This document shows positions 1 to 64,000 of a DNA stretch of 64,000 nt, piece after piece. The DNA comes from Flavobacteriaceae bacterium (GTDB taxonomy: Bacteria > Bacteroidota > Bacteroidia > Flavobacteriales > Flavobacteriaceae): contig WUAI01000015.1 in the NCBI GenBank assembly GCA_009827225.1, positions 1-64,000 of the forward strand. The letters are read 5' to 3'. The notes under the pieces were generated by a model. The model ran no database searches and had not been told where the DNA came from. It saw only the letters and a program-made list of their open reading frames with translations. Both the position numbers and the translations under genes were made by a program. How positions within the stretch are numbered: position 1 is the first letter of the stretch; each line of letters begins with the position of its first letter.

Positions 1-114
1 AGTGAAAGCATTTCTTACACGTAAGAATCCTCTTATTTTTTATCACGGACGTTATAACGAAAATCCAAACGGCAGATTTGTCCTTTCTGAAATTACCCTT
101 AAAATCGAATTAAG

Positions 115-2301
115 TTATTTGGTGAACAGTAATTCCCGATACTTCGTTAATGGCCAGATCTCATCATCCACCATCAGTTCCAGCTTATCACAATGATACC
201 TTATCTCATCAAAATAAGGTTTCACAGTATTGCAATAAGCGAAAGCCTTCTTCTCTGCACTTTTTAATTTATTGGCATCTTTACGCGCCTGGGTCATCTC
301 ATTGATTCCCTGGTTGATTTTGCTGATATGAATACTGATGTCTTCAATTAGCTGTATTTGTTCCTTCGCTACTTTTTTGAAGTCGGCTTCATAAATTTCT
401 TTTAACCCTTTTACATTGTCGATCAGCAGGTTTTGATATTTGATAGCAGTAGGTATCACATGATTTCTTGCAATGTCACCCAAAACCCTTCCTTCTATCT
501 GTACCTTCATAGTGTATTCCTCTATCTGTATTTCGTATCGCGCCTGAATTTCCGTAGGTGTCAGAATCTCGAGTTCTTCAAAAAGAGTCACAGCCTTCTT
601 CGATAAATTCGCTTTCAGAGCCTCTGGTGTGGTTTTGTGATTGCTCAATCCTCTTTTCTTTGCTTCCTTTTCCCAGGCTTCACCATAGCCATCTCCTTCA
701 AATCGAATCGTTTTGGACTGCTTGATATATTCCCGGAGCACGTTGAAAATCGCATCGTCCTTTTTCAGCTTTTTGGTATCAATTAGTCCATCCACTTCAT
801 TTTTGAAGTCCATTAACTGTCTTGCCACAATGGCATTAAGAACGGTCATTGGGTTGGCACAATTTGCGGTAGATCCAACAGCCCTCAACTCAAATTTGTT
901 CCCTGTAAAGGCGAAGGGGGAAGTTCGATTTCGATCGGTATTGTCCAGCAGGATTTCAGGAATCTTTCCTACCACGTTTAATTTCAATTCTGTTTTTTCC
1001 TGAGGAGACAATTTACCATCGGTAACCTTTTCCAGTTCATCCAACACATGGGTGAGTTGTGAACCGATAAAAACAGAGATGATCGCCGGAGGCGCTTCAT
1101 TGGCCCCAAGGCGATGATCATTGCTTGCACTGGCAATTGAAGCCCGTATTAATTCCTCGTAATCATGAACCGCCTTAATCGTATTGATGAAGAAAGTTAA
1201 GAATTGCAGATTCTTCATGGGAGTACTCCCTGGGCTTAAAAGGTTCACACCGGTACTCGTTGCCAATGACCAGTTATTATGCTTCCCACTTCCGTTGATC
1301 CCGGCAAATGGTTTTTCGTGAAATAATACTTTGAACTGATGCCTGTCTGCAACCTTGTCCATAACATCCATCAGCAAGGAATTGTGGTCTACAGCAAGGT
1401 TGGCCTCTTCGAAAATAGGCGCCAGCTCGAACTGATTGGGTGCCACTTCATTATGTCTTGTTTTCACGGGAATTCCAAGTAGCATACACTCCTGTTCCAG
1501 GTCTCTCATATAATTGAGTACCCGGGTAGGGATACTTCCGAAGTAATGATCATCCAATTGTTGTCCTTTTGCTGAAGCATGGCCTAACAATGTTCTTCCA
1601 GCCATCATAAGATCCGGACGGGAAGCCGCCAGCGATTTGTCGATCAGGAAATATTCCTGTTCCCATCCAAGCGTTGCATACACCTTAGTAACATTTTTAT
1701 CAAAGTACTTAGCCACTGCAGTAGCTGCCGTATCCAGGCATTGCAGCGATCGGAGCAAAGGAGTTTTATTGTCCAGTGCTTCACCTGTGTATGCCACAAA
1801 AACTGTAGGAATACATAATGTGGTGCCATAAATGAATGCCGGGGAGGTAGGATCCCAGGCGGTATAACCCCGTGCCTCAAAAGTATTTCTGATGCCACCA
1901 TGTGGGAAACTGGACGCATCTGGTTCCTGTTGTGCCAACTGGTTGCCCCCAAACTTTTCTATGGCAGAACCATCCGAAGAAGTTTCAAAAAAGGCGTCAT
2001 GTTTCTCAGCGGTTGAACCTGTTAGTGGTTGGAACCAATGTGTATAATGTGTGGCTCCCTTCCCAATGGCCCACTCTTTCATTCCAATTGCGATTTGATC
2101 TGCAATTTTCCTGTCGATGTTGGCTCCTTTTTCAATCGCGTTATGAATCGCCTCACGAGCCTCCCTGGTAAGGTATTGTTCCATCTTCTGCTGATCAAAA
2201 ACATTGGAATTAAATAAGGCGGACCTCCGCTGAATTTCTTCTATAGTTTGCATAGAACGATGCTGCGCATCATGCAATGCCTGAAATCTAAGTGTTGCCA
2301 T
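115..2301 (-). CDS. glnN: type III glutamine synthetase (GSIII)
   Basis: ATP-dependent synthesis of glutamine from glutamate and ammonia in the cytoplasm. At 728 aa it has the size of GSIII enzymes, against about 340-470 aa for GSII/GSI. The catalytic Glu-rich motif GWEQEYFL lies at residues 212-219, the region NEVAPNQFELAP around 284-295, and the ATP/glutamate-loop motif NGSGKHNNWS at 336-345. The C-terminal third is the helical extension typical of GSIII. The gene is transcribed divergently from a second glutamine synthetase at 2477, with a 175-bp shared regulatory region containing a palindrome, so nitrogen control is likely. The ATG start fits family N-termini. Confidence 0.96.
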   Translation of the reverse strand: MATLRFQALHDAQHRSMQTIEEIQRRSALFNSNVFDQQKMEQYLTREAREAIHNAIEKGANIDRKIADQIAIGMKEWAIGKGATHYTHWFQPLTGSTAEKHDAFFETSSDGSAIEKFGGNQLAQQEPDASSFPHGGIRNTFEARGYTAWDPTSPAFIYGTTLCIPTVFVAYTGEALDNKTPLLRSLQCLDTAATAVAKYFDKNVTKVYATLGWEQEYFLIDKSLAASRPDLMMAGRTLLGHASAKGQQLDDHYFGSIPTRVLNYMRDLEQECMLLGIPVKTRHNEVAPNQFELAPIFEEANLAVDHNSLLMDVMDKVADRHQFKVLFHEKPFAGINGSGKHNNWSLATSTGVNLLSPGSTPMKNLQFLTFFINTIKAVHDYEELIRASIASASNDHRLGANEAPPAIISVFIGSQLTHVLDELEKVTDGKLSPQEKTELKLNVVGKIPEILLDNTDRNRTSPFAFTGNKFELRAVGSTANCANPMTVLNAIVARQLMDFKNEVDGLIDTKKLKKDDAIFNVLREYIKQSKTIRFEGDGYGEAWEKEAKKRGLSNHKTTPEALKANLSKKAVTLFEELEILTPTEIQARYEIQIEEYTMKVQIEGRVLGDIARNHVIPTAIKYQNLLIDNVKGLKEIYEADFKKVAKEQIQLIEDISIHISKINQGINEMTQARKDANKLKSAEKKAFAYCNTVKPYFDEIRYHCDKLELMVDDEIWPLTKYRELLFTK

Positions 2302-2342
2302 GAAGTGAATTTTGGCAAAGATAAGAATTTCACTTTTTTTAC

Positions 2343-2406
2343 AATACCCCCTAAAAAAATAGGGGTATTAACAAAAAAATACAATTTGTTGATAATTTAC
2401 CCCCTA
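2343..2406. promoter_or_regulatory. palindromic element between the two glutamine synthetase genes
   Basis: A dyad of arms AATACCCC (2343-2350) and GGGGTATT (2362-2369) sits in the divergent intergenic region. The 9-mer TACCCCCTA occurs at 2345-2353 and again, same orientation, at 2398-2406, a spacing of 53 bp or about five helical turns. This arrangement suits a dimeric regulator acting on both promoters. That it is a nitrogen-responsive operator is inference from the flanking genes. Confidence 0.5.
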
Positions 2407-2435
2407 TTTTTTTATGTCAGCAATATAGATTCATC

Positions 2436-2443
2436 TATATTTG
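2436..2443 (+). promoter_or_regulatory. promoter -7 element of the GSII gene
   Basis: TATATTTG matches the Bacteroidetes -7 consensus TAnnTTTG and lies 33 bp before the ATG at 2477. No clear -33 TTG was seen at the usual spacing. The upstream TACCCCCTA copy ends 29 bp before it, in the position of an activator or repressor site. Confidence 0.5.
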
Positions 2444-2476
2444 CCGCGTTAATAATCTTAATTCCAGCGAATAATT

Positions 2477-3505
2477 ATGAGTAAGTATAAGTTAGAATAT
2501 ATCTGGTTGGATGGTTATAAGCCCACCCAGAATATGCGAAGCAAGACCAAAGTGGTGAATGATTTCAGTGGTAAACTTGAAGATTGTCCTATCTGGTCTT
2601 TTGATGGTTCATCCACCAAACAAGCAGAAGGGAATTCTTCCGATTGTCTATTAAAACCTGTAGCTATTTATCCAGATCCGGCTCGCGAGAACGGATACCT
2701 GGTAATGACAGAGGTTTTAAATGCAGATGGATCTCCGCACGAGTCCAATGGACGTGCTACAATCGATGATAATGACGAGGACTTCTGGTTCGGTTTTGAG
2801 CAGGAGTACTTTATTATGGACACTCATACACAATTACCATTAGGATTTCCAATTGGGGGTTACCCGGGACCACAGGGATTGTATTACTGCTCGGTAGGTG
2901 GTAGAAATACTCATGGAAGGGATTTTGTGGAAGAGCATGCAGATCTTTGTATCGCCGCCGGCTTGAACTTTGAAGGTATCAATCAGGAAGTTGCCAGCGG
3001 ACAATGGGAATTCCAATTATTCGCCAAAGGCGCCAGAAAAGCAGGAGATGAAATTTGGGTCGCAAGATATTTGTTGGACCGTCTTACAGAAAAGTATGAC
3101 TACTATATAGAATACCACCCAAAACCTGTAAAAGGTGACTGGAATGGTAGTGGGATGCATGCCAACTTCTCTAATAGTGTACTAAGAACATGTGGATCTC
3201 AGGAAGTATATGAGAAAATTTGTGAAGCATTCCGTCCCGTTACTAAGGAACACATAGAAGTTTACGGGGAGTTCAATGATCAGCGTCTTACAGGATTGCA
3301 TGAAACTGCATCCATCAACGATTTCAGTTATGGTGTTTCCGATCGTGGAGCCTCGATCCGTATCCCTATCATTACCGTTGAAAATGGATGGAAAGGATGG
3401 TTGGAAGACAGAAGGCCTGCCTCAAACGGTGATCCATATAAAATTGCAGCAAGAATTATCAAAACGGTTAAATCTGCAAATATCCAGGTAGAAGCTACCG
3501 TTTAA
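2477..3505 (+). CDS. glnA: glutamine synthetase, eukaryote-like GSII type (beta-grasp)
   Basis: A second glutamine synthetase of 342 aa, the length of the eukaryotic GSII family rather than bacterial GSI (about 470 aa). The N-terminal beta-grasp region contains WSFDGSST (40-47); the catalytic motif FGFEQEYF is at 105-112 and the ATP-binding loop NGSGMHANFS at 223-232. The C-terminal segment keeps the conserved RRPASNGDPY. It lacks the adenylylation-site region of GSI, so control is probably transcriptional. It is monocistronic, preceded by a TAnnTTTG promoter and followed by a terminator. Function is confident; its division of labour with the divergent GSIII is unknown. Confidence 0.95.
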   Translation: MSKYKLEYIWLDGYKPTQNMRSKTKVVNDFSGKLEDCPIWSFDGSSTKQAEGNSSDCLLKPVAIYPDPARENGYLVMTEVLNADGSPHESNGRATIDDNDEDFWFGFEQEYFIMDTHTQLPLGFPIGGYPGPQGLYYCSVGGRNTHGRDFVEEHADLCIAAGLNFEGINQEVASGQWEFQLFAKGARKAGDEIWVARYLLDRLTEKYDYYIEYHPKPVKGDWNGSGMHANFSNSVLRTCGSQEVYEKICEAFRPVTKEHIEVYGEFNDQRLTGLHETASINDFSYGVSDRGASIRIPIITVENGWKGWLEDRRPASNGDPYKIAARIIKTVKSANIQVEATV

Positions 3506-3530
3506 ATCATACAGTTGGTTAAATTGAAAA

Positions 3531-3558
3531 TAGGCGCTCAGAAATGGGCGCTTTTTTT
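3531..3558 (+). terminator. intrinsic terminator of the GSII gene
   Basis: Stem GCGCTC/GGGCGC with a six-base loop followed by a run of seven T. It sits in the 51-bp convergent gap between glnA and the antiporter gene. Confidence 0.75.
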
Positions 3559-4507
3559 ATAGGAAAGCCAAACTAACAAATAGCAGGTATCCCACAAATA
3601 TGATGAGTCCTTTATACCTGCTGATTGAAAACTTCTTCGGAATAAATGCCAGGGGTATCAAAACTGCGGCAAACGATAACATCCAGAAGATATCACTACT
3701 CAGGATCTTGGGATCGGTAATGCCAATAGGTTGAATTACAGCTGTGATACCTAGCACAGAAGCTACATTGAAAATATTGGATCCTATTAAGTTCCCAAGG
3801 GAAATAGCTTTTTCCTTTTTCAATGCCGCAATAAGAGAAGCCGCCAGTTCCGGTACGGAGGTGCCCACCGCGATCATGGTCACAGCAATCACCCGTTCGC
3901 TTATACCCATTATTGTCGCAAGGTCAACCGCTCCTTTCACCAGCAATTCACTTCCTCCCCAAAGCGCGATACCGCCCAAAAGTAACCAAAACAGAATCAT
4001 GAAATTTGCGGTATTGGCAAGCTTGTCGTCTACTTCCTCTACTTCCGTGGCCGATTTGGATTTTCGGGCACGTCTCAGCAACAACCATAAATAGGTAATT
4101 AGCAGAAAGATTAAAATGGCACCTTCAATTCTATTGATCTCGTTACCGGTTCTCAACAAGAAATAAAGACCCACCGATAAGAACATCATTACCGGCCAAT
4201 TGAATTTGTAGAAATCCTTGTCGATGGCCAGCGGAGTAATCAAGGCCGTCACCCCGAGAACCAGTCCGATGTTCGCAATATTACTACCGATGACATTTCC
4301 CAATGAGATAGCCGAAAAGCCATCCAGGGCCGCCTGTACACTCACCAAAAGTTCCGGAGCCGAAGTCGCAAAAGAAACTACCGTAAGACCGATCACCATT
4401 CTGGAAAGTTTCAGCTTAAAGGAAAGAGCTACTGAAGCACGCACAAGGAATTCCCCTCCCGCTACCAATAATGCCAATCCCAGAATGATAAAGAGTACGC
4501 TCAGCAT
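3557..4507 (-). CDS. calcium/sodium antiporter (CaCA family, YrbG-like)
   Basis: Inner-membrane cation exchanger of 316 aa with about ten hydrophobic segments. It shows the internal duplication that defines the family: the first alpha repeat has GEFLVRASV, SFATSAPEL and GNVIGSNIAN, and the second has GSELLVKGAV, AVGTSVPEL and GNLIGSNIFN. The acidic residues in the two (S/T)xPEL motifs are the expected cation ligands. It stands alone, convergent with glnA and divergent from the BlaI gene. Substrate (Ca2+/Na+ against K+ or H+) cannot be decided from sequence. Confidence 0.92.
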   Translation of the reverse strand: MLSVLFIILGLALLVAGGEFLVRASVALSFKLKLSRMVIGLTVVSFATSAPELLVSVQAALDGFSAISLGNVIGSNIANIGLVLGVTALITPLAIDKDFYKFNWPVMMFLSVGLYFLLRTGNEINRIEGAILIFLLITYLWLLLRRARKSKSATEVEEVDDKLANTANFMILFWLLLGGIALWGGSELLVKGAVDLATIMGISERVIAVTMIAVGTSVPELAASLIAALKKEKAISLGNLIGSNIFNVASVLGITAVIQPIGITDPKILSSDIFWMLSFAAVLIPLAFIPKKFSISRYKGLIIFVGYLLFVSLAFL

Positions 4508-4607
4508 AGGTTAGATTAAAGAGCGAAGATAACAAGAAATCGGACGTCCTGCTTCATCCGGAAATATAATTCAGCAAAACAAAAAAATGTCTATTTAAAC
4601 AATATTT

Positions 4608-4663
4608 AACTAAAGTTTCAGTTATATAACTACAAATATAGTTGTTTAACTAGAAAAATAGTT
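4608..4663. promoter_or_regulatory. three tandem AACTA-N6-TAGTT dyads, putative BlaI operators
   Basis: Dyads begin at 4608 (AACTA-N6-CAGTT, one arm imperfect), 4628 (AACTA-N6-TAGTT) and 4648 (AACTA-N6-TAGTT). They are exactly 20 bp apart and lie just upstream of the BlaI start at 4677. BlaI/MecI proteins bind short dyads of this size as dimers and autorepress, so an autoregulatory operator array is the natural reading. The last dyad abuts the presumed -7 element. Confidence 0.65.
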
Positions 4664-4664
4664 T

Positions 4665-4672
4665 TAAGTTTG
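4665..4672 (+). promoter_or_regulatory. promoter -7 element of the blaI-M56 operon
   Basis: TAAGTTTG matches TAnnTTTG and directly follows the third operator-like dyad. It ends only four bases before the ATG, so transcription would begin at or very near the start codon, implying a leaderless mRNA or a promoter further upstream. Confidence 0.45.
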
Positions 4673-4676
4673 TCTC

Positions 4677-5033
4677 ATGGAACAATTAACAAACAAAGAA
4701 GAAGAAGTAATGCAGGCGCTATGGAGCCTGGAAAAAGCATTTGTAAAAGACTTACTTACTCTTCTCCCCAAGGGCAACCATTACAATACCGTTTCTACAA
4801 TAGTGCGTAACCTGGAAGACAAAAAATATGTGTCTCATCAGGCCTTCGGGAAGACGCACCAGTATTTTCCGCTAATCAGTAAGGAAGAGTATACCAAGAA
4901 ATTTATGAACCTTGCCACCAAGCGATATTTTGACAACAGCTATAAGAGTATGGTGTCCTTTTTTGCCAAGGAAGAAAAGATCAGTGCGGACGAGCTCCGT
5001 GAAATATTAGACATTATAGAGAAAAAGAAATAA
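4677..5033 (+). CDS. BlaI/MecI/CopY family transcriptional repressor
   Basis: Winged-helix repressor of 118 aa, the normal length for the family. The N-terminal half carries the DNA-binding fold (LTNKEEEVMQALW, then a recognition region around NTVSTIVRNLEDKKYV), and the C-terminal helices mediate dimerisation. In known systems a membrane M56 protease inactivates such a repressor; the next gene, one base downstream, is exactly that. Three phased dyads upstream suggest autorepression. There is no beta-lactamase or PBP gene nearby, so a link to beta-lactam resistance is not supported. Confidence 0.94.
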   Translation: MEQLTNKEEEVMQALWSLEKAFVKDLLTLLPKGNHYNTVSTIVRNLEDKKYVSHQAFGKTHQYFPLISKEEYTKKFMNLATKRYFDNSYKSMVSFFAKEEKISADELREILDIIEKKK

Positions 5034-5034
5034 T

Positions 5035-6942
5035 ATGGAAGTTTTTATCTATTTATTGAAATCGGCGGGAATCCTGAGTCTCTTTTTCCTGGTGTACTAT
5101 ATCGTCCTGCGTCAAAATACTCTGTTTACTGCGAATCGCCATTTTTTAATCGCAGGTATTCTGGTGGCCGCTATATTTCCTTCTTTGGAATTTACCCGTG
5201 TGGTTTACATAGATCCTCCGGTCTTACCGGCAGTCAATTTTACGGACGTGTCGATTCCAGCTTCTGAAATGATCACCTCCACCCCGTCTTCGGGAGTTGA
5301 TTTTTGGAGTATTGTGATATCGCTGTACGTTGTGGGTATGGCAATCATGTTGCTGAAACTCGCCATCCAGGTGGTTTCGGTATTGCGTTTCGTAAGATCT
5401 TATCCCAGTTATAAATCAAACGGCTATCGTTATGTAGAAGTTGATCGAGCGGTTTCTCCTTTTTCGTTCTTTAACTATATCGTATACAATCCGGAATCGC
5501 ACTCACAAGCAGAACTGGAAATGATCCTGAAGCACGAGAAGGTGCACGTCCGGCAATGGCATTCATTTGATATTCTCCTCGCGAATCTCAACCGTTCCTT
5601 TCAATGGTTGAATCCGTTTGCGTGGTTGTACAAATCGAGTATCGAAGAAAATTTGGAATATCTGGCCGATCATAAAACTATTTCGGAAGTTGATTCCAGA
5701 AAGGAATATCAACTGGCGTTGATCAAAGCTTCATCACCTTTGGTTTCGCCTTCGATCACGAATCCATTTTATCAATCATTTATCAAAAAACGAATTATTA
5801 TGTTAAACAAAAGCAATTCAAACAAAAACAACCTTTGGAAACTCGGACTCGTATTACCGGCTTTGGCATTCTTTCTTTACAGTTTTAATGTCACGGAAGT
5901 GGTAAAATACAACGAGACCGAACCAAAAACGGAAATTAAGGCTCAACCGGTTAAAGTGAAGCCAATTTTGAACAGCGATATTTCTGAAGAAGCTGCCAAA
6001 GAGATCATTGAAAAATCCTTGGATCCTGTTACTACTACTATTACTTCGGAAAAATCAACTCCTGAAAAGCCAGCTGTTACCACAACATTTGTCGAAGTTG
6101 GAAATCGAGAAACATCAGAATCTAAAACAGCTACTTTCATCCAGGAGGTGAAGGTTTTGATTACAAAAAACACGACCAACGAAGAACTGGAGGCCATCAA
6201 GAAAAGAATGAAAAAAGATCATGGTTTGGACATGAGTTACGAAGTGGTGCGTAATTCCAGCGGGGAGATCACCAACATTGCCATAAGTTATTCGGGCAAC
6301 GGAACGAATGGAAATTATACGGTGGACGATGACCGCGGGATCGAAGATTTCTATTTTTATCAAAACGAAGACGGCGAAACCGGATTCTGGTCGGAAGCTC
6401 GCGAAAAAAGACGACAAGAACGAAATGTCGAGAAAGAGATCCGTAAAAAAGAACGTGTCGCCCGAATGAAAGAACGCGAAATCGAACAGGAAGAGCGCAT
6501 GATGGATATGAAGAAACGTATGAAGCGACAAGAAGAACGAATGATGAAGCGCCAGGAAGAAATGTCGAGAAGACAAGAGGAAATTGCCAGGCGCAGTGAA
6601 GAGATCGCGAAAAAAAGTTACAATCTGGCTAAAGCGAGATCAAATAGCTGGTCGTCTGCCAAGTCCAAGGGGTCCAACGATGTGTATGTGTATTCCAGTA
6701 CGGGCGAAGACGGTGATGTGATCATCATCAACAAAGATACCACCGATGCCGAACTGGAGGATATCAAACGTGATCTTGCGGCTAAGGGCATCACTTTTAA
6801 ATATAGCAAAGTGAAGCGCAACGCCCGGGGTGAACTGGTTCGCATTAAGATCGTAAAAGATGATGGTAAAGGAAGTAAATCGACAGTGTTGGCTGCTGCC
6901 GACGATGACGATCCCATTGTTGATATCATTATAGACAATTAA
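5035..6942 (+). CDS. M56 family (BlaR1-like) membrane metallopeptidase with duplicated C-terminal domain
   Basis: Membrane zinc protease of 635 aa, partner of the BlaI repressor. Hydrophobic segments lie near residues 10-28, 38-50, 90-115 and 268-285. The zinc motif HEKVH is at 167-171, with the downstream ENLEYLADH at 205-213. No penicillin-binding sensor domain follows. Instead the region after 290 holds two similar modules (about 373-418 and 562-608, both with a TT-x2-ELE-x-IK core and a (R/K)N-x2-GE turn) separated by a Met/Arg/Glu-rich coiled coil at about 455-530. The presumed role is to sense an envelope signal and relieve repression; the signal is unknown. Confidence 0.88.
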   Translation: MEVFIYLLKSAGILSLFFLVYYIVLRQNTLFTANRHFLIAGILVAAIFPSLEFTRVVYIDPPVLPAVNFTDVSIPASEMITSTPSSGVDFWSIVISLYVVGMAIMLLKLAIQVVSVLRFVRSYPSYKSNGYRYVEVDRAVSPFSFFNYIVYNPESHSQAELEMILKHEKVHVRQWHSFDILLANLNRSFQWLNPFAWLYKSSIEENLEYLADHKTISEVDSRKEYQLALIKASSPLVSPSITNPFYQSFIKKRIIMLNKSNSNKNNLWKLGLVLPALAFFLYSFNVTEVVKYNETEPKTEIKAQPVKVKPILNSDISEEAAKEIIEKSLDPVTTTITSEKSTPEKPAVTTTFVEVGNRETSESKTATFIQEVKVLITKNTTNEELEAIKKRMKKDHGLDMSYEVVRNSSGEITNIAISYSGNGTNGNYTVDDDRGIEDFYFYQNEDGETGFWSEAREKRRQERNVEKEIRKKERVARMKEREIEQEERMMDMKKRMKRQEERMMKRQEEMSRRQEEIARRSEEIAKKSYNLAKARSNSWSSAKSKGSNDVYVYSSTGEDGDVIIINKDTTDAELEDIKRDLAAKGITFKYSKVKRNARGELVRIKIVKDDGKGSKSTVLAAADDDDPIVDIIIDN

Positions 6943-6959
6943 TGATGTAGTGTACGTTC

Positions 6960-6986
6960 AAAAGTCCCGCTTCGGTGGGACTTTTT
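6960..6986 (+). terminator. terminator after the M56 gene
   Basis: Stem AAAGTCCC/GGGACTTT closed by a GC-TTCG-GT loop and followed by T-rich sequence. It separates the BlaI-M56 operon from the small gene at 7004, although a hairpin this close could allow read-through. Confidence 0.75.
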
Positions 6987-7003
6987 ATTTGTACCTTTCC
7001 TCT

Positions 7004-7156
7004 ATGAAAAAATCGATTTTCAAAACACTCGCCAAAATCAATAAAGCCATTCTACCTAGTTTTACCAAGAGGGGACTGGATCTCGCCAAAGCCAAAAAAT
7101 GGCAACTGGCACTATTCGGCTATCGCCTTTGGGTAACAAAAAATGCTTTGGATTAA
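7004..7156 (+). CDS. conserved flavobacterial small basic protein (50 aa)
   Basis: A 50-aa basic protein. Position 7004 is preferred to the upstream in-frame start because that one would begin inside the terminator region. It reads like a short family I recall from Flavobacteriaceae, sometimes mislabelled SsrA-binding protein; it has no SmpB fold and is far too short. Residues K, R and hydrophobics alternate (LAKINKAILPSF, LDLAKAKKWQLAL), suggesting an amphipathic helix. It overlaps the 3' end of apt by four bases on the opposite strand. Function unknown. Confidence 0.6.
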   Translation: MKKSIFKTLAKINKAILPSFTKRGLDLAKAKKWQLALFGYRLWVTKNALD

Positions 7157-7668
7157 TACTGAAGTACCGAAAACGCATCGTAGCGTTTCAGTTTATCCCT
7201 ACCGTCCAGGAAGCTGAGTTCCATAATAAAATTACACTGAACAATTTCTCCTCCCAATTTTTCCACCAGATTACAGACTGCTTTAGCCGTACCTCCTGTG
7301 GCCAAAACATCGTCGTGGATTAATACCTTTTCTCCCTTTGAAATGGCATCTTCGTGAATTTCGAGGGCGTCCATCCCATATTCCAATTGATAAGGCTCGA
7401 GTAATGTGGTATACGGTAGTTTGCCCGGTTTTCGAACCGGTACAAAGCCGGCGTTCAGGTTTTGTGCGAGCAACATTCCGAAGAAAAATCCGCGCGACTC
7501 AATACCCACTACCTTATCGATCTTTTGGCCATTGACCAGGTTCAGTAATTCCTGCAAACACTGCCCTGAAGCCTCTTTATCTGCAAGCAAAGGGGTGATG
7601 TCTTTGAACACCACTCCGGGTTTGGGAAAATCGGGTATGATACGGATATAATCTTCGAGATCGAGCAT
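7153..7668 (-). CDS. apt: adenine phosphoribosyltransferase
   Basis: Cytoplasmic purine-salvage enzyme making AMP from adenine and PRPP. The 171-aa length is typical. The N-terminal IPDFPKPGVVFKDITPLL is characteristic of Apt, the region VVGIESRGFFFG follows, and the PRPP-binding loop appears as VLIHDDVLATGGTA near residues 115-128. It stands alone on the minus strand and shares the TTAA stop region with the small gene on the other strand. Confidence 0.95.
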   Translation of the reverse strand: MLDLEDYIRIIPDFPKPGVVFKDITPLLADKEASGQCLQELLNLVNGQKIDKVVGIESRGFFFGMLLAQNLNAGFVPVRKPGKLPYTTLLEPYQLEYGMDALEIHEDAISKGEKVLIHDDVLATGGTAKAVCNLVEKLGGEIVQCNFIMELSFLDGRDKLKRYDAFSVLQY

Positions 7669-7718
7669 GATTAAATGTACATAATTCGGATTGGGCTACA
7701 AAATAAAATGCTCATAGA

Positions 7719-8501
7719 TTAAGCGATTTCAAGCAAGGCGTCTCCAAGCTCTTTTTTAAGGATATTCACAAAACGGGTATTGCTGATGTAGTGATCTTCC
7801 AGGAGTTTTCCGTCGCGAAGCAAACTAAACACCCCAAATCCTGATGGGGACATTCTTGCCTCTTCAGGAGATGTGATCTTGTGCACCATTAACGGAATTC
7901 CATAATCACTTGCGGTGCGCTTAAGTACACTCACACACTTGTCGTGCCATGGACACTGGTCCGCGTATAACAAATGCCAGCCCTCGTATTGTTCCTGCTG
8001 AAGGGTCCAGTCGATAAGTTTCGGATCTGCGGCATCATCATTCCATTTGAGTGACATGAGTTCAAATCGGCCGCGAGCATCGACCTGTTCAAAACCGTTA
8101 TTCTCAAAGATCGTCTTCTGGGTCATCCAACCACCTGCGCTGGTCATCACGCATACTCCATGCATTCCCAGTTTTTTGGCATCAGAGATCGCCTCGTTGA
8201 TCAACAACGCTCCATTCCCCTGGTTGCGGTCTTTCTTTCTGCCCACGTATAAACAATGGATGAACATAAAGCCATCGGCTTCCATCGGTCGCCAGGCAAA
8301 TTCCGCCGGGACATATTCGATGAAGCCTATCATTTTCTTCTTTTCGTCTTTCAGAATTTTGATCCGCAAGCCCTCCTCATATCTTTTCTCCAACCAGGCA
8401 AGCTTATCCTTAAAGCCGGGACTCTTTTTGTCTTTGATACAGAACAGGGTTTCTTTCATGGCGTTTTCCGTTGTCACGGAAACGATAGAATTCGTGCTCA
8501 T
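7719..8501 (-). CDS. GNAT acetyltransferase with C-terminal YoaP-like domain
   Basis: A 260-aa protein. The N-terminal part (about 1-165) is a GNAT acetyltransferase fold, with GFIEYVPAEFAWRP and the acetyl-CoA region RKKDRNQGNGALLINEAI. The C-terminal part (about 170-255) resembles the YoaP-like domain found behind GNAT domains; it includes LLYADQCPWHDKC, a C-x4-C arrangement reminiscent of a thioredoxin-like active site. Substrate unknown. It is monocistronic, upstream of a hairpin-rich intergenic stretch. Confidence 0.82.
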   Translation of the reverse strand: MSTNSIVSVTTENAMKETLFCIKDKKSPGFKDKLAWLEKRYEEGLRIKILKDEKKKMIGFIEYVPAEFAWRPMEADGFMFIHCLYVGRKKDRNQGNGALLINEAISDAKKLGMHGVCVMTSAGGWMTQKTIFENNGFEQVDARGRFELMSLKWNDDAADPKLIDWTLQQEQYEGWHLLYADQCPWHDKCVSVLKRTASDYGIPLMVHKITSPEEARMSPSGFGVFSLLRDGKLLEDHYISNTRFVNILKKELGDALLEIA

Positions 8502-8784
8502 AACTATTGAATTTAAGGGGCGGGAAAAGATTGGGGTAAATGTAGGTAGTGTAGTGGGGATGGGAAATGATAATTGTCAGATGGGAAGGATTACTCACTT
8601 CGTTCGTGATCCTGAACTAGCCCCCTTTGCAAATAGAAAATACACCCTGCACTAAGAACAGGATTCTTTGCTTCGCAAAGTTCCTGACAAAGCTCAGTAG
8701 TCTAAATGAAAAGCCCTAAACCTCCGGTTTGGTCTTTTTTATTTCTACTTCGGAATCGAAGCGAACTTCATTCCTCGTAGAAAT
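8502..8784. other. gene-free, hairpin-rich intergenic stretch next to tRNA-Arg
   Basis: No convincing gene is present here. Visible structure includes a small hairpin TCAC-N7-GTGA near 8594-8608, CTTTGC/GCAAAG near 8675-8690, an imperfect stem with AAACC/GGTTT around 8709-8740, and the left arm of a 15-bp inverted repeat at 8734-8748. These look like decayed terminators or tRNA-flanking repeats. Confidence 0.45.
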
Positions 8785-8791
8785 AAAAAAG
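8734..8791. repeat. 15-bp perfect inverted repeat
   Basis: Arms CTTTTTTATTTCTAC (8734-8748) and GTAGAAATAAAAAAG (8777-8791) are exact complements around a 28-base loop. The right arm overlaps the A-tract of the tRNA-Arg terminator, so on the minus-strand transcript the terminator U-tract could instead pair with the distal arm. Confidence 0.7.
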
Positions 8792-8813
8792 CGCACCGTT
8801 ATGGTGCGCTTTT
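8785..8813 (-). terminator. terminator of the tRNA-Arg gene
   Basis: Stem GCGCACC/GGTGCGC (8791-8797 and 8803-8809), loop of five, flanked by A and T tracts on both sides, so it could act in either direction. It begins 11 bases past the mature 3' end of tRNA-Arg on the minus strand. Confidence 0.8.
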
Positions 8814-8823
8814 CATTCTTAAG

Positions 8824-8897
8824 TGACCTCGGCAGGATTCAAACCTGCAACCTTCTGAGCCGTAATCAGATGCGCTATTCAGTTGCGCCACGAGGCC
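8824..8897 (-). tRNA. tRNA-Arg (anticodon ACG)
   Basis: Read on the minus strand this folds as a 74-nt cloverleaf: acceptor arms GGCCTCG and CGAGGTC (with one G-T pair), D stem GCGC/GCGC, anticodon stem TCTGA/TCAGA around loop TTACGGC (anticodon ACG, read as ICG after A34 deamination), and T stem GCAGG/CCTGC with loop TTTGAAT. The discriminator base is A and CCA is not encoded. Confidence 0.95.
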
Positions 8898-9075
8898 GTT
8901 TTCGGGCAGCAAATATATGAACTTTTTAAATTTATCGACACATAAATATACAAAATTTAATAGGTCGCAAATAGCAATTTCAACCCCCGTACTAGTCCCC
9001 ATTTCCACCTTTATTTCAAACATTTTCACAAAATCTATGCAGATGTTTGTTACTGTAAATCTTAAAACGTACAGT

Positions 9076-9504
9076 ATGAAAACTTCAATTATTAAAACCA
9101 CTCCTTCGCTTATTATTTTATTCACCCTGCTGGCATTTTCTTTTACTACCGGTGTTCAGGCCCAAATGGCCAATGCCGATAAAGGGGTATTTCAATTCGA
9201 TATGGAAGAGATCGATTATGGTACCATTCAGCAGAATGACAACGGTGTCCGTAAATTCACCTTTACCAACCGAGGCCGTGCTCCTATCCTTATATCCAAA
9301 GTAAATACAAGCTGTGGCTGCACCGTTCCCTCATTTTCTAAAGAAGCCGTATTGCCCGGCGAAAGAGGAATTATCGAAGTAAAGTATTCCGCCAAGAAAA
9401 CCGGCCGATTTTCAAAATCCATCACGGTGATCTCAAATGCCGATGAACCAATGAAGACCCTGAAGATCAAAGGAAATGTGGTAGCCAAAAGCAATAGCCT
9501 ATAA
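9076..9504 (+). CDS. DUF1573 domain secreted protein (copy 1)
   Basis: A 142-aa exported protein of unknown function. The ATG at 9076 is chosen because it places a signal peptide at the N-terminus (about residues 1-29, ending GVQAQ); the longer reading frame from 8917 would bury it. The mature part is a single Ig-like DUF1573 domain containing IDYGTIQQ, FTFTNRG and the signature SCGCTVP, with ISNADEP and LKIKGNV near the end. A paralogue lies at 35091. Both are single-gene units ending in strong terminators. Confidence 0.88.
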   Translation: MKTSIIKTTPSLIILFTLLAFSFTTGVQAQMANADKGVFQFDMEEIDYGTIQQNDNGVRKFTFTNRGRAPILISKVNTSCGCTVPSFSKEAVLPGERGIIEVKYSAKKTGRFSKSITVISNADEPMKTLKIKGNVVAKSNSL

Positions 9505-9508
9505 AAAC

Positions 9509-9541
9509 AAAATCGCCGTCCAATTCAGACGGCGATTTTTA
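9509..9541 (+). terminator. bidirectional terminator between DUF1573 and clpS
   Basis: Perfect stem AAAATCGCCGTC/GACGGCGATTTT with a seven-base loop, in the convergent gap. A and T tracts on both sides allow termination from either strand. Confidence 0.85.
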
Positions 9542-9574
9542 TTTCATCTAAGTTTAGGTTAGTACTGCAGCCTT

Positions 9575-9850
9575 TTAAAGGATTTCAGCGGAAAGACCCG
9601 CTTCAAGTAATTTGCTGCAACGTGGTTTGAGTTCATCAAAAGAACCGGTTTTAACGGTACACTTTCCGTTATAATGAACAATTAAAGAACATTGTTCAGC
9701 CTGCTCCGGCGTATGGTCGCAAGCATAAATGAGGGTATTGATCACATGATCGAAAGTATTCACATCGTCATTGTATAACACGATCTGATTTTCCTTATCA
9801 ACTTCCTCCAGAAGTTCAACTTCTTCTTGATATTTTTCCTGAGTACTCAT
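9575..9850 (-). CDS. clpS: ATP-dependent Clp protease adaptor ClpS
   Basis: A 91-aa adaptor that delivers N-degron substrates to ClpAP in the cytoplasm. After a short acidic N-terminus it has the signature LYNDDVNTFDHVI, in which the Asp/Asn residues line the N-degron pocket, followed by the C-terminal alpha/beta fold. It is the last gene of a six-gene minus-strand operon, eight bases after prmA. Confidence 0.93.
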   Translation of the reverse strand: MSTQEKYQEEVELLEEVDKENQIVLYNDDVNTFDHVINTLIYACDHTPEQAEQCSLIVHYNGKCTVKTGSFDELKPRCSKLLEAGLSAEIL

Positions 9851-9858
9851 AGCTATAG

Positions 9859-10695
9859 CTAATGTACAAATTTTGCAGCAATCCAGTTGTTTTTCAATTT
9901 GTTATCAACGAATCGAAGGCCCTCATTATTGCATGCATCTTTGATGATATCCAAGTCCTCCTGGTAAAATCCGCTCAACAAAAGGGAGCCTTCTTTCTTC
10001 AATGCTGAAACGTATACAGGCATGTCCGCTAAAAGGATATTTCGGTTGATATTTGCAATAATAAGGTCGTATTCTGCATTGGGACTTATTTTAGTGGAAT
10101 CTCCCAAATACACCTGGATTCTTTCACAGCCATTACGTTGTGCATTCTCCTGGGAATTCTCCACACACCATTCGTCGATATCAATGGCGTCGATTTGAGT
10201 CGCTCCCCGTTTCTCGGCAAGTATAGCCAACACAGCAGTCCCGCAACCCATGTCCAATACTTTCTTCCCTGCAAGGTTTTCTTCCAGCAAATACCGCAAC
10301 ATCATATAGGTGGTCTCATGATGCCCGGTACCAAACGACATTTTCGGTTCGATCACTATTTCATAATCTCTGCCATAATTTTCATGGAATGGTGCTCTCA
10401 CGACACAGGTTTCTCCCACCTCGATAGGATCAAAGTTCTTTTCCCATTCAGCGTTCCAGTTGACCTGTTCGATTTCTTTTTGCTGAAATGTGATGGTAAA
10501 TTCATTGGATCGCAGGATTTGAATATCGTCGAGAATATCCTCCTTCCATTCCTTTTCCTGAATATAGGCCAAAACCCCTTCGGCAGTTTCAACAAAACTA
10601 TCAAAGCCCGCGTAGCCAAGCTCGGCGATCAGGATCTCTGTGCCGGGTTGCTGGGGATGAACCTTGAAATCATATTCCAGGTAGATGGGGGTCAT
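9859..10695 (-). CDS. prmA: ribosomal protein L11 methyltransferase
   Basis: SAM-dependent enzyme that trimethylates ribosomal protein L11. At 278 aa it is near the usual size. The N-terminal substrate-recognition region is followed by FGTGHHETTYMML, SAM motif I VLDMGCGTAVLAILA, and the PrmA motif IIANINRNILL. Its ATG overlaps the tpiA stop by four bases (ATGA), implying translational coupling. Confidence 0.94.
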   Translation of the reverse strand: MTPIYLEYDFKVHPQQPGTEILIAELGYAGFDSFVETAEGVLAYIQEKEWKEDILDDIQILRSNEFTITFQQKEIEQVNWNAEWEKNFDPIEVGETCVVRAPFHENYGRDYEIVIEPKMSFGTGHHETTYMMLRYLLEENLAGKKVLDMGCGTAVLAILAEKRGATQIDAIDIDEWCVENSQENAQRNGCERIQVYLGDSTKISPNAEYDLIIANINRNILLADMPVYVSALKKEGSLLLSGFYQEDLDIIKDACNNEGLRFVDNKLKNNWIAAKFVH

Positions 10696-11444
10696 GAAAA
10701 GGCATTCACAATTTGCATGAAATCATGGGCTTTTAAAGAGGCTCCACCAATCAACCCGCCATCCACATCGGGCTTGCCAAATATTTCAGCAGCGTTGTTA
10801 GGCTTTACACTTCCTCCGTACAAAATGGAAACCCCCTGGGCTACTGCGTCCGAATACGCTTCACTTATGGTTCTACGAATGAAATCGTGCATCTCCTGGG
10901 CTTGCTCGGGAGAGGCAGTCTCACCCGTGCCGATGGCCCAGACAGGCTCATAGGCCAGTACGATCTTTCCCCAGTCCGATTCAGAAATATGAAACAAACC
11001 TTCACTCAATTGGGACTTTACCAGGTCGAAATGGGATCCTTTTTTACGGTCGTCCAATTCTTCTCCAAAACAGAAAATGATCGTCATACCCTGAGCAAGG
11101 GCCGCATTTACTTTTTCGGCTAACAGCGCATTGGATTCCCCAAAATAAGCGCGGCGTTCACTATGACCCAGAATCACGGTGTTCACACCTACACTCTTAA
11201 GCATGGTCCCGCTTATTTCACCTGTATAGGCACCGCTCTCCGAGTGATGCATGTTTTGAGCCGCTACCTTGATGGATGAACCTGATAAGGCCTCCGTCGC
11301 TGAATGCAGATTGGTGAACGTGGGCGTTACAATAACCTCCACCCCCTCAGGAAGAGCTCTTGATTTTAAGTCGGTAAGAAGTTCCCGGGTCGCTCCCAGA
11401 TCGTTGTTCATTTTCCAGTTTCCTGCCACAATTTTTTTTCTCAT
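10692..11444 (-). CDS. tpiA: triosephosphate isomerase
   Basis: Glycolytic enzyme interconverting dihydroxyacetone phosphate and glyceraldehyde 3-phosphate. The 250-aa length is canonical. The catalytic Lys is in GNWKMN (residues 7-12), the catalytic His in ILGHSERR, the catalytic Glu in AYEPVWAIGTG (loop 6 follows), and the phosphate-binding YGGSVKPNN is near the C-terminus. It lies in the operon between the ABC-type permease and prmA. Confidence 0.97.
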   Translation of the reverse strand: MRKKIVAGNWKMNNDLGATRELLTDLKSRALPEGVEVIVTPTFTNLHSATEALSGSSIKVAAQNMHHSESGAYTGEISGTMLKSVGVNTVILGHSERRAYFGESNALLAEKVNAALAQGMTIIFCFGEELDDRKKGSHFDLVKSQLSEGLFHISESDWGKIVLAYEPVWAIGTGETASPEQAQEMHDFIRRTISEAYSDAVAQGVSILYGGSVKPNNAAEIFGKPDVDGGLIGGASLKAHDFMQIVNAFS

Positions 11445-11456
11445 GTTTTCTGAATT

Positions 11457-12533
11457 TTATCTCGTTCGTATTTTGGGATCCAACCACCCATAAATAATGT
11501 CGACAAATATATTGATTAGAATAAAGACGGTTGCAATAATTATTACGGCTCCCATAATTACCGGCAGATCCAAAGTATTTAAGGCATCTACGATTTCCTT
11601 GCCCAATCCATTCCAGCCAAAGATGTATTCCACGAATACTGCACCGGCCAGCATGGATGCAAACCACCCTGATACCGCAGTAACAACAGGGTTTAATGAA
11701 TTCTTCAAAGCATGTTTCCGGATCGTCCGAGCTAGGGAGAGTCCTTTGGCCTTCGCCGTTCTTATGTAATCCTGATTAAGTACTTCCAAAAGAGAATTAC
11801 GCATCAGCTGACTCACCACGGCCAGTGGCCTTATTCCTAAAACAATGGCCGGAAGAATTAGATTTTTCCATTGAATGTATTTGCCCTCTCCAAAATCGTC
11901 CACTTCATACAAACTACCGGTCATGTTGAGATTGGTAAGATCGTTCAGCACATAGCCAAAAAGCCAGGCAAAAATGATCGCACTAAAAAAAGACGGAACA
12001 CTCATTCCGAACGTACTCACTAGCTGAATAGTTTTGTCCACCCAGCCATCCTTAAAAAGCACCGAAATAATCCCAAGGAATATTCCCAGGCCTATGGCGA
12101 TAATGATAGCCGAAACCGCGAGGACCACCGTATTTGGTAGAGTCTCAGCGATCACCGTGGTTACCTTTTTCCCATTCTTCTGAAAGGATTCCCGCAGATA
12201 GGGGTACTTGAAAACCACCGTGGAATTTCCAATATCGAAAAGTGAAGTAGCCCGGTACTTATTCGGACTCAAATATGAGTAATCATCCTCCGAACGACTG
12301 TGGAATGACAAAGGAGAAAGATCGTTGATATAGTTCAGGTATTGCGTCCCCACAGGCAGATCGAACCCATACTTTTTCTTCACCACGGCCACTTGTTCCG
12401 CTGTCTGATTCTGTCCCAGCATCATTTTCGCCGGATCGCCCGGTAGTATGGTAAATAGCAAAAAAATGACGGTAATTACCCCAAAAAGGGTGAGTAGCGC
12501 ATAACCTAATTTTTGCAAGACATATCCAATCAC
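11457..12533 (-). CDS. ABC transporter permease, DppB/OppB type
   Basis: Inner-membrane permease of 358 aa with an N-terminal transmembrane helix (GYALLTLFGVITVIFLLF), a periplasmic segment of about 100 residues, then five membrane segments. The EAA loop appears around RTAKAKGLSLARTIRKHALK. In DppB-type systems it pairs with a DppC permease, ATPases and a binding protein; none is nearby, so partners must be elsewhere. The start is GTG and shares its G with the stop of the upstream gene (TAGTG). Confidence 0.85.
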   Translation of the reverse strand: MIGYVLQKLGYALLTLFGVITVIFLLFTILPGDPAKMMLGQNQTAEQVAVVKKKYGFDLPVGTQYLNYINDLSPLSFHSRSEDDYSYLSPNKYRATSLFDIGNSTVVFKYPYLRESFQKNGKKVTTVIAETLPNTVVLAVSAIIIAIGLGIFLGIISVLFKDGWVDKTIQLVSTFGMSVPSFFSAIIFAWLFGYVLNDLTNLNMTGSLYEVDDFGEGKYIQWKNLILPAIVLGIRPLAVVSQLMRNSLLEVLNQDYIRTAKAKGLSLARTIRKHALKNSLNPVVTAVSGWFASMLAGAVFVEYIFGWNGLGKEIVDALNTLDLPVIMGAVIIIATVFILINIFVDIIYGWLDPKIRTR

Positions 12534-13636
12534 TATTCCAGTATTAGGTCCTCTACATCGTTCCAGTGCAGCTTCTGCATGATCGTCCCACTTCGTAATT
12601 CCAGGATGCCCGGATTACTTCGCACAATGGTTTTAAGAGTAGTCATGTCGCAGAAATAGAAATCAAAAAACAGTTTCTGATTTTCTTTGAGTAGTTCGGT
12701 TTCTTGCTGACTTGAGGCAGATAAACCAATCACCATGTAGCCTTTCCTCAAAGCCTCTTCCGTTTTTTCCCTGATCCCGGCATAGCCCTCCAATTCAGTA
12801 TTGTCAAGACTGTAGGCAATCACTACAATCAGTTTGTTCAACGCCATCAAATCTTCGGTATAATCGGTGCCCTCACGTTCCATAGTAAAATCGTGAATAG
12901 GTGGTTCGTAAGGTTCTCTCAGGAATTTAGTATCCACGCCTATTCTTGTACCACCTTCCGGTTTGGGATCCATTCCCGAAGTATTGGAAATCACCGTTTC
13001 GCGCCCGTTAATCTCATACTTCCATTGGTATTCAATGATGGGAGGCGGTGCATCTTCCGGAACGGTCATGCCTTCCGTTATATTCGCACCAATCTTGTAT
13101 GGACGGAAATCCACCACAGGTAAATGCGTGAGCACATGATAGCCCAACCACAAGCACAATACTAAGGATGCAAAAACACTGATGCTTCTGATATTTCTGC
13201 TGAAAAATGGTTGAATATGTTTACGCCCAACGTACAAGAGAAGAATCAGTACCAAAAGCACCACATCTTTCCAAAAGGATTCCCATGGAGTAAGTTTCAG
13301 CGCATCTCCGAAGCAACCACAATCTGTAACCTTATTGAAATAGGCCGAATAAAATGTGAGGAATGTGAAGAATATGATCATCCCCAAAAGGCTGAATAAG
13401 GTAAACTTCTTCGCATATCCCAGGATGATCATGACTCCCAGCATCACTTCGTAGATCACTACGAACAGGGCTAATAACAACGAATAAGGAACTAAAAATT
13501 CCAGGTTTAAAACTTCAGGAGCGAAATAGTCCTGTAGCTTGAATGAAAAGCCGACAGGATCATTTAATTTAATGAGTCCGCTGATAATAAATAATACCCC
13601 AACAAATATTCTGGCAATCCCAACGAGTATTTTCAT
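12533..13636 (-). CDS. BT_3928 family membrane protein (DoxX-like N-terminus)
   Basis: A 367-aa membrane protein. The first 160 residues hold about four to five hydrophobic helices of DoxX/MauE type (IFVGVLFIISGLIKLNDP is the recognisable start, and FGDALKLTPWESFWKD is conserved). The remainder (about 180-367) is a soluble domain that could be thioredoxin-like, but I see no CxxC. It is conserved in Bacteroidetes next to DUF1599 and tpiA; function unknown. Confidence 0.8.
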   Translation of the reverse strand: MKILVGIARIFVGVLFIISGLIKLNDPVGFSFKLQDYFAPEVLNLEFLVPYSLLLALFVVIYEVMLGVMIILGYAKKFTLFSLLGMIIFFTFLTFYSAYFNKVTDCGCFGDALKLTPWESFWKDVVLLVLILLLYVGRKHIQPFFSRNIRSISVFASLVLCLWLGYHVLTHLPVVDFRPYKIGANITEGMTVPEDAPPPIIEYQWKYEINGRETVISNTSGMDPKPEGGTRIGVDTKFLREPYEPPIHDFTMEREGTDYTEDLMALNKLIVVIAYSLDNTELEGYAGIREKTEEALRKGYMVIGLSASSQQETELLKENQKLFFDFYFCDMTTLKTIVRSNPGILELRSGTIMQKLHWNDVEDLILE

Positions 13637-13648
13637 AGTTCAATTTCT

Positions 13649-14194
13649 TTATTCCACAATTTCTTCCAGATGTATTAATGCAAACACCGCATAGTTGATC
13701 ATATCCTGGTAATTCGCATCGATTCCTTCACTCACGATAGTCTTACCCTGGTTGTCTTCAATTTGCTTCACCCGAAGTAACTTCTGCAGGATCAAATCGG
13801 TTAAAGAACTTACACGCATGTCCCTCCAGGCTTCACCATAATCATGGTTTTTATCCATCATCAATTGTTTGGTAATAGCTACTTTTTCATCATATAGTGC
13901 TATAGCCTCATCAGTATCGATATCGGGCTGCTCCACCACGCCTTTATCCAATTGGATCAACGCCATAATGGAATAATTGATAATCCCAATGAATTCGCTG
14001 GTCTCTCCTTCGTCAACTTTTCGTTCAGTGTTTTGTTGTAAACTGCGGATTCGCTGCGCTTTGATAAAAATTTGATCTGTTAAAGAGGGCAATCGTAAAA
14101 TACGCCAGGCACTGCCGTAATCTTTCATTTTATTGATAAATAAATCCCTGCAGGTTTGGATTACAGCATCATACTGTTTCGAAGTAGCCGACAT
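13649..14194 (-). CDS. DUF1599 domain protein
   Basis: A 181-aa cytoplasmic protein with a tandem repeat of the DUF1599 unit. Both halves contain a D-Y-G-x-A-W-R motif (KDYGSAWRILRLPSLTDQIF near residue 23 and HDYGEAWRDMRVSSLTDLIL near 115) followed by an INY(S/A)-containing helix. The family is thought to be related to all-alpha nucleotide-binding folds; activity is not established. It is the first gene of the six-gene operon that ends in clpS. Confidence 0.83.
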   Translation of the reverse strand: MSATSKQYDAVIQTCRDLFINKMKDYGSAWRILRLPSLTDQIFIKAQRIRSLQQNTERKVDEGETSEFIGIINYSIMALIQLDKGVVEQPDIDTDEAIALYDEKVAITKQLMMDKNHDYGEAWRDMRVSSLTDLILQKLLRVKQIEDNQGKTIVSEGIDANYQDMINYAVFALIHLEEIVE

Positions 14195-14246
14195 ATAAAG
14201 TGTAAGATTTTGCGTAAATTTCGCTTAAATAAATCAATTTAAAAAA

Positions 14247-15080
14247 TTGTTTACCCTCAATTGTAACGGCAAACTCATCGACCTTAAAAAACCTAAGGTC
14301 ATGGGGGTAATTAATGTCACTCCGGATTCATTTTACGATGGTGGAACAACTACGGTAACGACTGAAATATTATTCCAGGCCAACCGTATGATGGAACGTG
14401 GAGCCACTTTTCTGGACGTTGGAGGTTCCAGTTCAAGACCCGGTGCTGATGAAGTTTCCGAAGAGGAAGAAATCCGTCGCGTTATACCGGCTGTGAAGGC
14501 AATCTTAAAAGAATACCCGAAAGCACTTATCTCGGTAGACACTTTTCGGAGCAATGTGGCTATGGCAGCGGCTGATGAAGGTGCTGTGATGATCAACGAT
14601 ATTTCCGGGGGTCAATTAGACCCGAAAATGCTAAGCACCGTTGGTAAATTAAAGCTTCCTTATGTGATGATGCATATGAGAGGTACTCCCCAAAACATGC
14701 AATCCCTTACCGATTACGACCATCTCATCAAGGACATTTTGTTTTATTTTTCTGAAAGGATCCAATTGGCGAAAGAGGCGGGTATTAATGATATAATTGT
14801 GGATCCCGGATTTGGATTCTCAAAAACCCGTGAGCAAAATTTCGAACTGCTCAACCATCTGGAATTATTCAAGTCGCTCGATTGTCCTATCCTGGCTGGA
14901 ATCTCGCGTAAGTCCATGATCTATAAAACGCTGGACATTACTCCTGAAGAAGCCCTGAACGGAACCACGGCGCTTCACTCCATTGCATTATTAAAGGGGG
15001 CATCCATCCTGAGAGTGCATGACATTAGGGAATCTGTGGAATGCATCGAGCTGGTTGAAAACTTAAAAGCGTCCTCCTGA
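14247..15080 (+). CDS. folP: dihydropteroate synthase
   Basis: Folate-pathway enzyme condensing 6-hydroxymethyl-dihydropterin diphosphate with p-aminobenzoate. The 277 aa include MGVINVTPDSFYDGG (pterin loop, residues 19-33), FLDVGGSSSRPGA (loop 2), ISVDTFR, MHMRGTPQNMQ, DPGFGF and GISRKS. The start is TTG: no suitable ATG precedes the conserved N-terminus. It is divergent from the DUF1599 gene and is followed 43 bases later by the diadenylate cyclase gene. Confidence 0.95.
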   Translation: MFTLNCNGKLIDLKKPKVMGVINVTPDSFYDGGTTTVTTEILFQANRMMERGATFLDVGGSSSRPGADEVSEEEEIRRVIPAVKAILKEYPKALISVDTFRSNVAMAAADEGAVMINDISGGQLDPKMLSTVGKLKLPYVMMHMRGTPQNMQSLTDYDHLIKDILFYFSERIQLAKEAGINDIIVDPGFGFSKTREQNFELLNHLELFKSLDCPILAGISRKSMIYKTLDITPEEALNGTTALHSIALLKGASILRVHDIRESVECIELVENLKASS

Positions 15081-15123
15081 AATTTTAAAAATTTCAACTA
15101 CATTTACAAAAAGCTGGACTGAT

Positions 15124-15906
15124 TTGGAATTATTTGATATTGCCGAAATACGGATCATCGATATAATCGATGTAGTGCTGGTGGCATTTCTTATGTATTA
15201 CGTCTACAAATTGGTCAAAGGGACAGTAGCCATCAATATTTTTATTGGAATCGTGATTCTTTATGCAATTTGGAAAGTAACCGAATTGCTGGAAATGGAA
15301 TTACTCAGCAAAATTTTGGGTGGGTTCCTGGGTGTTGGAATCATCGCCCTTATCATTGTTTTTCAGCAGGAAGTACGTAAATTTCTTCTGATGCTGGGAA
15401 CCACCAATTTCTCTGCACGAAAGAAGGTATTAAAACGACTCAATCTCCTCTCCGATTCGGAAATAGCTACCGACATTAATGCGGTCCTTGCAGCGGTAGA
15501 AAAGATGAGCCGAAGTCTTACCGGCGCCATCATCGTGATTCAAAGAAATAACAGCCTGGAATTTGTCAAGTCCAATTGCGATCGCATGCAACTGGAAGTT
15601 AATCAGCCTATACTCGAAAGCATTTTCTATAAGAACAGCCCACTGCATGACGGGGCACTGATTATTGAAGATAATATCATCACAGCCACCCGGGTTATCT
15701 TACCAGTTTCCAATGATAAGAATATCCCGCAACGTTTCGGGCTGCGACACAGAGCTGCCATAGGTATTACGGAAAAAACGGATGCCGTATGCCTGGTTGT
15801 TTCCGAAGAAAACGGTCAGATCTCCTACATCAAAGAAGGAGATTTTGTGTTGTATGAGGACATGGCCGATTTGAAAGATCAATTGGAGGAAGATCTAAGC
15901 TTTTAG
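15124..15906 (+). CDS. cdaA: diadenylate cyclase CdaA (c-di-AMP synthase)
   Basis: Membrane-anchored enzyme joining two ATP into cyclic di-AMP, a second messenger for potassium and osmotic balance and the cell wall. Three N-terminal hydrophobic helices (to about residue 80) precede the DAC domain, which has the catalytic DGA in SPLHDGALI and the RHR motif in FGLRHRAAIG. The length of 260 aa is typical. The start is TTG. Unlike the Firmicutes cdaA-cdaR-glmM arrangement, its neighbours are folP and a DUF3667 gene. Confidence 0.95.
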   Translation: MELFDIAEIRIIDIIDVVLVAFLMYYVYKLVKGTVAINIFIGIVILYAIWKVTELLEMELLSKILGGFLGVGIIALIIVFQQEVRKFLLMLGTTNFSARKKVLKRLNLLSDSEIATDINAVLAAVEKMSRSLTGAIIVIQRNNSLEFVKSNCDRMQLEVNQPILESIFYKNSPLHDGALIIEDNIITATRVILPVSNDKNIPQRFGLRHRAAIGITEKTDAVCLVVSEENGQISYIKEGDFVLYEDMADLKDQLEEDLSF

Positions 15907-15912
15907 GATTAT

Positions 15913-16737
15913 ATGGAATGTAAGAACTGCGGATTTCATTTGAACGAAGATGACGACTACTGCAACTCGTGTGGGGCCAAGGTAATTCGCAATCGGCTCA
16001 CCATCAGAAATCTTTGGGAGGACTTTATTGAAAAGTTTTTCAACATCGAAAATACCCTGTTAAAAACGTACGTCACTCTTTTTAAGAAACCTGAAGATGT
16101 GATCCATGGTTATGTGTCCGGGATTCGAAAGCGCTACATCAATGTGATCAACTACTTTGCACTTGCAGTGACTATTTCGGGTATCCAATTGTTCATTTTA
16201 CTGAAGTGGTTCCCTGATCGAATGGATATTTCTCCTTTGGTTGCAGATTCCACCCCGGAGGGATTTGTAAACATGGACTGGATGTACGATTATTATTCGT
16301 TGATTGTACTGCTCAACCTTCCGATCTATGCCTTTATCGCGTTTCTGGTATTCTATACACTCAAGAAATATAATTTTACCGAGCACTTTGTTTCCATGAC
16401 CTATATTTCTGCGCAGTACTCGATTACCACCGCAGTAATCACACTCACGACCTCGGTAATTGGTTTTAATTTTTATATCGTAGGAAGCGTATTAAATGTA
16501 TTCCTGATGTTCTATACTGCGTATTGCTACAAACGAATTTTCAAGCTCAGTATGGGAGATATATTGATACGAACCCTGCTGTTCGTTGGAATAGCACTTG
16601 TGATGCTCATCATTTATTCCATTATACAAATGGGGGTAATGATTCTTACCGGAGACTTCCAGAAGATTATCGAAGCGGAAAAGGCCAAAAGAGGAATTAC
16701 TTATATCGCTTCTTCGGTCATGAACTGGACCTCGTAA
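15913..16737 (+). CDS. DUF3667 zinc-ribbon membrane protein
   Basis: A 274-aa protein beginning with a zinc ribbon (Cys3, Cys6, Cys17, Cys20), then a cytosolic helix and about five transmembrane segments between residues 75 and 255. The ribbon-plus-membrane layout is that of DUF3667, a common Bacteroidetes family of unknown function. It follows cdaA by six bases, and its last 37 bases overlap the 3' end of the ABC exporter gene on the opposite strand. Confidence 0.85.
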   Translation: MECKNCGFHLNEDDDYCNSCGAKVIRNRLTIRNLWEDFIEKFFNIENTLLKTYVTLFKKPEDVIHGYVSGIRKRYINVINYFALAVTISGIQLFILLKWFPDRMDISPLVADSTPEGFVNMDWMYDYYSLIVLLNLPIYAFIAFLVFYTLKKYNFTEHFVSMTYISAQYSITTAVITLTTSVIGFNFYIVGSVLNVFLMFYTAYCYKRIFKLSMGDILIRTLLFVGIALVMLIIYSIIQMGVMILTGDFQKIIEAEKAKRGITYIASSVMNWTS

Positions 16738-18467
16738 AGGTTTTTGTAGAAGCCATTTTCATTTTTAAGCAGTTCTCTATGAGTTCCGGATTCTACAATC
16801 TTCCCTGCATCCATCACCAGGATCTTGTCTGCTTTTTTAATGGTGGCTAAACGGTGGGCAATTACAATTGAGGTACGGCCTTTGGTGAGCTTATCGGTAG
16901 CATTCTGAATTAATTCTTCGGAATAGGAATCCACTGAAGAAGTTGCTTCGTCCAACACCAGAATACTAGGCTTACTCACGTAGGCACGCAGGAAGGAGAT
17001 CAACTGCCGTTGTCCCGAAGACAACATGGAACCTCTCTCTTTTACATCATACTGGTATCCGCCAGGAAGTGACATGATAAAGTCGTGTACGCCTATTTCT
17101 TTGGCTGCCGCAGTCACTTCAGCTTCGGAGATATCCGGATTACCCAACGTGATATTATTAAATATAGTATCGGCGAAAAGGAATACATCCTGCAGCACGA
17201 CGGCAATCTGGTTGCGCAGCGATGGCAACGAATAATCCTTAATAGAGATTCCGTCGACCAAAATGTCCCCCTGATCGATTTCGTAAAATCTCGATAGCAG
17301 ATTAATGATCGTGGATTTTCCTGCACCCGTTGCTCCTACCAGTGCTACGGTCTGACCCGGCTCTGCATCGAAAGAAATACCCTTGATCACCATTTCATTC
17401 GGGATATACCCAAATTCAACATTGTCGAAATGTATCGCTCCGTCTGTTTGCTGCATTTCTATCGTTCCTTCATCTGCAATATGCGATTGGGTATCCAAAA
17501 TTCCGAAGACACGATTAGCTGCCACCATTCCCATTTGCAGGGTATTGAATTTATCGGCGATTTGCCGCAGCGGACGAAATAACATTTGCGCCAGCTGTAT
17601 GAATGCCGTGATCAATCCTAGGGTGATGGCACCATTTTCTGTGGCATTGAGTCCGCCATACCAAACTATCAGACCAATCGCAAAGGAACCGGACATTTCA
17701 GCAATAGGAAAGAAAATGGAGTTATACCATACCGTTCGAATCCACGCCTTCTTGTGCTTTTCATTGATCTCATTGAAGGCCTTATATTCATTATCCTCCT
17801 GGGCAAACACCTGAACGATCTTCATCCCGGTGATCCGTTCCTGTACGAAAGAATTTAAGTTGGCCACCTGGTTCCTCACATCTTCGAAAGCACTCTTCAT
17901 GGCTCTCTGGAATACCCTCGTAGCATACAACAAGAATGGAAGAACAGTAAACACAATTAATGCCAATTGCCAGCTCTTATACAATAGTACCCCGGCGATG
18001 ACAAGCATTTTCAGAAGGTCACTGATGATCATAAACAATCCCTGGCTAAAGATACTCGCGATAGTTTCGATATCATTTACCGCTCTTGTAGTGAGCCGTC
18101 CCACCGCACTTTTATCGAAATATTTCATCCGAAAACTGAGCATAAGTCGGAATAGTTTAACCCGAATGTCCTTGATCACATTTTGTCCCAACCAGTTGGC
18201 ATAAAAGATAAATGCAAACTGAAAGATCACTTCGGAAAACAACACGGCTACCATGAGGGCCATGTAGAAAACCAGTCCGTCGTAATCCTTTGGCAGGATG
18301 GCTTCGTCAATCGCGGTTTCCAGGATGATTGGGCTCAACACTCCCAATCCGGCCATGGCAATCGCTGCAAATGCTACGAAATAGAAAGTGATCCGATACT
18401 TATTGGTATACGCCAACAAACGTCGAAACAACTTAAAATCGAATGCCTTACCTGTGGATTCCGCCAT
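16701..18467 (-). CDS. ABC exporter, fused permease and ATPase (MsbA-like)
   Basis: A half-transporter of 588 aa that forms a homo- or heterodimer in the inner membrane. Six transmembrane helices occupy about residues 20-310. The nucleotide-binding domain has Walker A VGATGAGKST, Q loop VLQDVFLF, signature LSSGQRQ, Walker B ILVLDEATSSVD and the H-loop VIAHRLATI. The family exports lipids, peptides or drugs; an MsbA-type lipid flippase is possible but unproven. Its ATG shares a base with the truA stop (TAATG). Confidence 0.9.
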   Translation of the reverse strand: MAESTGKAFDFKLFRRLLAYTNKYRITFYFVAFAAIAMAGLGVLSPIILETAIDEAILPKDYDGLVFYMALMVAVLFSEVIFQFAFIFYANWLGQNVIKDIRVKLFRLMLSFRMKYFDKSAVGRLTTRAVNDIETIASIFSQGLFMIISDLLKMLVIAGVLLYKSWQLALIVFTVLPFLLYATRVFQRAMKSAFEDVRNQVANLNSFVQERITGMKIVQVFAQEDNEYKAFNEINEKHKKAWIRTVWYNSIFFPIAEMSGSFAIGLIVWYGGLNATENGAITLGLITAFIQLAQMLFRPLRQIADKFNTLQMGMVAANRVFGILDTQSHIADEGTIEMQQTDGAIHFDNVEFGYIPNEMVIKGISFDAEPGQTVALVGATGAGKSTIINLLSRFYEIDQGDILVDGISIKDYSLPSLRNQIAVVLQDVFLFADTIFNNITLGNPDISEAEVTAAAKEIGVHDFIMSLPGGYQYDVKERGSMLSSGQRQLISFLRAYVSKPSILVLDEATSSVDSYSEELIQNATDKLTKGRTSIVIAHRLATIKKADKILVMDAGKIVESGTHRELLKNENGFYKNLYEVQFMTEEAI

Positions 18468-19210
18468 TAATTTTTAATTGATTCCGGATATGTTACCCGT
18501 GTTAAATATAAACCGTGGGCAGGTACCGAGGCACCTGCTTCACTTCTGTCCTTACTTTGAATGATCGCATGCAACTGGTCGACCTCCATCTTTCCCAACC
18601 CAATTTCCAACAGGGTTCCAACGATAGCCCGCACCATATTTCGGAGGAAACGATCCGCTCGAATGGTAAACACCAGTATCTCATCTTCCCAATTCCAGCC
18701 GGCATGAACGATATCACAATGATACGTTTTTACATCGGTTTTACTACGCGAAAAGCATTGAAAATCCTTATAGGTTAATAATATTGCTGCCGCTTCATTC
18801 ATGCGATCCACATCCAGTTCCTGCGGAACCAGAAAAGCCGATTCGTAGAGGAATGGATTCTTCGATTGAATCACCTTATATTGGTATTCTCGCTGCGTGG
18901 CATCGAAACGTGCATGCGCATCTTTTGCAACAGGGAAGATCTCTTTTACCGATATGTCCTTAGGAAGAAAAGAGTTGAGCCTGTAGACAGCATCCTCTAA
19001 TTCCTCGATGGGATCACAATCCATATGGGCGAACATTTGCGCGGCGTGCACTCCGGTATCCGTCCTTCCCGCTCCCGTGATCTTTATTTCCTGTCGGAAA
19101 TAGGTAGAAAACGTTCGCTCTAGCACTTCCTGAACGCTTACTGATTCAGGCTGAATCTGCCATCCGTGGTAGTCTTTTCCGTTATATGATAATTCGATAA
19201 AATATCGCAA
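18467..19210 (-). CDS. truA: tRNA pseudouridine(38-40) synthase TruA
   Basis: Isomerises uridine to pseudouridine in the anticodon arm of tRNA. The catalytic Asp is in GAGRTDTGVHA; RYFIELSYNGKDYHGWQ is the standard N-terminus and RFLRNMVRAIVG the C-terminal motif. I place the start at the TTG at 19210, giving 247 aa and beginning exactly at the conserved RYF; the ATG 36 bases upstream adds twelve atypical residues. It is coupled to the downstream ABC exporter gene. Confidence 0.92.
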   Translation of the reverse strand: MRYFIELSYNGKDYHGWQIQPESVSVQEVLERTFSTYFRQEIKITGAGRTDTGVHAAQMFAHMDCDPIEELEDAVYRLNSFLPKDISVKEIFPVAKDAHARFDATQREYQYKVIQSKNPFLYESAFLVPQELDVDRMNEAAAILLTYKDFQCFSRSKTDVKTYHCDIVHAGWNWEDEILVFTIRADRFLRNMVRAIVGTLLEIGLGKMEVDQLHAIIQSKDRSEAGASVPAHGLYLTRVTYPESIKN

Positions 19211-19293
19211 AGAATACTGTATTTTTGAATGGATAAAGATACACAAACCCTGCGGTTTCCAATTCTCTTTTGGTTTCTGTTAACAGCGAATTA

Positions 19294-19785
19294 ATGACTC
19301 GAATATTACTCTTGAGCGACACCCATAGTTTTATGGATTCCAAAATTTTAAAATACGTCAAACAAGCGGATGAAGTATGGCATGCGGGAGACATAGGAGA
19401 CTTGAAAGTTACGGACGCCATTCAAAAACTAAAGCCATTAAAAGCCGTGTATGGAAATATAGACAATGCCCAGGCACGAACAGAGTTTCCCTTGGATCAA
19501 CGATTTTTGTGCGAGGAGGTTGATGTTTGGATCACCCACATTGGAGGGTATCCGGGAAGGTATGATCGCAGGATACGGGATGAGATACGAGCCAACCCTC
19601 CAAAAATATTTATTTCCGGCCATTCTCATATACTGAAAGTGATGAATGATCCAAAGCTCGATCTACTGCATATGAATCCCGGGGCTGTGGGCAAGCATGG
19701 TTTTCAGAAAGTTCGTACCATGCTGAGATTCCAAATCCATGGCAGTACCATTTCCAATCTCGAGGTAATCGAATTTCCGAGGTAA
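19294..19785 (+). CDS. metallophosphoesterase, YfcE/MJ0936 family
   Basis: A 163-aa single-domain phosphodiesterase. All metal ligands of the calcineurin-like fold are visible: LLSDTH at 5-10, HAGDIGD, GNID, ITHIGG and SGHSH. The start at 19294 (MTRILLLSD) is chosen because the upstream alternative adds residues not seen in the family. The biological substrate is unknown. It is a single gene, divergent from truA, ending in a terminator. Confidence 0.9.
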   Translation: MTRILLLSDTHSFMDSKILKYVKQADEVWHAGDIGDLKVTDAIQKLKPLKAVYGNIDNAQARTEFPLDQRFLCEEVDVWITHIGGYPGRYDRRIRDEIRANPPKIFISGHSHILKVMNDPKLDLLHMNPGAVGKHGFQKVRTMLRFQIHGSTISNLEVIEFPR

Positions 19786-19788
19786 AAC

Positions 19789-19823
19789 AAAAAACCCCCG
19801 AATTTGGCATAATTCGAGGGTTT
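19789..19823. terminator. bidirectional terminator between phosphodiesterase and DUF4293 genes
   Basis: Stem AAACCCCCGAATT/AATTCGAGGGTTT with one internal mismatch and a six-base loop, with an A-tract upstream, in a convergent gap. Confidence 0.75.
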
Positions 19824-19847
19824 GCACTAATATACTAAGACGTAGTT

Positions 19848-20258
19848 TTAGCGTAACCGATCTACAGATTTTACGAGATCCTCGTCCCTTTTAATGGCTT
19901 TGTTGGCCATTACTAAAAAAACGATAGAAATGATGGGAAGTAGCACCCCAATACCCTTCTCCGAAACCAAGGTCTCTCCGGGTAAGCTTAGAGATCGATA
20001 TACGAAAACTCCCAGTAATACAAAGTTTAATATGATTGCTAAGCGATTCAGTACAAATTGTAACTGGCGCTTTTTAAAATTCAAGATAGATATGAACGTT
20101 AAGAGAACCGATCCTCCAATAAGGCACATGACCAATATTTCCTTATTCGAAATTAATAAATTTCCTGCTTCATCCTCTAAACTCGGAAACCAATAATACA
20201 ATCCTCCCATTAACAGGATGGATAAAATCATGTAAACCGTTTGTATACGCTGAAGCAT
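19848..20258 (-). CDS. DUF4293 membrane protein
   Basis: A 136-aa protein with four hydrophobic segments (about 7-25, 42-62, 70-88, 105-122), beginning LQRIQTVYMILS and ending in a charged tail. It belongs to DUF4293, a Bacteroidetes family of unknown function. It is divergent from rho, with a 197-bp intergenic region that must hold both promoters. Confidence 0.83.
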   Translation of the reverse strand: MLQRIQTVYMILSILLMGGLYYWFPSLEDEAGNLLISNKEILVMCLIGGSVLLTFISILNFKKRQLQFVLNRLAIILNFVLLGVFVYRSLSLPGETLVSEKGIGVLLPIISIVFLVMANKAIKRDEDLVKSVDRLR

Positions 20259-20350
20259 CCTTGATTCTCTTGAGAGGGCAAAAATAAGCTTTCTTTTCTT
20301 AAATTAAATGTTACTTTTAAATTATTGTTGTATAATTGCAGTAACAATTC

Positions 20351-20373
20351 GTAACCACTTCAACAAAGGTTAC
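20351..20373 (+). promoter_or_regulatory. hairpin in the rho leader
   Basis: GTAACC (20351-20356) pairs with GGTTAC (20368-20373) about 85 bases before the rho ATG. It could contribute to leader-based autoregulation, which is known for rho elsewhere; that role here is inference. The rest of the 197-bp region is AT-rich. Confidence 0.35.
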
Positions 20374-20455
20374 TTAGTCTTCGACTTATTTTCAACTAAA
20401 TTTCCTCGAAAGAAAAGATATTTAATATCACCCTAACTCATTACTATATTTTATA

Positions 20456-22084
20456 ATGTTTGAAATTTCAGAATTAAAATCAAAGAAGTTACCTGAACTT
20501 CAGGAGCTTGCTAAGACTTTGAAAGTACCTAAATACCGAAGTCTGAAAAAACTGGACCTGGTGTACCAAATTCTTGACTACCAGGCTTCCAACCCTAAGG
20601 CTGTGAGAGCCGTTGCTGTGGAGGAAAAAGCTCAAAATAAAGCGCCGGAAGGATCCAAGCCTTCCAACGAACCTCAGGAAGGTTCCAAACCACAGAATAG
20701 ACAAAATCAACAGAGAGACCGCGGTCAGCGTCAGAGAAGAAACGACAATCGCCCTCAAAAACAACAACAAGCGCAACAGAACGGTAAACCTCAAAAGCAG
20801 GAACAACGTGATAGTGGCGGCAATGCTCCTCAGGACAAACATTCTAAAGGTGGCGATCAAAAGCAACAAAAAAACGGCCATCAGAAACAACAGGATGGCA
20901 ATAAGCAAAGCGGAAGTAAGAACGGAAATAAAGATACCCGGAACCGATATCGCGAGCCCGATTTCGAATTTGATGGCATCATAGAGAGCGAAGGTGTCCT
21001 TGACATCATGCAGGACGGCTATGGTTTCTTGCGTTCCAGTGATTACAATTACCTTTCTTCTCCTGATGATATTTATGTGAGTCAGTCGCAAATAAGACTC
21101 TTCGGTTTAAAAACCGGTGATACGGTTTTAGGAGAGGTTCGACCGCCTAAAGAAGGTGAGAAATATTTCCCACTTATTAAAGTGAGTAAAATTAACGGGT
21201 TGAATCCAAACGTGGTTCGTGACAGGGTTTCCTTTGAACACCTTACACCATTGTTCCCTGAGGAAAAATTCAACATAGCCGACAAACAAACTAATATCTC
21301 CACGAGAATCATCGACTTGTTCTCACCTATCGGAAAAGGACAACGTGGGATGATCGTAGCACAGCCCAAAACGGGTAAGACGATGTTGCTGAAAGATATA
21401 GCCAACGGTATTGCGGCCAACCATCCGGAAGTGTACCAGATCATTCTATTGATTGATGAACGTCCCGAAGAGGTTACCGACATGCAGCGCAATGTTCAAG
21501 GTGAAGTAGTTGCTTCCACCTTCGATAAAGAAGCCGCAGAGCATGTTCGTATTGCGAATATCGTAATTGAAAAAGCCAAACGCCTGGTAGAATGTGGTCA
21601 TGATGTGGTCATCCTTCTGGATTCGATTACTAGATTGGCGAGAGCCTATAATACGGTTCAGCCTGCTAGTGGTAAGATATTGAGTGGTGGTGTGGACGCG
21701 AATGCTCTCCACAAGCCGAAACGATTCTTCGGTGCGGCCAGAAACATTGAAAACGGAGGTTCTTTGAGTATCATTGCAACCGCCCTTACAGAAACCGGTT
21801 CGAAAATGGATGAGGTGATCTTCGAAGAATTTAAAGGAACCGGTAATATGGAACTTCAATTGGATCGCAAGATCTCAAATAGAAGAATTTTCCCAGCCAT
21901 CGACCTCACTTCTTCCAGTACGCGAAGAGACGACTTATTATTGGATGAGAACGTCATTCAAAGAATGTGGGTAATGCGAAAGTACTTGGCCGATATGAAT
22001 CCTGTAGAAGCCATGGAATTCATCAACGAGCGGATCAAGCAAACCCGAAACAACGAGGAGTTCTTAATCTCCATGAACGGTTAA
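20456..22084 (+). CDS. rho: transcription termination factor Rho with extended low-complexity insert
   Basis: Hexameric RNA helicase that ends transcription. The 542 aa exceed the usual 420 because residues about 55-167 form a Gln/Asn/Lys/Arg-rich disordered insert between the N-terminal Rho-N helical domain (1-50) and the cold-shock RNA-binding domain ([12 protein letters not shown]). The ATPase core has Walker [12 protein letters not shown], Walker [15 protein letters not shown], and the R-loop/C-terminal elements through [10 protein letters not shown]. It is monocistronic with its own terminator. Such inserts are known in several phyla and can alter RNA binding or phase behaviour. Confidence 0.96.
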
Positions 22085-22106
22085 GATTTAACTTGATAAA
22101 AAATAG

Positions 22107-22132
22107 AAAGCCCCGCGATCGGGGCTTTTTTT
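22107..22132 (+). terminator. terminator of rho
   Basis: AAAGCCCC/GGGGCTTT with a GCGATC loop, followed by a T run. Confidence 0.85.
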
Positions 22133-22140
22133 ATGGTACT

Positions 22141-22165
22141 AAAAAAGCCCTGATAAGCAGGGCTT
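22141..22165 (-). terminator. terminator of the T9SS cargo gene
   Basis: AAGCCCTG/CAGGGCTT with a five-base loop; the A6 at 22141-22146 is the U-tract on the minus strand. Confidence 0.8.
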
Positions 22166-22189
22166 CTTTAGACTATATCTGGAGAGTTT

Positions 22190-23134
22190 TTATCTCTTTA
22201 CTATCTTTTCGGTAAGTGCACCTTTAGAAGTGTTTACAGTAAGTACGTATACTCCTCTTGAAAGGTTAGAAACATCTATCGAACCGTTTACCAAACGAGC
22301 TCCAGTATCTTTACCTAATACATCATAAAGTCTTGCTTCCAGTACATCTACTCCTGAAGGTACTTCAACGTTCAATCGAGTAGTAGCAGGGTTTGGATAA
22401 ATATTTACCAATTCAGCAATGTTATCACCAACACCAAGAACAACTTCTTCACCTACAAGGTTAAGAACATACTCCTGAGGATCAGCAACCACTTCATTAG
22501 AGTTGGTCCAAGGAATGTTACATCCTGTGTTAGCTCCTCCAGTTCCTGTACCGTCTGATCTCAACCAAGCGATCTGAGTTTGACCGGAAAGGTTGAATCC
22601 AGGGAACAATCTTTGGTTTGGAACCGCTCCTTCGTCCGGAGCAAATACTTCAACCGCTACGATAGATCCACCAGGGATTGCTGCGTTCACCGGATACGTA
22701 ATTAACGAATCATCATCTGCAGATGAAATGGTGAATGAATCAGAAGAGATTAAAGTGAAAACCGCTGTACTTAGAGTTTCAGTATCTACAGTATAGATAT
22801 TTACATCGATAGTTTTTCCATCATCTCCGGTTCCCTGACCCCACTCAACAGCTGTAATATTGAAATCACCCGCAATTGCGAAATCGGTCGCCAGATCATA
22901 AGTACGAGCAAAAGTGTTATCGCGATATTCGCCATTACCACTGTTCCAACATGCTACCCCTCCTGTATCCACGATAAATGGATTCACAGAGTGAGAAAGA
23001 GTTACAGATCCACCTCTCTGAGCAGGTTGCTCATCAACATTAGAACCTGGATTCGCATCTGGATTCGTACTTAGTTGCTGCCCATACATGAAAGCTCCAC
23101 ATAGGAACAACGCACATAGTGTAATTTTTTTCAT
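22190..23134 (-). CDS. secreted protein with T9SS type A C-terminal sorting domain
   Basis: A 314-aa exported protein. Residues 1-18 are a signal peptide ending around FMYGQ. The mature region (about 40-225) looks like a beta-rich domain (WNSGNGEYRDNTFARTYDL, VAVEVFAP) without a recognised active site. The last 75 residues are the Por secretion C-terminal domain: VNIYPNPATTRLNVEVP, ARLYDVLGK, LSRGVYVLTV and KIVKR. It should cross the outer membrane by the type IX system. Function of the body is unknown; adhesion is possible. Confidence 0.88.
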   Translation of the reverse strand: MKKITLCALFLCGAFMYGQQLSTNPDANPGSNVDEQPAQRGGSVTLSHSVNPFIVDTGGVACWNSGNGEYRDNTFARTYDLATDFAIAGDFNITAVEWGQGTGDDGKTIDVNIYTVDTETLSTAVFTLISSDSFTISSADDDSLITYPVNAAIPGGSIVAVEVFAPDEGAVPNQRLFPGFNLSGQTQIAWLRSDGTGTGGANTGCNIPWTNSNEVVADPQEYVLNLVGEEVVLGVGDNIAELVNIYPNPATTRLNVEVPSGVDVLEARLYDVLGKDTGARLVNGSIDVSNLSRGVYVLTVNTSKGALTEKIVKR

Positions 23135-23174
23135 AATAAATGTTTTTAAGTATTAAAGTTTAATAGTCTGTAGA

Positions 23175-23182
23175 CAAATATA
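23175..23182 (-). promoter_or_regulatory. promoter -7 element of the T9SS cargo gene
   Basis: On the minus strand the sequence is TATATTTG, an exact TAnnTTTG match, 40 bases upstream of the start codon at 23134. Confidence 0.5.
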
Positions 23183-23286
23183 TAAAACCAAAACTAGATT
23201 ATTTCTAATATAAGTTAAAATTACATGGGGATTGTTAAATAAGTATCGCGTAAAATAAAATGATTCTTAACCCTGAACGGCAATCG

Positions 23287-23319
23287 TTGAAAACTTAATA
23301 TTTCATTCTTTTATATTTG
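23287..23319 (+). promoter_or_regulatory. promoter of the M14 peptidase gene
   Basis: TTG (23287-23289), 22 bases of spacing, then TATATTTG (23312-23319): both halves of the Bacteroidetes housekeeping promoter at proper spacing. It overlaps the TTG at 23317 and so supports the ATG at 23338 as the true start. Confidence 0.65.
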
Positions 23320-23337
23320 CTGAAACTTTCGATTCCT

Positions 23338-25086
23338 ATGAGATTTGCAATAATTTGGTCCTCGCTTCTTTTAATAATGGCTTCGTGTAACTCCGGTAAC
23401 GAACAGGAAACTTTCGACTTTACCACACAATATGAGAAAAGCGGAGGAAAGGAAACCGCCACTTACGAGGAAGTCATTACATTCTACGAAAATCTGGCTG
23501 AAGCCTATACCACAGTAGCCGTTTATGAAATGGGCAAAACCGATAGCGGAGAACCGCTGCACCTGGTTACCTTCAATCCTAATCGTTCCTTCGAATCCGA
23601 ATTCTACAATCGGGAGGATAAGAACGTTTTACTGATCAATAACGGAATACATCCCGGGGAAAGCGACGGAATAGATGCCAGCATGATGCTTATTCGTGAC
23701 CTTGCTGAAGGAAAGATCCCATCACCTCAACAAACCGTGATAGCGGTGATACCGGTTTATAATATTGGAGGGGCATTGAATCGAAACGCAACTAGCCGTA
23801 CCAACCAAAACGGACCAGAAGAATATGGCTTCCGCGGCAATGCCAGAAACTATGACCTGAACCGTGATTTTATAAAAGCCGACACCAAAAATGCCCGGTC
23901 CTTTGCCAAACTTTTCCATATCGTAAAACCAGATCTATTCATAGACAATCATGTGAGCAATGGTGCCGATTACCAATATACGCTCACGCATTTATTCACC
24001 CAGCATAACAAATTGGGAGGTCGATTAGGAAAGTATCTCCAGGAGCAGTTCATCCCTCAACTTGAAGATTCATTGCGCCAAAAAAATTGGGACATTACAC
24101 CTTATGTGAATGTATTCAACCGAACGCCCGAAACCGGATTTTCACAATTCCTGGATTCCCCGAGGTACTCTACCGGCTATGCTGCACTATTCAATAGTCT
24201 GGGAATGATGGTCGAGACCCACATGCTCAAACCCTATGAAAAGAGAGTGGAAGGAACTTATGAGTTGATGAAAAGCTTCATTGCAATTGCTGAAAAAGAT
24301 TCGGAATTGATCAATACGCTACGGAAAACTAAGAATATAGAATTTAATGCTGGTACAATGTATCCCATTCAATGGAAAATAGACAGTACCCGCACTTCTA
24401 CCCTATCATTTAAGGGATATGAAGCCACTATGGAGCCCAGTCAAATTACGAATGCTTCGAGACTCAAATATCATAGGGACCGTCCCTTCGAAAAAGACGT
24501 GACCTATTATAACTACTTTATTCCTTCCAAAGAGATCACGATTCCAAGTCATTATATCGTTCCAAAAGGATACTGGAACGTCATCGATCAATTGGAACGC
24601 AATGGCATTGATGGTAGAAGATTCAGGAAGGATACCACCTTATTGGTCCAGGTATACCGTATCAAAAATTATGAAACCTACAGCCGTCCTTATGAAGGAC
24701 ATTATCCACATTATAACACTGAAGTGGAGATGTTTGAAGAGGAGGTCACTTTTAAAGCTGGTGATGTCCTTATACCCACCGATCAGAGAGGCGGGAGATT
24801 CCTCATGGAAACCCTGGAACCGGAAGCTCCGGATTCATTCTTTAACTGGAATTATTTTGATACACGACTCCAACAAAAAGAGGGATTCTCACCCTATGTG
24901 TGGGAAGACATAGCACTACAATTTCTGGAAGACAATCCTGCCGTGAAGACGGAGTTTGAAGCTAAAATGGCCAGTGAACCGGACTTTGCCAGAAATTGGT
25001 ATTCACAATTGGATTGGATACATAAACAGTCTCCCTATTACGAAGAGGCCCATTTACGCTACCCGATCGTTCGGGTGGGTGGTTAG
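23338..25086 (+). CDS. M14 family zinc carboxypeptidase lipoprotein
   Basis: Exported metallopeptidase of 582 aa from the ATG at 23338. The N-terminus is a lipoprotein signal (hydrophobic core, lipobox MASC near residue 17). Zinc ligands are in NNGIHPGESDGID (H-x2-E) and FIDNHVSNGADYQ. The catalytic domain spans about residues 35-320; the C-terminal 250 residues have no assignment. A lipoprotein at the periplasm or cell surface that trims peptides is the likely role. Its last 33 bases overlap the NUDIX gene on the other strand. Confidence 0.88.
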   Translation: MRFAIIWSSLLLIMASCNSGNEQETFDFTTQYEKSGGKETATYEEVITFYENLAEAYTTVAVYEMGKTDSGEPLHLVTFNPNRSFESEFYNREDKNVLLINNGIHPGESDGIDASMMLIRDLAEGKIPSPQQTVIAVIPVYNIGGALNRNATSRTNQNGPEEYGFRGNARNYDLNRDFIKADTKNARSFAKLFHIVKPDLFIDNHVSNGADYQYTLTHLFTQHNKLGGRLGKYLQEQFIPQLEDSLRQKNWDITPYVNVFNRTPETGFSQFLDSPRYSTGYAALFNSLGMMVETHMLKPYEKRVEGTYELMKSFIAIAEKDSELINTLRKTKNIEFNAGTMYPIQWKIDSTRTSTLSFKGYEATMEPSQITNASRLKYHRDRPFEKDVTYYNYFIPSKEITIPSHYIVPKGYWNVIDQLERNGIDGRRFRKDTTLLVQVYRIKNYETYSRPYEGHYPHYNTEVEMFEEEVTFKAGDVLIPTDQRGGRFLMETLEPEAPDSFFNWNYFDTRLQQKEGFSPYVWEDIALQFLEDNPAVKTEFEAKMASEPDFARNWYSQLDWIHKQSPYYEEAHLRYPIVRVGG

Positions 25087-25677
25087 GTATTCCTTTGGAA
25101 ACAGCAGTTTGATGTTTTCGTAAGAATCCTTGAGTGCTTTTTGAGTTTTTTCGAAGTTCTTCCAACGCACCTTTTTGATCCCTTCGTTTTTCTGCGGAAT
25201 CAATTCTCCATCATAATCGGTATACATTTCATACCAATAAGTAGCTTTTAGCTTAAACTTGCCGTTGCGTTTGAATACATGATAGGTTTTGGTAATAAAT
25301 TTCTTTATGACCACATTTTTCAGGCCGGTCTCCTCCTCAACCTCCCGCACCGCTGCAGTCTCATAGCTTTCTCCTTTTTCTATGTGACCTTTAGGTAAAT
25401 CCCATCTATCATTTCGGTGAATAAAAAGGATCTCTTTCTTCTGATTGTAAACGAGTCCGCCAGCCGCTTCCACAAAGGGCAATTTCTTACGAAGGAATTT
25501 TTCGATCTTTTCTTCGTTTTTGTGATACAGATTCACATATACCAGCTGACCGTCATTGATCTTCCGGATCAACTTCTTGAACCTCGCTAACTTAAGTGGA
25601 ATCGAGGTATACAGGCTGCCAATATTTTTCTCGGTGGAGAGAATAATAGGAATGTCTTTCACAAAAACTTTATACAT
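25054..25677 (-). CDS. NUDIX hydrolase
   Basis: A 207-aa nucleoside-diphosphate-linked hydrolase. The Nudix box GHIEKGESYETAAVREVEEE continuing TGL matches the GX5EX7REUXEEXGU signature. About 65 residues precede the domain. I use the ATG at 25677; the upstream TTG at 25698 would extend into the divergent pyrE gene. Substrate unknown; housecleaning of modified nucleotides is typical. Confidence 0.87.
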   Translation of the reverse strand: MYKVFVKDIPIILSTEKNIGSLYTSIPLKLARFKKLIRKINDGQLVYVNLYHKNEEKIEKFLRKKLPFVEAAGGLVYNQKKEILFIHRNDRWDLPKGHIEKGESYETAAVREVEEETGLKNVVIKKFITKTYHVFKRNGKFKLKATYWYEMYTDYDGELIPQKNEGIKKVRWKNFEKTQKALKDSYENIKLLFPKEYLTTHPNDRVA

Positions 25678-25680
25678 TTG
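25673..25680 (+). promoter_or_regulatory. promoter -7 element of pyrE
   Basis: TACATTTG fits TAnnTTTG and ends four bases before the pyrE ATG at 25685, implying a near-leaderless transcript. It overlaps the divergent NUDIX start codon. Confidence 0.4.
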
Positions 25681-25684
25681 CAGT

Positions 25685-26332
25685 ATGGTTTTAAACAAAG
25701 AAACAGCCCAAAAAACAGCTGAGTTATTGCTGCAAATTAATGCAATTAAATTACAACCACAAAACCCGTTTACTTGGGCTTCGGGATGGAAATCTCCGAT
25801 CTACTGTGATAACCGTATTACCTTGTCTTATCCGATGATTCGTAATTTCATTCGGGAAAATCTCGCCAATCAAATTGAAGATTTATATGGAAAGCCGGAT
25901 GTTATTGCCGGTGTAGCCACTGGGGCCATTGGGATTGGTATGCTTGTTGCAGACTATCTGAACCTTCCGTTCTGCTATATTCGGCCGGAACCAAAAAAGC
26001 ACGGTCGGCAAAACCAGATCGAGGGAAATCTCGAGGCGAACCAAAACGTAGTGGTTGTGGAAGACCTCATCAGCACAGGGAGAAGTAGCTTGCAGGCCGT
26101 TGAAGCGATTCGGGGCATAGAAGCTAATGTGAAAGGAATGGTTGCGATTTTTTCGTACGGATTTGAAACTGCTGATGAAAATTTTAAAAATGCCGGGGTG
26201 CAATTAAATACGCTTAGCGATTATCCAAATCTTCTCGAACAAGCAGAGAAGTCACAATATATTTCTTCCGAAGAGGTAGAAACCTTAACCCAATGGCGAG
26301 AGAATCCGTCGGAATGGAAAGGGGTATCTTAA
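25685..26332 (+). CDS. pyrE: orotate phosphoribosyltransferase
   Basis: Pyrimidine biosynthesis: orotate plus PRPP gives OMP. It is 215 aa from the ATG at 25685; the 43 residues before it in the longer frame are the reverse strand of the NUDIX gene. Motifs: FTWASGWKSPIYCDNR near the N-terminus, VIAGVATGAIGIG, and the PRPP loop VVVVEDLISTGRSS around 119-132. It is followed 17 bases later by the SRPBCC gene. Confidence 0.96.
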   Translation: MVLNKETAQKTAELLLQINAIKLQPQNPFTWASGWKSPIYCDNRITLSYPMIRNFIRENLANQIEDLYGKPDVIAGVATGAIGIGMLVADYLNLPFCYIRPEPKKHGRQNQIEGNLEANQNVVVVEDLISTGRSSLQAVEAIRGIEANVKGMVAIFSYGFETADENFKNAGVQLNTLSDYPNLLEQAEKSQYISSEEVETLTQWRENPSEWKGVS

Positions 26333-26349
26333 AATCCAAATCTTAATTC

Positions 26350-26742
26350 ATGGAATTAAAAAGTAAAAAAGTAACCGTTCAAAAATCGGCAGAAGAACTT
26401 TGTAGTTTTTTGAGTGACGTAAAGAATTTCGAACTATTAATGCCTGAGAACACCAGCAAATTTGAAGTGATTCGTGAGGATGCCTTTGTTTTTGCCCTGA
26501 AAGGGATGCCGGAAATTGCCTTAGAGGTGAAAGAGGTGCAATCTCCCAACAAAGTAGTACTGGGTGCCATGAGTGATAAAATTCCATTTACACTGGAAGG
26601 GCAAATTTCGGAAATCGATGATACTTCTTCGGAGGCAGAACTTCTGTTTTCTGGGGAGTTTAATGCGATGATGGCTATGATGATTAAGGGGCCTATCACA
26701 AAATTTCTGGAAACATTGACCGATCAAATGGCCGCGGTTTAA
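26350..26742 (+). CDS. SRPBCC (START/Bet v1-like) family protein
   Basis: A 130-aa cytoplasmic protein. It starts with KKVTVQKSAEELCSFLSD, continues through NFELLMPENTSKFEV and ends with an amphipathic helix, the layout of polyketide-cyclase/SRPBCC ligand-binding folds. The ligand is unknown. It is co-directional with pyrE and overlaps birA by four bases tail to tail (shared TTAA). Confidence 0.75.
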   Translation: MELKSKKVTVQKSAEELCSFLSDVKNFELLMPENTSKFEVIREDAFVFALKGMPEIALEVKEVQSPNKVVLGAMSDKIPFTLEGQISEIDDTSSEAELLFSGEFNAMMAMMIKGPITKFLETLTDQMAAV

Positions 26743-27470
26743 TTCAGTAAGCGAATCTCTTTTAAACCGAACATTAATATTTCTTCGGATTCGGTTTCGA
26801 CTTGTAGTTTGCCGTCATCGGTAACTCCTCTAATGATTCCGTTCCATTTCTGACCTTCTGCATTCTCAAATACAGATACCTGATCTCTTCTGAAGAGTTC
26901 ATTTTCATACTGAGCCTTCAGGGTCGATGAACTCATAGCATCCAATTGATCAAGTTCGGATAAAAGTGTATCTCGAATGCTGCTTAAAAGTTGATTCAGG
27001 TCAAATTCCTTTCCGGTATGCATTCGCAGCGATATAGCATTCACAAGTTCCGGAAATTCATGATTGTTAACGTTCATCCCAATTCCAATCACGGTGGATA
27101 GAATTTTTCTCTTTCGAGTTTGGTTTTCAATAAGGATTCCCGCCAGTTTGCCGGAACCTGCCATTATGTCGTTGGGCCATTTAACTGAAATATTTTCAAT
27201 TCCCTGTGAGATCAAACTCTTTTTTAAGGCCAAAGAAACCACCCAATTCACCATGGCCTGCTTTTCTAAATCAAAATCCGAGAACCGCTTAAACACACTG
27301 AAGGTAAGGCTTTTGCCGGGTTCAGAGAACCAAGATGCCCCCTGTTGCCCTTTGCCTCTGGTTTGGTCGTAAGCCACAACGGTTGTCCCATCTTCCAATT
27401 CACTAACCTTACTCAATTGTTTCAAGTAGTGATTTGTGGAATCAATGGCACTAAGTTTGATTAATTTCAA
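26739..27470 (-). CDS. birA: biotin--[acetyl-CoA-carboxylase] ligase
   Basis: Attaches biotin to the carboxyl carrier protein. At 243 aa it is the monofunctional form, lacking the N-terminal HTH of E. coli BirA. Motifs: TTVVAYDQTRGKGQQGASW (biotinyl-AMP loop), SVKWPNDIM and GKLAGILIEN. The start appears to be TTG, directly before KLIKLSAIDSTN, the standard N-terminus; there is no ATG upstream. Confidence 0.93.
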   Translation of the reverse strand: MKLIKLSAIDSTNHYLKQLSKVSELEDGTTVVAYDQTRGKGQQGASWFSEPGKSLTFSVFKRFSDFDLEKQAMVNWVVSLALKKSLISQGIENISVKWPNDIMAGSGKLAGILIENQTRKRKILSTVIGIGMNVNNHEFPELVNAISLRMHTGKEFDLNQLLSSIRDTLLSELDQLDAMSSSTLKAQYENELFRRDQVSVFENAEGQKWNGIIRGVTDDGKLQVETESEEILMFGLKEIRLLN

Positions 27471-27529
27471 GTGAATTAATATTGTGTTAATGTTGCTTTA
27501 GAAAAACGCAACAAGAAACAAAAAAGTAA

Positions 27530-27537
27530 TAACTTTG
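27530..27537 (+). promoter_or_regulatory. promoter -7 element of the rsfS-ftsH operon
   Basis: TAACTTTG matches TAnnTTTG, 18 bases before the rsfS ATG at 27556. Confidence 0.45.
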
Positions 27538-27555
27538 CTCAAATAAAACTTTTGA

Positions 27556-27927
27556 ATGACAAATAAAGAAGTCGGAACAGATCAACTTGTAACACAAATA
27601 ATTAAAGGAATAGAAGAAGTAAAAGGACAGGACATACAAATCCTGGACTTGAGGGAGATCGAAAATACAGTATGTGACTACTTTATAATCTGTAACGGAA
27701 CTTCGAACACACAGGTAAATGCCATTGTTAATTCCATTCAAAAATTAGTCAGTAAAAGTCTTAAAGAAAAACCGTGGCACATAGAAGGAAGCGATAATGC
27801 AGAGTGGGTATTGATGGATTATGTGCATGTTGTCGTTCATGTTTTCCAGAAACACATAAGGGAATTCTATGATATCGAAGGCCTCTGGGGCGATGCCAGG
27901 ACGGTGACAATACAAACAACATATTAA
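27556..27927 (+). CDS. rsfS: ribosomal silencing factor RsfS
   Basis: A 123-aa protein that binds ribosomal protein L14 and blocks subunit joining in slow growth. The fold is shown by GQDIQILDLREI, CDYFIICNGTS, the basic KPWHIEG, and WVLMDYVHVVVHVF. It is followed 12 bases later by ftsH, a pairing I recall as common in Bacteroidetes. Confidence 0.95.
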   Translation: MTNKEVGTDQLVTQIIKGIEEVKGQDIQILDLREIENTVCDYFIICNGTSNTQVNAIVNSIQKLVSKSLKEKPWHIEGSDNAEWVLMDYVHVVVHVFQKHIREFYDIEGLWGDARTVTIQTTY

Positions 27928-27939
27928 AAAGAAAGCCTT

Positions 27940-29895
27940 ATGGCGAATGAGAATAAAAAACCGGAAGCTAAAAAACCTAAATTCAATGCTTATTGGATTT
28001 ATATAGGGATCTTCCTGTTATTCATTGGGATTCAGTTTTTTGGTGGTAATAGCTGGACACAACCCAGAAAGACTACTCAAGCCGAATTTCAGCAATACCT
28101 GAAAGATGGTGATGTTGAAAAGATAGAGATCATCAATAAAAAGACTGCGAAGGTTTATCTTACTCCTGAAGCGAGACAAAAAGAGGTACACTCTAACAAA
28201 TCTTCCAACACTTTACTGGCTCCAGGAGCCAATGATCCCGTCTATGAATTTGAATTTGGGGACTTACAGAATTTCGAAAACAGCATTTACCAGATAAAAC
28301 AGGATAATGAACTGGATACCGCCGTCGTGTGGGATACCAACTCGAATATGTGGGGCGAACTGCTGCTTACCCTATTACCGTTTGTGATCATTATTGGGAT
28401 ATGGATCTTCATTATGCGCCGAATGTCTTCGGGCGCAGGTGGAGGAGCCGGTGGACAAATTTTCAATATCGGAAAGTCTAAAGCAAAACTCTTTGACGAA
28501 AAAGCCGATGTAAAAACTTCATTTAAGGATGTAGCCGGTTTGGAAGGTGCCAAAGAAGAAGTACAGGAAATTGTGGATTTCTTAAAGAACCCTACCAAAT
28601 ACACTTCCTTAGGAGGAAAAATTCCAAAAGGAGCATTACTTGTAGGACCTCCGGGTACGGGGAAAACCTTGTTGGCTAAAGCAGTTGCTGGAGAAGCCAG
28701 AGTTCCGTTTTTCTCACTTTCCGGTTCAGATTTCGTTGAAATGTTTGTAGGGGTGGGTGCCTCCAGGGTGAGAGACCTTTTCAAGCAGGCTAAAGAGAAA
28801 TCACCTTCCATCATATTTATTGATGAAATTGACGCTATTGGTCGTGCCAGGGGAAAGAATAACTTCTCGGGCTCGAATGATGAACGTGAAAATACTTTGA
28901 ATCAGCTACTAACCGAAATGGACGGTTTTGGCACGAATACCAATGTGATTGTATTAGCGGCTACCAACCGGGCTGATGTGCTTGACAAAGCCTTGATGCG
29001 TGCCGGTCGATTCGATCGTCAGATCTATGTTGATCTTCCCGATGTTAGGGAAAGAAAAGAAATTTTCGAGGTACACCTAAGACCATTGAAAAAGGATGAC
29101 TCGGTGGATACCGAATTCCTGGCGCGTCAAACTCCGGGATTCTCGGGTGCTGATATTGCCAATGTGTGTAATGAAGCGGCTTTGATTGCAGCAAGAAATG
29201 AAAAGAAAGCAGTAGGAAAACAAGATTTCCTCGATGCGGTAGATCGTATTGTTGGAGGTCTGGAGAAAAAGAATAAGATCATCACACCGGATGAGAAAAA
29301 GGCAATTGCCTTTCATGAGGCGGGTCATGCCACTGTAAGCTGGATGCTGGAACATGCGGCTCCGTTGGTAAAAGTGACCATTGTCCCCAGAGGACAATCC
29401 CTGGGTGCTGCCTGGTATCTTCCTGAAGAACGGCTTATCGTTCGCCCGGAACAAATGTTGGACGAAATGTGTGCCACCATGGGAGGAAGAGCAGCAGAAA
29501 AAGTAATATTCGGTAAGATATCCACAGGGGCGTTAAGCGACCTTGAGAAAGTTACTAAGCAAGCTCGTGCTATGGTCACAGTTTATGGATTGAATGAAAA
29601 AATCGGGAACCTGACGTATTATGATTCATCCGGACAAACCGATTACAATTTCAGCAAACCATATAGTGAAAAAACGGCCGAGCTCATCGATAAGGAAATT
29701 TCCAATATCATCGAGGCTCAATACCAAAGAGCCATTGATCTATTGGAGAAAAACAAAGATAAACTCACAGAACTTGCCAACGAATTACTGGAAAAAGAGG
29801 TGATTTTTAAGGAGAGTCTGGAAAGAATCTTTGGTAAACGTCCTTTCGAAAAAAAAGAACTTCCCAGCATCGAACCTAAAATTGCAACCTCATAA
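27940..29895 (+). CDS. ftsH: ATP-dependent zinc metalloprotease FtsH
   Basis: Membrane-bound AAA+ protease of 651 aa. There are two transmembrane helices (about 18-36 and 140-158) around a periplasmic segment. Walker A is [13 protein letters not shown], Walker [12 protein letters not shown], the second region of homology ends RAGRFDRQ, and the zinc site is FHEAGHATV. It degrades unassembled membrane proteins and regulatory proteins. A promoter at 29968 suggests the following lipid genes can be expressed separately. Confidence 0.97.
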
Positions 29896-29967
29896 ATAAG
29901 TTGCTGCTGGTTTATAGAATGAGCGAAGGTTTAAACTATCGATGCTCTCATTTCGTGATAGATTTTA

Positions 29968-29975
29968 TATCTTTG
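29968..29975 (+). promoter_or_regulatory. promoter -7 element of the LUD-cdsA-psd-ACBP operon
   Basis: TATCTTTG fits TAnnTTTG in the 115-bp gap between ftsH and the LUD gene. Confidence 0.45.
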
Positions 29976-30010
29976 AGAAAAAACGTACAAACTCCTCAAG
30001 ATAACACTAA

Positions 30011-30613
30011 ATGAGTCTGTTCAAGAGACTTTTGAAATCCAAAGCTAAGTCAGATGAAAAAGCAAAACAATCTGACCATAGCAAGTATTTCCCTGAGGAG
30101 AAACTACCCATAGACGAAAAGTTCACCTACAATTTCAATAAAAACGGAGGAAAGTTCCTATACTGCGAAAACTGGGACGAAATCTCGGAAGCTTTTGACA
30201 ACATTTTACTGGAAAATGACTGGTATGAAAAGGAAGTTTTTTGCATCGATGATAAGTTGATTCAGAAATTTGACGGATACAATCTAAACTTCAGTAAAAG
30301 CTTCCAATCAGCCTTCTTTTTTTCCACTTGCGAGTCCCTGGTGGCTAACAACGGTTCTATACTTTTATCGTCGAACCAGATCAAAGAGAAAAAGCTTCAT
30401 GAGCTCCCATCCAATTTCGTAATATTCGCCACTACCAGTCAATTGGTGGAGAACATCAGTGAAGGACTTCGCATCATTAAGAATCAAAGCCGACAATCCA
30501 TTCCGAGCAATATCACTACGATTCAGGACTTCGAAAGCAATAAGGAAAAAGATTTTATGAGTTATGGAAGTAGCACAAAAAACCTATATTTGCTGCTGCT
30601 TGAAGACTTATAA
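30011..30613 (+). CDS. LUD domain protein (LutC/YkgG-like)
   Basis: A 200-aa cytoplasmic protein with the LUD fold: after a charged N-terminus comes EAFDNILLENDWYEKE, then CESLVANNGSILLSS, LPSNFVIFATTSQLV and YGSSTKNLYLLLLEDL. LutC-type proteins act with LutA/LutB in lactate oxidation; neither partner is here, and the gene instead precedes phospholipid genes, three bases before cdsA. Its role is therefore uncertain. Confidence 0.75.
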   Translation: MSLFKRLLKSKAKSDEKAKQSDHSKYFPEEKLPIDEKFTYNFNKNGGKFLYCENWDEISEAFDNILLENDWYEKEVFCIDDKLIQKFDGYNLNFSKSFQSAFFFSTCESLVANNGSILLSSNQIKEKKLHELPSNFVIFATTSQLVENISEGLRIIKNQSRQSIPSNITTIQDFESNKEKDFMSYGSSTKNLYLLLLEDL

Positions 30614-30616
30614 TCA

Positions 30617-31420
30617 ATGAAAGAACTTATTGTTCGCGGTATTTCGGGATTGCTTTATATCTCGATCATTCTTATAGCCTTGTTCGCTTCCCGTGAGTGG
30701 TTCTTGATTCTCTTTTTTGTTTTAGGATTGATTACAATTTCAGAGTTTCTCCGTTTGGTAAGACTGAAGAGTATCCTATCCTATCTTATCTTCGGTTTCC
30801 TGTTCTACGTTCTCAGTTATAGGATGATGGAGCCCAATGCGATTGCCCTGTACGCAATACTTGCGATTTTCATCAATTTGTTTTTGATGAAAGATCTATT
30901 GGTAGTTAGTAAGATTCCGATGTTTGAAAAAAAGAAATACATCGCTTTGATATTCTATCTCATCGCGGGATTTGTGTTCCTTACTTTGATCCCTTTTAAA
31001 AACGGAATCTTTAACCCAATGATCATCGTTGGGATATTCATCCTTATTTGGGCCAACGATAGTTTTGCCTATCTCATTGGGAAGAATTTTGGAAAAAGAA
31101 AGTTGCTGGAGCGAGTATCACCCAAAAAGACCATCGAAGGATTTATCGGAGGGCTCGCCGGAACTTTATTGAGCGGATTCCTTATCTTTAACTATACGAA
31201 CATGCATTCGCTGCAGGTATGGCTGGCACTGGCGGTTATCGTGACCTTTTTGGGTACCACGGGCGACCTGATCCAATCAAAATTCAAGCGCCAGGCAGGA
31301 GTTAAAGACAGCGGAACCCTGATGCCAGGACATGGTGGTATTTATGATCGATTGGACAGTGTGATTTATACGAGCCCATTCATCTATGCATTTTTGGAAA
31401 TCGTTGAATATGTTTCATAA
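30617..31420 (+). CDS. cdsA: phosphatidate cytidylyltransferase
   Basis: Membrane enzyme making CDP-diacylglycerol from phosphatidic acid and CTP. The 267 aa carry about eight hydrophobic helices. The family signature is at the C-terminus: GDLIQSKFKRQAGVKDSGTL followed by MPGHGGIYDRLDS, including the metal-binding Asp residues; VSPKKTIEGFIGG lies upstream. The stop region overlaps the psd start by 11 bases, so the two are translationally coupled. Confidence 0.95.
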   Translation: MKELIVRGISGLLYISIILIALFASREWFLILFFVLGLITISEFLRLVRLKSILSYLIFGFLFYVLSYRMMEPNAIALYAILAIFINLFLMKDLLVVSKIPMFEKKKYIALIFYLIAGFVFLTLIPFKNGIFNPMIIVGIFILIWANDSFAYLIGKNFGKRKLLERVSPKKTIEGFIGGLAGTLLSGFLIFNYTNMHSLQVWLALAVIVTFLGTTGDLIQSKFKRQAGVKDSGTLMPGHGGIYDRLDSVIYTSPFIYAFLEIVEYVS

Positions 31421-32060
31421 AGAAGGACATAAAATTATAGCCATTACTTTCATTATTATCGCGGCCCTCGGTGTGTCCGTTAATCATTGGATTCAAATTG
31501 AATGGTTGCGTGTTTCTCTGCTTTTAGTATTATTAGTATTACTGGTTCTGATCCTTCAGTTTTTCCGAAACCCCAACCGCAATTTTACGCCCAATACACA
31601 GCAGGTTTTATCTCCGGTAGATGGTAAAGTGGTAGTCATTGAAGAGGTTTTTGAAAAAGAGTATTTTAATGAAAAACGGCTTCAGATTTCAGTATTCATG
31701 TCGCCGTTAAACGTGCATGTAACTCGTTATCCTGTGGCAGGAGATGTGGTGTACAGTAAATATCACCCGGGAAAATATCTGGTTGCCTGGCATCCAAAGT
31801 CGAGTGAAGAAAATGAACGTACCACTGTGGTGGTGAACTCTCCTGAGTTTGGGGATGTCCTTCACCGCCAGATAGCTGGCGCCATGGCGCGGAGGATAGT
31901 AAATTATGCGGAAGAAGGACAAACCGTAGATCAGACGGCAGACAGTGGTTTTATCAAGTTTGGATCCAGAGTGGACGTTTTCCTTCCATTAGACGCAAAA
32001 GTGCAGGTTTCGCTAAACGACAAAGTTAAAGGTGGGTTGAGTATACTGGCAACGCGATGA
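31410..32060 (+). CDS. psd: phosphatidylserine decarboxylase (short, PSD-A type)
   Basis: Converts phosphatidylserine to phosphatidylethanolamine. It is 216 aa from the ATG at 31410. One or two N-terminal hydrophobic helices (about 8-48) anchor it. SPVDGKVV and the core HVTRYPVAG are conserved. The self-cleavage site is GS in IKFGSRVDVFLP near the C-terminus, where Ser becomes the pyruvoyl group, so the small alpha chain is about 35 residues. The product is made from the CDP-DAG pathway started by the preceding gene. Confidence 0.93.
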   Translation: MFHKEGHKIIAITFIIIAALGVSVNHWIQIEWLRVSLLLVLLVLLVLILQFFRNPNRNFTPNTQQVLSPVDGKVVVIEEVFEKEYFNEKRLQISVFMSPLNVHVTRYPVAGDVVYSKYHPGKYLVAWHPKSSEENERTTVVVNSPEFGDVLHRQIAGAMARRIVNYAEEGQTVDQTADSGFIKFGSRVDVFLPLDAKVQVSLNDKVKGGLSILATR

Positions 32061-32063
32061 GTT

Positions 32064-32330
32064 ATGGATTCCAAAGACCTCGATATTGCCTTTAAGAAAG
32101 CCGTAAGAAGTATCAACGAGCACACCGATCCCTTTCCTGCCGATGTATTACTAAAATTATACGCTTACTATAAAAGGGCCACGAACGATCAATCTTCTCC
32201 CAGTAGCAGTAATCCATTGATCAATGCCTTCAAGACCAATGCCTTGTTTCAAATTCCCGAAATTACCGAGAATGAGGCAAAACGCCTGTACATCGAGACT
32301 GTTAACCATTATTTTTTATACCGGAAATAA
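32064..32330 (+). CDS. acyl-CoA-binding protein
   Basis: An 88-aa four-helix ACBP: DLDIAFKKAVRSINEHTD, then LLKLYAYYKRAT, with the conserved YKRAT binding patch and a C-terminal helix containing KRLYIETVNHYF. It carries long-chain acyl-CoA esters. ACBP is mainly eukaryotic and scattered in bacteria; position three bases after psd implies a role in supplying acyl chains to membrane lipid synthesis. It ends one base from the valS stop on the other strand. Confidence 0.9.
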   Translation: MDSKDLDIAFKKAVRSINEHTDPFPADVLLKLYAYYKRATNDQSSPSSSNPLINAFKTNALFQIPEITENEAKRLYIETVNHYFLYRK

Positions 32331-32331
32331 A

Positions 32332-34962
32332 CTATTGCAAACTCGCCAGACTCGCTTTTAGAGTTTCGATTTTGGCCAAAGCATCTGCCTCTTTTTGTTT
32401 CTCCATCGCCACTACCTTCTCCGGGGCATTGTTTACAAAACGTTCGTTCTTCAATTTCCCCTGAACACTCTTCAGAAAGCCCTCTGTGTACTTCAATTCT
32501 TCTGAAATTTTCGCAATTTCTTCTTCAACGTTAATAGCACCGGATACAGGAATAAAATACTCGTTCGACTTCACGCGGAAAGTAAGTGCCCCATCCAGTT
32601 TTTCGGTGGTGTAATTGAGTTCTGAAAGATTCCCTAGTTTTCGAATCACCGGATCGAATCGTTCCGATGTGCTTTCAGAATTAATCACCGACATGGAGAT
32701 CGTTTCTTTGAAAGATATATTCTTCTCCTTTCGAATTGTACGAATACCTGATATCACTTCCGAAGCAAAATCAAATTCACCGATAATCGATTCATCAAAG
32801 GACTCGGTAACCGGCCATTTGGCAACAATGAGGGCTTCTTCAGGCTTTCTATCGGTAATATGTTGCCAGATTTCTTCAGAAATAAAAGGAACAAAAGGGT
32901 GCAGAATTTTTAAGTTTTCCTCTAAAATCCGGATCACGCTTTGTTGGGTAGTTGCTGAAATAGGCTCCCCATAACCCGGTTTCACCATTTCGAGGAACCA
33001 GGAACAGAAATCATCCCATATCAACTTGTAGGTAGTCATCAAAGCATCACTAATCCGATATTTCGAATAATGATCTTCGATTTCTGCAATTGACTTCTGA
33101 AACTTTTGCTGATACCATTCGATCGCAATGGTGGATGCTTCCGTCTCCTTTTTCTCTTCTGAAACCTCCCATCCATCAATAAGTCGGTAGGCATTCCATA
33201 TCTTGTTCACAAAGGCACTTCCCTGCTTACAGAGGTCAGTATCGAACATAAGGTCGTTCCCGGCGGGTGAACTCAAAAGCATCCCAACACGAACACCATC
33301 GGCGCCATACGTATTTATCAATTCAATTGGATCAGGTGAATTACCGAGGGACTTACTCATCTTTCGACGTTGTTTGTCCCTAACGATACCCGTTAGATAC
33401 ACGTTCGAAAAAGGTTTCTCGTTACGGTATTCATATCCGGCAATAATCATCCTTGCCACCCAAAAAAATAAAATTTCAGGTGCAGTCACCAGGTCGTTGG
33501 TAGGATAATAGTAGGCTACTTCTTCATTTTCCGGTTCCAGGATTCCGTTGAAAACACTGATGGGCCATAACCAGGACGAAAACCAGGTGTCGAGTACATC
33601 AGGGTCCTGTGAAAGATCACTTGCTGTTAAGTCAGAATTTCCGGAAGCTTCACGAGCCAATGAGAGGGCCTCCTCGGCTGTTTCTGCCACCACAAAATCT
33701 TCTTTTCCGTCTCCGTAGTAGTAAGCAGGAATCTGGTGTCCCCACCAAAGCTGACGGCTTATGTTCCAATCGCGCACATTCTCCATCCAGTGACGATAGG
33801 TATTGATGAATTTTTCCGGAACAAGATGTACGTCCTTTTCCAAAACCGCATCCAATGCTGGTTGTGCAAGCTCCTTCATCTTCAAGAACCACTGATCGCT
33901 CAATTTTGGTTCGATCACAGCTCCGGTTCGCTCACTGGTACCCACCTTGTTTAAATGCTGTTCGATTTTGGAAATAACCCTAAGTTCTTTTAGTTCTTTT
34001 ACAATCTCCTTACGCGCTACGAATCGATCTTTCCCTTCATAATGCATTCCGAAGCTATTCAAAGAACCATCGTCATTCAAAATATCGATCACCTCCAATT
34101 GGTGTTTGTCACCCAGCATCTTATCGTTTTCATCATGTGCAGGTGTCACTTTCAGACAACCGGTACCAAATTCCATGCTCACATATTCATCCTCGATGAT
34201 GGGTACTACACGGTTACAAATGGGCACAATGGCATTCTTGCCTTTTAAATGCTGGTATCTTTCGTCTTCCGGGTTGATACAAATGGCCGTGTCTCCTAAA
34301 ATCGTCTCCGGACGAGTAGTTGCGATCGTCAAATGATCGTCGCTTCCTTCAATTTGATAGTTCAGATAATAAAGGTTCCCTTGCTTTTCTTCATAGATCA
34401 CTTCCTCATCACTCAAGGTTGTTTGTGCCTGAGGATCCCAATTCACCATACGATATCCTCGGTAAATGTTCCCTTTCTTATAAAGATCGACGAATACTTT
34501 AATTACGGATTCCGACAAATCGTCATCCATGGTAAATTTAGTACGTTCCCAATCGCAGGACGCCCCTAATTTTTTTAATTGCTCAAGGATGATTCCACCA
34601 TGTTTATGGGTCCATTCCCAGGCATGTTCTATGAACTTTTCCCGACCAATATCGTTCTTATCAATTCCTTCTTCTTTGAGCTTATTTACAACTTTGGCCT
34701 CAGTAGCGATCGAGGCATGGTCTGTACCGGGCACCCAACAGGCATTGAAGCCCTTTAAACGGGCCCTGCGAATAAGAACATCCTGAATGGTATTATTAAG
34801 CATGTGCCCCATGTGCAATACACCAGTCACATTGGGGGGTGGAATAACAATGGTATAGGGCTCTCTGTCGTCCACTTCACTATGGAAGAAATCATGCTCC
34901 ATCCAGTAGCTATACCACTTATCTTCAACACTTTGTGCACTATATTTAGCGTCTAATGCCAT
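32332..34962 (-). CDS. valS: valine--tRNA ligase
   Basis: Class I aminoacyl-tRNA synthetase of 876 aa. The HIGH-type motif is [10 protein letters not shown] (about 48-57), the CP1 editing domain follows, and KMSKS occurs as KMSKSLGN (about 525-532). The C-terminal 100 residues include the Val-specific coiled coil. It is monocistronic, with a minus-strand TACTTTTG promoter element at 34992-34999. Confidence 0.97.
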
Positions 34963-34991
34963 TTTTGGTCTAATTTTTGAAAAGTAATGTG

Positions 34992-34999
34992 CAAAAGTA
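34992..34999 (-). promoter_or_regulatory. promoter -7 element of valS
   Basis: Minus-strand TACTTTTG fits TAnnTTTG, 29 bases upstream of the valS ATG. Confidence 0.4.
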
Positions 35000-35090
35000 G
35001 TTATATCTACAGGATTATAAAAGTGAATAACTTATTTTGCAGGTTGCACAAAAGTTATATACTTTAGTAATCCTTTTAAATCGAAAAACC

Positions 35091-35486
35091 ATGAAAAAAA
35101 TTATTTTAGTAGCCGTAATCGCCCTAGTTAGTTTTGCTGCTAATGCTCAAGCCAAATTTCAGTTTGAGAAAGATGAAATTAACTATGGTAGCATAGAAAA
35201 GGGCAGCGACGGAGTACGTGAATTTAACTTTACCAATGTAGGTGATCAGGACCTAATAATCACCGATGTAAAGTCTAGCTGTGGATGTACCGTACCGGAA
35301 AAACCTACCGAAGCAATCGCTCCGGGTGAGAGTAGTTCCATAAAGGTAAAATACGATACAAATCGTGTAGGTAAAATCAGAAAAACCATTACAGTGTACT
35401 CGAATGCCGATGAACCCATTAAAGCCCTTAAAATAAAAGGAGAGGTACTACCTCAGGGAAAATCCGTTTTAGAGAAGACCGAATAA
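35091..35486 (+). CDS. DUF1573 domain secreted protein (copy 2)
   Basis: A 131-aa exported protein, paralogous to the one at 9076. The start at 35091 (MKKIILVAVIALVSFAANAQ) gives a clean signal peptide; upstream in-frame residues do not. The domain keeps INYGSIEKG, FNFTNVGDQ, SCGCTVPEKP, YSNADEPIKA and LKIKGEV. Unknown function, probably periplasmic or surface. It is monocistronic with a terminator. Confidence 0.88.
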   Translation: MKKIILVAVIALVSFAANAQAKFQFEKDEINYGSIEKGSDGVREFNFTNVGDQDLIITDVKSSCGCTVPEKPTEAIAPGESSSIKVKYDTNRVGKIRKTITVYSNADEPIKALKIKGEVLPQGKSVLEKTE

Positions 35487-35506
35487 CATTAATTCAAATA
35501 CAAAAG

Positions 35507-35533
35507 AAAACCGCCCTTGGAGGCGGTTTTTTT
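35507..35533. terminator. bidirectional terminator between DUF1573 copy 2 and the PDZ gene
   Basis: Perfect stem AAAACCGCC/GGCGGTTTT with a six-base loop and flanking A/T tracts. Confidence 0.85.
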
Positions 35534-36881
35534 ATAGTACTTCTTTAAGTTCAAAGCGCAATTTTACAATGGTTCCGTTGCGTTCTACCTCCAGTAATAT
35601 CTTACGCCCACTTCTGGAAGAAAACAATTCCGAAATTTCAGGTAGTTCATATTCATAGGAAGGTTTCCCATTGATCGCCACTACTTCATCTCCTTTTATT
35701 ACCCCGGCTAGAGCCGCGGGAGAATTTTCCCGAAGTTCAGCAACTATTAATTTTGGCGCCAAAAAGAAGGTGACGACGGGAGCAACATCGATTCGCACAG
35801 AGCCTGTGGCATCATTGTTAGAACCAAAATTGAAGGTACGGCCCGTACCGCCTTTTACATTGGTAACCGGGACCATACCACTGTGTTCCACGATAATGCC
35901 CGCCATATTATAATGAAACGGATCACTAAAAAAACGATTCTTCCGCAAGGTCATCTTTTTATTGCGATAATCCATAGTTACAGTAAATCGTTTCAAAATG
36001 TCTGCACCCAGGCTTCCGTTTCTATTCAACAGTAGTTTTACATCTTTCACAGCCGAAGAGTCGGGATACGAGACGTTCACATTGCTCAGCCCAAACTTCC
36101 CTAAAGAAACTTTATCCAACTTGGAGCGTTTGCCATATACACTGCCACTAAGCCCTAATCCTAAAAAATCTTTGAAATAATTGGGAGGATCTTCGCGGAT
36201 TCCAATAGACTCTTCGAACAGCCAAAGGGCATCGCTTGCACCCGAATCCACTAAAAGTATGACATCATGGCTCTCCCCCTGGAACTCGACGGTATTCGTG
36301 ATATAGGGTTTTCGCTTTCGGAATTCAATATCGAATACTTCACAACTCCGGCAGTTAGGAGCCTTGTAATGTTTTGGATCATAAATAGTGATCAGTCTGG
36401 AGTCATAATCCGTCTTAACCACAAATTGCTTAAAAAAATCATAGCCAATCACTCCATGAACCGGTATCCCCATCCTGGGAGAGAAGTTGATATTCTTATC
36501 AAAGATCACATAGACAGTATGGTTCTTATCAACGGCCTTTCCCAATTTAAGTTTGTTGTTGCGGCTCTTAAGTGCCTGGATATTTCCGCCACCACCAAGA
36601 CCTTTAATATCCACCGGGGTCACGTTATTGATTTGTAGTGAATCGTTTTCGGTTAAGCTGAAGAGTAAAGTGTAGTTCACCCCAGTATCCAGGAGAAAGG
36701 TGAGTTCCTTCCCATTTAATTCTACGTCAACCAAGGTAAGGTTGTTGATAAATTGAAAACTGAAACGATCTTTTTTTCTAAAATCGGGTAGTTTAAAGCC
36801 GTTTTGTGAATAAGAAAGATCGGCGGAAAAGGAGCAAACGATAAAAAGTAAAAAAGGTAAAAAATTAAGTCTTGATTTCAT
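35532..36881 (-). CDS. aspartyl protease-like protein with C-terminal PDZ domain
   Basis: Exported protein of 449 aa with a signal peptide (1-25). Two retropepsin-type active-site triads are visible: LLDTGVN (Asp65) and LVDSGAS (Asp212), each at the start of a beta-rich lobe, so one chain may form the pseudodimer that retropepsins make from two. The C-terminal 80 residues are a PDZ domain with GVIKGDEVVAINGKPS. Many Bacteroidetes homologues exist; substrates are unknown. Confidence 0.82.
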   Translation of the reverse strand: MKSRLNFLPFLLFIVCSFSADLSYSQNGFKLPDFRKKDRFSFQFINNLTLVDVELNGKELTFLLDTGVNYTLLFSLTENDSLQINNVTPVDIKGLGGGGNIQALKSRNNKLKLGKAVDKNHTVYVIFDKNINFSPRMGIPVHGVIGYDFFKQFVVKTDYDSRLITIYDPKHYKAPNCRSCEVFDIEFRKRKPYITNTVEFQGESHDVILLVDSGASDALWLFEESIGIREDPPNYFKDFLGLGLSGSVYGKRSKLDKVSLGKFGLSNVNVSYPDSSAVKDVKLLLNRNGSLGADILKRFTVTMDYRNKKMTLRKNRFFSDPFHYNMAGIIVEHSGMVPVTNVKGGTGRTFNFGSNNDATGSVRIDVAPVVTFFLAPKLIVAELRENSPAALAGVIKGDEVVAINGKPSYEYELPEISELFSSRSGRKILLEVERNGTIVKLRFELKEVL

Positions 36882-36977
36882 TCACCAAATAAGATATCAA
36901 AAATTGGGCTAAAAGGGGTAAGAACTGTCGAATTTTGATAATTATTTCGCAACTTTGTTCTCTAATTTTATAAAAAT

Positions 36978-38168
36978 ATGCCTGCGATATCCACCAAGGG
37001 TCAGAATATGCCGGAATCACCTATTAGGAAGCTGGTTCCATATGCTGAAAAAGCACGAAAAGAAAACAAGCACATCTATCATTTAAATATTGGTCAGCCC
37101 GATATTAAATCTCCGAAAGCCGCGATGAAAGCCGTGGCAAAGCATAAAATTGAAGTGCTGGCGTATAGCCGTTCTGAAGGATCGGAAAGTTACCGTGAAA
37201 AGATTGCAGACTACTACCATAAGAACAAAATTCCTGTGGACGCGGATGACATCATAGTAACCACAGGTGGTAGTGAAGCATTATTATTTGCTATGGGAAG
37301 CATTTGCGATGCAGGTGATGAAGTGATCATCCCGGAACCTTTTTATGCGAATTATAATGGATTTGCAACGGCATCAGGTGTTAAAATAGTTCCGGTGATC
37401 TCTAAGATCGAAGATAATTTTGCCCTCCCTCCTATTTCGGAATTTGAAAAACTGATCACGCCAAAGACCAAGGCCATCCTTATCTGTAATCCCGGGAACC
37501 CAACCGGTTATTTATATTCCGAAGAAGAAATAAAGACGCTGGCTAAAATTGTCATGGAACACGATCTTTTTCTTGTTGCCGATGAGGTATACCGCGAATT
37601 TGCATACGACGGACTTGAGCATTATTCGATATTACAGGAAGACAGCATGGCCGATTACGGGATCATTATCGATTCGGTGTCTAAAAGATACAGCATGTGC
37701 GGGGCGAGGATAGGATGTTTGGTATCCAAGAACAAGGATGTGATCGCCACTGCTCTGAAATTTGCCCAGGCCCGTTTAAGCCCTCCAACCTTTGCGCAGT
37801 TGGCCAGTGAGGCTGCCCTGGAAACCCCGCAGAGCTACTTTGACAAGGTAATTGTGGAATATACAGACCGCAGGGATACCCTGGTTTCAGAATTAAAGAA
37901 AATCCCGGGAGTAAAAGTGGGCATGCCCAAAGGCGCTTTCTATTGCATTGCCGAACTTCCCGTAAAGAATAGTGACGATTTTGCTCAATGGTTACTGGAA
38001 GATTTCGAATTGGACGGTGAAACCATTATGGTTGCACCTGCAGCAGGATTTTATTCCAGTGAAGGCATGGGGAACAATCAAGTGCGAATCGCCTACGTTC
38101 TTAAGAAAGAAAGTTTAAGAAGAGCGGTTGAAATTTTAAAAGCAGCCCTCGAAGCATATCCTGATTGA
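36978..38168 (+). CDS. pyridoxal phosphate-dependent aminotransferase (class I/II)
   Basis: A 396-aa aminotransferase. PLP-lysine is in DSVSKRYSMCGARIG; NPGNPTGYLYS and ADEVYREFAY carry the cofactor Asn and Asp. The fold is AspC-like (subgroup I); which amino acid is used is not decided by sequence. It overlaps murB by four bases (TTGA), so the two are translationally coupled. Confidence 0.9.
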   Translation: MPAISTKGQNMPESPIRKLVPYAEKARKENKHIYHLNIGQPDIKSPKAAMKAVAKHKIEVLAYSRSEGSESYREKIADYYHKNKIPVDADDIIVTTGGSEALLFAMGSICDAGDEVIIPEPFYANYNGFATASGVKIVPVISKIEDNFALPPISEFEKLITPKTKAILICNPGNPTGYLYSEEEIKTLAKIVMEHDLFLVADEVYREFAYDGLEHYSILQEDSMADYGIIIDSVSKRYSMCGARIGCLVSKNKDVIATALKFAQARLSPPTFAQLASEAALETPQSYFDKVIVEYTDRRDTLVSELKKIPGVKVGMPKGAFYCIAELPVKNSDDFAQWLLEDFELDGETIMVAPAAGFYSSEGMGNNQVRIAYVLKKESLRRAVEILKAALEAYPD

Positions 38169-39181
38169 TACAAATAGAAGAAAATAGATCTCTTAAATCC
38201 TTTAATACCTTCGGAATTGACTGCAAGGCCAGGTATTTTGTATCGGTTAAGTCGGTTGAAGAATTAAAAGAAGCCCTTCGGAATTCCCCAAGCGAGGAGA
38301 TTTTCATCCTGGGTGGAGGAAGCAACTTACTGCTTACGAGTGATATGGACCATCTGGTTATTCATCTGGACCTGAAGGGAATAAACGTGATTTCTGAAAA
38401 CGAAAACGAAGTGGTGTTGCGGGTTCAGGCCGGGGAAAACTGGCACGAGTTTGTTCAATACTGTCTTCGCAATGATTATGGTGGGGTTGAAAACCTTTCT
38501 TTGATTCCTGGCAACGTGGGAACAGCTCCAATTCAGAATATCGGGGCTTATGGTGTGGAGATCAAAGACGTTTTTGAGAAATGTTCTGCTTTATTCATCG
38601 ATAGCCTGGAAACTAAAGAATTCAGCATCGATGATTGCGATTTTGGATATAGAAATTCAATATTCAAGAATGAACTGAAGGATAAGGTCATCATCACCAG
38701 CGTAGATCTAAAACTCTCCAAGAGGGAACATCACATTCACACCTCCTATGGTGCCATTCAATCGCTGTTAAAAGAGCGGGAGATCACGAATCCAACTATT
38801 CAGGATGTTTCCGAAGTGGTCATCGACATTCGATCCTCGAAATTGCCGGATCCGAAAGATTTAGGAAATAGTGGGAGTTTTTTTAAAAATCCGGTGATCA
38901 ATGCCGAAACATTTCAACAATTTCGTTTGCGATATCCAGAGGCACCTTTCTATGAAGTATCTGCCACCGAATTTAAGATACCTGCCGGTTGGCTTATTGA
39001 ACAATGCGGATTCAAAGGAAAGCGTTTCGGAGATGCCGGCGTGCATGAAAAACAAGCCCTGGTTTTAGTTAACTTCGGAAATGCTAAAGGCGCAGACATC
39101 TGGCAATTGGCGCAGCGAATTCAGGCGGATGTAAAAGAAAAATTCGGAATATTTATCGAACCGGAAGTAAACGTAATTTAG
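38165..39181 (+). CDS. murB: UDP-N-acetylenolpyruvoylglucosamine reductase
   Basis: Second enzyme of peptidoglycan precursor synthesis, reducing UDP-GlcNAc-enolpyruvate with NADPH via FAD. The 338 aa are type I MurB. Motifs: ILGGGSNLLL (FAD), PIQNIGAYGVEIKD, FGYRNSIFK and GSFFKNP (catalytic Ser). The start is TTG and overlaps the stop of the aminotransferase gene. Confidence 0.95.
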   Translation: MIQIEENRSLKSFNTFGIDCKARYFVSVKSVEELKEALRNSPSEEIFILGGGSNLLLTSDMDHLVIHLDLKGINVISENENEVVLRVQAGENWHEFVQYCLRNDYGGVENLSLIPGNVGTAPIQNIGAYGVEIKDVFEKCSALFIDSLETKEFSIDDCDFGYRNSIFKNELKDKVIITSVDLKLSKREHHIHTSYGAIQSLLKEREITNPTIQDVSEVVIDIRSSKLPDPKDLGNSGSFFKNPVINAETFQQFRLRYPEAPFYEVSATEFKIPAGWLIEQCGFKGKRFGDAGVHEKQALVLVNFGNAKGADIWQLAQRIQADVKEKFGIFIEPEVNVI

Positions 39182-39774
39182 TCTACGTTCAGAACATCAG
39201 TGAGAATGTGGATGGTCCCGTTGGAACCATTGATATCCGATTTCCCAATATATGCTACTTTACCACTGGCGTCTTTTAGAAGGATGTCGTTATCCTGTAA
39301 AAATGCAGTAACCTTCGCACCACCCAGTGTGGTATAAGTAACTGAATCATTTTTCTTAATCGCTTGTAAAATGGCTCCGGAACTTAAGTTTTCTCCAATG
39401 ATATGATTCTTTAGTAAAAGTTCCAATTCGCTTTTATTCGCCGGGTTCAAAAGAACGTTCATATCCTCTTGCGGGATCTGGTCGAATGCATCACTCGATG
39501 GAGCCATAAGCGTATACGGCCCTTCATCCTTCATCAATAAATCCGTAATTCCTGCCGAAATGGTCGCACTCACAAAGGTTTTTAATTCCTGGGTGGTCAT
39601 CGCCTTACGAAAAACGCTATTGGTTACCTGCTCATTTTCTTTATTGTTTTCACTGGTCTGTGTAACAGATTCGGAATCGGAACCATCGGAATCCGGATTC
39701 TTAGTATCGCCTTTACAGGCAACTAATACAAGGGGAAATATCAGGAGGGAAATATAAAAACGAACTGATTTCAT
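39178..39774 (-). CDS. fasciclin (FAS1) domain lipoprotein
   Basis: A 198-aa surface lipoprotein. The signal ends in a lipobox LVACKG (Cys20). A Ser/Asp/Glu-rich linker (about 22-55) precedes one FAS1 domain, with TTQELKTFVSATISAGI, YTLMAPSSDAFDQIP, the H-box LLLKNHII, and INGSNGTIHILTDVL at the end. FAS1 domains mediate adhesion. It stops on the murB stop from the opposite strand. Confidence 0.87.
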   Translation of the reverse strand: MKSVRFYISLLIFPLVLVACKGDTKNPDSDGSDSESVTQTSENNKENEQVTNSVFRKAMTTQELKTFVSATISAGITDLLMKDEGPYTLMAPSSDAFDQIPQEDMNVLLNPANKSELELLLKNHIIGENLSSGAILQAIKKNDSVTYTTLGGAKVTAFLQDNDILLKDASGKVAYIGKSDINGSNGTIHILTDVLNVD

Positions 39775-39834
39775 GGTGTGTCAATTAAAAGCCTAAAATT
39801 AGCATAATTCTGAGTATAAGAACAAGAAAGATTG

Positions 39835-39842
39835 TATTTTTG
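39835..39842 (+). promoter_or_regulatory. promoter -7 element of the small membrane-protein gene
   Basis: TATTTTTG fits TAnnTTTG, 17 bases before the ATG at 39860. Confidence 0.4.
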
Positions 39843-39859
39843 TAACCTATTTAAATCGT

Positions 39860-40063
39860 ATGGGAATATTATTCTTAACACTTGGCTTACTCCTACTTGC
39901 TTTTGCGGGAATAGCCATTAAGATATGGGCAAAAAAAGATGGGAAATTCGCCGGTACTTGTGCGAGTCAAAGCCCATTTCTAAATCAGGAAGGTGAGGCC
40001 TGTGGATTTTGTGGCAAAACCCCGGACCAATTCGACACCTGTAAGGGTCAGCCAAACCAATAA
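39860..40063 (+). CDS. small Cys-rich single-pass membrane protein
   Basis: A 67-aa protein. Residues 2-22 are one transmembrane helix; the remainder has four cysteines (34, 48, 51, 61) in a C-x13-C-x2-C-x9-C pattern that could hold a metal or disulphides. It precedes the glycosyltransferase gene by 19 bases. I recall no characterised relative. Function unknown. Confidence 0.75.
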   Translation: MGILFLTLGLLLLAFAGIAIKIWAKKDGKFAGTCASQSPFLNQEGEACGFCGKTPDQFDTCKGQPNQ

Positions 40064-40082
40064 AAAATTATAACTTGTAGCC

Positions 40083-41177
40083 ATGTTGCTACTGTATGCT
40101 TTCTCGGCAGTTGTCATCATCAACGCCGTTTATTTTGTCATATTCTCCAAATTTTCATACGCTACGCCCCGGCAACCCAAGTCGTCTCACAATTTCCCTG
40201 TATCCATAATTATTTGCGCCAAAAACGAAGCAGAAAACCTTCGTAAAAATATCCCGCTTTGGCTGGAACAGGACTATCCCGATTTTGAAATCATACTCAT
40301 CAATGATTCCTCCACGGATGACACCAAGGAAATAATGGAATCCTTTGCTACCAGCCACTCTATCGTGCATACAGTTGATATTGAGAATAACGAAGCATTC
40401 TGGAGCAACAAGAAATACTCGCTCACACTGGGAATAAAAAGAGCGATGCATCCGAGGATGTTATTTACTGATGCCGACTGCAAACCTGCCTCCAACCAAT
40501 GGCTTAAACTCATGACCGCAGATCTTTCCGAAGAAAAACAAATGGTTTTGGGGTACGGGGCATACGATAAGCAACCTGGATTTCTTAATTCACTCATTCG
40601 GTATGAGACACTAATGACGGCGGTTCAGTATTTTTCGTTTGCCATGAGAGGTATGCCGTATATGGGAGTAGGAAGAAATCTCGCGTATACCAGTCAGTTG
40701 TTCTATGATAATCGTGGTTTCATGTCTCATATGGAGGTGAACTCAGGAGATGACGATCTGTTTGTGAATGAAGTGGCGAACTCCGAAAATGTTGCTGTAT
40801 GTTATCATCCAGATGCGTTTACGTATTCCGCTCCTAAGAGTAAGTTCAGTGAATGGTTTCGGCAGAAACGAAGACATATTACTACTGCACATCATTACAA
40901 AACGAAACATAAACTTTTGCTCGGGCTTTATTACTTGTCAAACCTCTTATTTTGGGTACTTGCGACCCTATGTCTTATTTTCCAGGACTGGAAAATCCCG
41001 CTAATGTTAATTCTGTTCAGGATTCTGTTGCAATATATACTCCTGGGCCCAGCCACACAGCTGCTCCAGGAAAAGAAACTTCGGATATGGTTGCCTTTTT
41101 TGGAATTGTTTTTGGTAAGTTTCCAATTGATTATCTTTATTACTAATTCCTTTTCTAAACCAAAACGTTGGAAATAA
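40083..41177 (+). CDS. family 2 glycosyltransferase, membrane-bound
   Basis: A 364-aa GT2 enzyme. N-terminal hydrophobic helix, then the catalytic domain with SIIICAKNEAENL, ILINDSSTDDT, the metal-binding DADCK (DXD equivalent), GDDDLFV, and a QxxRR-type motif FRQKRRH; the C-terminal 90 residues have about three membrane helices. It likely transfers sugars to a lipid or polymer at the cytoplasmic face. It overlaps the sigma-factor gene by 10 bases. Confidence 0.87.
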   Translation: MLLLYAFSAVVIINAVYFVIFSKFSYATPRQPKSSHNFPVSIIICAKNEAENLRKNIPLWLEQDYPDFEIILINDSSTDDTKEIMESFATSHSIVHTVDIENNEAFWSNKKYSLTLGIKRAMHPRMLFTDADCKPASNQWLKLMTADLSEEKQMVLGYGAYDKQPGFLNSLIRYETLMTAVQYFSFAMRGMPYMGVGRNLAYTSQLFYDNRGFMSHMEVNSGDDDLFVNEVANSENVAVCYHPDAFTYSAPKSKFSEWFRQKRRHITTAHHYKTKHKLLLGLYYLSNLLFWVLATLCLIFQDWKIPLMLILFRILLQYILLGPATQLLQEKKLRIWLPFLELFLVSFQLIIFITNSFSKPKRWK

Positions 41178-41740
41178 CAGCCGCTGTAATCTTAAAGCAT
41201 ATTCAGGAAGCAAAGAAAGGCAAACAAAGTGCCTTTAATTTTTTGTTGGATCAATATTGGAACAGCGTATACGGATTTCAACTGAAAAGGGTCCAAAGCG
41301 AATATGAAGCGGAGGACATCACCATCGAGACTTTTTCCAAAGCTTTTGATAAAATCGGAACCTTTGATGAGAAGTACAATTTCAATACCTGGCTGATTAC
41401 GATCTCTAAAAATATCCAAATCGATAAAAGCCGTAAAAAGAAAGCTTCGATTCAAACCCAAACCATGGATGCCAATGGGGAGCATGTAAAAAAGATTCCG
41501 GATCAAAACCCATCCCCTGAAGATAAACTGATCACCGAACAGAACCTGGCGGAGTTGCTCCAGTTTATCAAGTTGCTGAAACCGCATTACCAGGAAATTA
41601 TCAACCTAAGATATTTTCAGGAAATGTCGTACAATGAAATTTCAGACACCCTGGAGGAACCACTAAGCAACGTAAAGGTGCGACTGTTACGAGCTAAAAA
41701 ACTCCTTTCCGAAATCATAACCCAAAACCGCAATTCTTGA
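41168..41740 (+). CDS. ECF-type RNA polymerase sigma factor
   Basis: A 190-aa sigma-70 family regulator. Region 2 includes AEDITIETFSKAFDKI and FNTWLITISKN; region 4 includes INLRYFQEMSYNEISDTL and the HTH ending VRLLRAKKLLSEI. The start is TTG, ten bases before the end of the glycosyltransferase gene, so coupling is likely. No anti-sigma factor is adjacent; regulated genes are unknown. Confidence 0.88.
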   Translation: MEITAAVILKHIQEAKKGKQSAFNFLLDQYWNSVYGFQLKRVQSEYEAEDITIETFSKAFDKIGTFDEKYNFNTWLITISKNIQIDKSRKKKASIQTQTMDANGEHVKKIPDQNPSPEDKLITEQNLAELLQFIKLLKPHYQEIINLRYFQEMSYNEISDTLEEPLSNVKVRLLRAKKLLSEIITQNRNS

Positions 41741-42942
41741 AAAATGTCCTGAAAAAACTTGGCCCCGGCTTTTTGTTTGCCGGTGCTGCCATTGGGGTTT
41801 CGCACCTAGTACAGTCGACACGAGCAGGTGCCGATTTTGGATTTGGACTTCTTTGGGCCCTGCTGTTGATCAACCTGGTTAAGTACCCCTTCTTTGAATT
41901 CGGACCCAGGTTTGCCAGTGCCACCGGTAAAAACCTGATTGAGGGCTACCATTCTTTGGGCAAAGGAGTATTGATCGCTTACTTCCTAATCACTTTCGGG
42001 ACCATGTTCACGATTCAAACAGCCGTTACCATAGTCACAGCAGGTATTGCCTCGTCGCTGTTCGGTTGGGGTACCTCCATTGTCTGGGTCACTATTATTA
42101 CAGGAATTTGCTTTTCAATATTACTGTTTGGCAGATACAAACTTCTGGACGGTTTGATGAAGATCATAGTGATCGGACTCACAATCAGCACTATTGTTGC
42201 CGTTATATTTGCGACCAAATCGTCGGGCGCCATAAGTATTGAGCAGATTCTGCCACAAGATACGGCGTCCATTGCCTTTTTAATTGCCTTCATGGGCTGG
42301 ATGCCGGCACCATTGGATATATCCATCTGGCATTCCATCTGGACGGTGGAAAAGAGGAAAATCACCACCGTCACCCCTCAACAGTCAAAATTTGACTTCA
42401 ACGTGGGCTACGTAACCACCATTATTTTGGGAATCGGATTCATTGCCCTGGGTGCCCTGGTGATGTTTGAAAGTGGGGAATCATTCTCAACGAACGGTAC
42501 GGAATTCGCGAATCAGCTCATTTCCATGTACACCTATAGTTTGGGAGACTGGGCTAAAATTATCATTGGAGTGGCGGCGCTAACTACCATGTTCAGCACT
42601 ACGCTTACTACCCTCGACGCCTCTCCCAGGGTAATGCATAAAACTTCGGAATTGGTTTTGAACCGAGTCTTCAGAAAGGGATATTTATTTTGGATTTTGG
42701 TCCTTATTGCCGGAACGCTTTCTATTTTCTTCTTTTTCATTTCTGAAATGGGCTTACTTATCAAGATTGCCACCATACTATCATTTTTAACTGCACCTTT
42801 CTACGCCATCATCAATTTTGTATTGGTAAATGGAAAAGAAATGCCATCATCACAGCGACCCTCTCGGTTGCTGAACGCAATGAGTCTTTTTGGGATCCTA
42901 ATTCTTTTAGGATTCGGAGTATGGTATTTAACGACACTTTAA
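41737..42942 (+). CDS. Nramp-like transporter lacking the canonical DPGN motif
   Basis: A 401-aa membrane protein with about eleven hydrophobic helices. Overall it aligns with Nramp metal-ion transporters, starting [12 protein letters not shown]. But the TM1 metal-binding DPGN is replaced by GVSH (residues 20-23), and the TM6 motif MPHN reads MPAP (189-192). It may move another substrate or ion. The start is TTG and overlaps the sigma-factor stop (TTGA). Confidence 0.82.
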
Positions 42943-42954
42943 TACAAAAGGTCG

Positions 42955-42962
42955 TATCTTTG
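42955..42962 (+). promoter_or_regulatory. promoter -7 element of lipA
   Basis: TATCTTTG fits TAnnTTTG, eight bases before the ATG at 42971, implying a very short leader. Confidence 0.4.
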
Positions 42963-42970
42963 CAGTCGCT

Positions 42971-43843
42971 ATGGATGTACAAACTATCGATATTCAAAAA
43001 CCGGCTCCAAAGCCCAAATGGCTTAGGGTAAAACTACCCACAGGGAAGAAATACACCGAGTTACGCGGGCTGGTTGATAAATACAATCTGCATACGATCT
43101 GTACCTCAGGAAGTTGCCCTAATATGGGAGAATGTTGGACCGAGGGTACGGCGACATTCATGATCCTTGGAAACATCTGTACACGTTCCTGTGGATTCTG
43201 CGGAGTAAAAACCGGTAGACCCGAAACCGTGGACTGGGATGAACCTGAAAAGGTAGCCCGATCTATCAAGATCATGAATATCAAGCATGCTGTGATCACC
43301 TCTGTGGATAGAGACGATTTGAAGGATATGGGTTCCATTATGTGGGCGGAAACGGTAAAAGCGATACGCAGAATGAATCCTGAAACCACCTTGGAGACCT
43401 TAATTCCCGATTTTCAAGGGGTAACCCGACATATTGATCGAATTATTGAGGTAGCCCCGGAAGTAGTTTCACACAATATGGAAACCGTGAAAAGGTTAAC
43501 GCGGGAAGTAAGAATTCAAGCCAAATATGAGCGCAGCCTGGAGGTTCTGCGATACCTGAAGCAAGAAGGTATCAAACGTACAAAAAGTGGAATCATGCTG
43601 GGATTAGGAGAGACGGAAGAGGAAGTGATCCAAACGATGACCGATTTGAGAAATGTGGGATTGGATATCGTGACTATCGGGCAGTACCTTCAACCGTCTA
43701 AAAAGCATCTGCCGGTGAAGGAGTTTATCAATCCGGAACAATTCAAGAAATACGAGGCTATCGGACTTGAAATGGGCTTCAGACATGTGGAAAGTGGAGC
43801 TTTGGTACGATCTTCTTATAAGGCCCAAAAACATCTCACTTAA
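42971..43843 (+). CDS. lipA: lipoyl synthase
   Basis: Radical SAM enzyme inserting two sulphurs into octanoyl groups. It is 290 aa with the auxiliary-cluster motif [12 protein letters not shown], the radical [11 protein letters not shown] (CX3CX2C), and a C-terminal RSSYKA. It serves pyruvate and oxoglutarate dehydrogenase complexes. gap follows after 14 bases. Confidence 0.96.
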
Positions 43844-43857
43844 AATTTCAGAAATAA

Positions 43858-44856
43858 ATGGCAAATACCATTAACGTTGGGATTAATGGCTTCGGCCGTA
43901 TTGGGAGGAACCTCTGCAGAATGTTGCTGGATCATCCGAATATAAGGGTAACCGCCATAAACGACATTTCGAACGCCAGAACCTTGAGTCATTTGTTCAA
44001 GTATGACAGTATTCACGGTATGTTGGATCGTGAGGTCTCCTATGAAGAAAATGCTATTATTGTTGGAAATCAGCGCATTAAGTTTACTTCTGAAAAAGAA
44101 CTTTCCAATTTAAATTGGGACGATGTGGACATTGTGGTCGAGGCCACGGGGAAGTTCAAAAACCACGCTGATCTCGAGAAACATCTGGAAGCGGGAGCTA
44201 AGAAAGTGATTTTGTCTGTTCCACCTGTAGATGATAGCATCAAAACCATTGTTTTGGGAGTTAACGACGATGTACTCACCAATGACGACCGAATAGTCTC
44301 CAATGCTTCCTGTACCACCAATAATGCAGCCCACATGTTGAAGATCATCCACGAACTGTGTGGCGTAGAACAGGCGTATATTACCACGGTACACTCCTAT
44401 ACTACCGATCAAAGTCTTCATGACCAGCCACATCGGGATCTTCGCCGTGCAAGGGCGGCTGGGCAGTCGATTGTGCCAACAACTACGGGAGCTGCCAAGG
44501 CTCTTACTAAAATATTTCCGGACCTCTCTGAGGTCATAGGAGGGTGTGGAATTCGGGTACCTGTGGCTAATGGATCGTTAACCGATATCACCTTTAATGT
44601 GAAGCGAAATACCAGCATCGCTGAAGTCAATAAAGCGTTCGAAAACGCTGCTAATGGCAGGCTTCAAGGAATTCTTCAATATACAGAGGATCCTATAGTT
44701 TCCATCGATATCGTTGGCAATACCCACTCATGTATTTTCGATTCGGGCATGACTTCGGTCATTGGAACGATGGTGAAAATCATTGGATGGTATGATAATG
44801 AAGTGGGATATTCTGCAAGAATTGTAGATTTAATCTTACAATTATCGAGGAAATGA
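43858..44856 (+). CDS. gap: glyceraldehyde-3-phosphate dehydrogenase
   Basis: Glycolytic NAD(P)-dependent dehydrogenase of 332 aa. Rossmann motif INGFGRIGRN at the start, an Asp after the second strand (INDIS) favouring NAD, catalytic Cys in SNASCTTNN, and TVHSYTTDQ downstream. Type I. It lies 14 bases after lipA and 31 before the hybrid kinase gene. Confidence 0.95.
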   Translation: MANTINVGINGFGRIGRNLCRMLLDHPNIRVTAINDISNARTLSHLFKYDSIHGMLDREVSYEENAIIVGNQRIKFTSEKELSNLNWDDVDIVVEATGKFKNHADLEKHLEAGAKKVILSVPPVDDSIKTIVLGVNDDVLTNDDRIVSNASCTTNNAAHMLKIIHELCGVEQAYITTVHSYTTDQSLHDQPHRDLRRARAAGQSIVPTTTGAAKALTKIFPDLSEVIGGCGIRVPVANGSLTDITFNVKRNTSIAEVNKAFENAANGRLQGILQYTEDPIVSIDIVGNTHSCIFDSGMTSVIGTMVKIIGWYDNEVGYSARIVDLILQLSRK

Positions 44857-44887
44857 CTATATTTATCGTCGAAGTACATAGAAGTTA

Positions 44888-47140
44888 ATGAATTTTAATT
44901 CAGTCAAATACCTAATTAAAGTTCCTCTTTTGGTCTTTTTTATGGTGTCGATGACTGCTTTCCCCCAACAGCAGCCTCAAGACACCCTTAGTTTGATAAA
45001 AAAGCACTATACAGAGGCACTCACTTCATTGGATGCACAGGAGTACGATAAAGCGATTATCAACCTGAGCAAAGCCTATAAACTTACTGGCAACCCCCAA
45101 TATGATGAATATAAGATCGATATTCTATCTAATATCGCACTGGTAAACTATTACATTCAGAACTTCGAAAAGGCGTCTCTGGAGGCCAAAAAGCTGATTA
45201 GTGAGCTTGAAGCGCTGGGGCCCAGTGAAAAACTGGCAAAAGCATATACTTTACGAGGATTGATACTCACCCGTACCGGGGAATTTGAGGAATCCGAAGA
45301 GTTTTTGAAGAAAGCCGACACCTGGTTTACCCAAAATAATGACGAAAAGAATCGTGCCAATGTAATCCTGGGATTCGGTATTCTGGAGCTGAAAAAAGGA
45401 AATTACAAGGTGGCTGTCAACTACTTTGATGCTTCTATCCCGGAGTTCGAGAGTCAGGATTTACCTTACCAACAGGCCTTGGCCCTTTTAAATAAATCAC
45501 AGGCATTATATCAACTGGATGATTCCATAGTTCCTAATAGTCTTCAAAAGTCTAAATCGGCCCTTGAAAAAGCACTGGCTATCATTGACACCAATGATTA
45601 TGTAAAGCTAAAAATAGATAGTTATAAAATTGCATCGTATATCGCGTTGCGTGAGAATAATTTTGAACTGGCCCAGGAAAATCTGCAGATCTATGAAGCC
45701 AAAAATGATTCGATTTACCACGTTTATTTAGATGCCATATCCAAAGGAGTAGACTCTGAAACCAGTATTGCAGATCTGTCCGAATTGATCGACCAGCAAC
45801 AAAGTGATCTCGATAAGCAACAGAAATCGATCAACTTTGGTAAAATGACTACCGGACTTAGTATTGCGTTGATCGTCATACTTTCGTTGCTTACGCTGTC
45901 CCTATATAAGAATAACAACCTTCGGGCGAAGGCCAACGAATTACTTCAGGATAAGAATAATGAACTGCAACTTGCCAAGGAGAAAGCGGAGAAAGCTTCA
46001 TTGGCCAAGGCTCAATTCTTGTCTACGATTACGCATGAGTTACGAACACCTTTGTATGCAGTGACAGGATTGACCCATTTACTACTGGAAGAAGACCCGA
46101 AACCACATCAGAAGGAACACTTGAATTCGCTTAAGTTTTCAGGAGAATACCTGCTTTCTCTGATCAACAATATACTTGACCTCAATAAACTGGAGGCGAA
46201 TAAAGTGGAAGTGGAGAAAACGACCTTCAACCTGAAAAAGCGAACCAACGATGTGTTGGTTGCCTTGAAGAAATCGGCTGATGATCGCAAGAACAACCTA
46301 CACTTCGAGTTTGATGAGACAATCCCAGATAAGCTTATGGGAGATCCACTGAAGTTATCTCAGATCCTTATCAACCTTATCGGAAATTCGCTGAAATTCA
46401 CCCAGAACGGTGACGTCTATGTTCGAATCAGAAAGATCAAGGAATCTGACGATCGGGTTACGTTGAATTTCGAAGTGGAAGATAACGGCGTGGGTATTTC
46501 CAAAAAGAAACAGAAAAGCATATTCGAAACCTTCTCCCAGGCTTCCTTGCAGATCAACCGCAAATTTGGTGGTACCGGTCTGGGCTTGTCCATTGTTAAG
46601 AACCTGTTGGAATTGATGGGTAGTAAGATACATTTGGAGAGTCAGTTAGGAAAGGGGTCCAAATTCTGGTTCGATATCAACTTTGCCATTAGCGAAGAGT
46701 TCAAAGAAGCTCAGAATCCTCAGAACATTATTTATGACGTGGATTATGTGGCTCTAGAAAACCGCAACATACTGGTGGTAGAGGATAACAAGATCAACCA
46801 GATGATCACCAAGAAGATTTTGGAGAAGAACAAGATGAATTGCCTGGTGGCCGATAACGGAACCGATGCTATCAAATTGGTCAAAGAAAACAACTTCGAT
46901 GTGGTACTAATGGACATACATATGCCAGGTATTAGCGGTATCGAAGCCACTCATGAAATCCGCAAGTTCAATAAAGACATCCCTATCATTGCCCTTACGG
47001 CGGTGACTATCGATGAAAATCTGGACGACTTCTACCGCGCCGGGTTCAATGAAATTATTCCAAAACCGTTTAAAACGGAAGAATTCTTCGAGAAGATTTA
47101 CCGGACGCTGGATTCCAAGAAAATGCCTGTTAACAATTAA
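44888..47140 (+). CDS. TPR-containing hybrid sensor histidine kinase
   Basis: A 750-aa sensor. Signal or anchor segment (about 10-28), periplasmic TPR repeats (about 35-285), transmembrane helix (321-340), coiled coil, then a HisKA domain with phospho-His in ITHELRTP (His383), and an HATPase with NLIGNSLKF, DNGVGI and GGTGLGLSI. A receiver domain occupies about 625-745, with VVEDNKINQ and the phospho-Asp in VVLMDIHMPG. No cognate output protein is adjacent. Signal unknown. Confidence 0.9.
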   Translation: MNFNSVKYLIKVPLLVFFMVSMTAFPQQQPQDTLSLIKKHYTEALTSLDAQEYDKAIINLSKAYKLTGNPQYDEYKIDILSNIALVNYYIQNFEKASLEAKKLISELEALGPSEKLAKAYTLRGLILTRTGEFEESEEFLKKADTWFTQNNDEKNRANVILGFGILELKKGNYKVAVNYFDASIPEFESQDLPYQQALALLNKSQALYQLDDSIVPNSLQKSKSALEKALAIIDTNDYVKLKIDSYKIASYIALRENNFELAQENLQIYEAKNDSIYHVYLDAISKGVDSETSIADLSELIDQQQSDLDKQQKSINFGKMTTGLSIALIVILSLLTLSLYKNNNLRAKANELLQDKNNELQLAKEKAEKASLAKAQFLSTITHELRTPLYAVTGLTHLLLEEDPKPHQKEHLNSLKFSGEYLLSLINNILDLNKLEANKVEVEKTTFNLKKRTNDVLVALKKSADDRKNNLHFEFDETIPDKLMGDPLKLSQILINLIGNSLKFTQNGDVYVRIRKIKESDDRVTLNFEVEDNGVGISKKKQKSIFETFSQASLQINRKFGGTGLGLSIVKNLLELMGSKIHLESQLGKGSKFWFDINFAISEEFKEAQNPQNIIYDVDYVALENRNILVVEDNKINQMITKKILEKNKMNCLVADNGTDAIKLVKENNFDVVLMDIHMPGISGIEATHEIRKFNKDIPIIALTAVTIDENLDDFYRAGFNEIIPKPFKTEEFFEKIYRTLDSKKMPVNN

Positions 47141-48147
47141 TCTCTTCTAAAATTCTCAAGAGCTTCCAAGAGGTTTTCTTTGAAGAACGATTCCTGATCG
47201 TTTAGAAAAATCGTTTTGATAGGAAGATAATACAAGGCGAATTTTTGAAGCCTATCCTGAAGTCTCATATAATCTTTTTCCGTTGTTAATATGATTTCCG
47301 ACTCCCTTAATTTCTCGATTTCGCTGTCACTGAAAGGATGATGGTCCGGAAACTTCTTATGATCGAAACGATATCCACCATTTCTTAAATAGGACTCCAA
47401 CGGTTTCGGATTGGCTATTCCTGTCACTAGTGTGAATTTCTTTCCTTTAAGATAAGTTAGGGGCATAGATTCGGTACGACCATGAATTTGCCGATCGTAT
47501 CCAATCCTGGTAAAATATACCTTCTGATCCGGTTTGGGGGACAACTTGTACTGGACATCCTGTAAAGTAGCATATGGAACATTGTCCGGGCATTTGGTCA
47601 CCACAATCACATCGGCACGCTCGGCTCCCGATGAAGATTCCCTCAAATTACCCGCTGGTAAAATAAGATCGTCCACATAGAGGTCGTCGAAGGTTGTCAA
47701 TAATAACGTATAATAAGGGTTTACTTTCCTATGCTGAAATGCATCGTCCAGCAGAATTACTTCGGAACGCGATATCAGTTTCTCAATACCTTCCTGTCGG
47801 CTGGCGCAAACCGCCACTGTGATTTCGGGAAAATTTTCTTTGAACTGCAGTGGTTCGTCCCCTACCTCCTCAGAAGTATGATTAGAAGATACCTCGAGAA
47901 ATCCCTTGGTGGCCCGCTTGTACCCTCGGCTTAGAACACTCACCTTATAATCATCTTTAAGCATTTCGATCAAATACTCAATCATTGGTGATTTCCCGGT
48001 GCCTCCCACCGAGAGATTCCCTACGCAAATAACAGGAACGTTATAGGACTTACTCTCCTTCCATCCCTTGTCGTACGCCATATTGCGAAGAGAGGTTATT
48101 CCGTCATATATCAGGGAAAAAGGAAAAAGGAATTTCCGAAGATTCAT
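47137..48147 (-). CDS. lpxK: tetraacyldisaccharide 4'-kinase
   Basis: Adds the 4' phosphate to the lipid A disaccharide at the inner membrane. It is 336 aa with Walker A NLSVGGTGKSPM, AFQHRKVNPYY and VVTKCP regions, typical of LpxK. The N-terminal hydrophobic segment is the membrane patch. It ends in a four-base overlap with the hybrid kinase gene. Confidence 0.93.
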   Translation of the reverse strand: MNLRKFLFPFSLIYDGITSLRNMAYDKGWKESKSYNVPVICVGNLSVGGTGKSPMIEYLIEMLKDDYKVSVLSRGYKRATKGFLEVSSNHTSEEVGDEPLQFKENFPEITVAVCASRQEGIEKLISRSEVILLDDAFQHRKVNPYYTLLLTTFDDLYVDDLILPAGNLRESSSGAERADVIVVTKCPDNVPYATLQDVQYKLSPKPDQKVYFTRIGYDRQIHGRTESMPLTYLKGKKFTLVTGIANPKPLESYLRNGGYRFDHKKFPDHHPFSDSEIEKLRESEIILTTEKDYMRLQDRLQKFALYYLPIKTIFLNDQESFFKENLLEALENFRRD

Positions 48148-48191
48148 ACGACGAAATTATACTTTTTTATCTTTACCGGAAAATATACTCC

Positions 48192-49307
48192 ATGAAGGTC
48201 AAAGACGCTGTCCGACTCATCAATGAAATTGCTCCCCTCTCCTATTCCGAAGATTTTGATAATACCGGATTACTGGTGGGTGATATGAATCAGGACATTA
48301 CCGGAATTCTGGTTACGTTGGATACATTGGAATCGGTGGTGGATGAGGCCATTGATCAAAACTGCAATTTCGTCCTAAGTTTTCATCCCATAGTATTCAA
48401 AGGCTTAAAGAGAATAACTGGCAAGACCTATGTGGAACGCGTGGTCACCAAAGCTATTAAAAACGATATTTCCATTTTTGCCATTCATACCGCTCTCGAC
48501 AATTCCTGGAACGGCGTAAATGCTATGATTTGCGAAAAACTCGGACTTAATAAAAGACAAATACTCATTCCTCAGGAAGGGACTATTCTGAAATTGCTTA
48601 CTTATGTACCATTGAAAGCGGTGGACGAGCTAAGAAATTCCTTGTTCGACGCGGGAGCGGGAAATATTGGAAACTACAGCAACTGCAGTTTCAATGTAGA
48701 AGGAAAAGGGAGTTTTAAAGGAAATGAAGCATCCAACCCTACCATTGGTGAAAAAGGAGAAACCCATTTCGAGGAAGAGGTTCAATTAGGGATAACATTT
48801 CAGAAACACCTCAAACATAAAGTGATCCAAACGCTGTTGGAAAGCCATCCCTATGAAGAAGTAGCGTATGAGATTACCACTTTGGATAATCACAACCAGC
48901 ACATCGGTATGGGAATGATTGGAGAATTACCGGAAGCCATGGAGGAAGCTAAGTTCCTGGAATACATAAAAAATGTATTTCAGACAGGCTGTGTGCGTCA
49001 TTCTGAATTATTGAATAAGGACATACAAAAAGTCGCCGTTTTGGGAGGAAGTGGAAGTTTTGCTATAGGAGCTGCCAAAGCCGCCGGAGCCGATGCTTTT
49101 ATTACCGCCGACTTAAAATATCATGATTTCTTTTCTGCTGAAAACGCTATCCTTTTAACCGATGTGGGACACTATGAAAGTGAGCAGTATACAAAAGAGT
49201 TATTAGTTGCTCTCCTTAGCAAAAAAATTACTAATTTTGCACCTGCCTTGGCGGAAGGCAGAATAATCAGATCGCAAATTAATACGAATCCCGTAAGGTA
49301 TTACTAG
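48192..49307 (+). CDS. Nif3-like dinuclear metal-centre protein
   Basis: A 371-aa Nif3/YbgI family hexameric protein. Metal ligands are visible as FHPIVF, IFAIHTALDN and, near the end, VGHYESE. The central 100-residue insert (about 130-230) is the known extra domain in longer homologues. Enzymatic activity is not established. Four bases before the CT398-like gene. Confidence 0.87.
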   Translation: MKVKDAVRLINEIAPLSYSEDFDNTGLLVGDMNQDITGILVTLDTLESVVDEAIDQNCNFVLSFHPIVFKGLKRITGKTYVERVVTKAIKNDISIFAIHTALDNSWNGVNAMICEKLGLNKRQILIPQEGTILKLLTYVPLKAVDELRNSLFDAGAGNIGNYSNCSFNVEGKGSFKGNEASNPTIGEKGETHFEEEVQLGITFQKHLKHKVIQTLLESHPYEEVAYEITTLDNHNQHIGMGMIGELPEAMEEAKFLEYIKNVFQTGCVRHSELLNKDIQKVAVLGGSGSFAIGAAKAAGADAFITADLKYHDFFSAENAILLTDVGHYESEQYTKELLVALLSKKITNFAPALAEGRIIRSQINTNPVRYY

Positions 49308-49310
49308 TTT

Positions 49311-50096
49311 ATGGCAAAGAAGAAAACAGAAAGTACGGTAGAAGAGAAGCTTAGAGCTTTATTCGATTTACAATTAATTGATTCCCGCGTGGATGAAATC
49401 CGAAATGTGAGAGGAGAACTTCCATTGGAAGTTCAGGACCTTGAGGATGAAGTAGCCGGGATGAACACTCGATTGGAAAAATTGAATACCGATCTTGAAG
49501 TGATCGAAGAAAGCATCAAAGACAAGAAAAATCTTATCGAGGAGGCCAAAGCATTAATTAAGAAATATACCGCTCAACAAGACAATGTTCGTAACAATCG
49601 CGAATACAATTCTTTGAGCAAAGAGATTGAATACCAGGAACTGGAGATTCAATTAGCTGAAAAACATATCAAGGAGTTCAAGGCCCAGATCGAGCAAAAG
49701 AATGAAGTGATCGACGGAACCAAAGAGCGATTGAAAGAACGCGAAGAACACCTGAAGCACAAGCAAGGAGAATTGAACGAGATCCTTGCAGAAACTGAAA
49801 AAGAAGAAGAGGCCCTGATCAAGGAATCTGCCAAATACGAAAAGAACATCGAAGAGCGATTGGTGAAGGCCTACAAAAGAATCCGTTCCAATGTGAAAAA
49901 CGGATTGGCCGTGGTACCAGTAGAGCGAGGCGCTAGCGGAGGATCCTTCTTCACCATTCCACCCCAGGTGCAAATGGAAATTGCTTCTCGCAAGAAAATT
50001 ATCACGGATGAGCATAGTGGAAGAATCTTGGTGGATCCAGCACTTGCCGAGGAAGAAAGAGAAAAAATGGCGAAGTTATTTGCTAAGATGAAATAA
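49311..50096 (+). CDS. CT398-like coiled-coil protein with degenerate zinc ribbon
   Basis: A 261-aa protein: long antiparallel coiled coil (about 10-185, EKx and LEx repeats) followed by the C-terminal region IPPQVQMEI, RKKII and SGRILVDPAL. In the family the four zinc-binding Cys lie here; the corresponding sites read GASGGSF and TDEHSGR. The whole protein has no cysteine. Other residues are retained, so the fold probably persists without zinc. Four bases after the Nif3 gene. Confidence 0.85.
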   Translation: MAKKKTESTVEEKLRALFDLQLIDSRVDEIRNVRGELPLEVQDLEDEVAGMNTRLEKLNTDLEVIEESIKDKKNLIEEAKALIKKYTAQQDNVRNNREYNSLSKEIEYQELEIQLAEKHIKEFKAQIEQKNEVIDGTKERLKEREEHLKHKQGELNEILAETEKEEEALIKESAKYEKNIEERLVKAYKRIRSNVKNGLAVVPVERGASGGSFFTIPPQVQMEIASRKKIITDEHSGRILVDPALAEEEREKMAKLFAKMK

Positions 50097-50117
50097 GGAA
50101 ATCGCCCAAACTATAAC

Positions 50118-50149
50118 AAAGCCTTCACATCCTGTGAGGGCTTTTTTTA
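50118..50149 (+). terminator. terminator after the CT398-like gene
   Basis: AAAGCC-TTCACA paired with TGTGA-GGGCTTT around a three-base loop, followed by seven T. Confidence 0.75.
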
Positions 50150-50206
50150 TTACTTTTCGTGAAAGGTTTTTAAAGGAAACCGACTTAGAAAAAAATCAAA
50201 TTGAAA

Positions 50207-50887
50207 ATGAAGAAATACCTTTTATTAAACGGAATGATGGTGTTGATGGCAATGCAGGCATCCTGCCAATCCTCTAACAACAAAAACAAAGAACAGGAGA
50301 AAGTCGCACAAGAAACTCAGGACCCTGTGCAGGTGAAGAGCAGTGATGGTTATGAAAGAGCCTATTTTGCCAGTGGTTGTTTCTGGTGTGTGGAAGCGAT
50401 TTATGAAAGCGTGAAAGGCGTTAAAGAATCTATTTCCGGTTACAGTGGAGGTCATACCGAAAATCCTACGTACGAATCGAGTAACACTGGCTTAACGGGA
50501 CATGCCGAGGCGGTTGAAATTATCTATGATGATTCCATCGTTAGCTTCGAGGATTTGGTGGATGTATATTTTGGCTCCCAAAATATCACACAGGTAAACG
50601 GACAAGGACCTGATCGCGGTTCTCAATACCGATCGATCATTTTCTACCAAAATGAAACTCAGAAGAAAATCATTGATACCAAAATAGAAGCGTTGGAAAA
50701 AGAACTGGGAGAAGGAAAAGTGGCGGCACAGGTGTTGCCTTTTCAAAAATTCTGGGTAGGTGAAGGATATCACCAGGATTTTGAGAAGCGAAATCCCACG
50801 CATCCCTACATTATAGGCGTTTCCATTCCCAGATTATTGAGATTTCAGAATAAGTTTCCCCATTTATTGAAAGAGAACGACCATTAA
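50207..50887 (+). CDS. msrA: peptide-methionine (S)-S-oxide reductase, lipoprotein
   Basis: Repairs oxidised methionine. It is 226 aa from the ATG at 50207 (a TTG lies six bases upstream). The N-terminus is a lipoprotein signal (lipobox MQASC), so the enzyme is periplasmic or surface-anchored. Catalytic motif GCFWCVEAI; the substrate region YSGGHTENPTYE and YHQDF are present. It ends on the stop of the methyltransferase gene opposite. Confidence 0.93.
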   Translation: MKKYLLLNGMMVLMAMQASCQSSNNKNKEQEKVAQETQDPVQVKSSDGYERAYFASGCFWCVEAIYESVKGVKESISGYSGGHTENPTYESSNTGLTGHAEAVEIIYDDSIVSFEDLVDVYFGSQNITQVNGQGPDRGSQYRSIIFYQNETQKKIIDTKIEALEKELGEGKVAAQVLPFQKFWVGEGYHQDFEKRNPTHPYIIGVSIPRLLRFQNKFPHLLKENDH

Positions 50888-51684
50888 GACTTGATCGCTT
50901 TTATTTCAAAGATTAAGGGATATGGTTTTTTAGGCAGTTCATACATTCCTTCCGCATTTTCTTTCAAGCCAGGAAAGATATTGTATGGTGAAGCATCATG
51001 CTCATGAAGATAACGAATATTTAAACCAGCGTTGGTCAAAGCAGAGATCACCTCTCCGAGACCATGATTCCATCCGTATTCTTTGCTAATAATCTTTTTG
51101 GTACTATCATCCGCATAGGTGCCTTCATACTCTTCATAAATGGCTTCTTTCTGCATATAACCATAAGTCATCTGGGGAGGTTCCGTTAAATAGTCGAACA
51201 TCCACGCAATGGGATGAAACTCCACGATATAAAAAACACCACCGGGCTTTAATCTCTCAGAGATCATTTGGGCCCATGGTTTTAAATCGGGTAGCCAGCC
51301 GATAGTTCCATAGCTGGTGAATATGATGTCGAAAGTTTCCTTGACATATTCAGAAGTATCCAGCACGTTACAGCATATAAAATTGGCATCCAAACCCAAC
51401 TCTTCATTGAGGCTTTTGGCAAGTTTGATCCCTTCATTACTGAGATCGATACCTGTGCAGTGCGCCCCCATTCGACTCCAACTTAATGTATCCTGTCCGA
51501 AATGGCATTGAAGATGCAGCAGGCTTTTCCCTTGAACATCGCCCAATGCCTCCAGTTCGTATCGGTTGAGTGAGGAACGCCCTTCCTTGAAGGATTCCAT
51601 TTCATAAAAATCGCTAGCGGCATGAACGGCCACTTTCCGATTCCATGTTTCCCGATTGGTTTCGAATTCTTTACTGAAGTCCAT
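50884..51684 (-). CDS. class I SAM-dependent methyltransferase
   Basis: A 266-aa methyltransferase. SAM motif I is LLHLQCHFGQDTLSWSRMGA, then GIDLSNEGIKLAKS, FDIIFTSYGTIGWLPDL and LKPGGVFYIVEF. Substrate unknown. It stands alone on the minus strand, divergent from the flavin reductase gene. Confidence 0.85.
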   Translation of the reverse strand: MDFSKEFETNRETWNRKVAVHAASDFYEMESFKEGRSSLNRYELEALGDVQGKSLLHLQCHFGQDTLSWSRMGAHCTGIDLSNEGIKLAKSLNEELGLDANFICCNVLDTSEYVKETFDIIFTSYGTIGWLPDLKPWAQMISERLKPGGVFYIVEFHPIAWMFDYLTEPPQMTYGYMQKEAIYEEYEGTYADDSTKKIISKEYGWNHGLGEVISALTNAGLNIRYLHEHDASPYNIFPGLKENAEGMYELPKKPYPLIFEIKAIKS

Positions 51685-51758
51685 TTTAAATGATTTCCGA
51701 AGTAAAAATAACCAATTACTTTAGGTTGGCATTAACAATAATCGGCCTTTGTTACTAC

Positions 51759-51766
51759 TAAATTTG
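51759..51766 (+). promoter_or_regulatory. promoter -7 element of the flavin reductase gene
   Basis: TAAATTTG fits TAnnTTTG and ends four bases before the ATG at 51771, so the transcript may be leaderless. Confidence 0.4.
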
Positions 51767-51770
51767 CACC

Positions 51771-52388
51771 ATGAAACATTATACGCGAGCCGACATTGAC
51801 GGAATGAACAAGATCTTCCGGCTGAATTTGATCAACAGTTGCACCGGATTTAAATCAGCCAACCTTCTGGCCACACGCTCCAAAGACGGGATTTCGAATG
51901 TAGCTGTTTTTAGCAGTGTGACTCACCTGGGAAGCAACCCTCCCCTACTTGGCTTTGTGCTACGTCCTACCACGGTTCCTAGAAATACCTTCGACAATAT
52001 TAAAAAGACCGAAGTTTTTACCGTGAACCATATTCATCGGGACATGATTTCGGATGCCCATCATACTTCAGCAAAATACGATGGCGATATTTCAGAATTT
52101 GATAAAACCGGCTTATCCGAAGAATTTAAAAACGACTTCTTTGCTCCATTCGTAAAGGGATCCCGGGTTCAAATTGGTTGTCGGTATCAAAACGAATATT
52201 TTTTGAAAGAGAATGGATGTATCTTGGTGATTGCACAAATAGAGCACCTCTTTGTACAAAACGATATACAATTGAACGACGGGTTTCTCTCGCTTGAAAA
52301 AGCAGAAACAGTGACAGTGAACGGCCTGGACGGATACGCCCTGCCAACGTTATTGGATCGTTTTGAATATGCCCGGCCACGGGAATAA
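51771..52388 (+). CDS. flavin reductase family protein (FMN-binding split barrel)
   Basis: A 205-aa protein of the flavin reductase-like family: NGIxRL-type N-terminus, SKDGISNVAVFSSVTHLGSN, PLLGFVLRP and FTVNHI are the FMN-binding strands. It probably reduces or carries FMN. No monooxygenase partner is adjacent, although the kynurenine operon with its own FAD enzyme starts 0.8 kb downstream. Confidence 0.82.
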   Translation: MKHYTRADIDGMNKIFRLNLINSCTGFKSANLLATRSKDGISNVAVFSSVTHLGSNPPLLGFVLRPTTVPRNTFDNIKKTEVFTVNHIHRDMISDAHHTSAKYDGDISEFDKTGLSEEFKNDFFAPFVKGSRVQIGCRYQNEYFLKENGCILVIAQIEHLFVQNDIQLNDGFLSLEKAETVTVNGLDGYALPTLLDRFEYARPRE

Positions 52389-52390
52389 CA

Positions 52391-52675
52391 CTATACGTTA
52401 TAACCTCGTGCCAGTATCTCTTTCCATTCCGGATTTCTTTTGATATAGGCAGCGACGAAAGGACATAAGGGTGCCACCAATTCCTCATTAACCATAAGCG
52501 TTTCCAGAACTTTGGCTACCAATTGCTTTCCGATACCTTTACCCTCGAGAGAAGGAGGTACTTCCGTATGAGTAAGATAAATGGCATCTTTAGCTTTGAT
52601 ATATTCGATAAAAGCCGTTTGGTCGCCGATTTGGGTTTCGTACCGGCGTTTTTCAAGATTCTTCTGTATTTCCAA
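52391..52675 (-). CDS. YjdJ-like GNAT acetyltransferase
   Basis: A 94-aa mini-acetyltransferase: IEYIKAKDAIYLTHTEVPP, then the acetyl-CoA loop LEGKGIGKQLVAKVLE and LCPFVAAYIKRNPEW. The start appears to be TTG. It follows the CDGSH gene by 11 bases; the same pairing (YjdI/YjdJ) is known from E. coli, suggesting a functional link. Confidence 0.85.
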   Translation of the reverse strand: MEIQKNLEKRRYETQIGDQTAFIEYIKAKDAIYLTHTEVPPSLEGKGIGKQLVAKVLETLMVNEELVAPLCPFVAAYIKRNPEWKEILARGYNV

Positions 52676-52686
52676 TATTGTAAATT

Positions 52687-53100
52687 TTAGCCGTTATGCG
52701 ATCCGTCACAAAATGGGTTATTTCCCGTTTTTCCACATCGGCAAAAGGCCGCGCTTCTTTTTTTGATCTCTGTGCTTCCGTCCACGTGCGTCACCTCCAC
52801 AGTCCCCTGAACGATTAATGGACCGTTCTCGATCACTTCGGCTTTAATGTTTTCTGAGTTCATAGCTTCTTCTTTTGGTGGTCCGTCCGCGTTCATATAA
52901 TAGGTCAAAGCACCGCTCGGGCACTTTTTGATGGTCTCAATCAATGCATCCGACGTGGCATTGTCGACCTGGATCCAGGGTTTGTCTTTCGGTTTAAAAA
53001 CATCGGGTAATCCATGGACACATTCTTTAGCGTGAAAGCAAAGGCCGGGTTTCCACACTACGGTCACTTCGCCATTTGTATATTCTTTTTTCATTTCCAT
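52687..53100 (-). CDS. fused 4Fe-4S mono-cluster (YjdI-like) and CDGSH iron-sulphur protein
   Basis: A 137-aa iron-sulphur protein. The N-terminal part (about 1-70) is YjdI-like: VVWKPGLCFHAKECVHGLPD and KCPSGALTYY supply the Cys. The C-terminal part (about 85-137) is CDGSH: AAFCRCGKTGNNPFCDGSHN. Both clusters appear complete. Role in redox or iron-sulphur transfer is inferred from the family. Confidence 0.87.
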   Translation of the reverse strand: MEMKKEYTNGEVTVVWKPGLCFHAKECVHGLPDVFKPKDKPWIQVDNATSDALIETIKKCPSGALTYYMNADGPPKEEAMNSENIKAEVIENGPLIVQGTVEVTHVDGSTEIKKRSAAFCRCGKTGNNPFCDGSHNG

Positions 53101-53166
53101 GTTTTAAAAATACAAAAATTATGAGTCCAATAATAGTTTCCGTATTTTTACTGAAAACCTACAGGA

Positions 53167-53871
53167 ATGACCAAATTCGCGTCGCTGCTTTTTATCCTAT
53201 TCAGCATAATTGCTTGTCAAAACAAATCTTCAGAAGCTTCTGAAAATGGCATAAATGATACAGCATCCGAGACAGAACCAGCGGCTCAGAAAGATTTGTC
53301 AATAGCGCAGACCATCGCCTACAAAAATGGTCTCGAACATTGGAATGAGGTAGAAGAAATTGCATTTACCTTTAACGTATCCCGTACCAATCGACATTTT
53401 GAGAGAACCTTCATTTGGAAGCCCAAAACAAATGATGTCACCTATATCTCCAGAGGCGATACCTTGACATATAACCGAAATAACCTCGATAGTATTGCCA
53501 CCGCTGCCGATAGGGCATTCATCAACGACAAGTATTGGCTACTTGCTCCGTTTCAGCTGGTTTGGGATGAGGGTATCGCGTTCACAGAAACCGAAAACGT
53601 CGTTGCGCCTATATCAAAAGATACCTTAAACGTACTCACCATTGTTTATAGTGACAATGGCGGATACACCCCCGGCGATGCGTATGATTTGTATTACGAC
53701 ACGGACTTCATGATACGGGAGTGGGTTTTTCGCGAAGGAAATGGTGAAACCGCTGATATGATCAACACCTGGGAGGAATACACAGATTTCAACGGTCTGA
53801 AATTGGCCACCATGCATCGAGATACTACGCCAGATTTTAAATTGTATTTTACGAATATATCCATCAAGTGA
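53167..53871 (+). CDS. lipoprotein of unknown function, first gene of the kynurenine operon
   Basis: A 234-aa protein with a lipoprotein signal (MTKFASLLFILFSIIACQ; Cys17). The mature part is beta-rich with aromatic residues (HFERTFIWKPKT, WVFREGNGET, NGLKLATMHRDT). I do not recognise a domain. Its stop overlaps the kynU start by four bases (GTGA), so it is transcribed and translated with the kynurenine genes. A role in envelope sensing or uptake is possible but unsupported. Confidence 0.7.
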   Translation: MTKFASLLFILFSIIACQNKSSEASENGINDTASETEPAAQKDLSIAQTIAYKNGLEHWNEVEEIAFTFNVSRTNRHFERTFIWKPKTNDVTYISRGDTLTYNRNNLDSIATAADRAFINDKYWLLAPFQLVWDEGIAFTETENVVAPISKDTLNVLTIVYSDNGGYTPGDAYDLYYDTDFMIREWVFREGNGETADMINTWEEYTDFNGLKLATMHRDTTPDFKLYFTNISIK

Positions 53872-55157
53872 ATTCAACCAATACCAAAGAATTGAATAAA
53901 AACTCCTTACAATATGCGTCTCATTGTGATTCAGAAGATGAATTGGCTCTTTTTCGACAGAAGTTTCATATGCCTGTCGATGAAGCAGGTAATGAACTGA
54001 TCTATTTCTGCGGAAATTCGCTGGGTTTACAACCTAAGATCACCTCAGATTACTTGAAGCAAGAACTGGATGATTGGGCAACTTTGGGCGTTGAAGGTCA
54101 TACCGACGCTAGGCATCCGTGGATGCCCTACCACGAATTTTTGACCGAAAGTATGGCCGAACTTGTGGGAGCGAAACCTTCAGAGGTGGTTATTATGAAT
54201 GGCCTTACCGCAAACCTCCATCTAATGATGGTTTCATTTTATAGACCTACCTCAAAAAAATATAAGATCGTTATTGAACGAGACGCTTTCCCCAGTGATA
54301 AATACGCTGTTGAAAGTCAATTGAGATTTCATGGCCATGATCCGGAAGATGGTTTGATATTATGGAACCCTCCGGAAGGTGAAGAAATTTGCACCATGGA
54401 AGGGCTTGAGAAAATTATGGAAGAAGAAGGTGATGAGATCGCACTCATCATGATTGGAACTACCAACTATTACAGTGGACAACATTTTCCGCTTAAAAAG
54501 ATTACGGAACTGGGACATCAGTATGATTGCCTCGTTGGATTTGACCTGGCACACGGAGCCGGAAATATTCAACCTGAGTTGCACGATTCCGGTGCCGATT
54601 TTGCCGTCTGGTGTACGTACAAATATCTCAACAGCGGCCCCGGAAGCCTTGGCGGCTGTTTCGTTCATGAACGACATGCTCATGATCGAAATCTTAATCG
54701 ATTTGCGGGTTGGTGGGGTCATAATAAAAAGACCCGCTTTAATATGCGCCATGAATTTGACGTATTGCCCGGAGCTGAAGGCTGGCAATTGAGCAATCCC
54801 CCGATTTTGTCAATGGCAGCCATTCGCGCTTCTTTGGACATATTTAAGGAAGCAGGCTTTGATCGGCTACGAAAAAAATCGTTGAAGCTTACTGGTTACC
54901 TCGAATTCTTACTCGACGAATTGAACGACGAACGTATTTCTATCATCACTCCGAGAAACCCCGACGAACGAGGTTGTCAATTATCGATTCAGGTCAAGAA
55001 CGCCGATAAACAATTACACGACCGATTGACCGAGGCAGGCGTGATCAGTGATTGGAGAGAGCCGGATGTGATACGGGTGGCTCCGGTACCCTTGTACAAC
55101 AACTTTACCGACGTTTTCAATTTTGTACAACGTCTTAAAAACATTTTGAACCCATAA
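53868..55157 (+). CDS. kynU: kynureninase
   Basis: PLP enzyme splitting (3-hydroxy)kynurenine into (3-hydroxy)anthranilate and alanine. It is 429 aa: FCGNSLGLQP at the N-terminus, GFDLAHGAGNIQPELHDSG (PLP-Asp), and PLP-lysine in AVWCTYKYLNSGPGSLGG. GTG start coupled to the upstream lipoprotein gene. Confidence 0.95.
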   Translation: MNSTNTKELNKNSLQYASHCDSEDELALFRQKFHMPVDEAGNELIYFCGNSLGLQPKITSDYLKQELDDWATLGVEGHTDARHPWMPYHEFLTESMAELVGAKPSEVVIMNGLTANLHLMMVSFYRPTSKKYKIVIERDAFPSDKYAVESQLRFHGHDPEDGLILWNPPEGEEICTMEGLEKIMEEEGDEIALIMIGTTNYYSGQHFPLKKITELGHQYDCLVGFDLAHGAGNIQPELHDSGADFAVWCTYKYLNSGPGSLGGCFVHERHAHDRNLNRFAGWWGHNKKTRFNMRHEFDVLPGAEGWQLSNPPILSMAAIRASLDIFKEAGFDRLRKKSLKLTGYLEFLLDELNDERISIITPRNPDERGCQLSIQVKNADKQLHDRLTEAGVISDWREPDVIRVAPVPLYNNFTDVFNFVQRLKNILNP

Positions 55158-55173
55158 ACTCTGTGTATTGCAG

Positions 55174-56571
55174 ATGAATAAGAACGAACATATTTTAATA
55201 ATTGGAGCAGGATTATGCGGCAGCCTGCTTGCTTTGCGAATGGCCCAACGTGGGTACCGCATTACCCTCGTCGAGAAAAGACCGGATTTACGAAAAGTGA
55301 CCCAGGATGCCGGAAGATCCATCAACCTGGCATTGAGCGACCGTGGTTTGAAAGGTCTTCGCCTGGCAGGGGTTGAAGAGGAAGCACGAAAGCTTTGTAT
55401 ACCTATGCAAGGCCGTATGATTCATGATAAGGCTGGAAACACTTTCCTGAGCAAATACAGCGGTCGTGATCATGAATTTATAAATTCCATTTCGAGACCG
55501 GGTCTCAACATGCTTCTGCTGGACGAAGTGGAACAAATGGATAATGTGACACTTCATTTTAATAAGGGATGCCAGGAAGTGGATCTTGAAAATGCGAGTG
55601 CTACCTTTAAAGATTACGAAACAGGTACTATTGAAAGTTATTCTGGCGATGTACTGTTGGGAACGGATGGAGCAGGATCTGCAGTGCGAAAAAGTATGTT
55701 TGAACATAGAAAATTCTTATTCAGTTTCTCGCAACAGTGGCTTACCCATGGTTATAAGGAACTGGAGATCCCTCCGGCTGAAGACGGCGGATATCGAATT
55801 GATAAAGGGGCGTTGCATATTTGGCCAAGAGGAGCCGATATGCTGATTGCGTTACCCAACCTGGATGGTAGTTTTACGGTTACTCTATTTGCTCCTTATG
55901 AGAATAGTGATTATTGTTTCAATAATCTAACCACTGATTATAAGGTGATGGAATATTTTAATTCCGAGTTTGCAGATATCGTTCCTTTGATCCCGGATCT
56001 CACCAAAGAATTTTTTGACAATCCTACCGGTCCGTTGGGCACCATTAAATGTTCGCCATGGAGTTCCTATGGAAAGACATTAATATTGGGAGATGCGGCA
56101 CATGCTATAGTTCCATTCTACGGACAAGGAATGAATGCCTCCTTTGAAGATGTTGTGGTATTCGACGAAATGGTGGAAAAGCATGAGGGTGATTGGAGTA
56201 AAATATTCTCGGCCTATGAACAGGCCCGTAAAGTGGACACTGATGCGATCGCAGATCTCGCCGTCGACAATTTCCATGAAATGAAGGAGCATACTGCGAG
56301 TCCGCTATTCCAGGAAAAAAGAAAACTGGAAACGGCCCTGGAAGCTCAGTTCCCGAACGATTATAACAGTAAATATTCACTGGTAACATTTAACGAGAAT
56401 ATTCCATACAACGAGGCCATGCGTCGAGGAAGAGCCCAGGATAAGGCAATTCTGAATCTAATCGATGACGGAGTAATTACCGATGAAATGAACCTGGCCG
56501 ATAAACTTGCCGTGGTATTAAAAGAAACCGAAGACATCCTGCATGACGATGCGGTGATCAAAAACCTATAA
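55174..56571 (+). CDS. kmo: kynurenine 3-monooxygenase
   Basis: FAD- and NADPH-dependent hydroxylase making 3-hydroxykynurenine. It is 465 aa from the ATG at 55174. Rossmann motif [18 protein letters not shown], a dinucleotide motif [12 protein letters not shown] and the FAD motif [18 protein letters not shown] are present. C-terminal helix as in the family. Sixteen bases after kynU and two before the RidA gene. Confidence 0.95.
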
Positions 56572-56573
56572 AT

Positions 56574-56990
56574 ATGAAAAGTAGATTGGTAGAAGGAAAA
56601 GCGACTCCGAGAGGTGCCTATCCACATGTAAAAAGAGCGGGCGACTTTATTTTTGTAAGCGGAACCAGTTCCCGTCTCCCTGACAATAGCTTTGCAGGAG
56701 TTCACCAGGTGGATGAAATGGGCACGATGCGACTGGATGTGCGAGAGCAGACCAGAGCGGTGTTGGAAAACATTCGGGATTATCTGGCCACCGAAGGTGC
56801 CACTCTGGAAGACGTGGTGGACGTTACCTCTTTTCTGGTGAATATGAACGACTTTGCTGGTTACAACGAAGTCTATGCAGAATTCTTCAGTAAAGAAACA
56901 GGGCCGGCAAGAACAACGGTAGCAGTTCACCAATTACCCCATCCAAATTTGGTGGTGGAAATAAAAGCTATGGCGTATAAGCCATTATAG
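56574..56990 (+). CDS. RidA-family deaminase (probable 2-aminomuconate deaminase)
   Basis: A 138-aa RidA/YjgF protein. Signature region [20 protein letters not shown], with the substrate-binding Arg; [13 protein letters not shown] and [11 protein letters not shown] precede it. Within this operon, deamination of 2-aminomuconate to 4-oxalocrotonate is the natural role; this is inference from context. Confidence 0.85.
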
Positions 56991-56991
56991 T

Positions 56992-58443
56992 ATGCTAAAA
57001 ATTCAAAATTATATCAACGGCGAATATTGCGATCCTTCGGAAGGAAAATGGCTGGACAACTATAATCCGGGCAATGGAGAGGTGTATGCACAAATCGCAA
57101 ACTCTGATGCCAGCGACGTAGCAAAGGCCTATGAAGCGGCGCGTAATGCATTCCCGTCCTGGTCGAATACTCCCATTGAGACCCGAAGCCGAATTTTACT
57201 GAACGTTTCTGAATTGATCGAGGCTAATTTAGGTCGACTGGCAGAAGCCGAAAGTAAAGACAATGGCAAACCACTGAGTTTGGCTACAAAGGTGGATATT
57301 CCCCGGGCTTCGGCCAATTTTCGGTTTTTTGCGAACGCAATTACGCAATTTGCTTCGGAAGCGCATGAAAGTGTGGGACTGGATTCCATGAATTTCACCC
57401 TTCGGCAGCCTATCGGTGTGGTAGGATGTATCTCTCCATGGAACTTGCCCCTTTATTTATTCACCTGGAAGGTAGCACCTGCTATTGCAGCAGGAAATAC
57501 AGTGGTAGCCAAGCCCAGTGAAGTGACACCTCTTACCGCCTACCTACTTGGCGAAATCCTTACAGAAGCAGGCCTTCCTCCGGGAGTCTTAAATATTATT
57601 CATGGTGAAGGCCCAAGCGCCGGACAAGCCATCGTGGAACATCCGGGAATCAAGGCCATTTCTTTTACCGGTGGTACAAAAACCGGGGAGCATTTAGCAA
57701 GAACAGCAGCTCCGATGTTTAAAAAATTATCGCTGGAACTGGGAGGTAAAAACCCGAACCTGATCTTCGCAGATTGTGATTATGAAGAAATGCTGAACAT
57801 CACCGTACGCTCTTCTTTTGCCAATCAAGGGCAAATTTGTCTCTGCGGAAGCAGGATCTTTGTGGAAGAAACCTTGTACGAGAAATTTAAATCGGATTTC
57901 GTGGAAAAGGTATCCCAATTGAAGGTAGGTCATCCATCCGAAGATGTGAACCTGGGTGCCGTGGTATCTCAACCTCATATGGAAAAGGTGTTGTCCTATA
58001 TTAAGATTGGTGTTGAGGAAGGTGGCAAGATACTTTGCGGAGGGAACCGTGTGAAGGTCCAAGGATATGAAAATGGTTATTACCTGGAACCCACGGTTAT
58101 CGAAGTGTATGATGATCAATGTAGAGTAAACCAGGAAGAAATATTCGGACCAGTGGTTACCATCATGCCATTTAAAGACGAAGCCGATGCCTTGTCCAAG
58201 GCGAATAGTGTGAAATATGGTTTGTCTTCTACCCTGTGGACCAAAGATGTGGATCGGATCATGCGTGTTTCCAAAAGGTTGGAAGCCGGAATCGTGTGGG
58301 TAAATACCTGGCTGAACCGGGACCTACGAACACCCTTTGGAGGCGTAAAAGCAAGTGGTGTGGGGCGCGAAGGCGGTTTTGAAGCCTTAAGATTCTTCAC
58401 AGAACCTAAAAATGTGTGTATTAAATACAATCAGAATAGTTAA
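56992..58443 (+). CDS. aldehyde dehydrogenase (2-aminomuconate semialdehyde type)
   Basis: NAD-dependent aldehyde dehydrogenase of 483 aa. The catalytic Glu is in LELGGKNPN and the catalytic Cys in FANQGQICLCGSRIF; ISPWNLPL and SFTGGTKTG lie in the NAD fold. Its substrate here is probably 2-aminomuconate 6-semialdehyde, produced by the decarboxylase at 59425. One base after the RidA gene. Confidence 0.92.
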   Translation: MLKIQNYINGEYCDPSEGKWLDNYNPGNGEVYAQIANSDASDVAKAYEAARNAFPSWSNTPIETRSRILLNVSELIEANLGRLAEAESKDNGKPLSLATKVDIPRASANFRFFANAITQFASEAHESVGLDSMNFTLRQPIGVVGCISPWNLPLYLFTWKVAPAIAAGNTVVAKPSEVTPLTAYLLGEILTEAGLPPGVLNIIHGEGPSAGQAIVEHPGIKAISFTGGTKTGEHLARTAAPMFKKLSLELGGKNPNLIFADCDYEEMLNITVRSSFANQGQICLCGSRIFVEETLYEKFKSDFVEKVSQLKVGHPSEDVNLGAVVSQPHMEKVLSYIKIGVEEGGKILCGGNRVKVQGYENGYYLEPTVIEVYDDQCRVNQEEIFGPVVTIMPFKDEADALSKANSVKYGLSSTLWTKDVDRIMRVSKRLEAGIVWVNTWLNRDLRTPFGGVKASGVGREGGFEALRFFTEPKNVCIKYNQNS

Positions 58444-58472
58444 ATTCGAACGTTGTACAGAGAAAGGAATTC

Positions 58473-59258
58473 ATGAACTTAAACCTAACAAACAAAAATG
58501 CCCTTGTATGTGGGGCCAGTGCAGGAATCGGTAAAGCCAGTGCCATGGAATTGGCCCATCTTGGAGCAAACATTACCCTGGTGGCAAGAAGTGAAGAGAA
58601 GTTAAAATCGGTGTTGGCGGAATTACCGTCCAACGCTGATCAATCGCACAATTACCTTGTGGCAGATTTCGATGATCCGGAAGATCTCAAAGAAAAAGTG
58701 ATCCTGGCCACCCAGCAAAAGAACTACCACATCCTGATCAATAATACCGGAGGTCCAAAAGGAGGCCCGATTTTTTCTGCGGAAGTATCCGAATTCACCA
58801 AGGCTTTTTCGCAGCATCTTGTTTGCAATCAAATACTGGTGCAGAATGTAGTCCCTGGCATGAAACAAGATAGATACGGACGGATTATCAATATTATTTC
58901 CACCTCGGTGAAACAACCCATCGACGGTTTAGGTGTAAGCAACACCATACGAGGCGCAGTGGCCAACTGGAGTAAAACGCTAGCGAATGAATTGGGTAGT
59001 TTCGGGATTACGGTTAATAATGTTCTTCCCGGATTTACCGCGACGGACCGCCTCGATGACATCATCGCAAATGCGGCCAGAAAGTTTGGGACATCAAAAG
59101 AAGAAGCTTCTAAAATGATGAAAGGTTTTGTTCCTGCCAAGCGATTTGCTGCACCCGAAGAGATCGCTTATGCCGTTGCCTTTCTTGCCAGTGAAGCAGC
59201 TTCCTATATCAACGGAATTAATGTTCCTGTTGATGGTGGAAGAACAAAATCTTTGTAA
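58473..59258 (+). CDS. SDR family protein without the catalytic Tyr/Lys
   Basis: A 261-aa short-chain dehydrogenase fold. The cofactor motif GASAGIGK (14-21) and NNTGG (90-94) are intact and the Ser strand is NIISTSV (140-146). Where YxxxK is expected the sequence reads LGVSNTIRGAV (153-163), with no Tyr and no Lys. It probably binds a cofactor but may not follow the usual mechanism. Its role in the operon is unknown. Confidence 0.85.
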   Translation: MNLNLTNKNALVCGASAGIGKASAMELAHLGANITLVARSEEKLKSVLAELPSNADQSHNYLVADFDDPEDLKEKVILATQQKNYHILINNTGGPKGGPIFSAEVSEFTKAFSQHLVCNQILVQNVVPGMKQDRYGRIINIISTSVKQPIDGLGVSNTIRGAVANWSKTLANELGSFGITVNNVLPGFTATDRLDDIIANAARKFGTSKEEASKMMKGFVPAKRFAAPEEIAYAVAFLASEAASYINGINVPVDGGRTKSL

Positions 59259-59266
59259 CTTTATAC

Positions 59267-59410
59267 GATACGCGTGAGGGGTTGAAACGGCATCCCCTGT
59301 AGTGCCCGAAAAGTAGAGCGAAGCTCACTTCAGGACTACTGCAGGGATACAGTGTAAAACCCGACCCGTCGTGCAATGAGCACCGCGAATTGCCCAAGGG
59401 GCACGCCCAA
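59267..59410. repeat. GC-rich structured intergenic element
   Basis: In the 166-bp gap between the SDR and decarboxylase genes. Pairings visible: GCGTG (59272-59276) with CACGC (59402-59406), GGGTT (59279-59283) with AACCC (59358-59362), ATCCC-C-TG-TAGT (59292-59303) with the complementary run ending at 59348, an inner AAGT-A-GAGC/GCTC-ACTT hairpin (59311-59330), and GTGC-AATGA-GCAC (59371-59383). It resembles a REP-like or structured RNA element; only one copy is seen here. Confidence 0.6.
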
Positions 59411-59424
59411 AACAACCACCATTC

Positions 59425-60507
59425 ATGAAACGTAAACTTCGAATTAACGGCCATTCTCATCTGCTTCCCTATCCGGAAGAAATTCCTGATTTCATGAAAG
59501 AAAGTGGAATATTCTGGGTGGACGAGGATCGTAAGTTCATGCTTCAGAAGAATTGGAGCCGGCCGGTGACCGATTCGAGTTTCTTTCTCAAAGAAAAACT
59601 GGAATGGATGGATAAGTTTAAGATCGATCATGCGGTGGTCTTGAATTTGTCCCAGTTATACGGAAATGGCCTCCGACTGGAAGAAATGAAGAAAGCTTTG
59701 CGTTTTCAAAATGATTTTAACGCGCGAGTGCAGCATGACAATCCTTCGAAATTTACTTGTGGATTTGTAGTGCATCCCGGATTTGTTCGGGGAGCGCTAT
59801 GGGAAATAGAACGTTGTGTTGAAGATTTAGGCCTTCAGCTTCTTTGCTTGCCCACTCACTATATGGATACTATTGGTACGTGGCGTTGTATTTTTGACGA
59901 AGAGAACGAACCGATTTTTGAACTGGCCAGTAAGTACAACCTTGCTGTGGAGATCCACCCCTACGATGGAGAAAAGTTCATTTTACTGGAGAATACCTCC
60001 TGGCGTTTCCACCTCATCTGGATGTTGGCACAATGCGCAGATGCTTATCATTTCCTTACCCTGAACGGTTATGCCGACAAGTTCCCGAACATGCGTACCT
60101 GTTTCGCACATGGTGGCCAATTGGCACAAATTAACCTGGGAAGAAGGATACAGGGATTCGATGGAAGGCCCGACCTGTTTGAAGGGAAAGTTCATCCAAG
60201 GAAGTCGGTGGGACATAAAAACATCTTCTTCGATACCTTGGTACACGACACAGGATCCTTAAAACTTTTAGTAGAAAACCAGGGGCCAAAGCAGGTGCTT
60301 GTTGGGCTTGATGATCCATATCCGTTGGGAGAAATGGAAAGCGCACCTCAATCCTCGTATCCCGGAAAGATATTGGATCTTGCCATGGAACGTGACATAG
60401 TTACGGAAGCCCAGGCAGATGCCATGTGGGAAGATAATGTGATCCAATGGCTTTGTGGAGATGACGAAGCGGCCAAACAAAAATTGCTCGACCGAATATT
60501 AAGTTAA
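59425..60507 (+). CDS. amidohydrolase, 2-amino-3-carboxymuconate-6-semialdehyde decarboxylase (ACMSD-like)
   Basis: Zinc enzyme of 360 aa that in this pathway diverts aminocarboxymuconate semialdehyde away from quinolinate. Metal ligands: HSHLLPY (HxH, residues 10-12), HPGFV, FAHGG and LVGLDDPYPLGE (catalytic Asp). Length and motif order fit ACMSD. It overlaps the O-methyltransferase start by one base (TAATG). Confidence 0.88.
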   Translation: MKRKLRINGHSHLLPYPEEIPDFMKESGIFWVDEDRKFMLQKNWSRPVTDSSFFLKEKLEWMDKFKIDHAVVLNLSQLYGNGLRLEEMKKALRFQNDFNARVQHDNPSKFTCGFVVHPGFVRGALWEIERCVEDLGLQLLCLPTHYMDTIGTWRCIFDEENEPIFELASKYNLAVEIHPYDGEKFILLENTSWRFHLIWMLAQCADAYHFLTLNGYADKFPNMRTCFAHGGQLAQINLGRRIQGFDGRPDLFEGKVHPRKSVGHKNIFFDTLVHDTGSLKLLVENQGPKQVLVGLDDPYPLGEMESAPQSSYPGKILDLAMERDIVTEAQADAMWEDNVIQWLCGDDEAAKQKLLDRILS

Positions 60508-61148
60508 TGGATTTCCTACCCCAAAAAATTGACGATTACGCCGTCGCGCACTCACAACCCGAACCTAAATTACTGGCTGAACTTTCCAGGGAGACATGGC
60601 AAAAAGTCTTAGCCCCGCGAATGCTTAGCGGTCATTTTCAGGGTAGAGTACTTAGCATGCTATCCAAACTCATCGGTCCCCGGAATATTTTGGAGATTGG
60701 AACCTATACCGGATATTCGGCACTTTGTTTAGCAGAGGGAATGAAACCGGACGGACAATTGCACACCATCGATATCAACGAAGAGTTGCATGACCTGCAG
60801 CGTAAGTATTTTGATAAATCGGAGTACAGTGAGCGTATCTTTCAGCATACAGGAAATGCGCTGGAGATCATACCGCAATTGGATCAAACGTTTGATTTAG
60901 TGTTCATCGATGCAGACAAAAGAAACTATCCGGCTTATCTCGAAATGCTGTTACCCAAACTTCCTTCCGGAGCGGTGATCCTTAGCGATAATGTATTATG
61001 GAGCGGAAAGGTGGTGGAATCTGTAGATCCTGACGACCTGGATACAAAAGCCATCCTGGCTTACAACAAGACGCTAAAGGAACACCCGAGGTTAGAAACG
61101 GTGCTACTACCCGTCCGCGACGGACTCACAATTTCCCGTGTTATCTAA
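60507..61148 (+). CDS. O-methyltransferase (COMT-like)
   Basis: A 213-aa SAM-dependent O-methyltransferase. Motif I is ILEIGTYTGYSALCLAEG and the metal/substrate motif is FIDADKRNYPAYLE; VILSDNVLWSGKV follows. The family methylates catechols and caffeoyl-CoA. Coupled to the decarboxylase gene, it may act on an aromatic intermediate, which is inference. Confidence 0.87.
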   Translation: MDFLPQKIDDYAVAHSQPEPKLLAELSRETWQKVLAPRMLSGHFQGRVLSMLSKLIGPRNILEIGTYTGYSALCLAEGMKPDGQLHTIDINEELHDLQRKYFDKSEYSERIFQHTGNALEIIPQLDQTFDLVFIDADKRNYPAYLEMLLPKLPSGAVILSDNVLWSGKVVESVDPDDLDTKAILAYNKTLKEHPRLETVLLPVRDGLTISRVI

Positions 61149-61783
61149 GGAACAAATATTTTGTTTTTAATGGCGTAAATGACCAGGCCGGTGCGATTTC
61201 GCAAATTGAGCTTTTCAAAGATGGCGTTTCGATATCCTTCAATGGTTTTGGGACTCAGGAACATGACATCGGCAATCTCTTTATAGGTCATTTCAGTACA
61301 GGCGTGTTTGATAAATTCCAGTTCTCTTTCCTTTAATATCGCCTGTGGGCTTTCCTTTTCCGAAAGAGAATCAACGAGCACCTTGGTTACTGTATTGGTA
61401 TGGTGAAAACCTTTCTCGATCACTTCAAGAAGGGCGTTGTATAGTTCAGATTTTCTAACATCTTTCATGAGGTACCCTTTAGCACCGGCTCTTAGCATTT
61501 GCAAGATGGTGCTATCATCCTCTTCAATAGAAAGGGCCAGCACTTTCACCTGCGGATAATGCTCGTAGAGATGAGCCGTGGTCTCAATCCCATTTAGAAT
61601 GGGCATATTCACGTCCATTAAAACTATGTCCGGAATATTCTTGGGGTTCTTGAACTTATCCAGTAATTCCTGTCCGTTTTTACAGGTATACAGGACCGTG
61701 AATTGTTCAAAGCCTTCCACCAAACCTCCAATGGCCTGGGATAATAATATATGATCGTCTACGACGGCTACAGAGTATGTCAT
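61145..61783 (-). CDS. NarL/LuxR-type response regulator
   Basis: A 212-aa DNA-binding regulator. The receiver domain has the acidic pair VDDH (9-10) and phospho-Asp in IVLMDVNMP (Asp57); the C-terminal HTH has EMTYKEIADVMFLSPKTIEG and KLNLRNRTGL. Its ATG overlaps the kinase stop by four bases, so the two form a pair. It ends tail to tail with the O-methyltransferase. Confidence 0.93.
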   Translation of the reverse strand: MTYSVAVVDDHILLSQAIGGLVEGFEQFTVLYTCKNGQELLDKFKNPKNIPDIVLMDVNMPILNGIETTAHLYEHYPQVKVLALSIEEDDSTILQMLRAGAKGYLMKDVRKSELYNALLEVIEKGFHHTNTVTKVLVDSLSEKESPQAILKERELEFIKHACTEMTYKEIADVMFLSPKTIEGYRNAIFEKLNLRNRTGLVIYAIKNKIFVP

Positions 61784-62550
61784 GGTTGTTCTTTTTTGTA
61801 AGTTAGGTAAAATTGTGTTCCCTCCTCTTTTTTGGATACGATCAGGGCATCCGCATTGATAAGTTGTGCACGGCTTTTAATATTGGTGAGGCCTATCCCT
61901 TTATGTTCTTCAATGGATACGGTATCAAAGCCTACCCCATTATCCTCTGCTTTTATGGAGAGTGTATTGTTATCGTATTCCACATTGACAGAGAGTTGTG
62001 TGGCTTTCGAGTGTTTAATGGTATTGGTAAAAAACTCCTGAAGCATTCTGAAAATGATCACCTCCACCTTATTGTCGAGTTCGAAGGTTTCTTCGGAAAA
62101 AGTAAGCGATGCCGTTAGATACTTCATTCGATTGAATCTTTCGATCTCCAGTTTAAGGGCTTCAACGAGAGATAATTTTTTGAAGGTATCGGGATTGATA
62201 AGCTTGGACAGGCTGCGCAATTCCGTAAGGCTTTTGGCGATGGTTTCTGAAGCTTCTGTGAGTCCGGGAGAGCTTTCTTCGGCATTCATCAATTGAATTT
62301 TTGCAAGTGTAAGCATCTGCCCAATGTTATCATGTAACTCCCAACTAATATTCCTCAGGGTCTCTTCCCTGATCTCCACCTGTGTTTCTATGATCTCTTC
62401 TCTAAAACGGTTCTCTGCATCTTGTTGTTCTTTCAGCAGTTTGTTTTTTCGTTTCTGAAATATGGCAAACAACAAAATTACGGTCAGCGCCAGGCAAAAG
62501 GCGATGATCGAAAAAATGATCAGAAACCATTGTATTTCTTTTTCGTCCAT
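61780..62550 (-). CDS. membrane histidine kinase (HisKA_3 type)
   Basis: A 256-aa kinase from the ATG at 62550. One transmembrane helix (about 8-31), a coiled linker, the dimerisation/phospho-His motif SWELHDNIGQML (His73), and an HATPase with FFTNTIKHSKA, DNGVGFD and KGIGLTNIKSRA. It has no sensor domain of its own, so the preceding membrane protein, whose gene overlaps by 31 bases, may supply it. Confidence 0.88.
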   Translation of the reverse strand: MDEKEIQWFLIIFSIIAFCLALTVILLFAIFQKRKNKLLKEQQDAENRFREEIIETQVEIREETLRNISWELHDNIGQMLTLAKIQLMNAEESSPGLTEASETIAKSLTELRSLSKLINPDTFKKLSLVEALKLEIERFNRMKYLTASLTFSEETFELDNKVEVIIFRMLQEFFTNTIKHSKATQLSVNVEYDNNTLSIKAEDNGVGFDTVSIEEHKGIGLTNIKSRAQLINADALIVSKKEEGTQFYLTYKKEQP

Positions 62551-63161
62551 ACGAATCCAATAATATAACACCCATAAAGTATCAGGTTGAGACTGATAAT
62601 TATGATCAAATAACTAACCCCCGAAATGTCCATATACTCGGTTAGGAACATCAATGGGATCATCCCCATATAAAACAACAGCAGCGCCGTTGATATCCAA
62701 AAGCTTAGCTTGTATTTTACAATCAGCACCTCGTCACTATTCAGCAATTTATAAAAATGGAACATCGTGAGTACCAATACGAATAATGCTCCCGTAATAA
62801 AGGTGTACTTATGATATTCATTCCAAGTTTGGAAAAATAAACTAAAGATGGCAACGATCGAGAAAACAATGGTAAAAACCATAACCCATTTCCTGAATAC
62901 TTTACTCTTTAAAATGGTGTAATACCAGTAAAAGTAGAAGAGCAGGCTCGTGATGGTAAAGGCGTTGTATAGCCAATAGTTTCCTATATCGAATACAGGC
63001 CTAAGCAAAGCTCCAGTAAGATCTACAAAAAATGTATACCACAGGAAAAAGAGAAAAAACTTCTCGCTCGAGAAAATATACTTGCTATAGTAGACCGTGG
63101 CGGCTAGCGCTGCCGCCAGTTCCAGACCATTGACGATATATAGCAAGTACCTTGTCTCCAT
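62520..63161 (-). CDS. multi-pass membrane protein of the two-component operon
   Basis: A 213-aa hydrophobic protein with about seven transmembrane segments and aromatic-rich loops (DIGNYWLYNAF, FFQTWNEYHKYTF). I do not recognise a family, although it resembles membrane sensors placed beside Bacteroidetes histidine kinases. It overlaps the kinase gene and follows the lipoprotein gene by nine bases, suggesting a sensing unit. Confidence 0.65.
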   Translation of the reverse strand: METRYLLYIVNGLELAAALAATVYYSKYIFSSEKFFLFFLWYTFFVDLTGALLRPVFDIGNYWLYNAFTITSLLFYFYWYYTILKSKVFRKWVMVFTIVFSIVAIFSLFFQTWNEYHKYTFITGALFVLVLTMFHFYKLLNSDEVLIVKYKLSFWISTALLLFYMGMIPLMFLTEYMDISGVSYLIIIISLNLILYGCYIIGFVWTKKKYNGF

Positions 63162-63170
63162 CTCACCTTT

Positions 63171-63656
63171 CTATAGATCGTTGGGTGGCTGACCTCCGTG
63201 TCCGTAATTCAATGCCTGGATGCTGTCTATATTTTGATTCACAGGAGCAATGGGTAAAAAGCCACTCTTAAGTGAAGAATCCTCCTCTAATGAAGTAGGC
63301 ACCAAAAAGACAGTAGCACGTCCCGGTTGAGGGTATTCACTGTTTTCCGGATAAGCTGCAAAATAGACTCTAATCCCTAAATTGGTCTTACCCATTTCGG
63401 CTGCTTCCTGCTCCACATAGTTGATATACTGTTTTAAAGTATCCAGAGAAAACCAGAAATCACGGGTGTCCGTGAATCCTAAGGAATCATTTAAAATCGC
63501 TGCCCGCGTTTCGATGAATTCTACCTGAAGACGTCCTGCTTCTTCGATGGAAATACTTTGTTCGGGAGCAGAGATAGGCTTTTCACATGACGAAAAGCTG
63601 ATGGCTCCCACCAAACTCACTAGTACAATACATAGTTGAGGAAAATTGAGTTTCAT
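63171..63656 (-). CDS. lipoprotein of unknown function, two-component operon
   Basis: A 161-aa lipoprotein (signal to Cys24, SFSSCEK). The mature part has an extended helix EEAGRLQVEFIETRAAIL, FWFSLDTLKQYINYVEQEA, GIRVYFAAYPE and a C-terminal region with STxNYGHGGQPP character. No family recognised. First gene of the unit with the membrane protein, kinase and regulator. Confidence 0.65.
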   Translation of the reverse strand: MKLNFPQLCIVLVSLVGAISFSSCEKPISAPEQSISIEEAGRLQVEFIETRAAILNDSLGFTDTRDFWFSLDTLKQYINYVEQEAAEMGKTNLGIRVYFAAYPENSEYPQPGRATVFLVPTSLEEDSSLKSGFLPIAPVNQNIDSIQALNYGHGGQPPNDL

Positions 63657-64000
63657 AATTATTTGGTTTTAAGGTTCTTGTAAAATTATGGATAAATTAA
63701 GGAAATATAAGCAGGTACGAGCTCGCGTAAATAGCCGATTCCCTGTATTCTTTTGAATTTAAAGAGATTACTGGCAAGAGCTATTTTAAAAAAGGTGAAA
63801 AACACTTTAGTCAATCAGGGATTTTCCCCTTAAGCATTTAGGAAATAGGCCGCAGATTCAATGTGGTATTCCGAAATGTATTAGGGTAATTCTCCTGATT
63901 ATCGTACATGATTTACAGTTTGATTTTCAGTTATTTAACTCTTGATATCCTTTTAAATTTAACCCAACTTTGTATCATACTACGCAACCAAACTAAGGTT
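63657..64000. other. gene-free upstream region of the two-component operon
   Basis: No gene is supported in these 344 bases. The sequence is AT-rich. One dyad, AGGG-N6-CCCT at 63817-63830, could be a regulator site. The region presumably carries the promoter of the leftward operon and the start of the next gene beyond the window. No tRNA or terminator was seen. Confidence 0.4.

Follow-up and report, generated by a model that had tools for sequence, protein, structure and literature searches.

A predicted three-way-junction repeat related to Flavo-1 resides in the kynurenine operon of many Flavobacteriaceae

What lies in the gap between two genes of a flavobacterial kynurenine operon, and what could it be doing there? 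The window analyzed here, a stretch of 64,000 nucleotides from a Flavobacteriaceae genome, carries an SDR gene (58473 to 59258, + strand; stop codon at 59256 to 59258) in the same operon as a downstream amidohydrolase-family gene (59425 to 60507, + strand; PF04909, start at 59425). Genes for kynureninase (TIGR01814, above its cut-off) and an aldehyde dehydrogenase also belong to this operon. A search of the amidohydrolase-family gene against NCBIfam gave no match; from the operon context, we take it to encode an ACMSD-like decarboxylase. The 166-bp gap between the SDR and amidohydrolase-family genes is mostly taken up by an element that the first-pass annotation had described as far more structured and GC rich than its surroundings, and the measurements bear this out. 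The GC content of positions 59267 to 59410 is 0.569 against a mean of 0.423 for the window, a value reached in a fraction of 0.0004 of 144-bp segments taken every 12 bases. The RNA folding energy of the same positions is -53.5 kcal/mol (z = -3.14), which none of 200 shuffles equals, and all 710 sampled + strand segments of equal length fold less stably. The outer, middle, and nested hairpins described earlier are all present. The limits given with them enclose real structure, but the natural limits according to our model of the family, R1, are 59272 to 59408 on the + strand (62.6 bits, E = 4.6e-13); between these, GC content and foldability exceed those of nearly every other stretch of the window.

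The remark that the element sits where a gene might have been turned out to be half right. In many relatives, HAO (3-hydroxyanthranilate dioxygenase) lies between the SDR and ACMSD genes (PF06052 confirmed for one), and here HAO is absent from the 64-kb window and is found on another contig (G000:C11:24255-24704). However, the element occurs in relatives both with and without HAO, so it is not a simple substitute for this gene, and we rejected replacement of HAO as an explanation. Another feature of the gap is TAACTTTA at 59256 to 59263, which spans the SDR stop codon and is identical in 54 of 96 kynurenine loci, whether or not they carry the element. The motif is similar to a Bacteroidetes -7 promoter box and may be an internal promoter for HAO/ACMSD.

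Comparison with the Rfam Flavobacteria motifs, as the first-pass annotation had proposed, produced a match to Flavo-1 (RF01705) at 59259 to 59370, with 31.0 bits and E = 0.0004, which falls below the gathering score of 42 bits. The P2 core of Flavo-1 and its paired segments are conserved in the window copy in a full-length alignment to the model (1 to 76), and R1 unites this copy with copies that score above the Flavo-1 threshold. Core sequence and pairs, multiple copies, and occurrence in Bacteroidetes are common to both, whereas the Rfam model has neither the P1 outer stem nor the P3 hairpin, and the window copy has a long P2 tip. These alignments identify the window element as a diverged, extended relative of Rfam Flavo-1. 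The statements on Flavo-1 in Weinberg et al. 2010 class it as a probable RNA of Bacteroidetes, probably not cis-regulatory, without giving a function (PMC2864571), and none is given either where a 2022 review tabulates it among abundant sRNA families (PMC9029176). In Flavobacterium psychrophilum, the relevant passages place Flavo-1 matches sense or antisense to transcribed regions, with many in neither, and offer no functional clue (PMC9723704). Titles and abstracts on Flavo-1, RF01705, Bacteroidetes RAYT, and flavobacterial palindromic repeats describe neither an outer stem nor a dispersal of Flavo-1.

Alignments of the copies reveal a conserved unit larger than the Rfam model, of which P2 is the Rfam part. 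Its order is a 5-bp stem (P1), an A, P2, a G followed mostly by A or G, P3, a short linker, the returning arm P1', CC, and A-rich sequence. In the window copy, all on the + strand, the 5' arm of P1 (GCGTG, 59272 to 59276) pairs by covariation with its 3' arm (CACGC, 59402 to 59406). The 5' side of P2 (59278 to 59294) contributes the paired segments GGG, TT, AC, and ATC, with conserved internal loops between them, and its 3' side (59346 to 59362) contributes GAT, GT, AA, and CCC; the palindromic P2 tip occupies 59295 to 59345. A GA junction (59363 to 59364; G in 78 of 79 copies, next base A or G in 69 of 79) leads to the P3 hairpin (59365 to 59400), which has a CCC:GGG base and a variable interior, and the unit ends in CC (59407 to 59408), with A-rich sequence next in most copies. 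Counts on 79 copies, here and below, leave out 13 copies from genome G011 (L232 to L244), namely, 12 near-duplicates of L231 and, without need, L243, which is a different copy.

Covarying changes, sought at the suggestion of the first-pass annotation, are present in P1, P2, and P3. In an alignment of 26 copies chosen partly for P1 (A1), 97.3% of cells are paired and 13 of 17 pairs show double changes, which 0 of 500 shuffles match; in 92 fetched copies taken mostly from the top of the R1 list, the corresponding values are 97.9% and 16 of 17. Because R1 scores P1, its pairing in the 92-copy set leans upward, and we therefore checked P1 on copies that had been selected solely by their Rfam core. 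An exact complement of P1 lies downstream in 23 of these 27 copies, compared with 3.1% for the arms of other copies and 7.3% for shuffled arms, in a set that leaves out 9 of 36 copies outside the arm pattern (eight Flavobacterium-type and one other). Together, the alignments show a predicted three-way junction of P1, P2, and P3 with covariation in each stem. Unpaired bases of the internal loops are kept as well: A in 79 of 79 and 78 of 78 copies, and G in 77 of 79 and 77 of 78. In the window copy, the junction has an energy of -48.0 kcal/mol when enforced, compared with -53.3 for the minimum-energy fold, and the three P2 pairs looked at have probabilities of 0.01 to 0.02 (two pairs) and 0.41. 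The minimum-energy fold of this copy is thus not the three-way junction, which counts against the explanation we favor below.

A search for other copies was rewarded as well, and the observation thus survives the refuting condition that the first-pass annotation had set on copies and covariation. With a limit of E ≤ 0.01, R1 finds 14 matches in the own genome, down to an E of 0.009, of which 12 were used in the comparisons and the two weakest left out; BLAST finds 11 places similar to the window copy, itself included, and seven RF01705 matches are listed, one of them above 42 bits. Counting the own genome, RF01705 occurs in 33 of 60 genomes, with up to 32 matches per genome, and the family is present by R1 in 27 of 40. 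Among 198 genomes drawn from the phylum, R1 finds it in 28, of which 13 belong to the same family, 2 more to the order, 11 to the class, and 2 to the phylum. Plasmid or phage carriage was considered and rejected: neither collection searched contains a match to the element, and IMG/VR holds one exact match to the consensus.

Relative to genes, as judged from mechanical ORF calls, the 92 copies are tandem sense in 21 cases, tandem antisense in 26, convergent in 16, divergent in 5, and undetermined in 16, and 8 lie inside an ORF call. With 21 sense against 26 antisense copies, the family lacks the constant orientation of a cis-regulatory leader. On the + strand of the element, G-U outnumbers A-C by 21:4 in P1 and P2 (binomial p = 0.0009, 79 copies) and by 42:12 with P3 included (92 copies), counts that the training of R1 on such copies may have tilted slightly toward G-U. 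The ratio is 7:0 in the set of 21 sense copies and 6:2 in the 26 antisense copies, and the excess in the latter is easier to reconcile with a function of the strand of the element itself than with one of the host mRNA. These small counts hint that the + strand of the element, rather than the mRNA, is what folds. An own promoter was sought and rejected, with no clear enrichment upstream of the 79 copies for either TAnnTTTR (12 versus 11.8 in shuffles) or TAnnTTTG (8 versus 4.2, sd 1.9). An intrinsic terminator was ruled out by the absence of a U tract and by the A-rich 3' side, where the first three bases past the end are A in 70, 86, and 81% of the 79 copies.

We assessed the persistence of individual copies by comparison with fetched copies of ten other genomes. 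For 9 of the 12 own copies, a different species or genus has a copy at the orthologous position, and its strand is the same. From 48 between-genome pairs, 33 were used, after dropping 4 with the G011 copy L233 and 11 within groups already used; several rest on a single matching flank. Their changed stem pairs comprise 66 double changes that preserve pairing, 8 one-sided changes to G-U, 7 one-sided breaking changes, and 4 double breaking changes. The 33 pairs share loci and are not independent; in the 13 pairs with no shared copy, counted apart, the numbers are 19, 2, 2, and 1. This comparison shows old copies holding their intergenic places in different species and genera, with stems that change mostly by compensation. 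Frames follow the locus: orthologues of the own genome and genome G004 are 91% alike, compared with 74% for other pairs between these genomes, and their P1 stems are 97% alike, compared with 66% otherwise.

The P2 tips behave differently. Tips of copies in the same genome are 51% alike (a figure that leaves out G011), those of orthologues 41%, and those of other between-genome copies 39%, and tips more than 70% alike make up 13.5% of same-genome pairs versus 0 of 33 orthologous pairs. Between the own genome and G004, however, orthologous tips are 43% alike and other pairs 45%, which counts against our favored explanation. By eye, 8 of the 12 own copies have a palindrome around GAAGTAGAGC/GCTCACTTC at the P2 tip, in both orientations, and it also appears in some P3 hairpins (L219 and L223). 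One of eight G004 tips (L297) has the same palindrome, so the tip is not strictly genome specific.

Is the element a regular occupant of the kynurenine operon? The R1 matches at E ≤ 1 in 100 kynurenine loci (917 kb in total) number 34, and 33 of them lie in one gap, just after SDR and before ACMSD or HAO-ACMSD, all in sense orientation. The 100 loci were taken from 110 (L078 to L187), and the 80 named loci are the best of 567 candidates; 4 of the 100 lack SDR, so the tree comprises 96. In an alignment of the 34 copies, pairing reaches 98.5% and 15 of 17 pairs show double changes. Among the 33 site copies, L110 is the weakest (E = 0.054), and two pairs of loci (L103/L166 and L132/L161) are apparently identical in sequence, which leaves 31 distinct. 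Carriers include Luteirhabdus, Altibacter, Cochleicola, Mesonia, Marinirhabdus, Bizionia, Psychroserpens, Snuella, Mangrovimonas, and Subsaxibacter. Across many Flavobacteriaceae, the predicted element is thus resident between SDR and HAO/ACMSD, and always in sense orientation.

Presence at this site is patchy, with the element detected in 33 of the 96 loci and undetected in 63, a count in which L142, L165, L129, and L146 are scored as absent although they look by eye like degenerate copies. R1 may miss copies because it favors one P2 interior. At least three interior types occur at the site by eye, as recognized with a regex descriptor that gave 26 matches (one, L149, probably false), many false low-score matches, and no match to several site copies, the window copy included; later counts were made with R1. 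Other interiors within the same frame are seen in L126, L153, and L170 and in L134, L156, and L168, with R1 scores of 30 to 47 bits. A quick SDR tree requires at least 23 changes, 11 of them forced by starred branches, compared with a shuffled mean of 27.8, so the element is weakly clustered. Many relatives evidently do without it, which again counts against the favored explanation. Elsewhere the two orientations are about equally common, which makes it unlikely that the element was gained here many times independently and always the same way round; an old insertion followed by many losses fits better, the alternative being an orientation-specific insertion.

The family has also spread recently. 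Genome G011 contains 13 copies of 91 to 92 bp (L231 to L242 and L244) that are about 90 to 98% identical. Copy L235 is 95 to 97% identical to L238, L240, and L242 over positions 701 to 795 only, which correspond to the element plus three bases, and its flanks differ; identity that ends at the limits of the element indicates that it can be copied as a discrete unit. Further G011 copies (within L231 to L244) share upstream modules that are longer and more diverged, seem to fall into two kinds, and are reminiscent of a composite repeat, so some copies may have moved as part of something larger. A mobilizing gene was sought as Y1_Tnp and was found neither in the own genome (0 genes) nor in G011. 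Thirty Y1_Tnp loci fetched from relatives contain no convincing adjacent copy, with one match of 14.6 bits (E = 0.17) discounted. Across 60 genomes, own included, Y1_Tnp and Flavo-1 co-occur to a modest degree (15 of 19 versus 18 of 41, Fisher p = 0.013, tallied by eye), and genomes with many copies but without Y1 (G001, G011, and G025) indicate that Y1 is not a present requirement.

The first-pass annotation had suggested a structured RNA or a REP-like element, and parts of both suggestions hold: the element is related to Flavo-1 and is a dispersed, REP-like repeat, but it lacks the marks of a true REP. The REP tags GTAG and CGTC, described in passages of PMC3733652, are each absent from all 79 copies within 8 nucleotides 5' of P1, and on the other strand beyond the 3' end they occur in 1 and 0 of 79, respectively. 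Without these tags and without a Y1 transposase, the element is not a REP by definition, and a REP with RAYT was ruled out on the 0 of 79 tags and the lack of a Y1 gene in the own genome. Like REP/BIME repeats with RAYT in those passages (PMC3733652), it is dispersed, mostly intergenic, and palindromic, and it occurs in both orientations with few copies in divergent gaps; it forms dispersed multicopy intergenic palindromes, with 14 matches in the own genome and 8 of 92 copies inside an ORF call. It differs in being a three-way junction rather than a single hairpin and in its 14 matches, compared with the over 100 REPs per genome given in PMC2817692. Two Flavobacterium species are named in a table of PMC12306157, and a search of PMC2267715 for terms on Bacteroidetes genera found none.

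Two other classes came into consideration. Integron attC sites were one candidate. MITE-like non-autonomous elements are likewise short and discrete, with complementary ends and recent copies such as those in G011. Unlike them, our element has no linked transposase and no target duplication recognized by eye, and its old copies keep their structure in place.

We consider it somewhat better than an even bet, with a probability of roughly 0.55 for the explanation as a whole, that the element is a dispersed, extended Flavo-1 repeat resembling REP/BIME, with structure maintained in place and an effect on the operon. By analogy, we infer that it may work as REP/BIME repeats do. Former or rare trans-acting machinery would spread it; in the kynurenine operon, the folded intercistronic RNA, beginning 13 nucleotides past the SDR stop and ending 16 nucleotides before the next start, would alter stability or read-through; and this in turn, as the least certain step, could make SDR and ACMSD expression unequal. 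Such an intercistronic effect is the likeliest candidate for a local role, and a putative regulation of the downstream gene is plausible. A dedicated cis-regulatory leader of HAO/ACMSD, such as a riboswitch, attenuator, or protein-binding RNA sensing a kynurenine-pathway metabolite, would account for the shared strand and position of all 33 site copies, which come from many genera, for their compensatory changes, and for the overlap of the -7-box-like TAACTTTA with the SDR stop. Yet the family also sits at unrelated places, and its even orientation there (21:26) argues against a dedicated kynurenine regulator, as do the 63 loci of the same operon in which the element is undetected, P2 tips that differ between orthologues, the several P2 interiors at one site, and the presence of TAACTTTA with and without the element. 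We regard such a leader as improbable.

A stand-alone structured RNA, an sRNA gene of the kind envisaged for Flavo-1 in Rfam that would be transcribed from its own + strand independently of its neighbors, is only slightly less improbable. It agrees with the G-U excess, found in sense and antisense copies alike, and with the conserved unpaired A and G positions; against it are the lack of clear promoter enrichment upstream and the passages on F. psychrophilum, where many Flavo-1 matches lie outside transcribed regions (PMC9723704). A neutral or selfish mobile repeat, whose palindromes would stay complementary through quasipalindrome (template-switch) correction or gene conversion rather than through selection, is unlikely too, if the least so of these alternatives. 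The near-identical G011 copies, tips more alike within genomes, and double changes with few intermediates all speak for it, but correction would erase the unpaired internal-loop bases that are kept, and the P1 variants inherited between species are specific to their loci. The best reading of the sequence comparisons is that the element is under selection for its shape and is a long-standing resident of the kynurenine operon.

A broader proposal, which we advance tentatively and think doubtful, is that extended Flavo-1 elements are a class of dispersed nucleic acid undescribed in the cited papers, namely, domesticated mobile structures in which selection acts on the three-way-junction frame of the element's own strand, at fixed chromosomal sites and whichever way the genes run, tips are exchanged among copies within a genome, and spread relies on machinery other than RAYT. 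If true, these elements would have a host role at the level of the chromosome or of RNA. Flavo-1 has stood without a function from 2010 to 2022 in the cited parts of PMC2864571 and PMC9029176. With its architecture completed, with compensation at orthologous sites in both gene orientations, and with recent spread, Flavo-1 becomes a mobile structured repeat, perhaps recruited to a function, that is open to experimental testing, with natural comparisons of loci with and without the element already existing at the kynurenine site. A second class of RF01705 matches (L019 to L026) seems, by eye, to pair on the outside as TAGC/GCT and to have a short linker where P3 would be.
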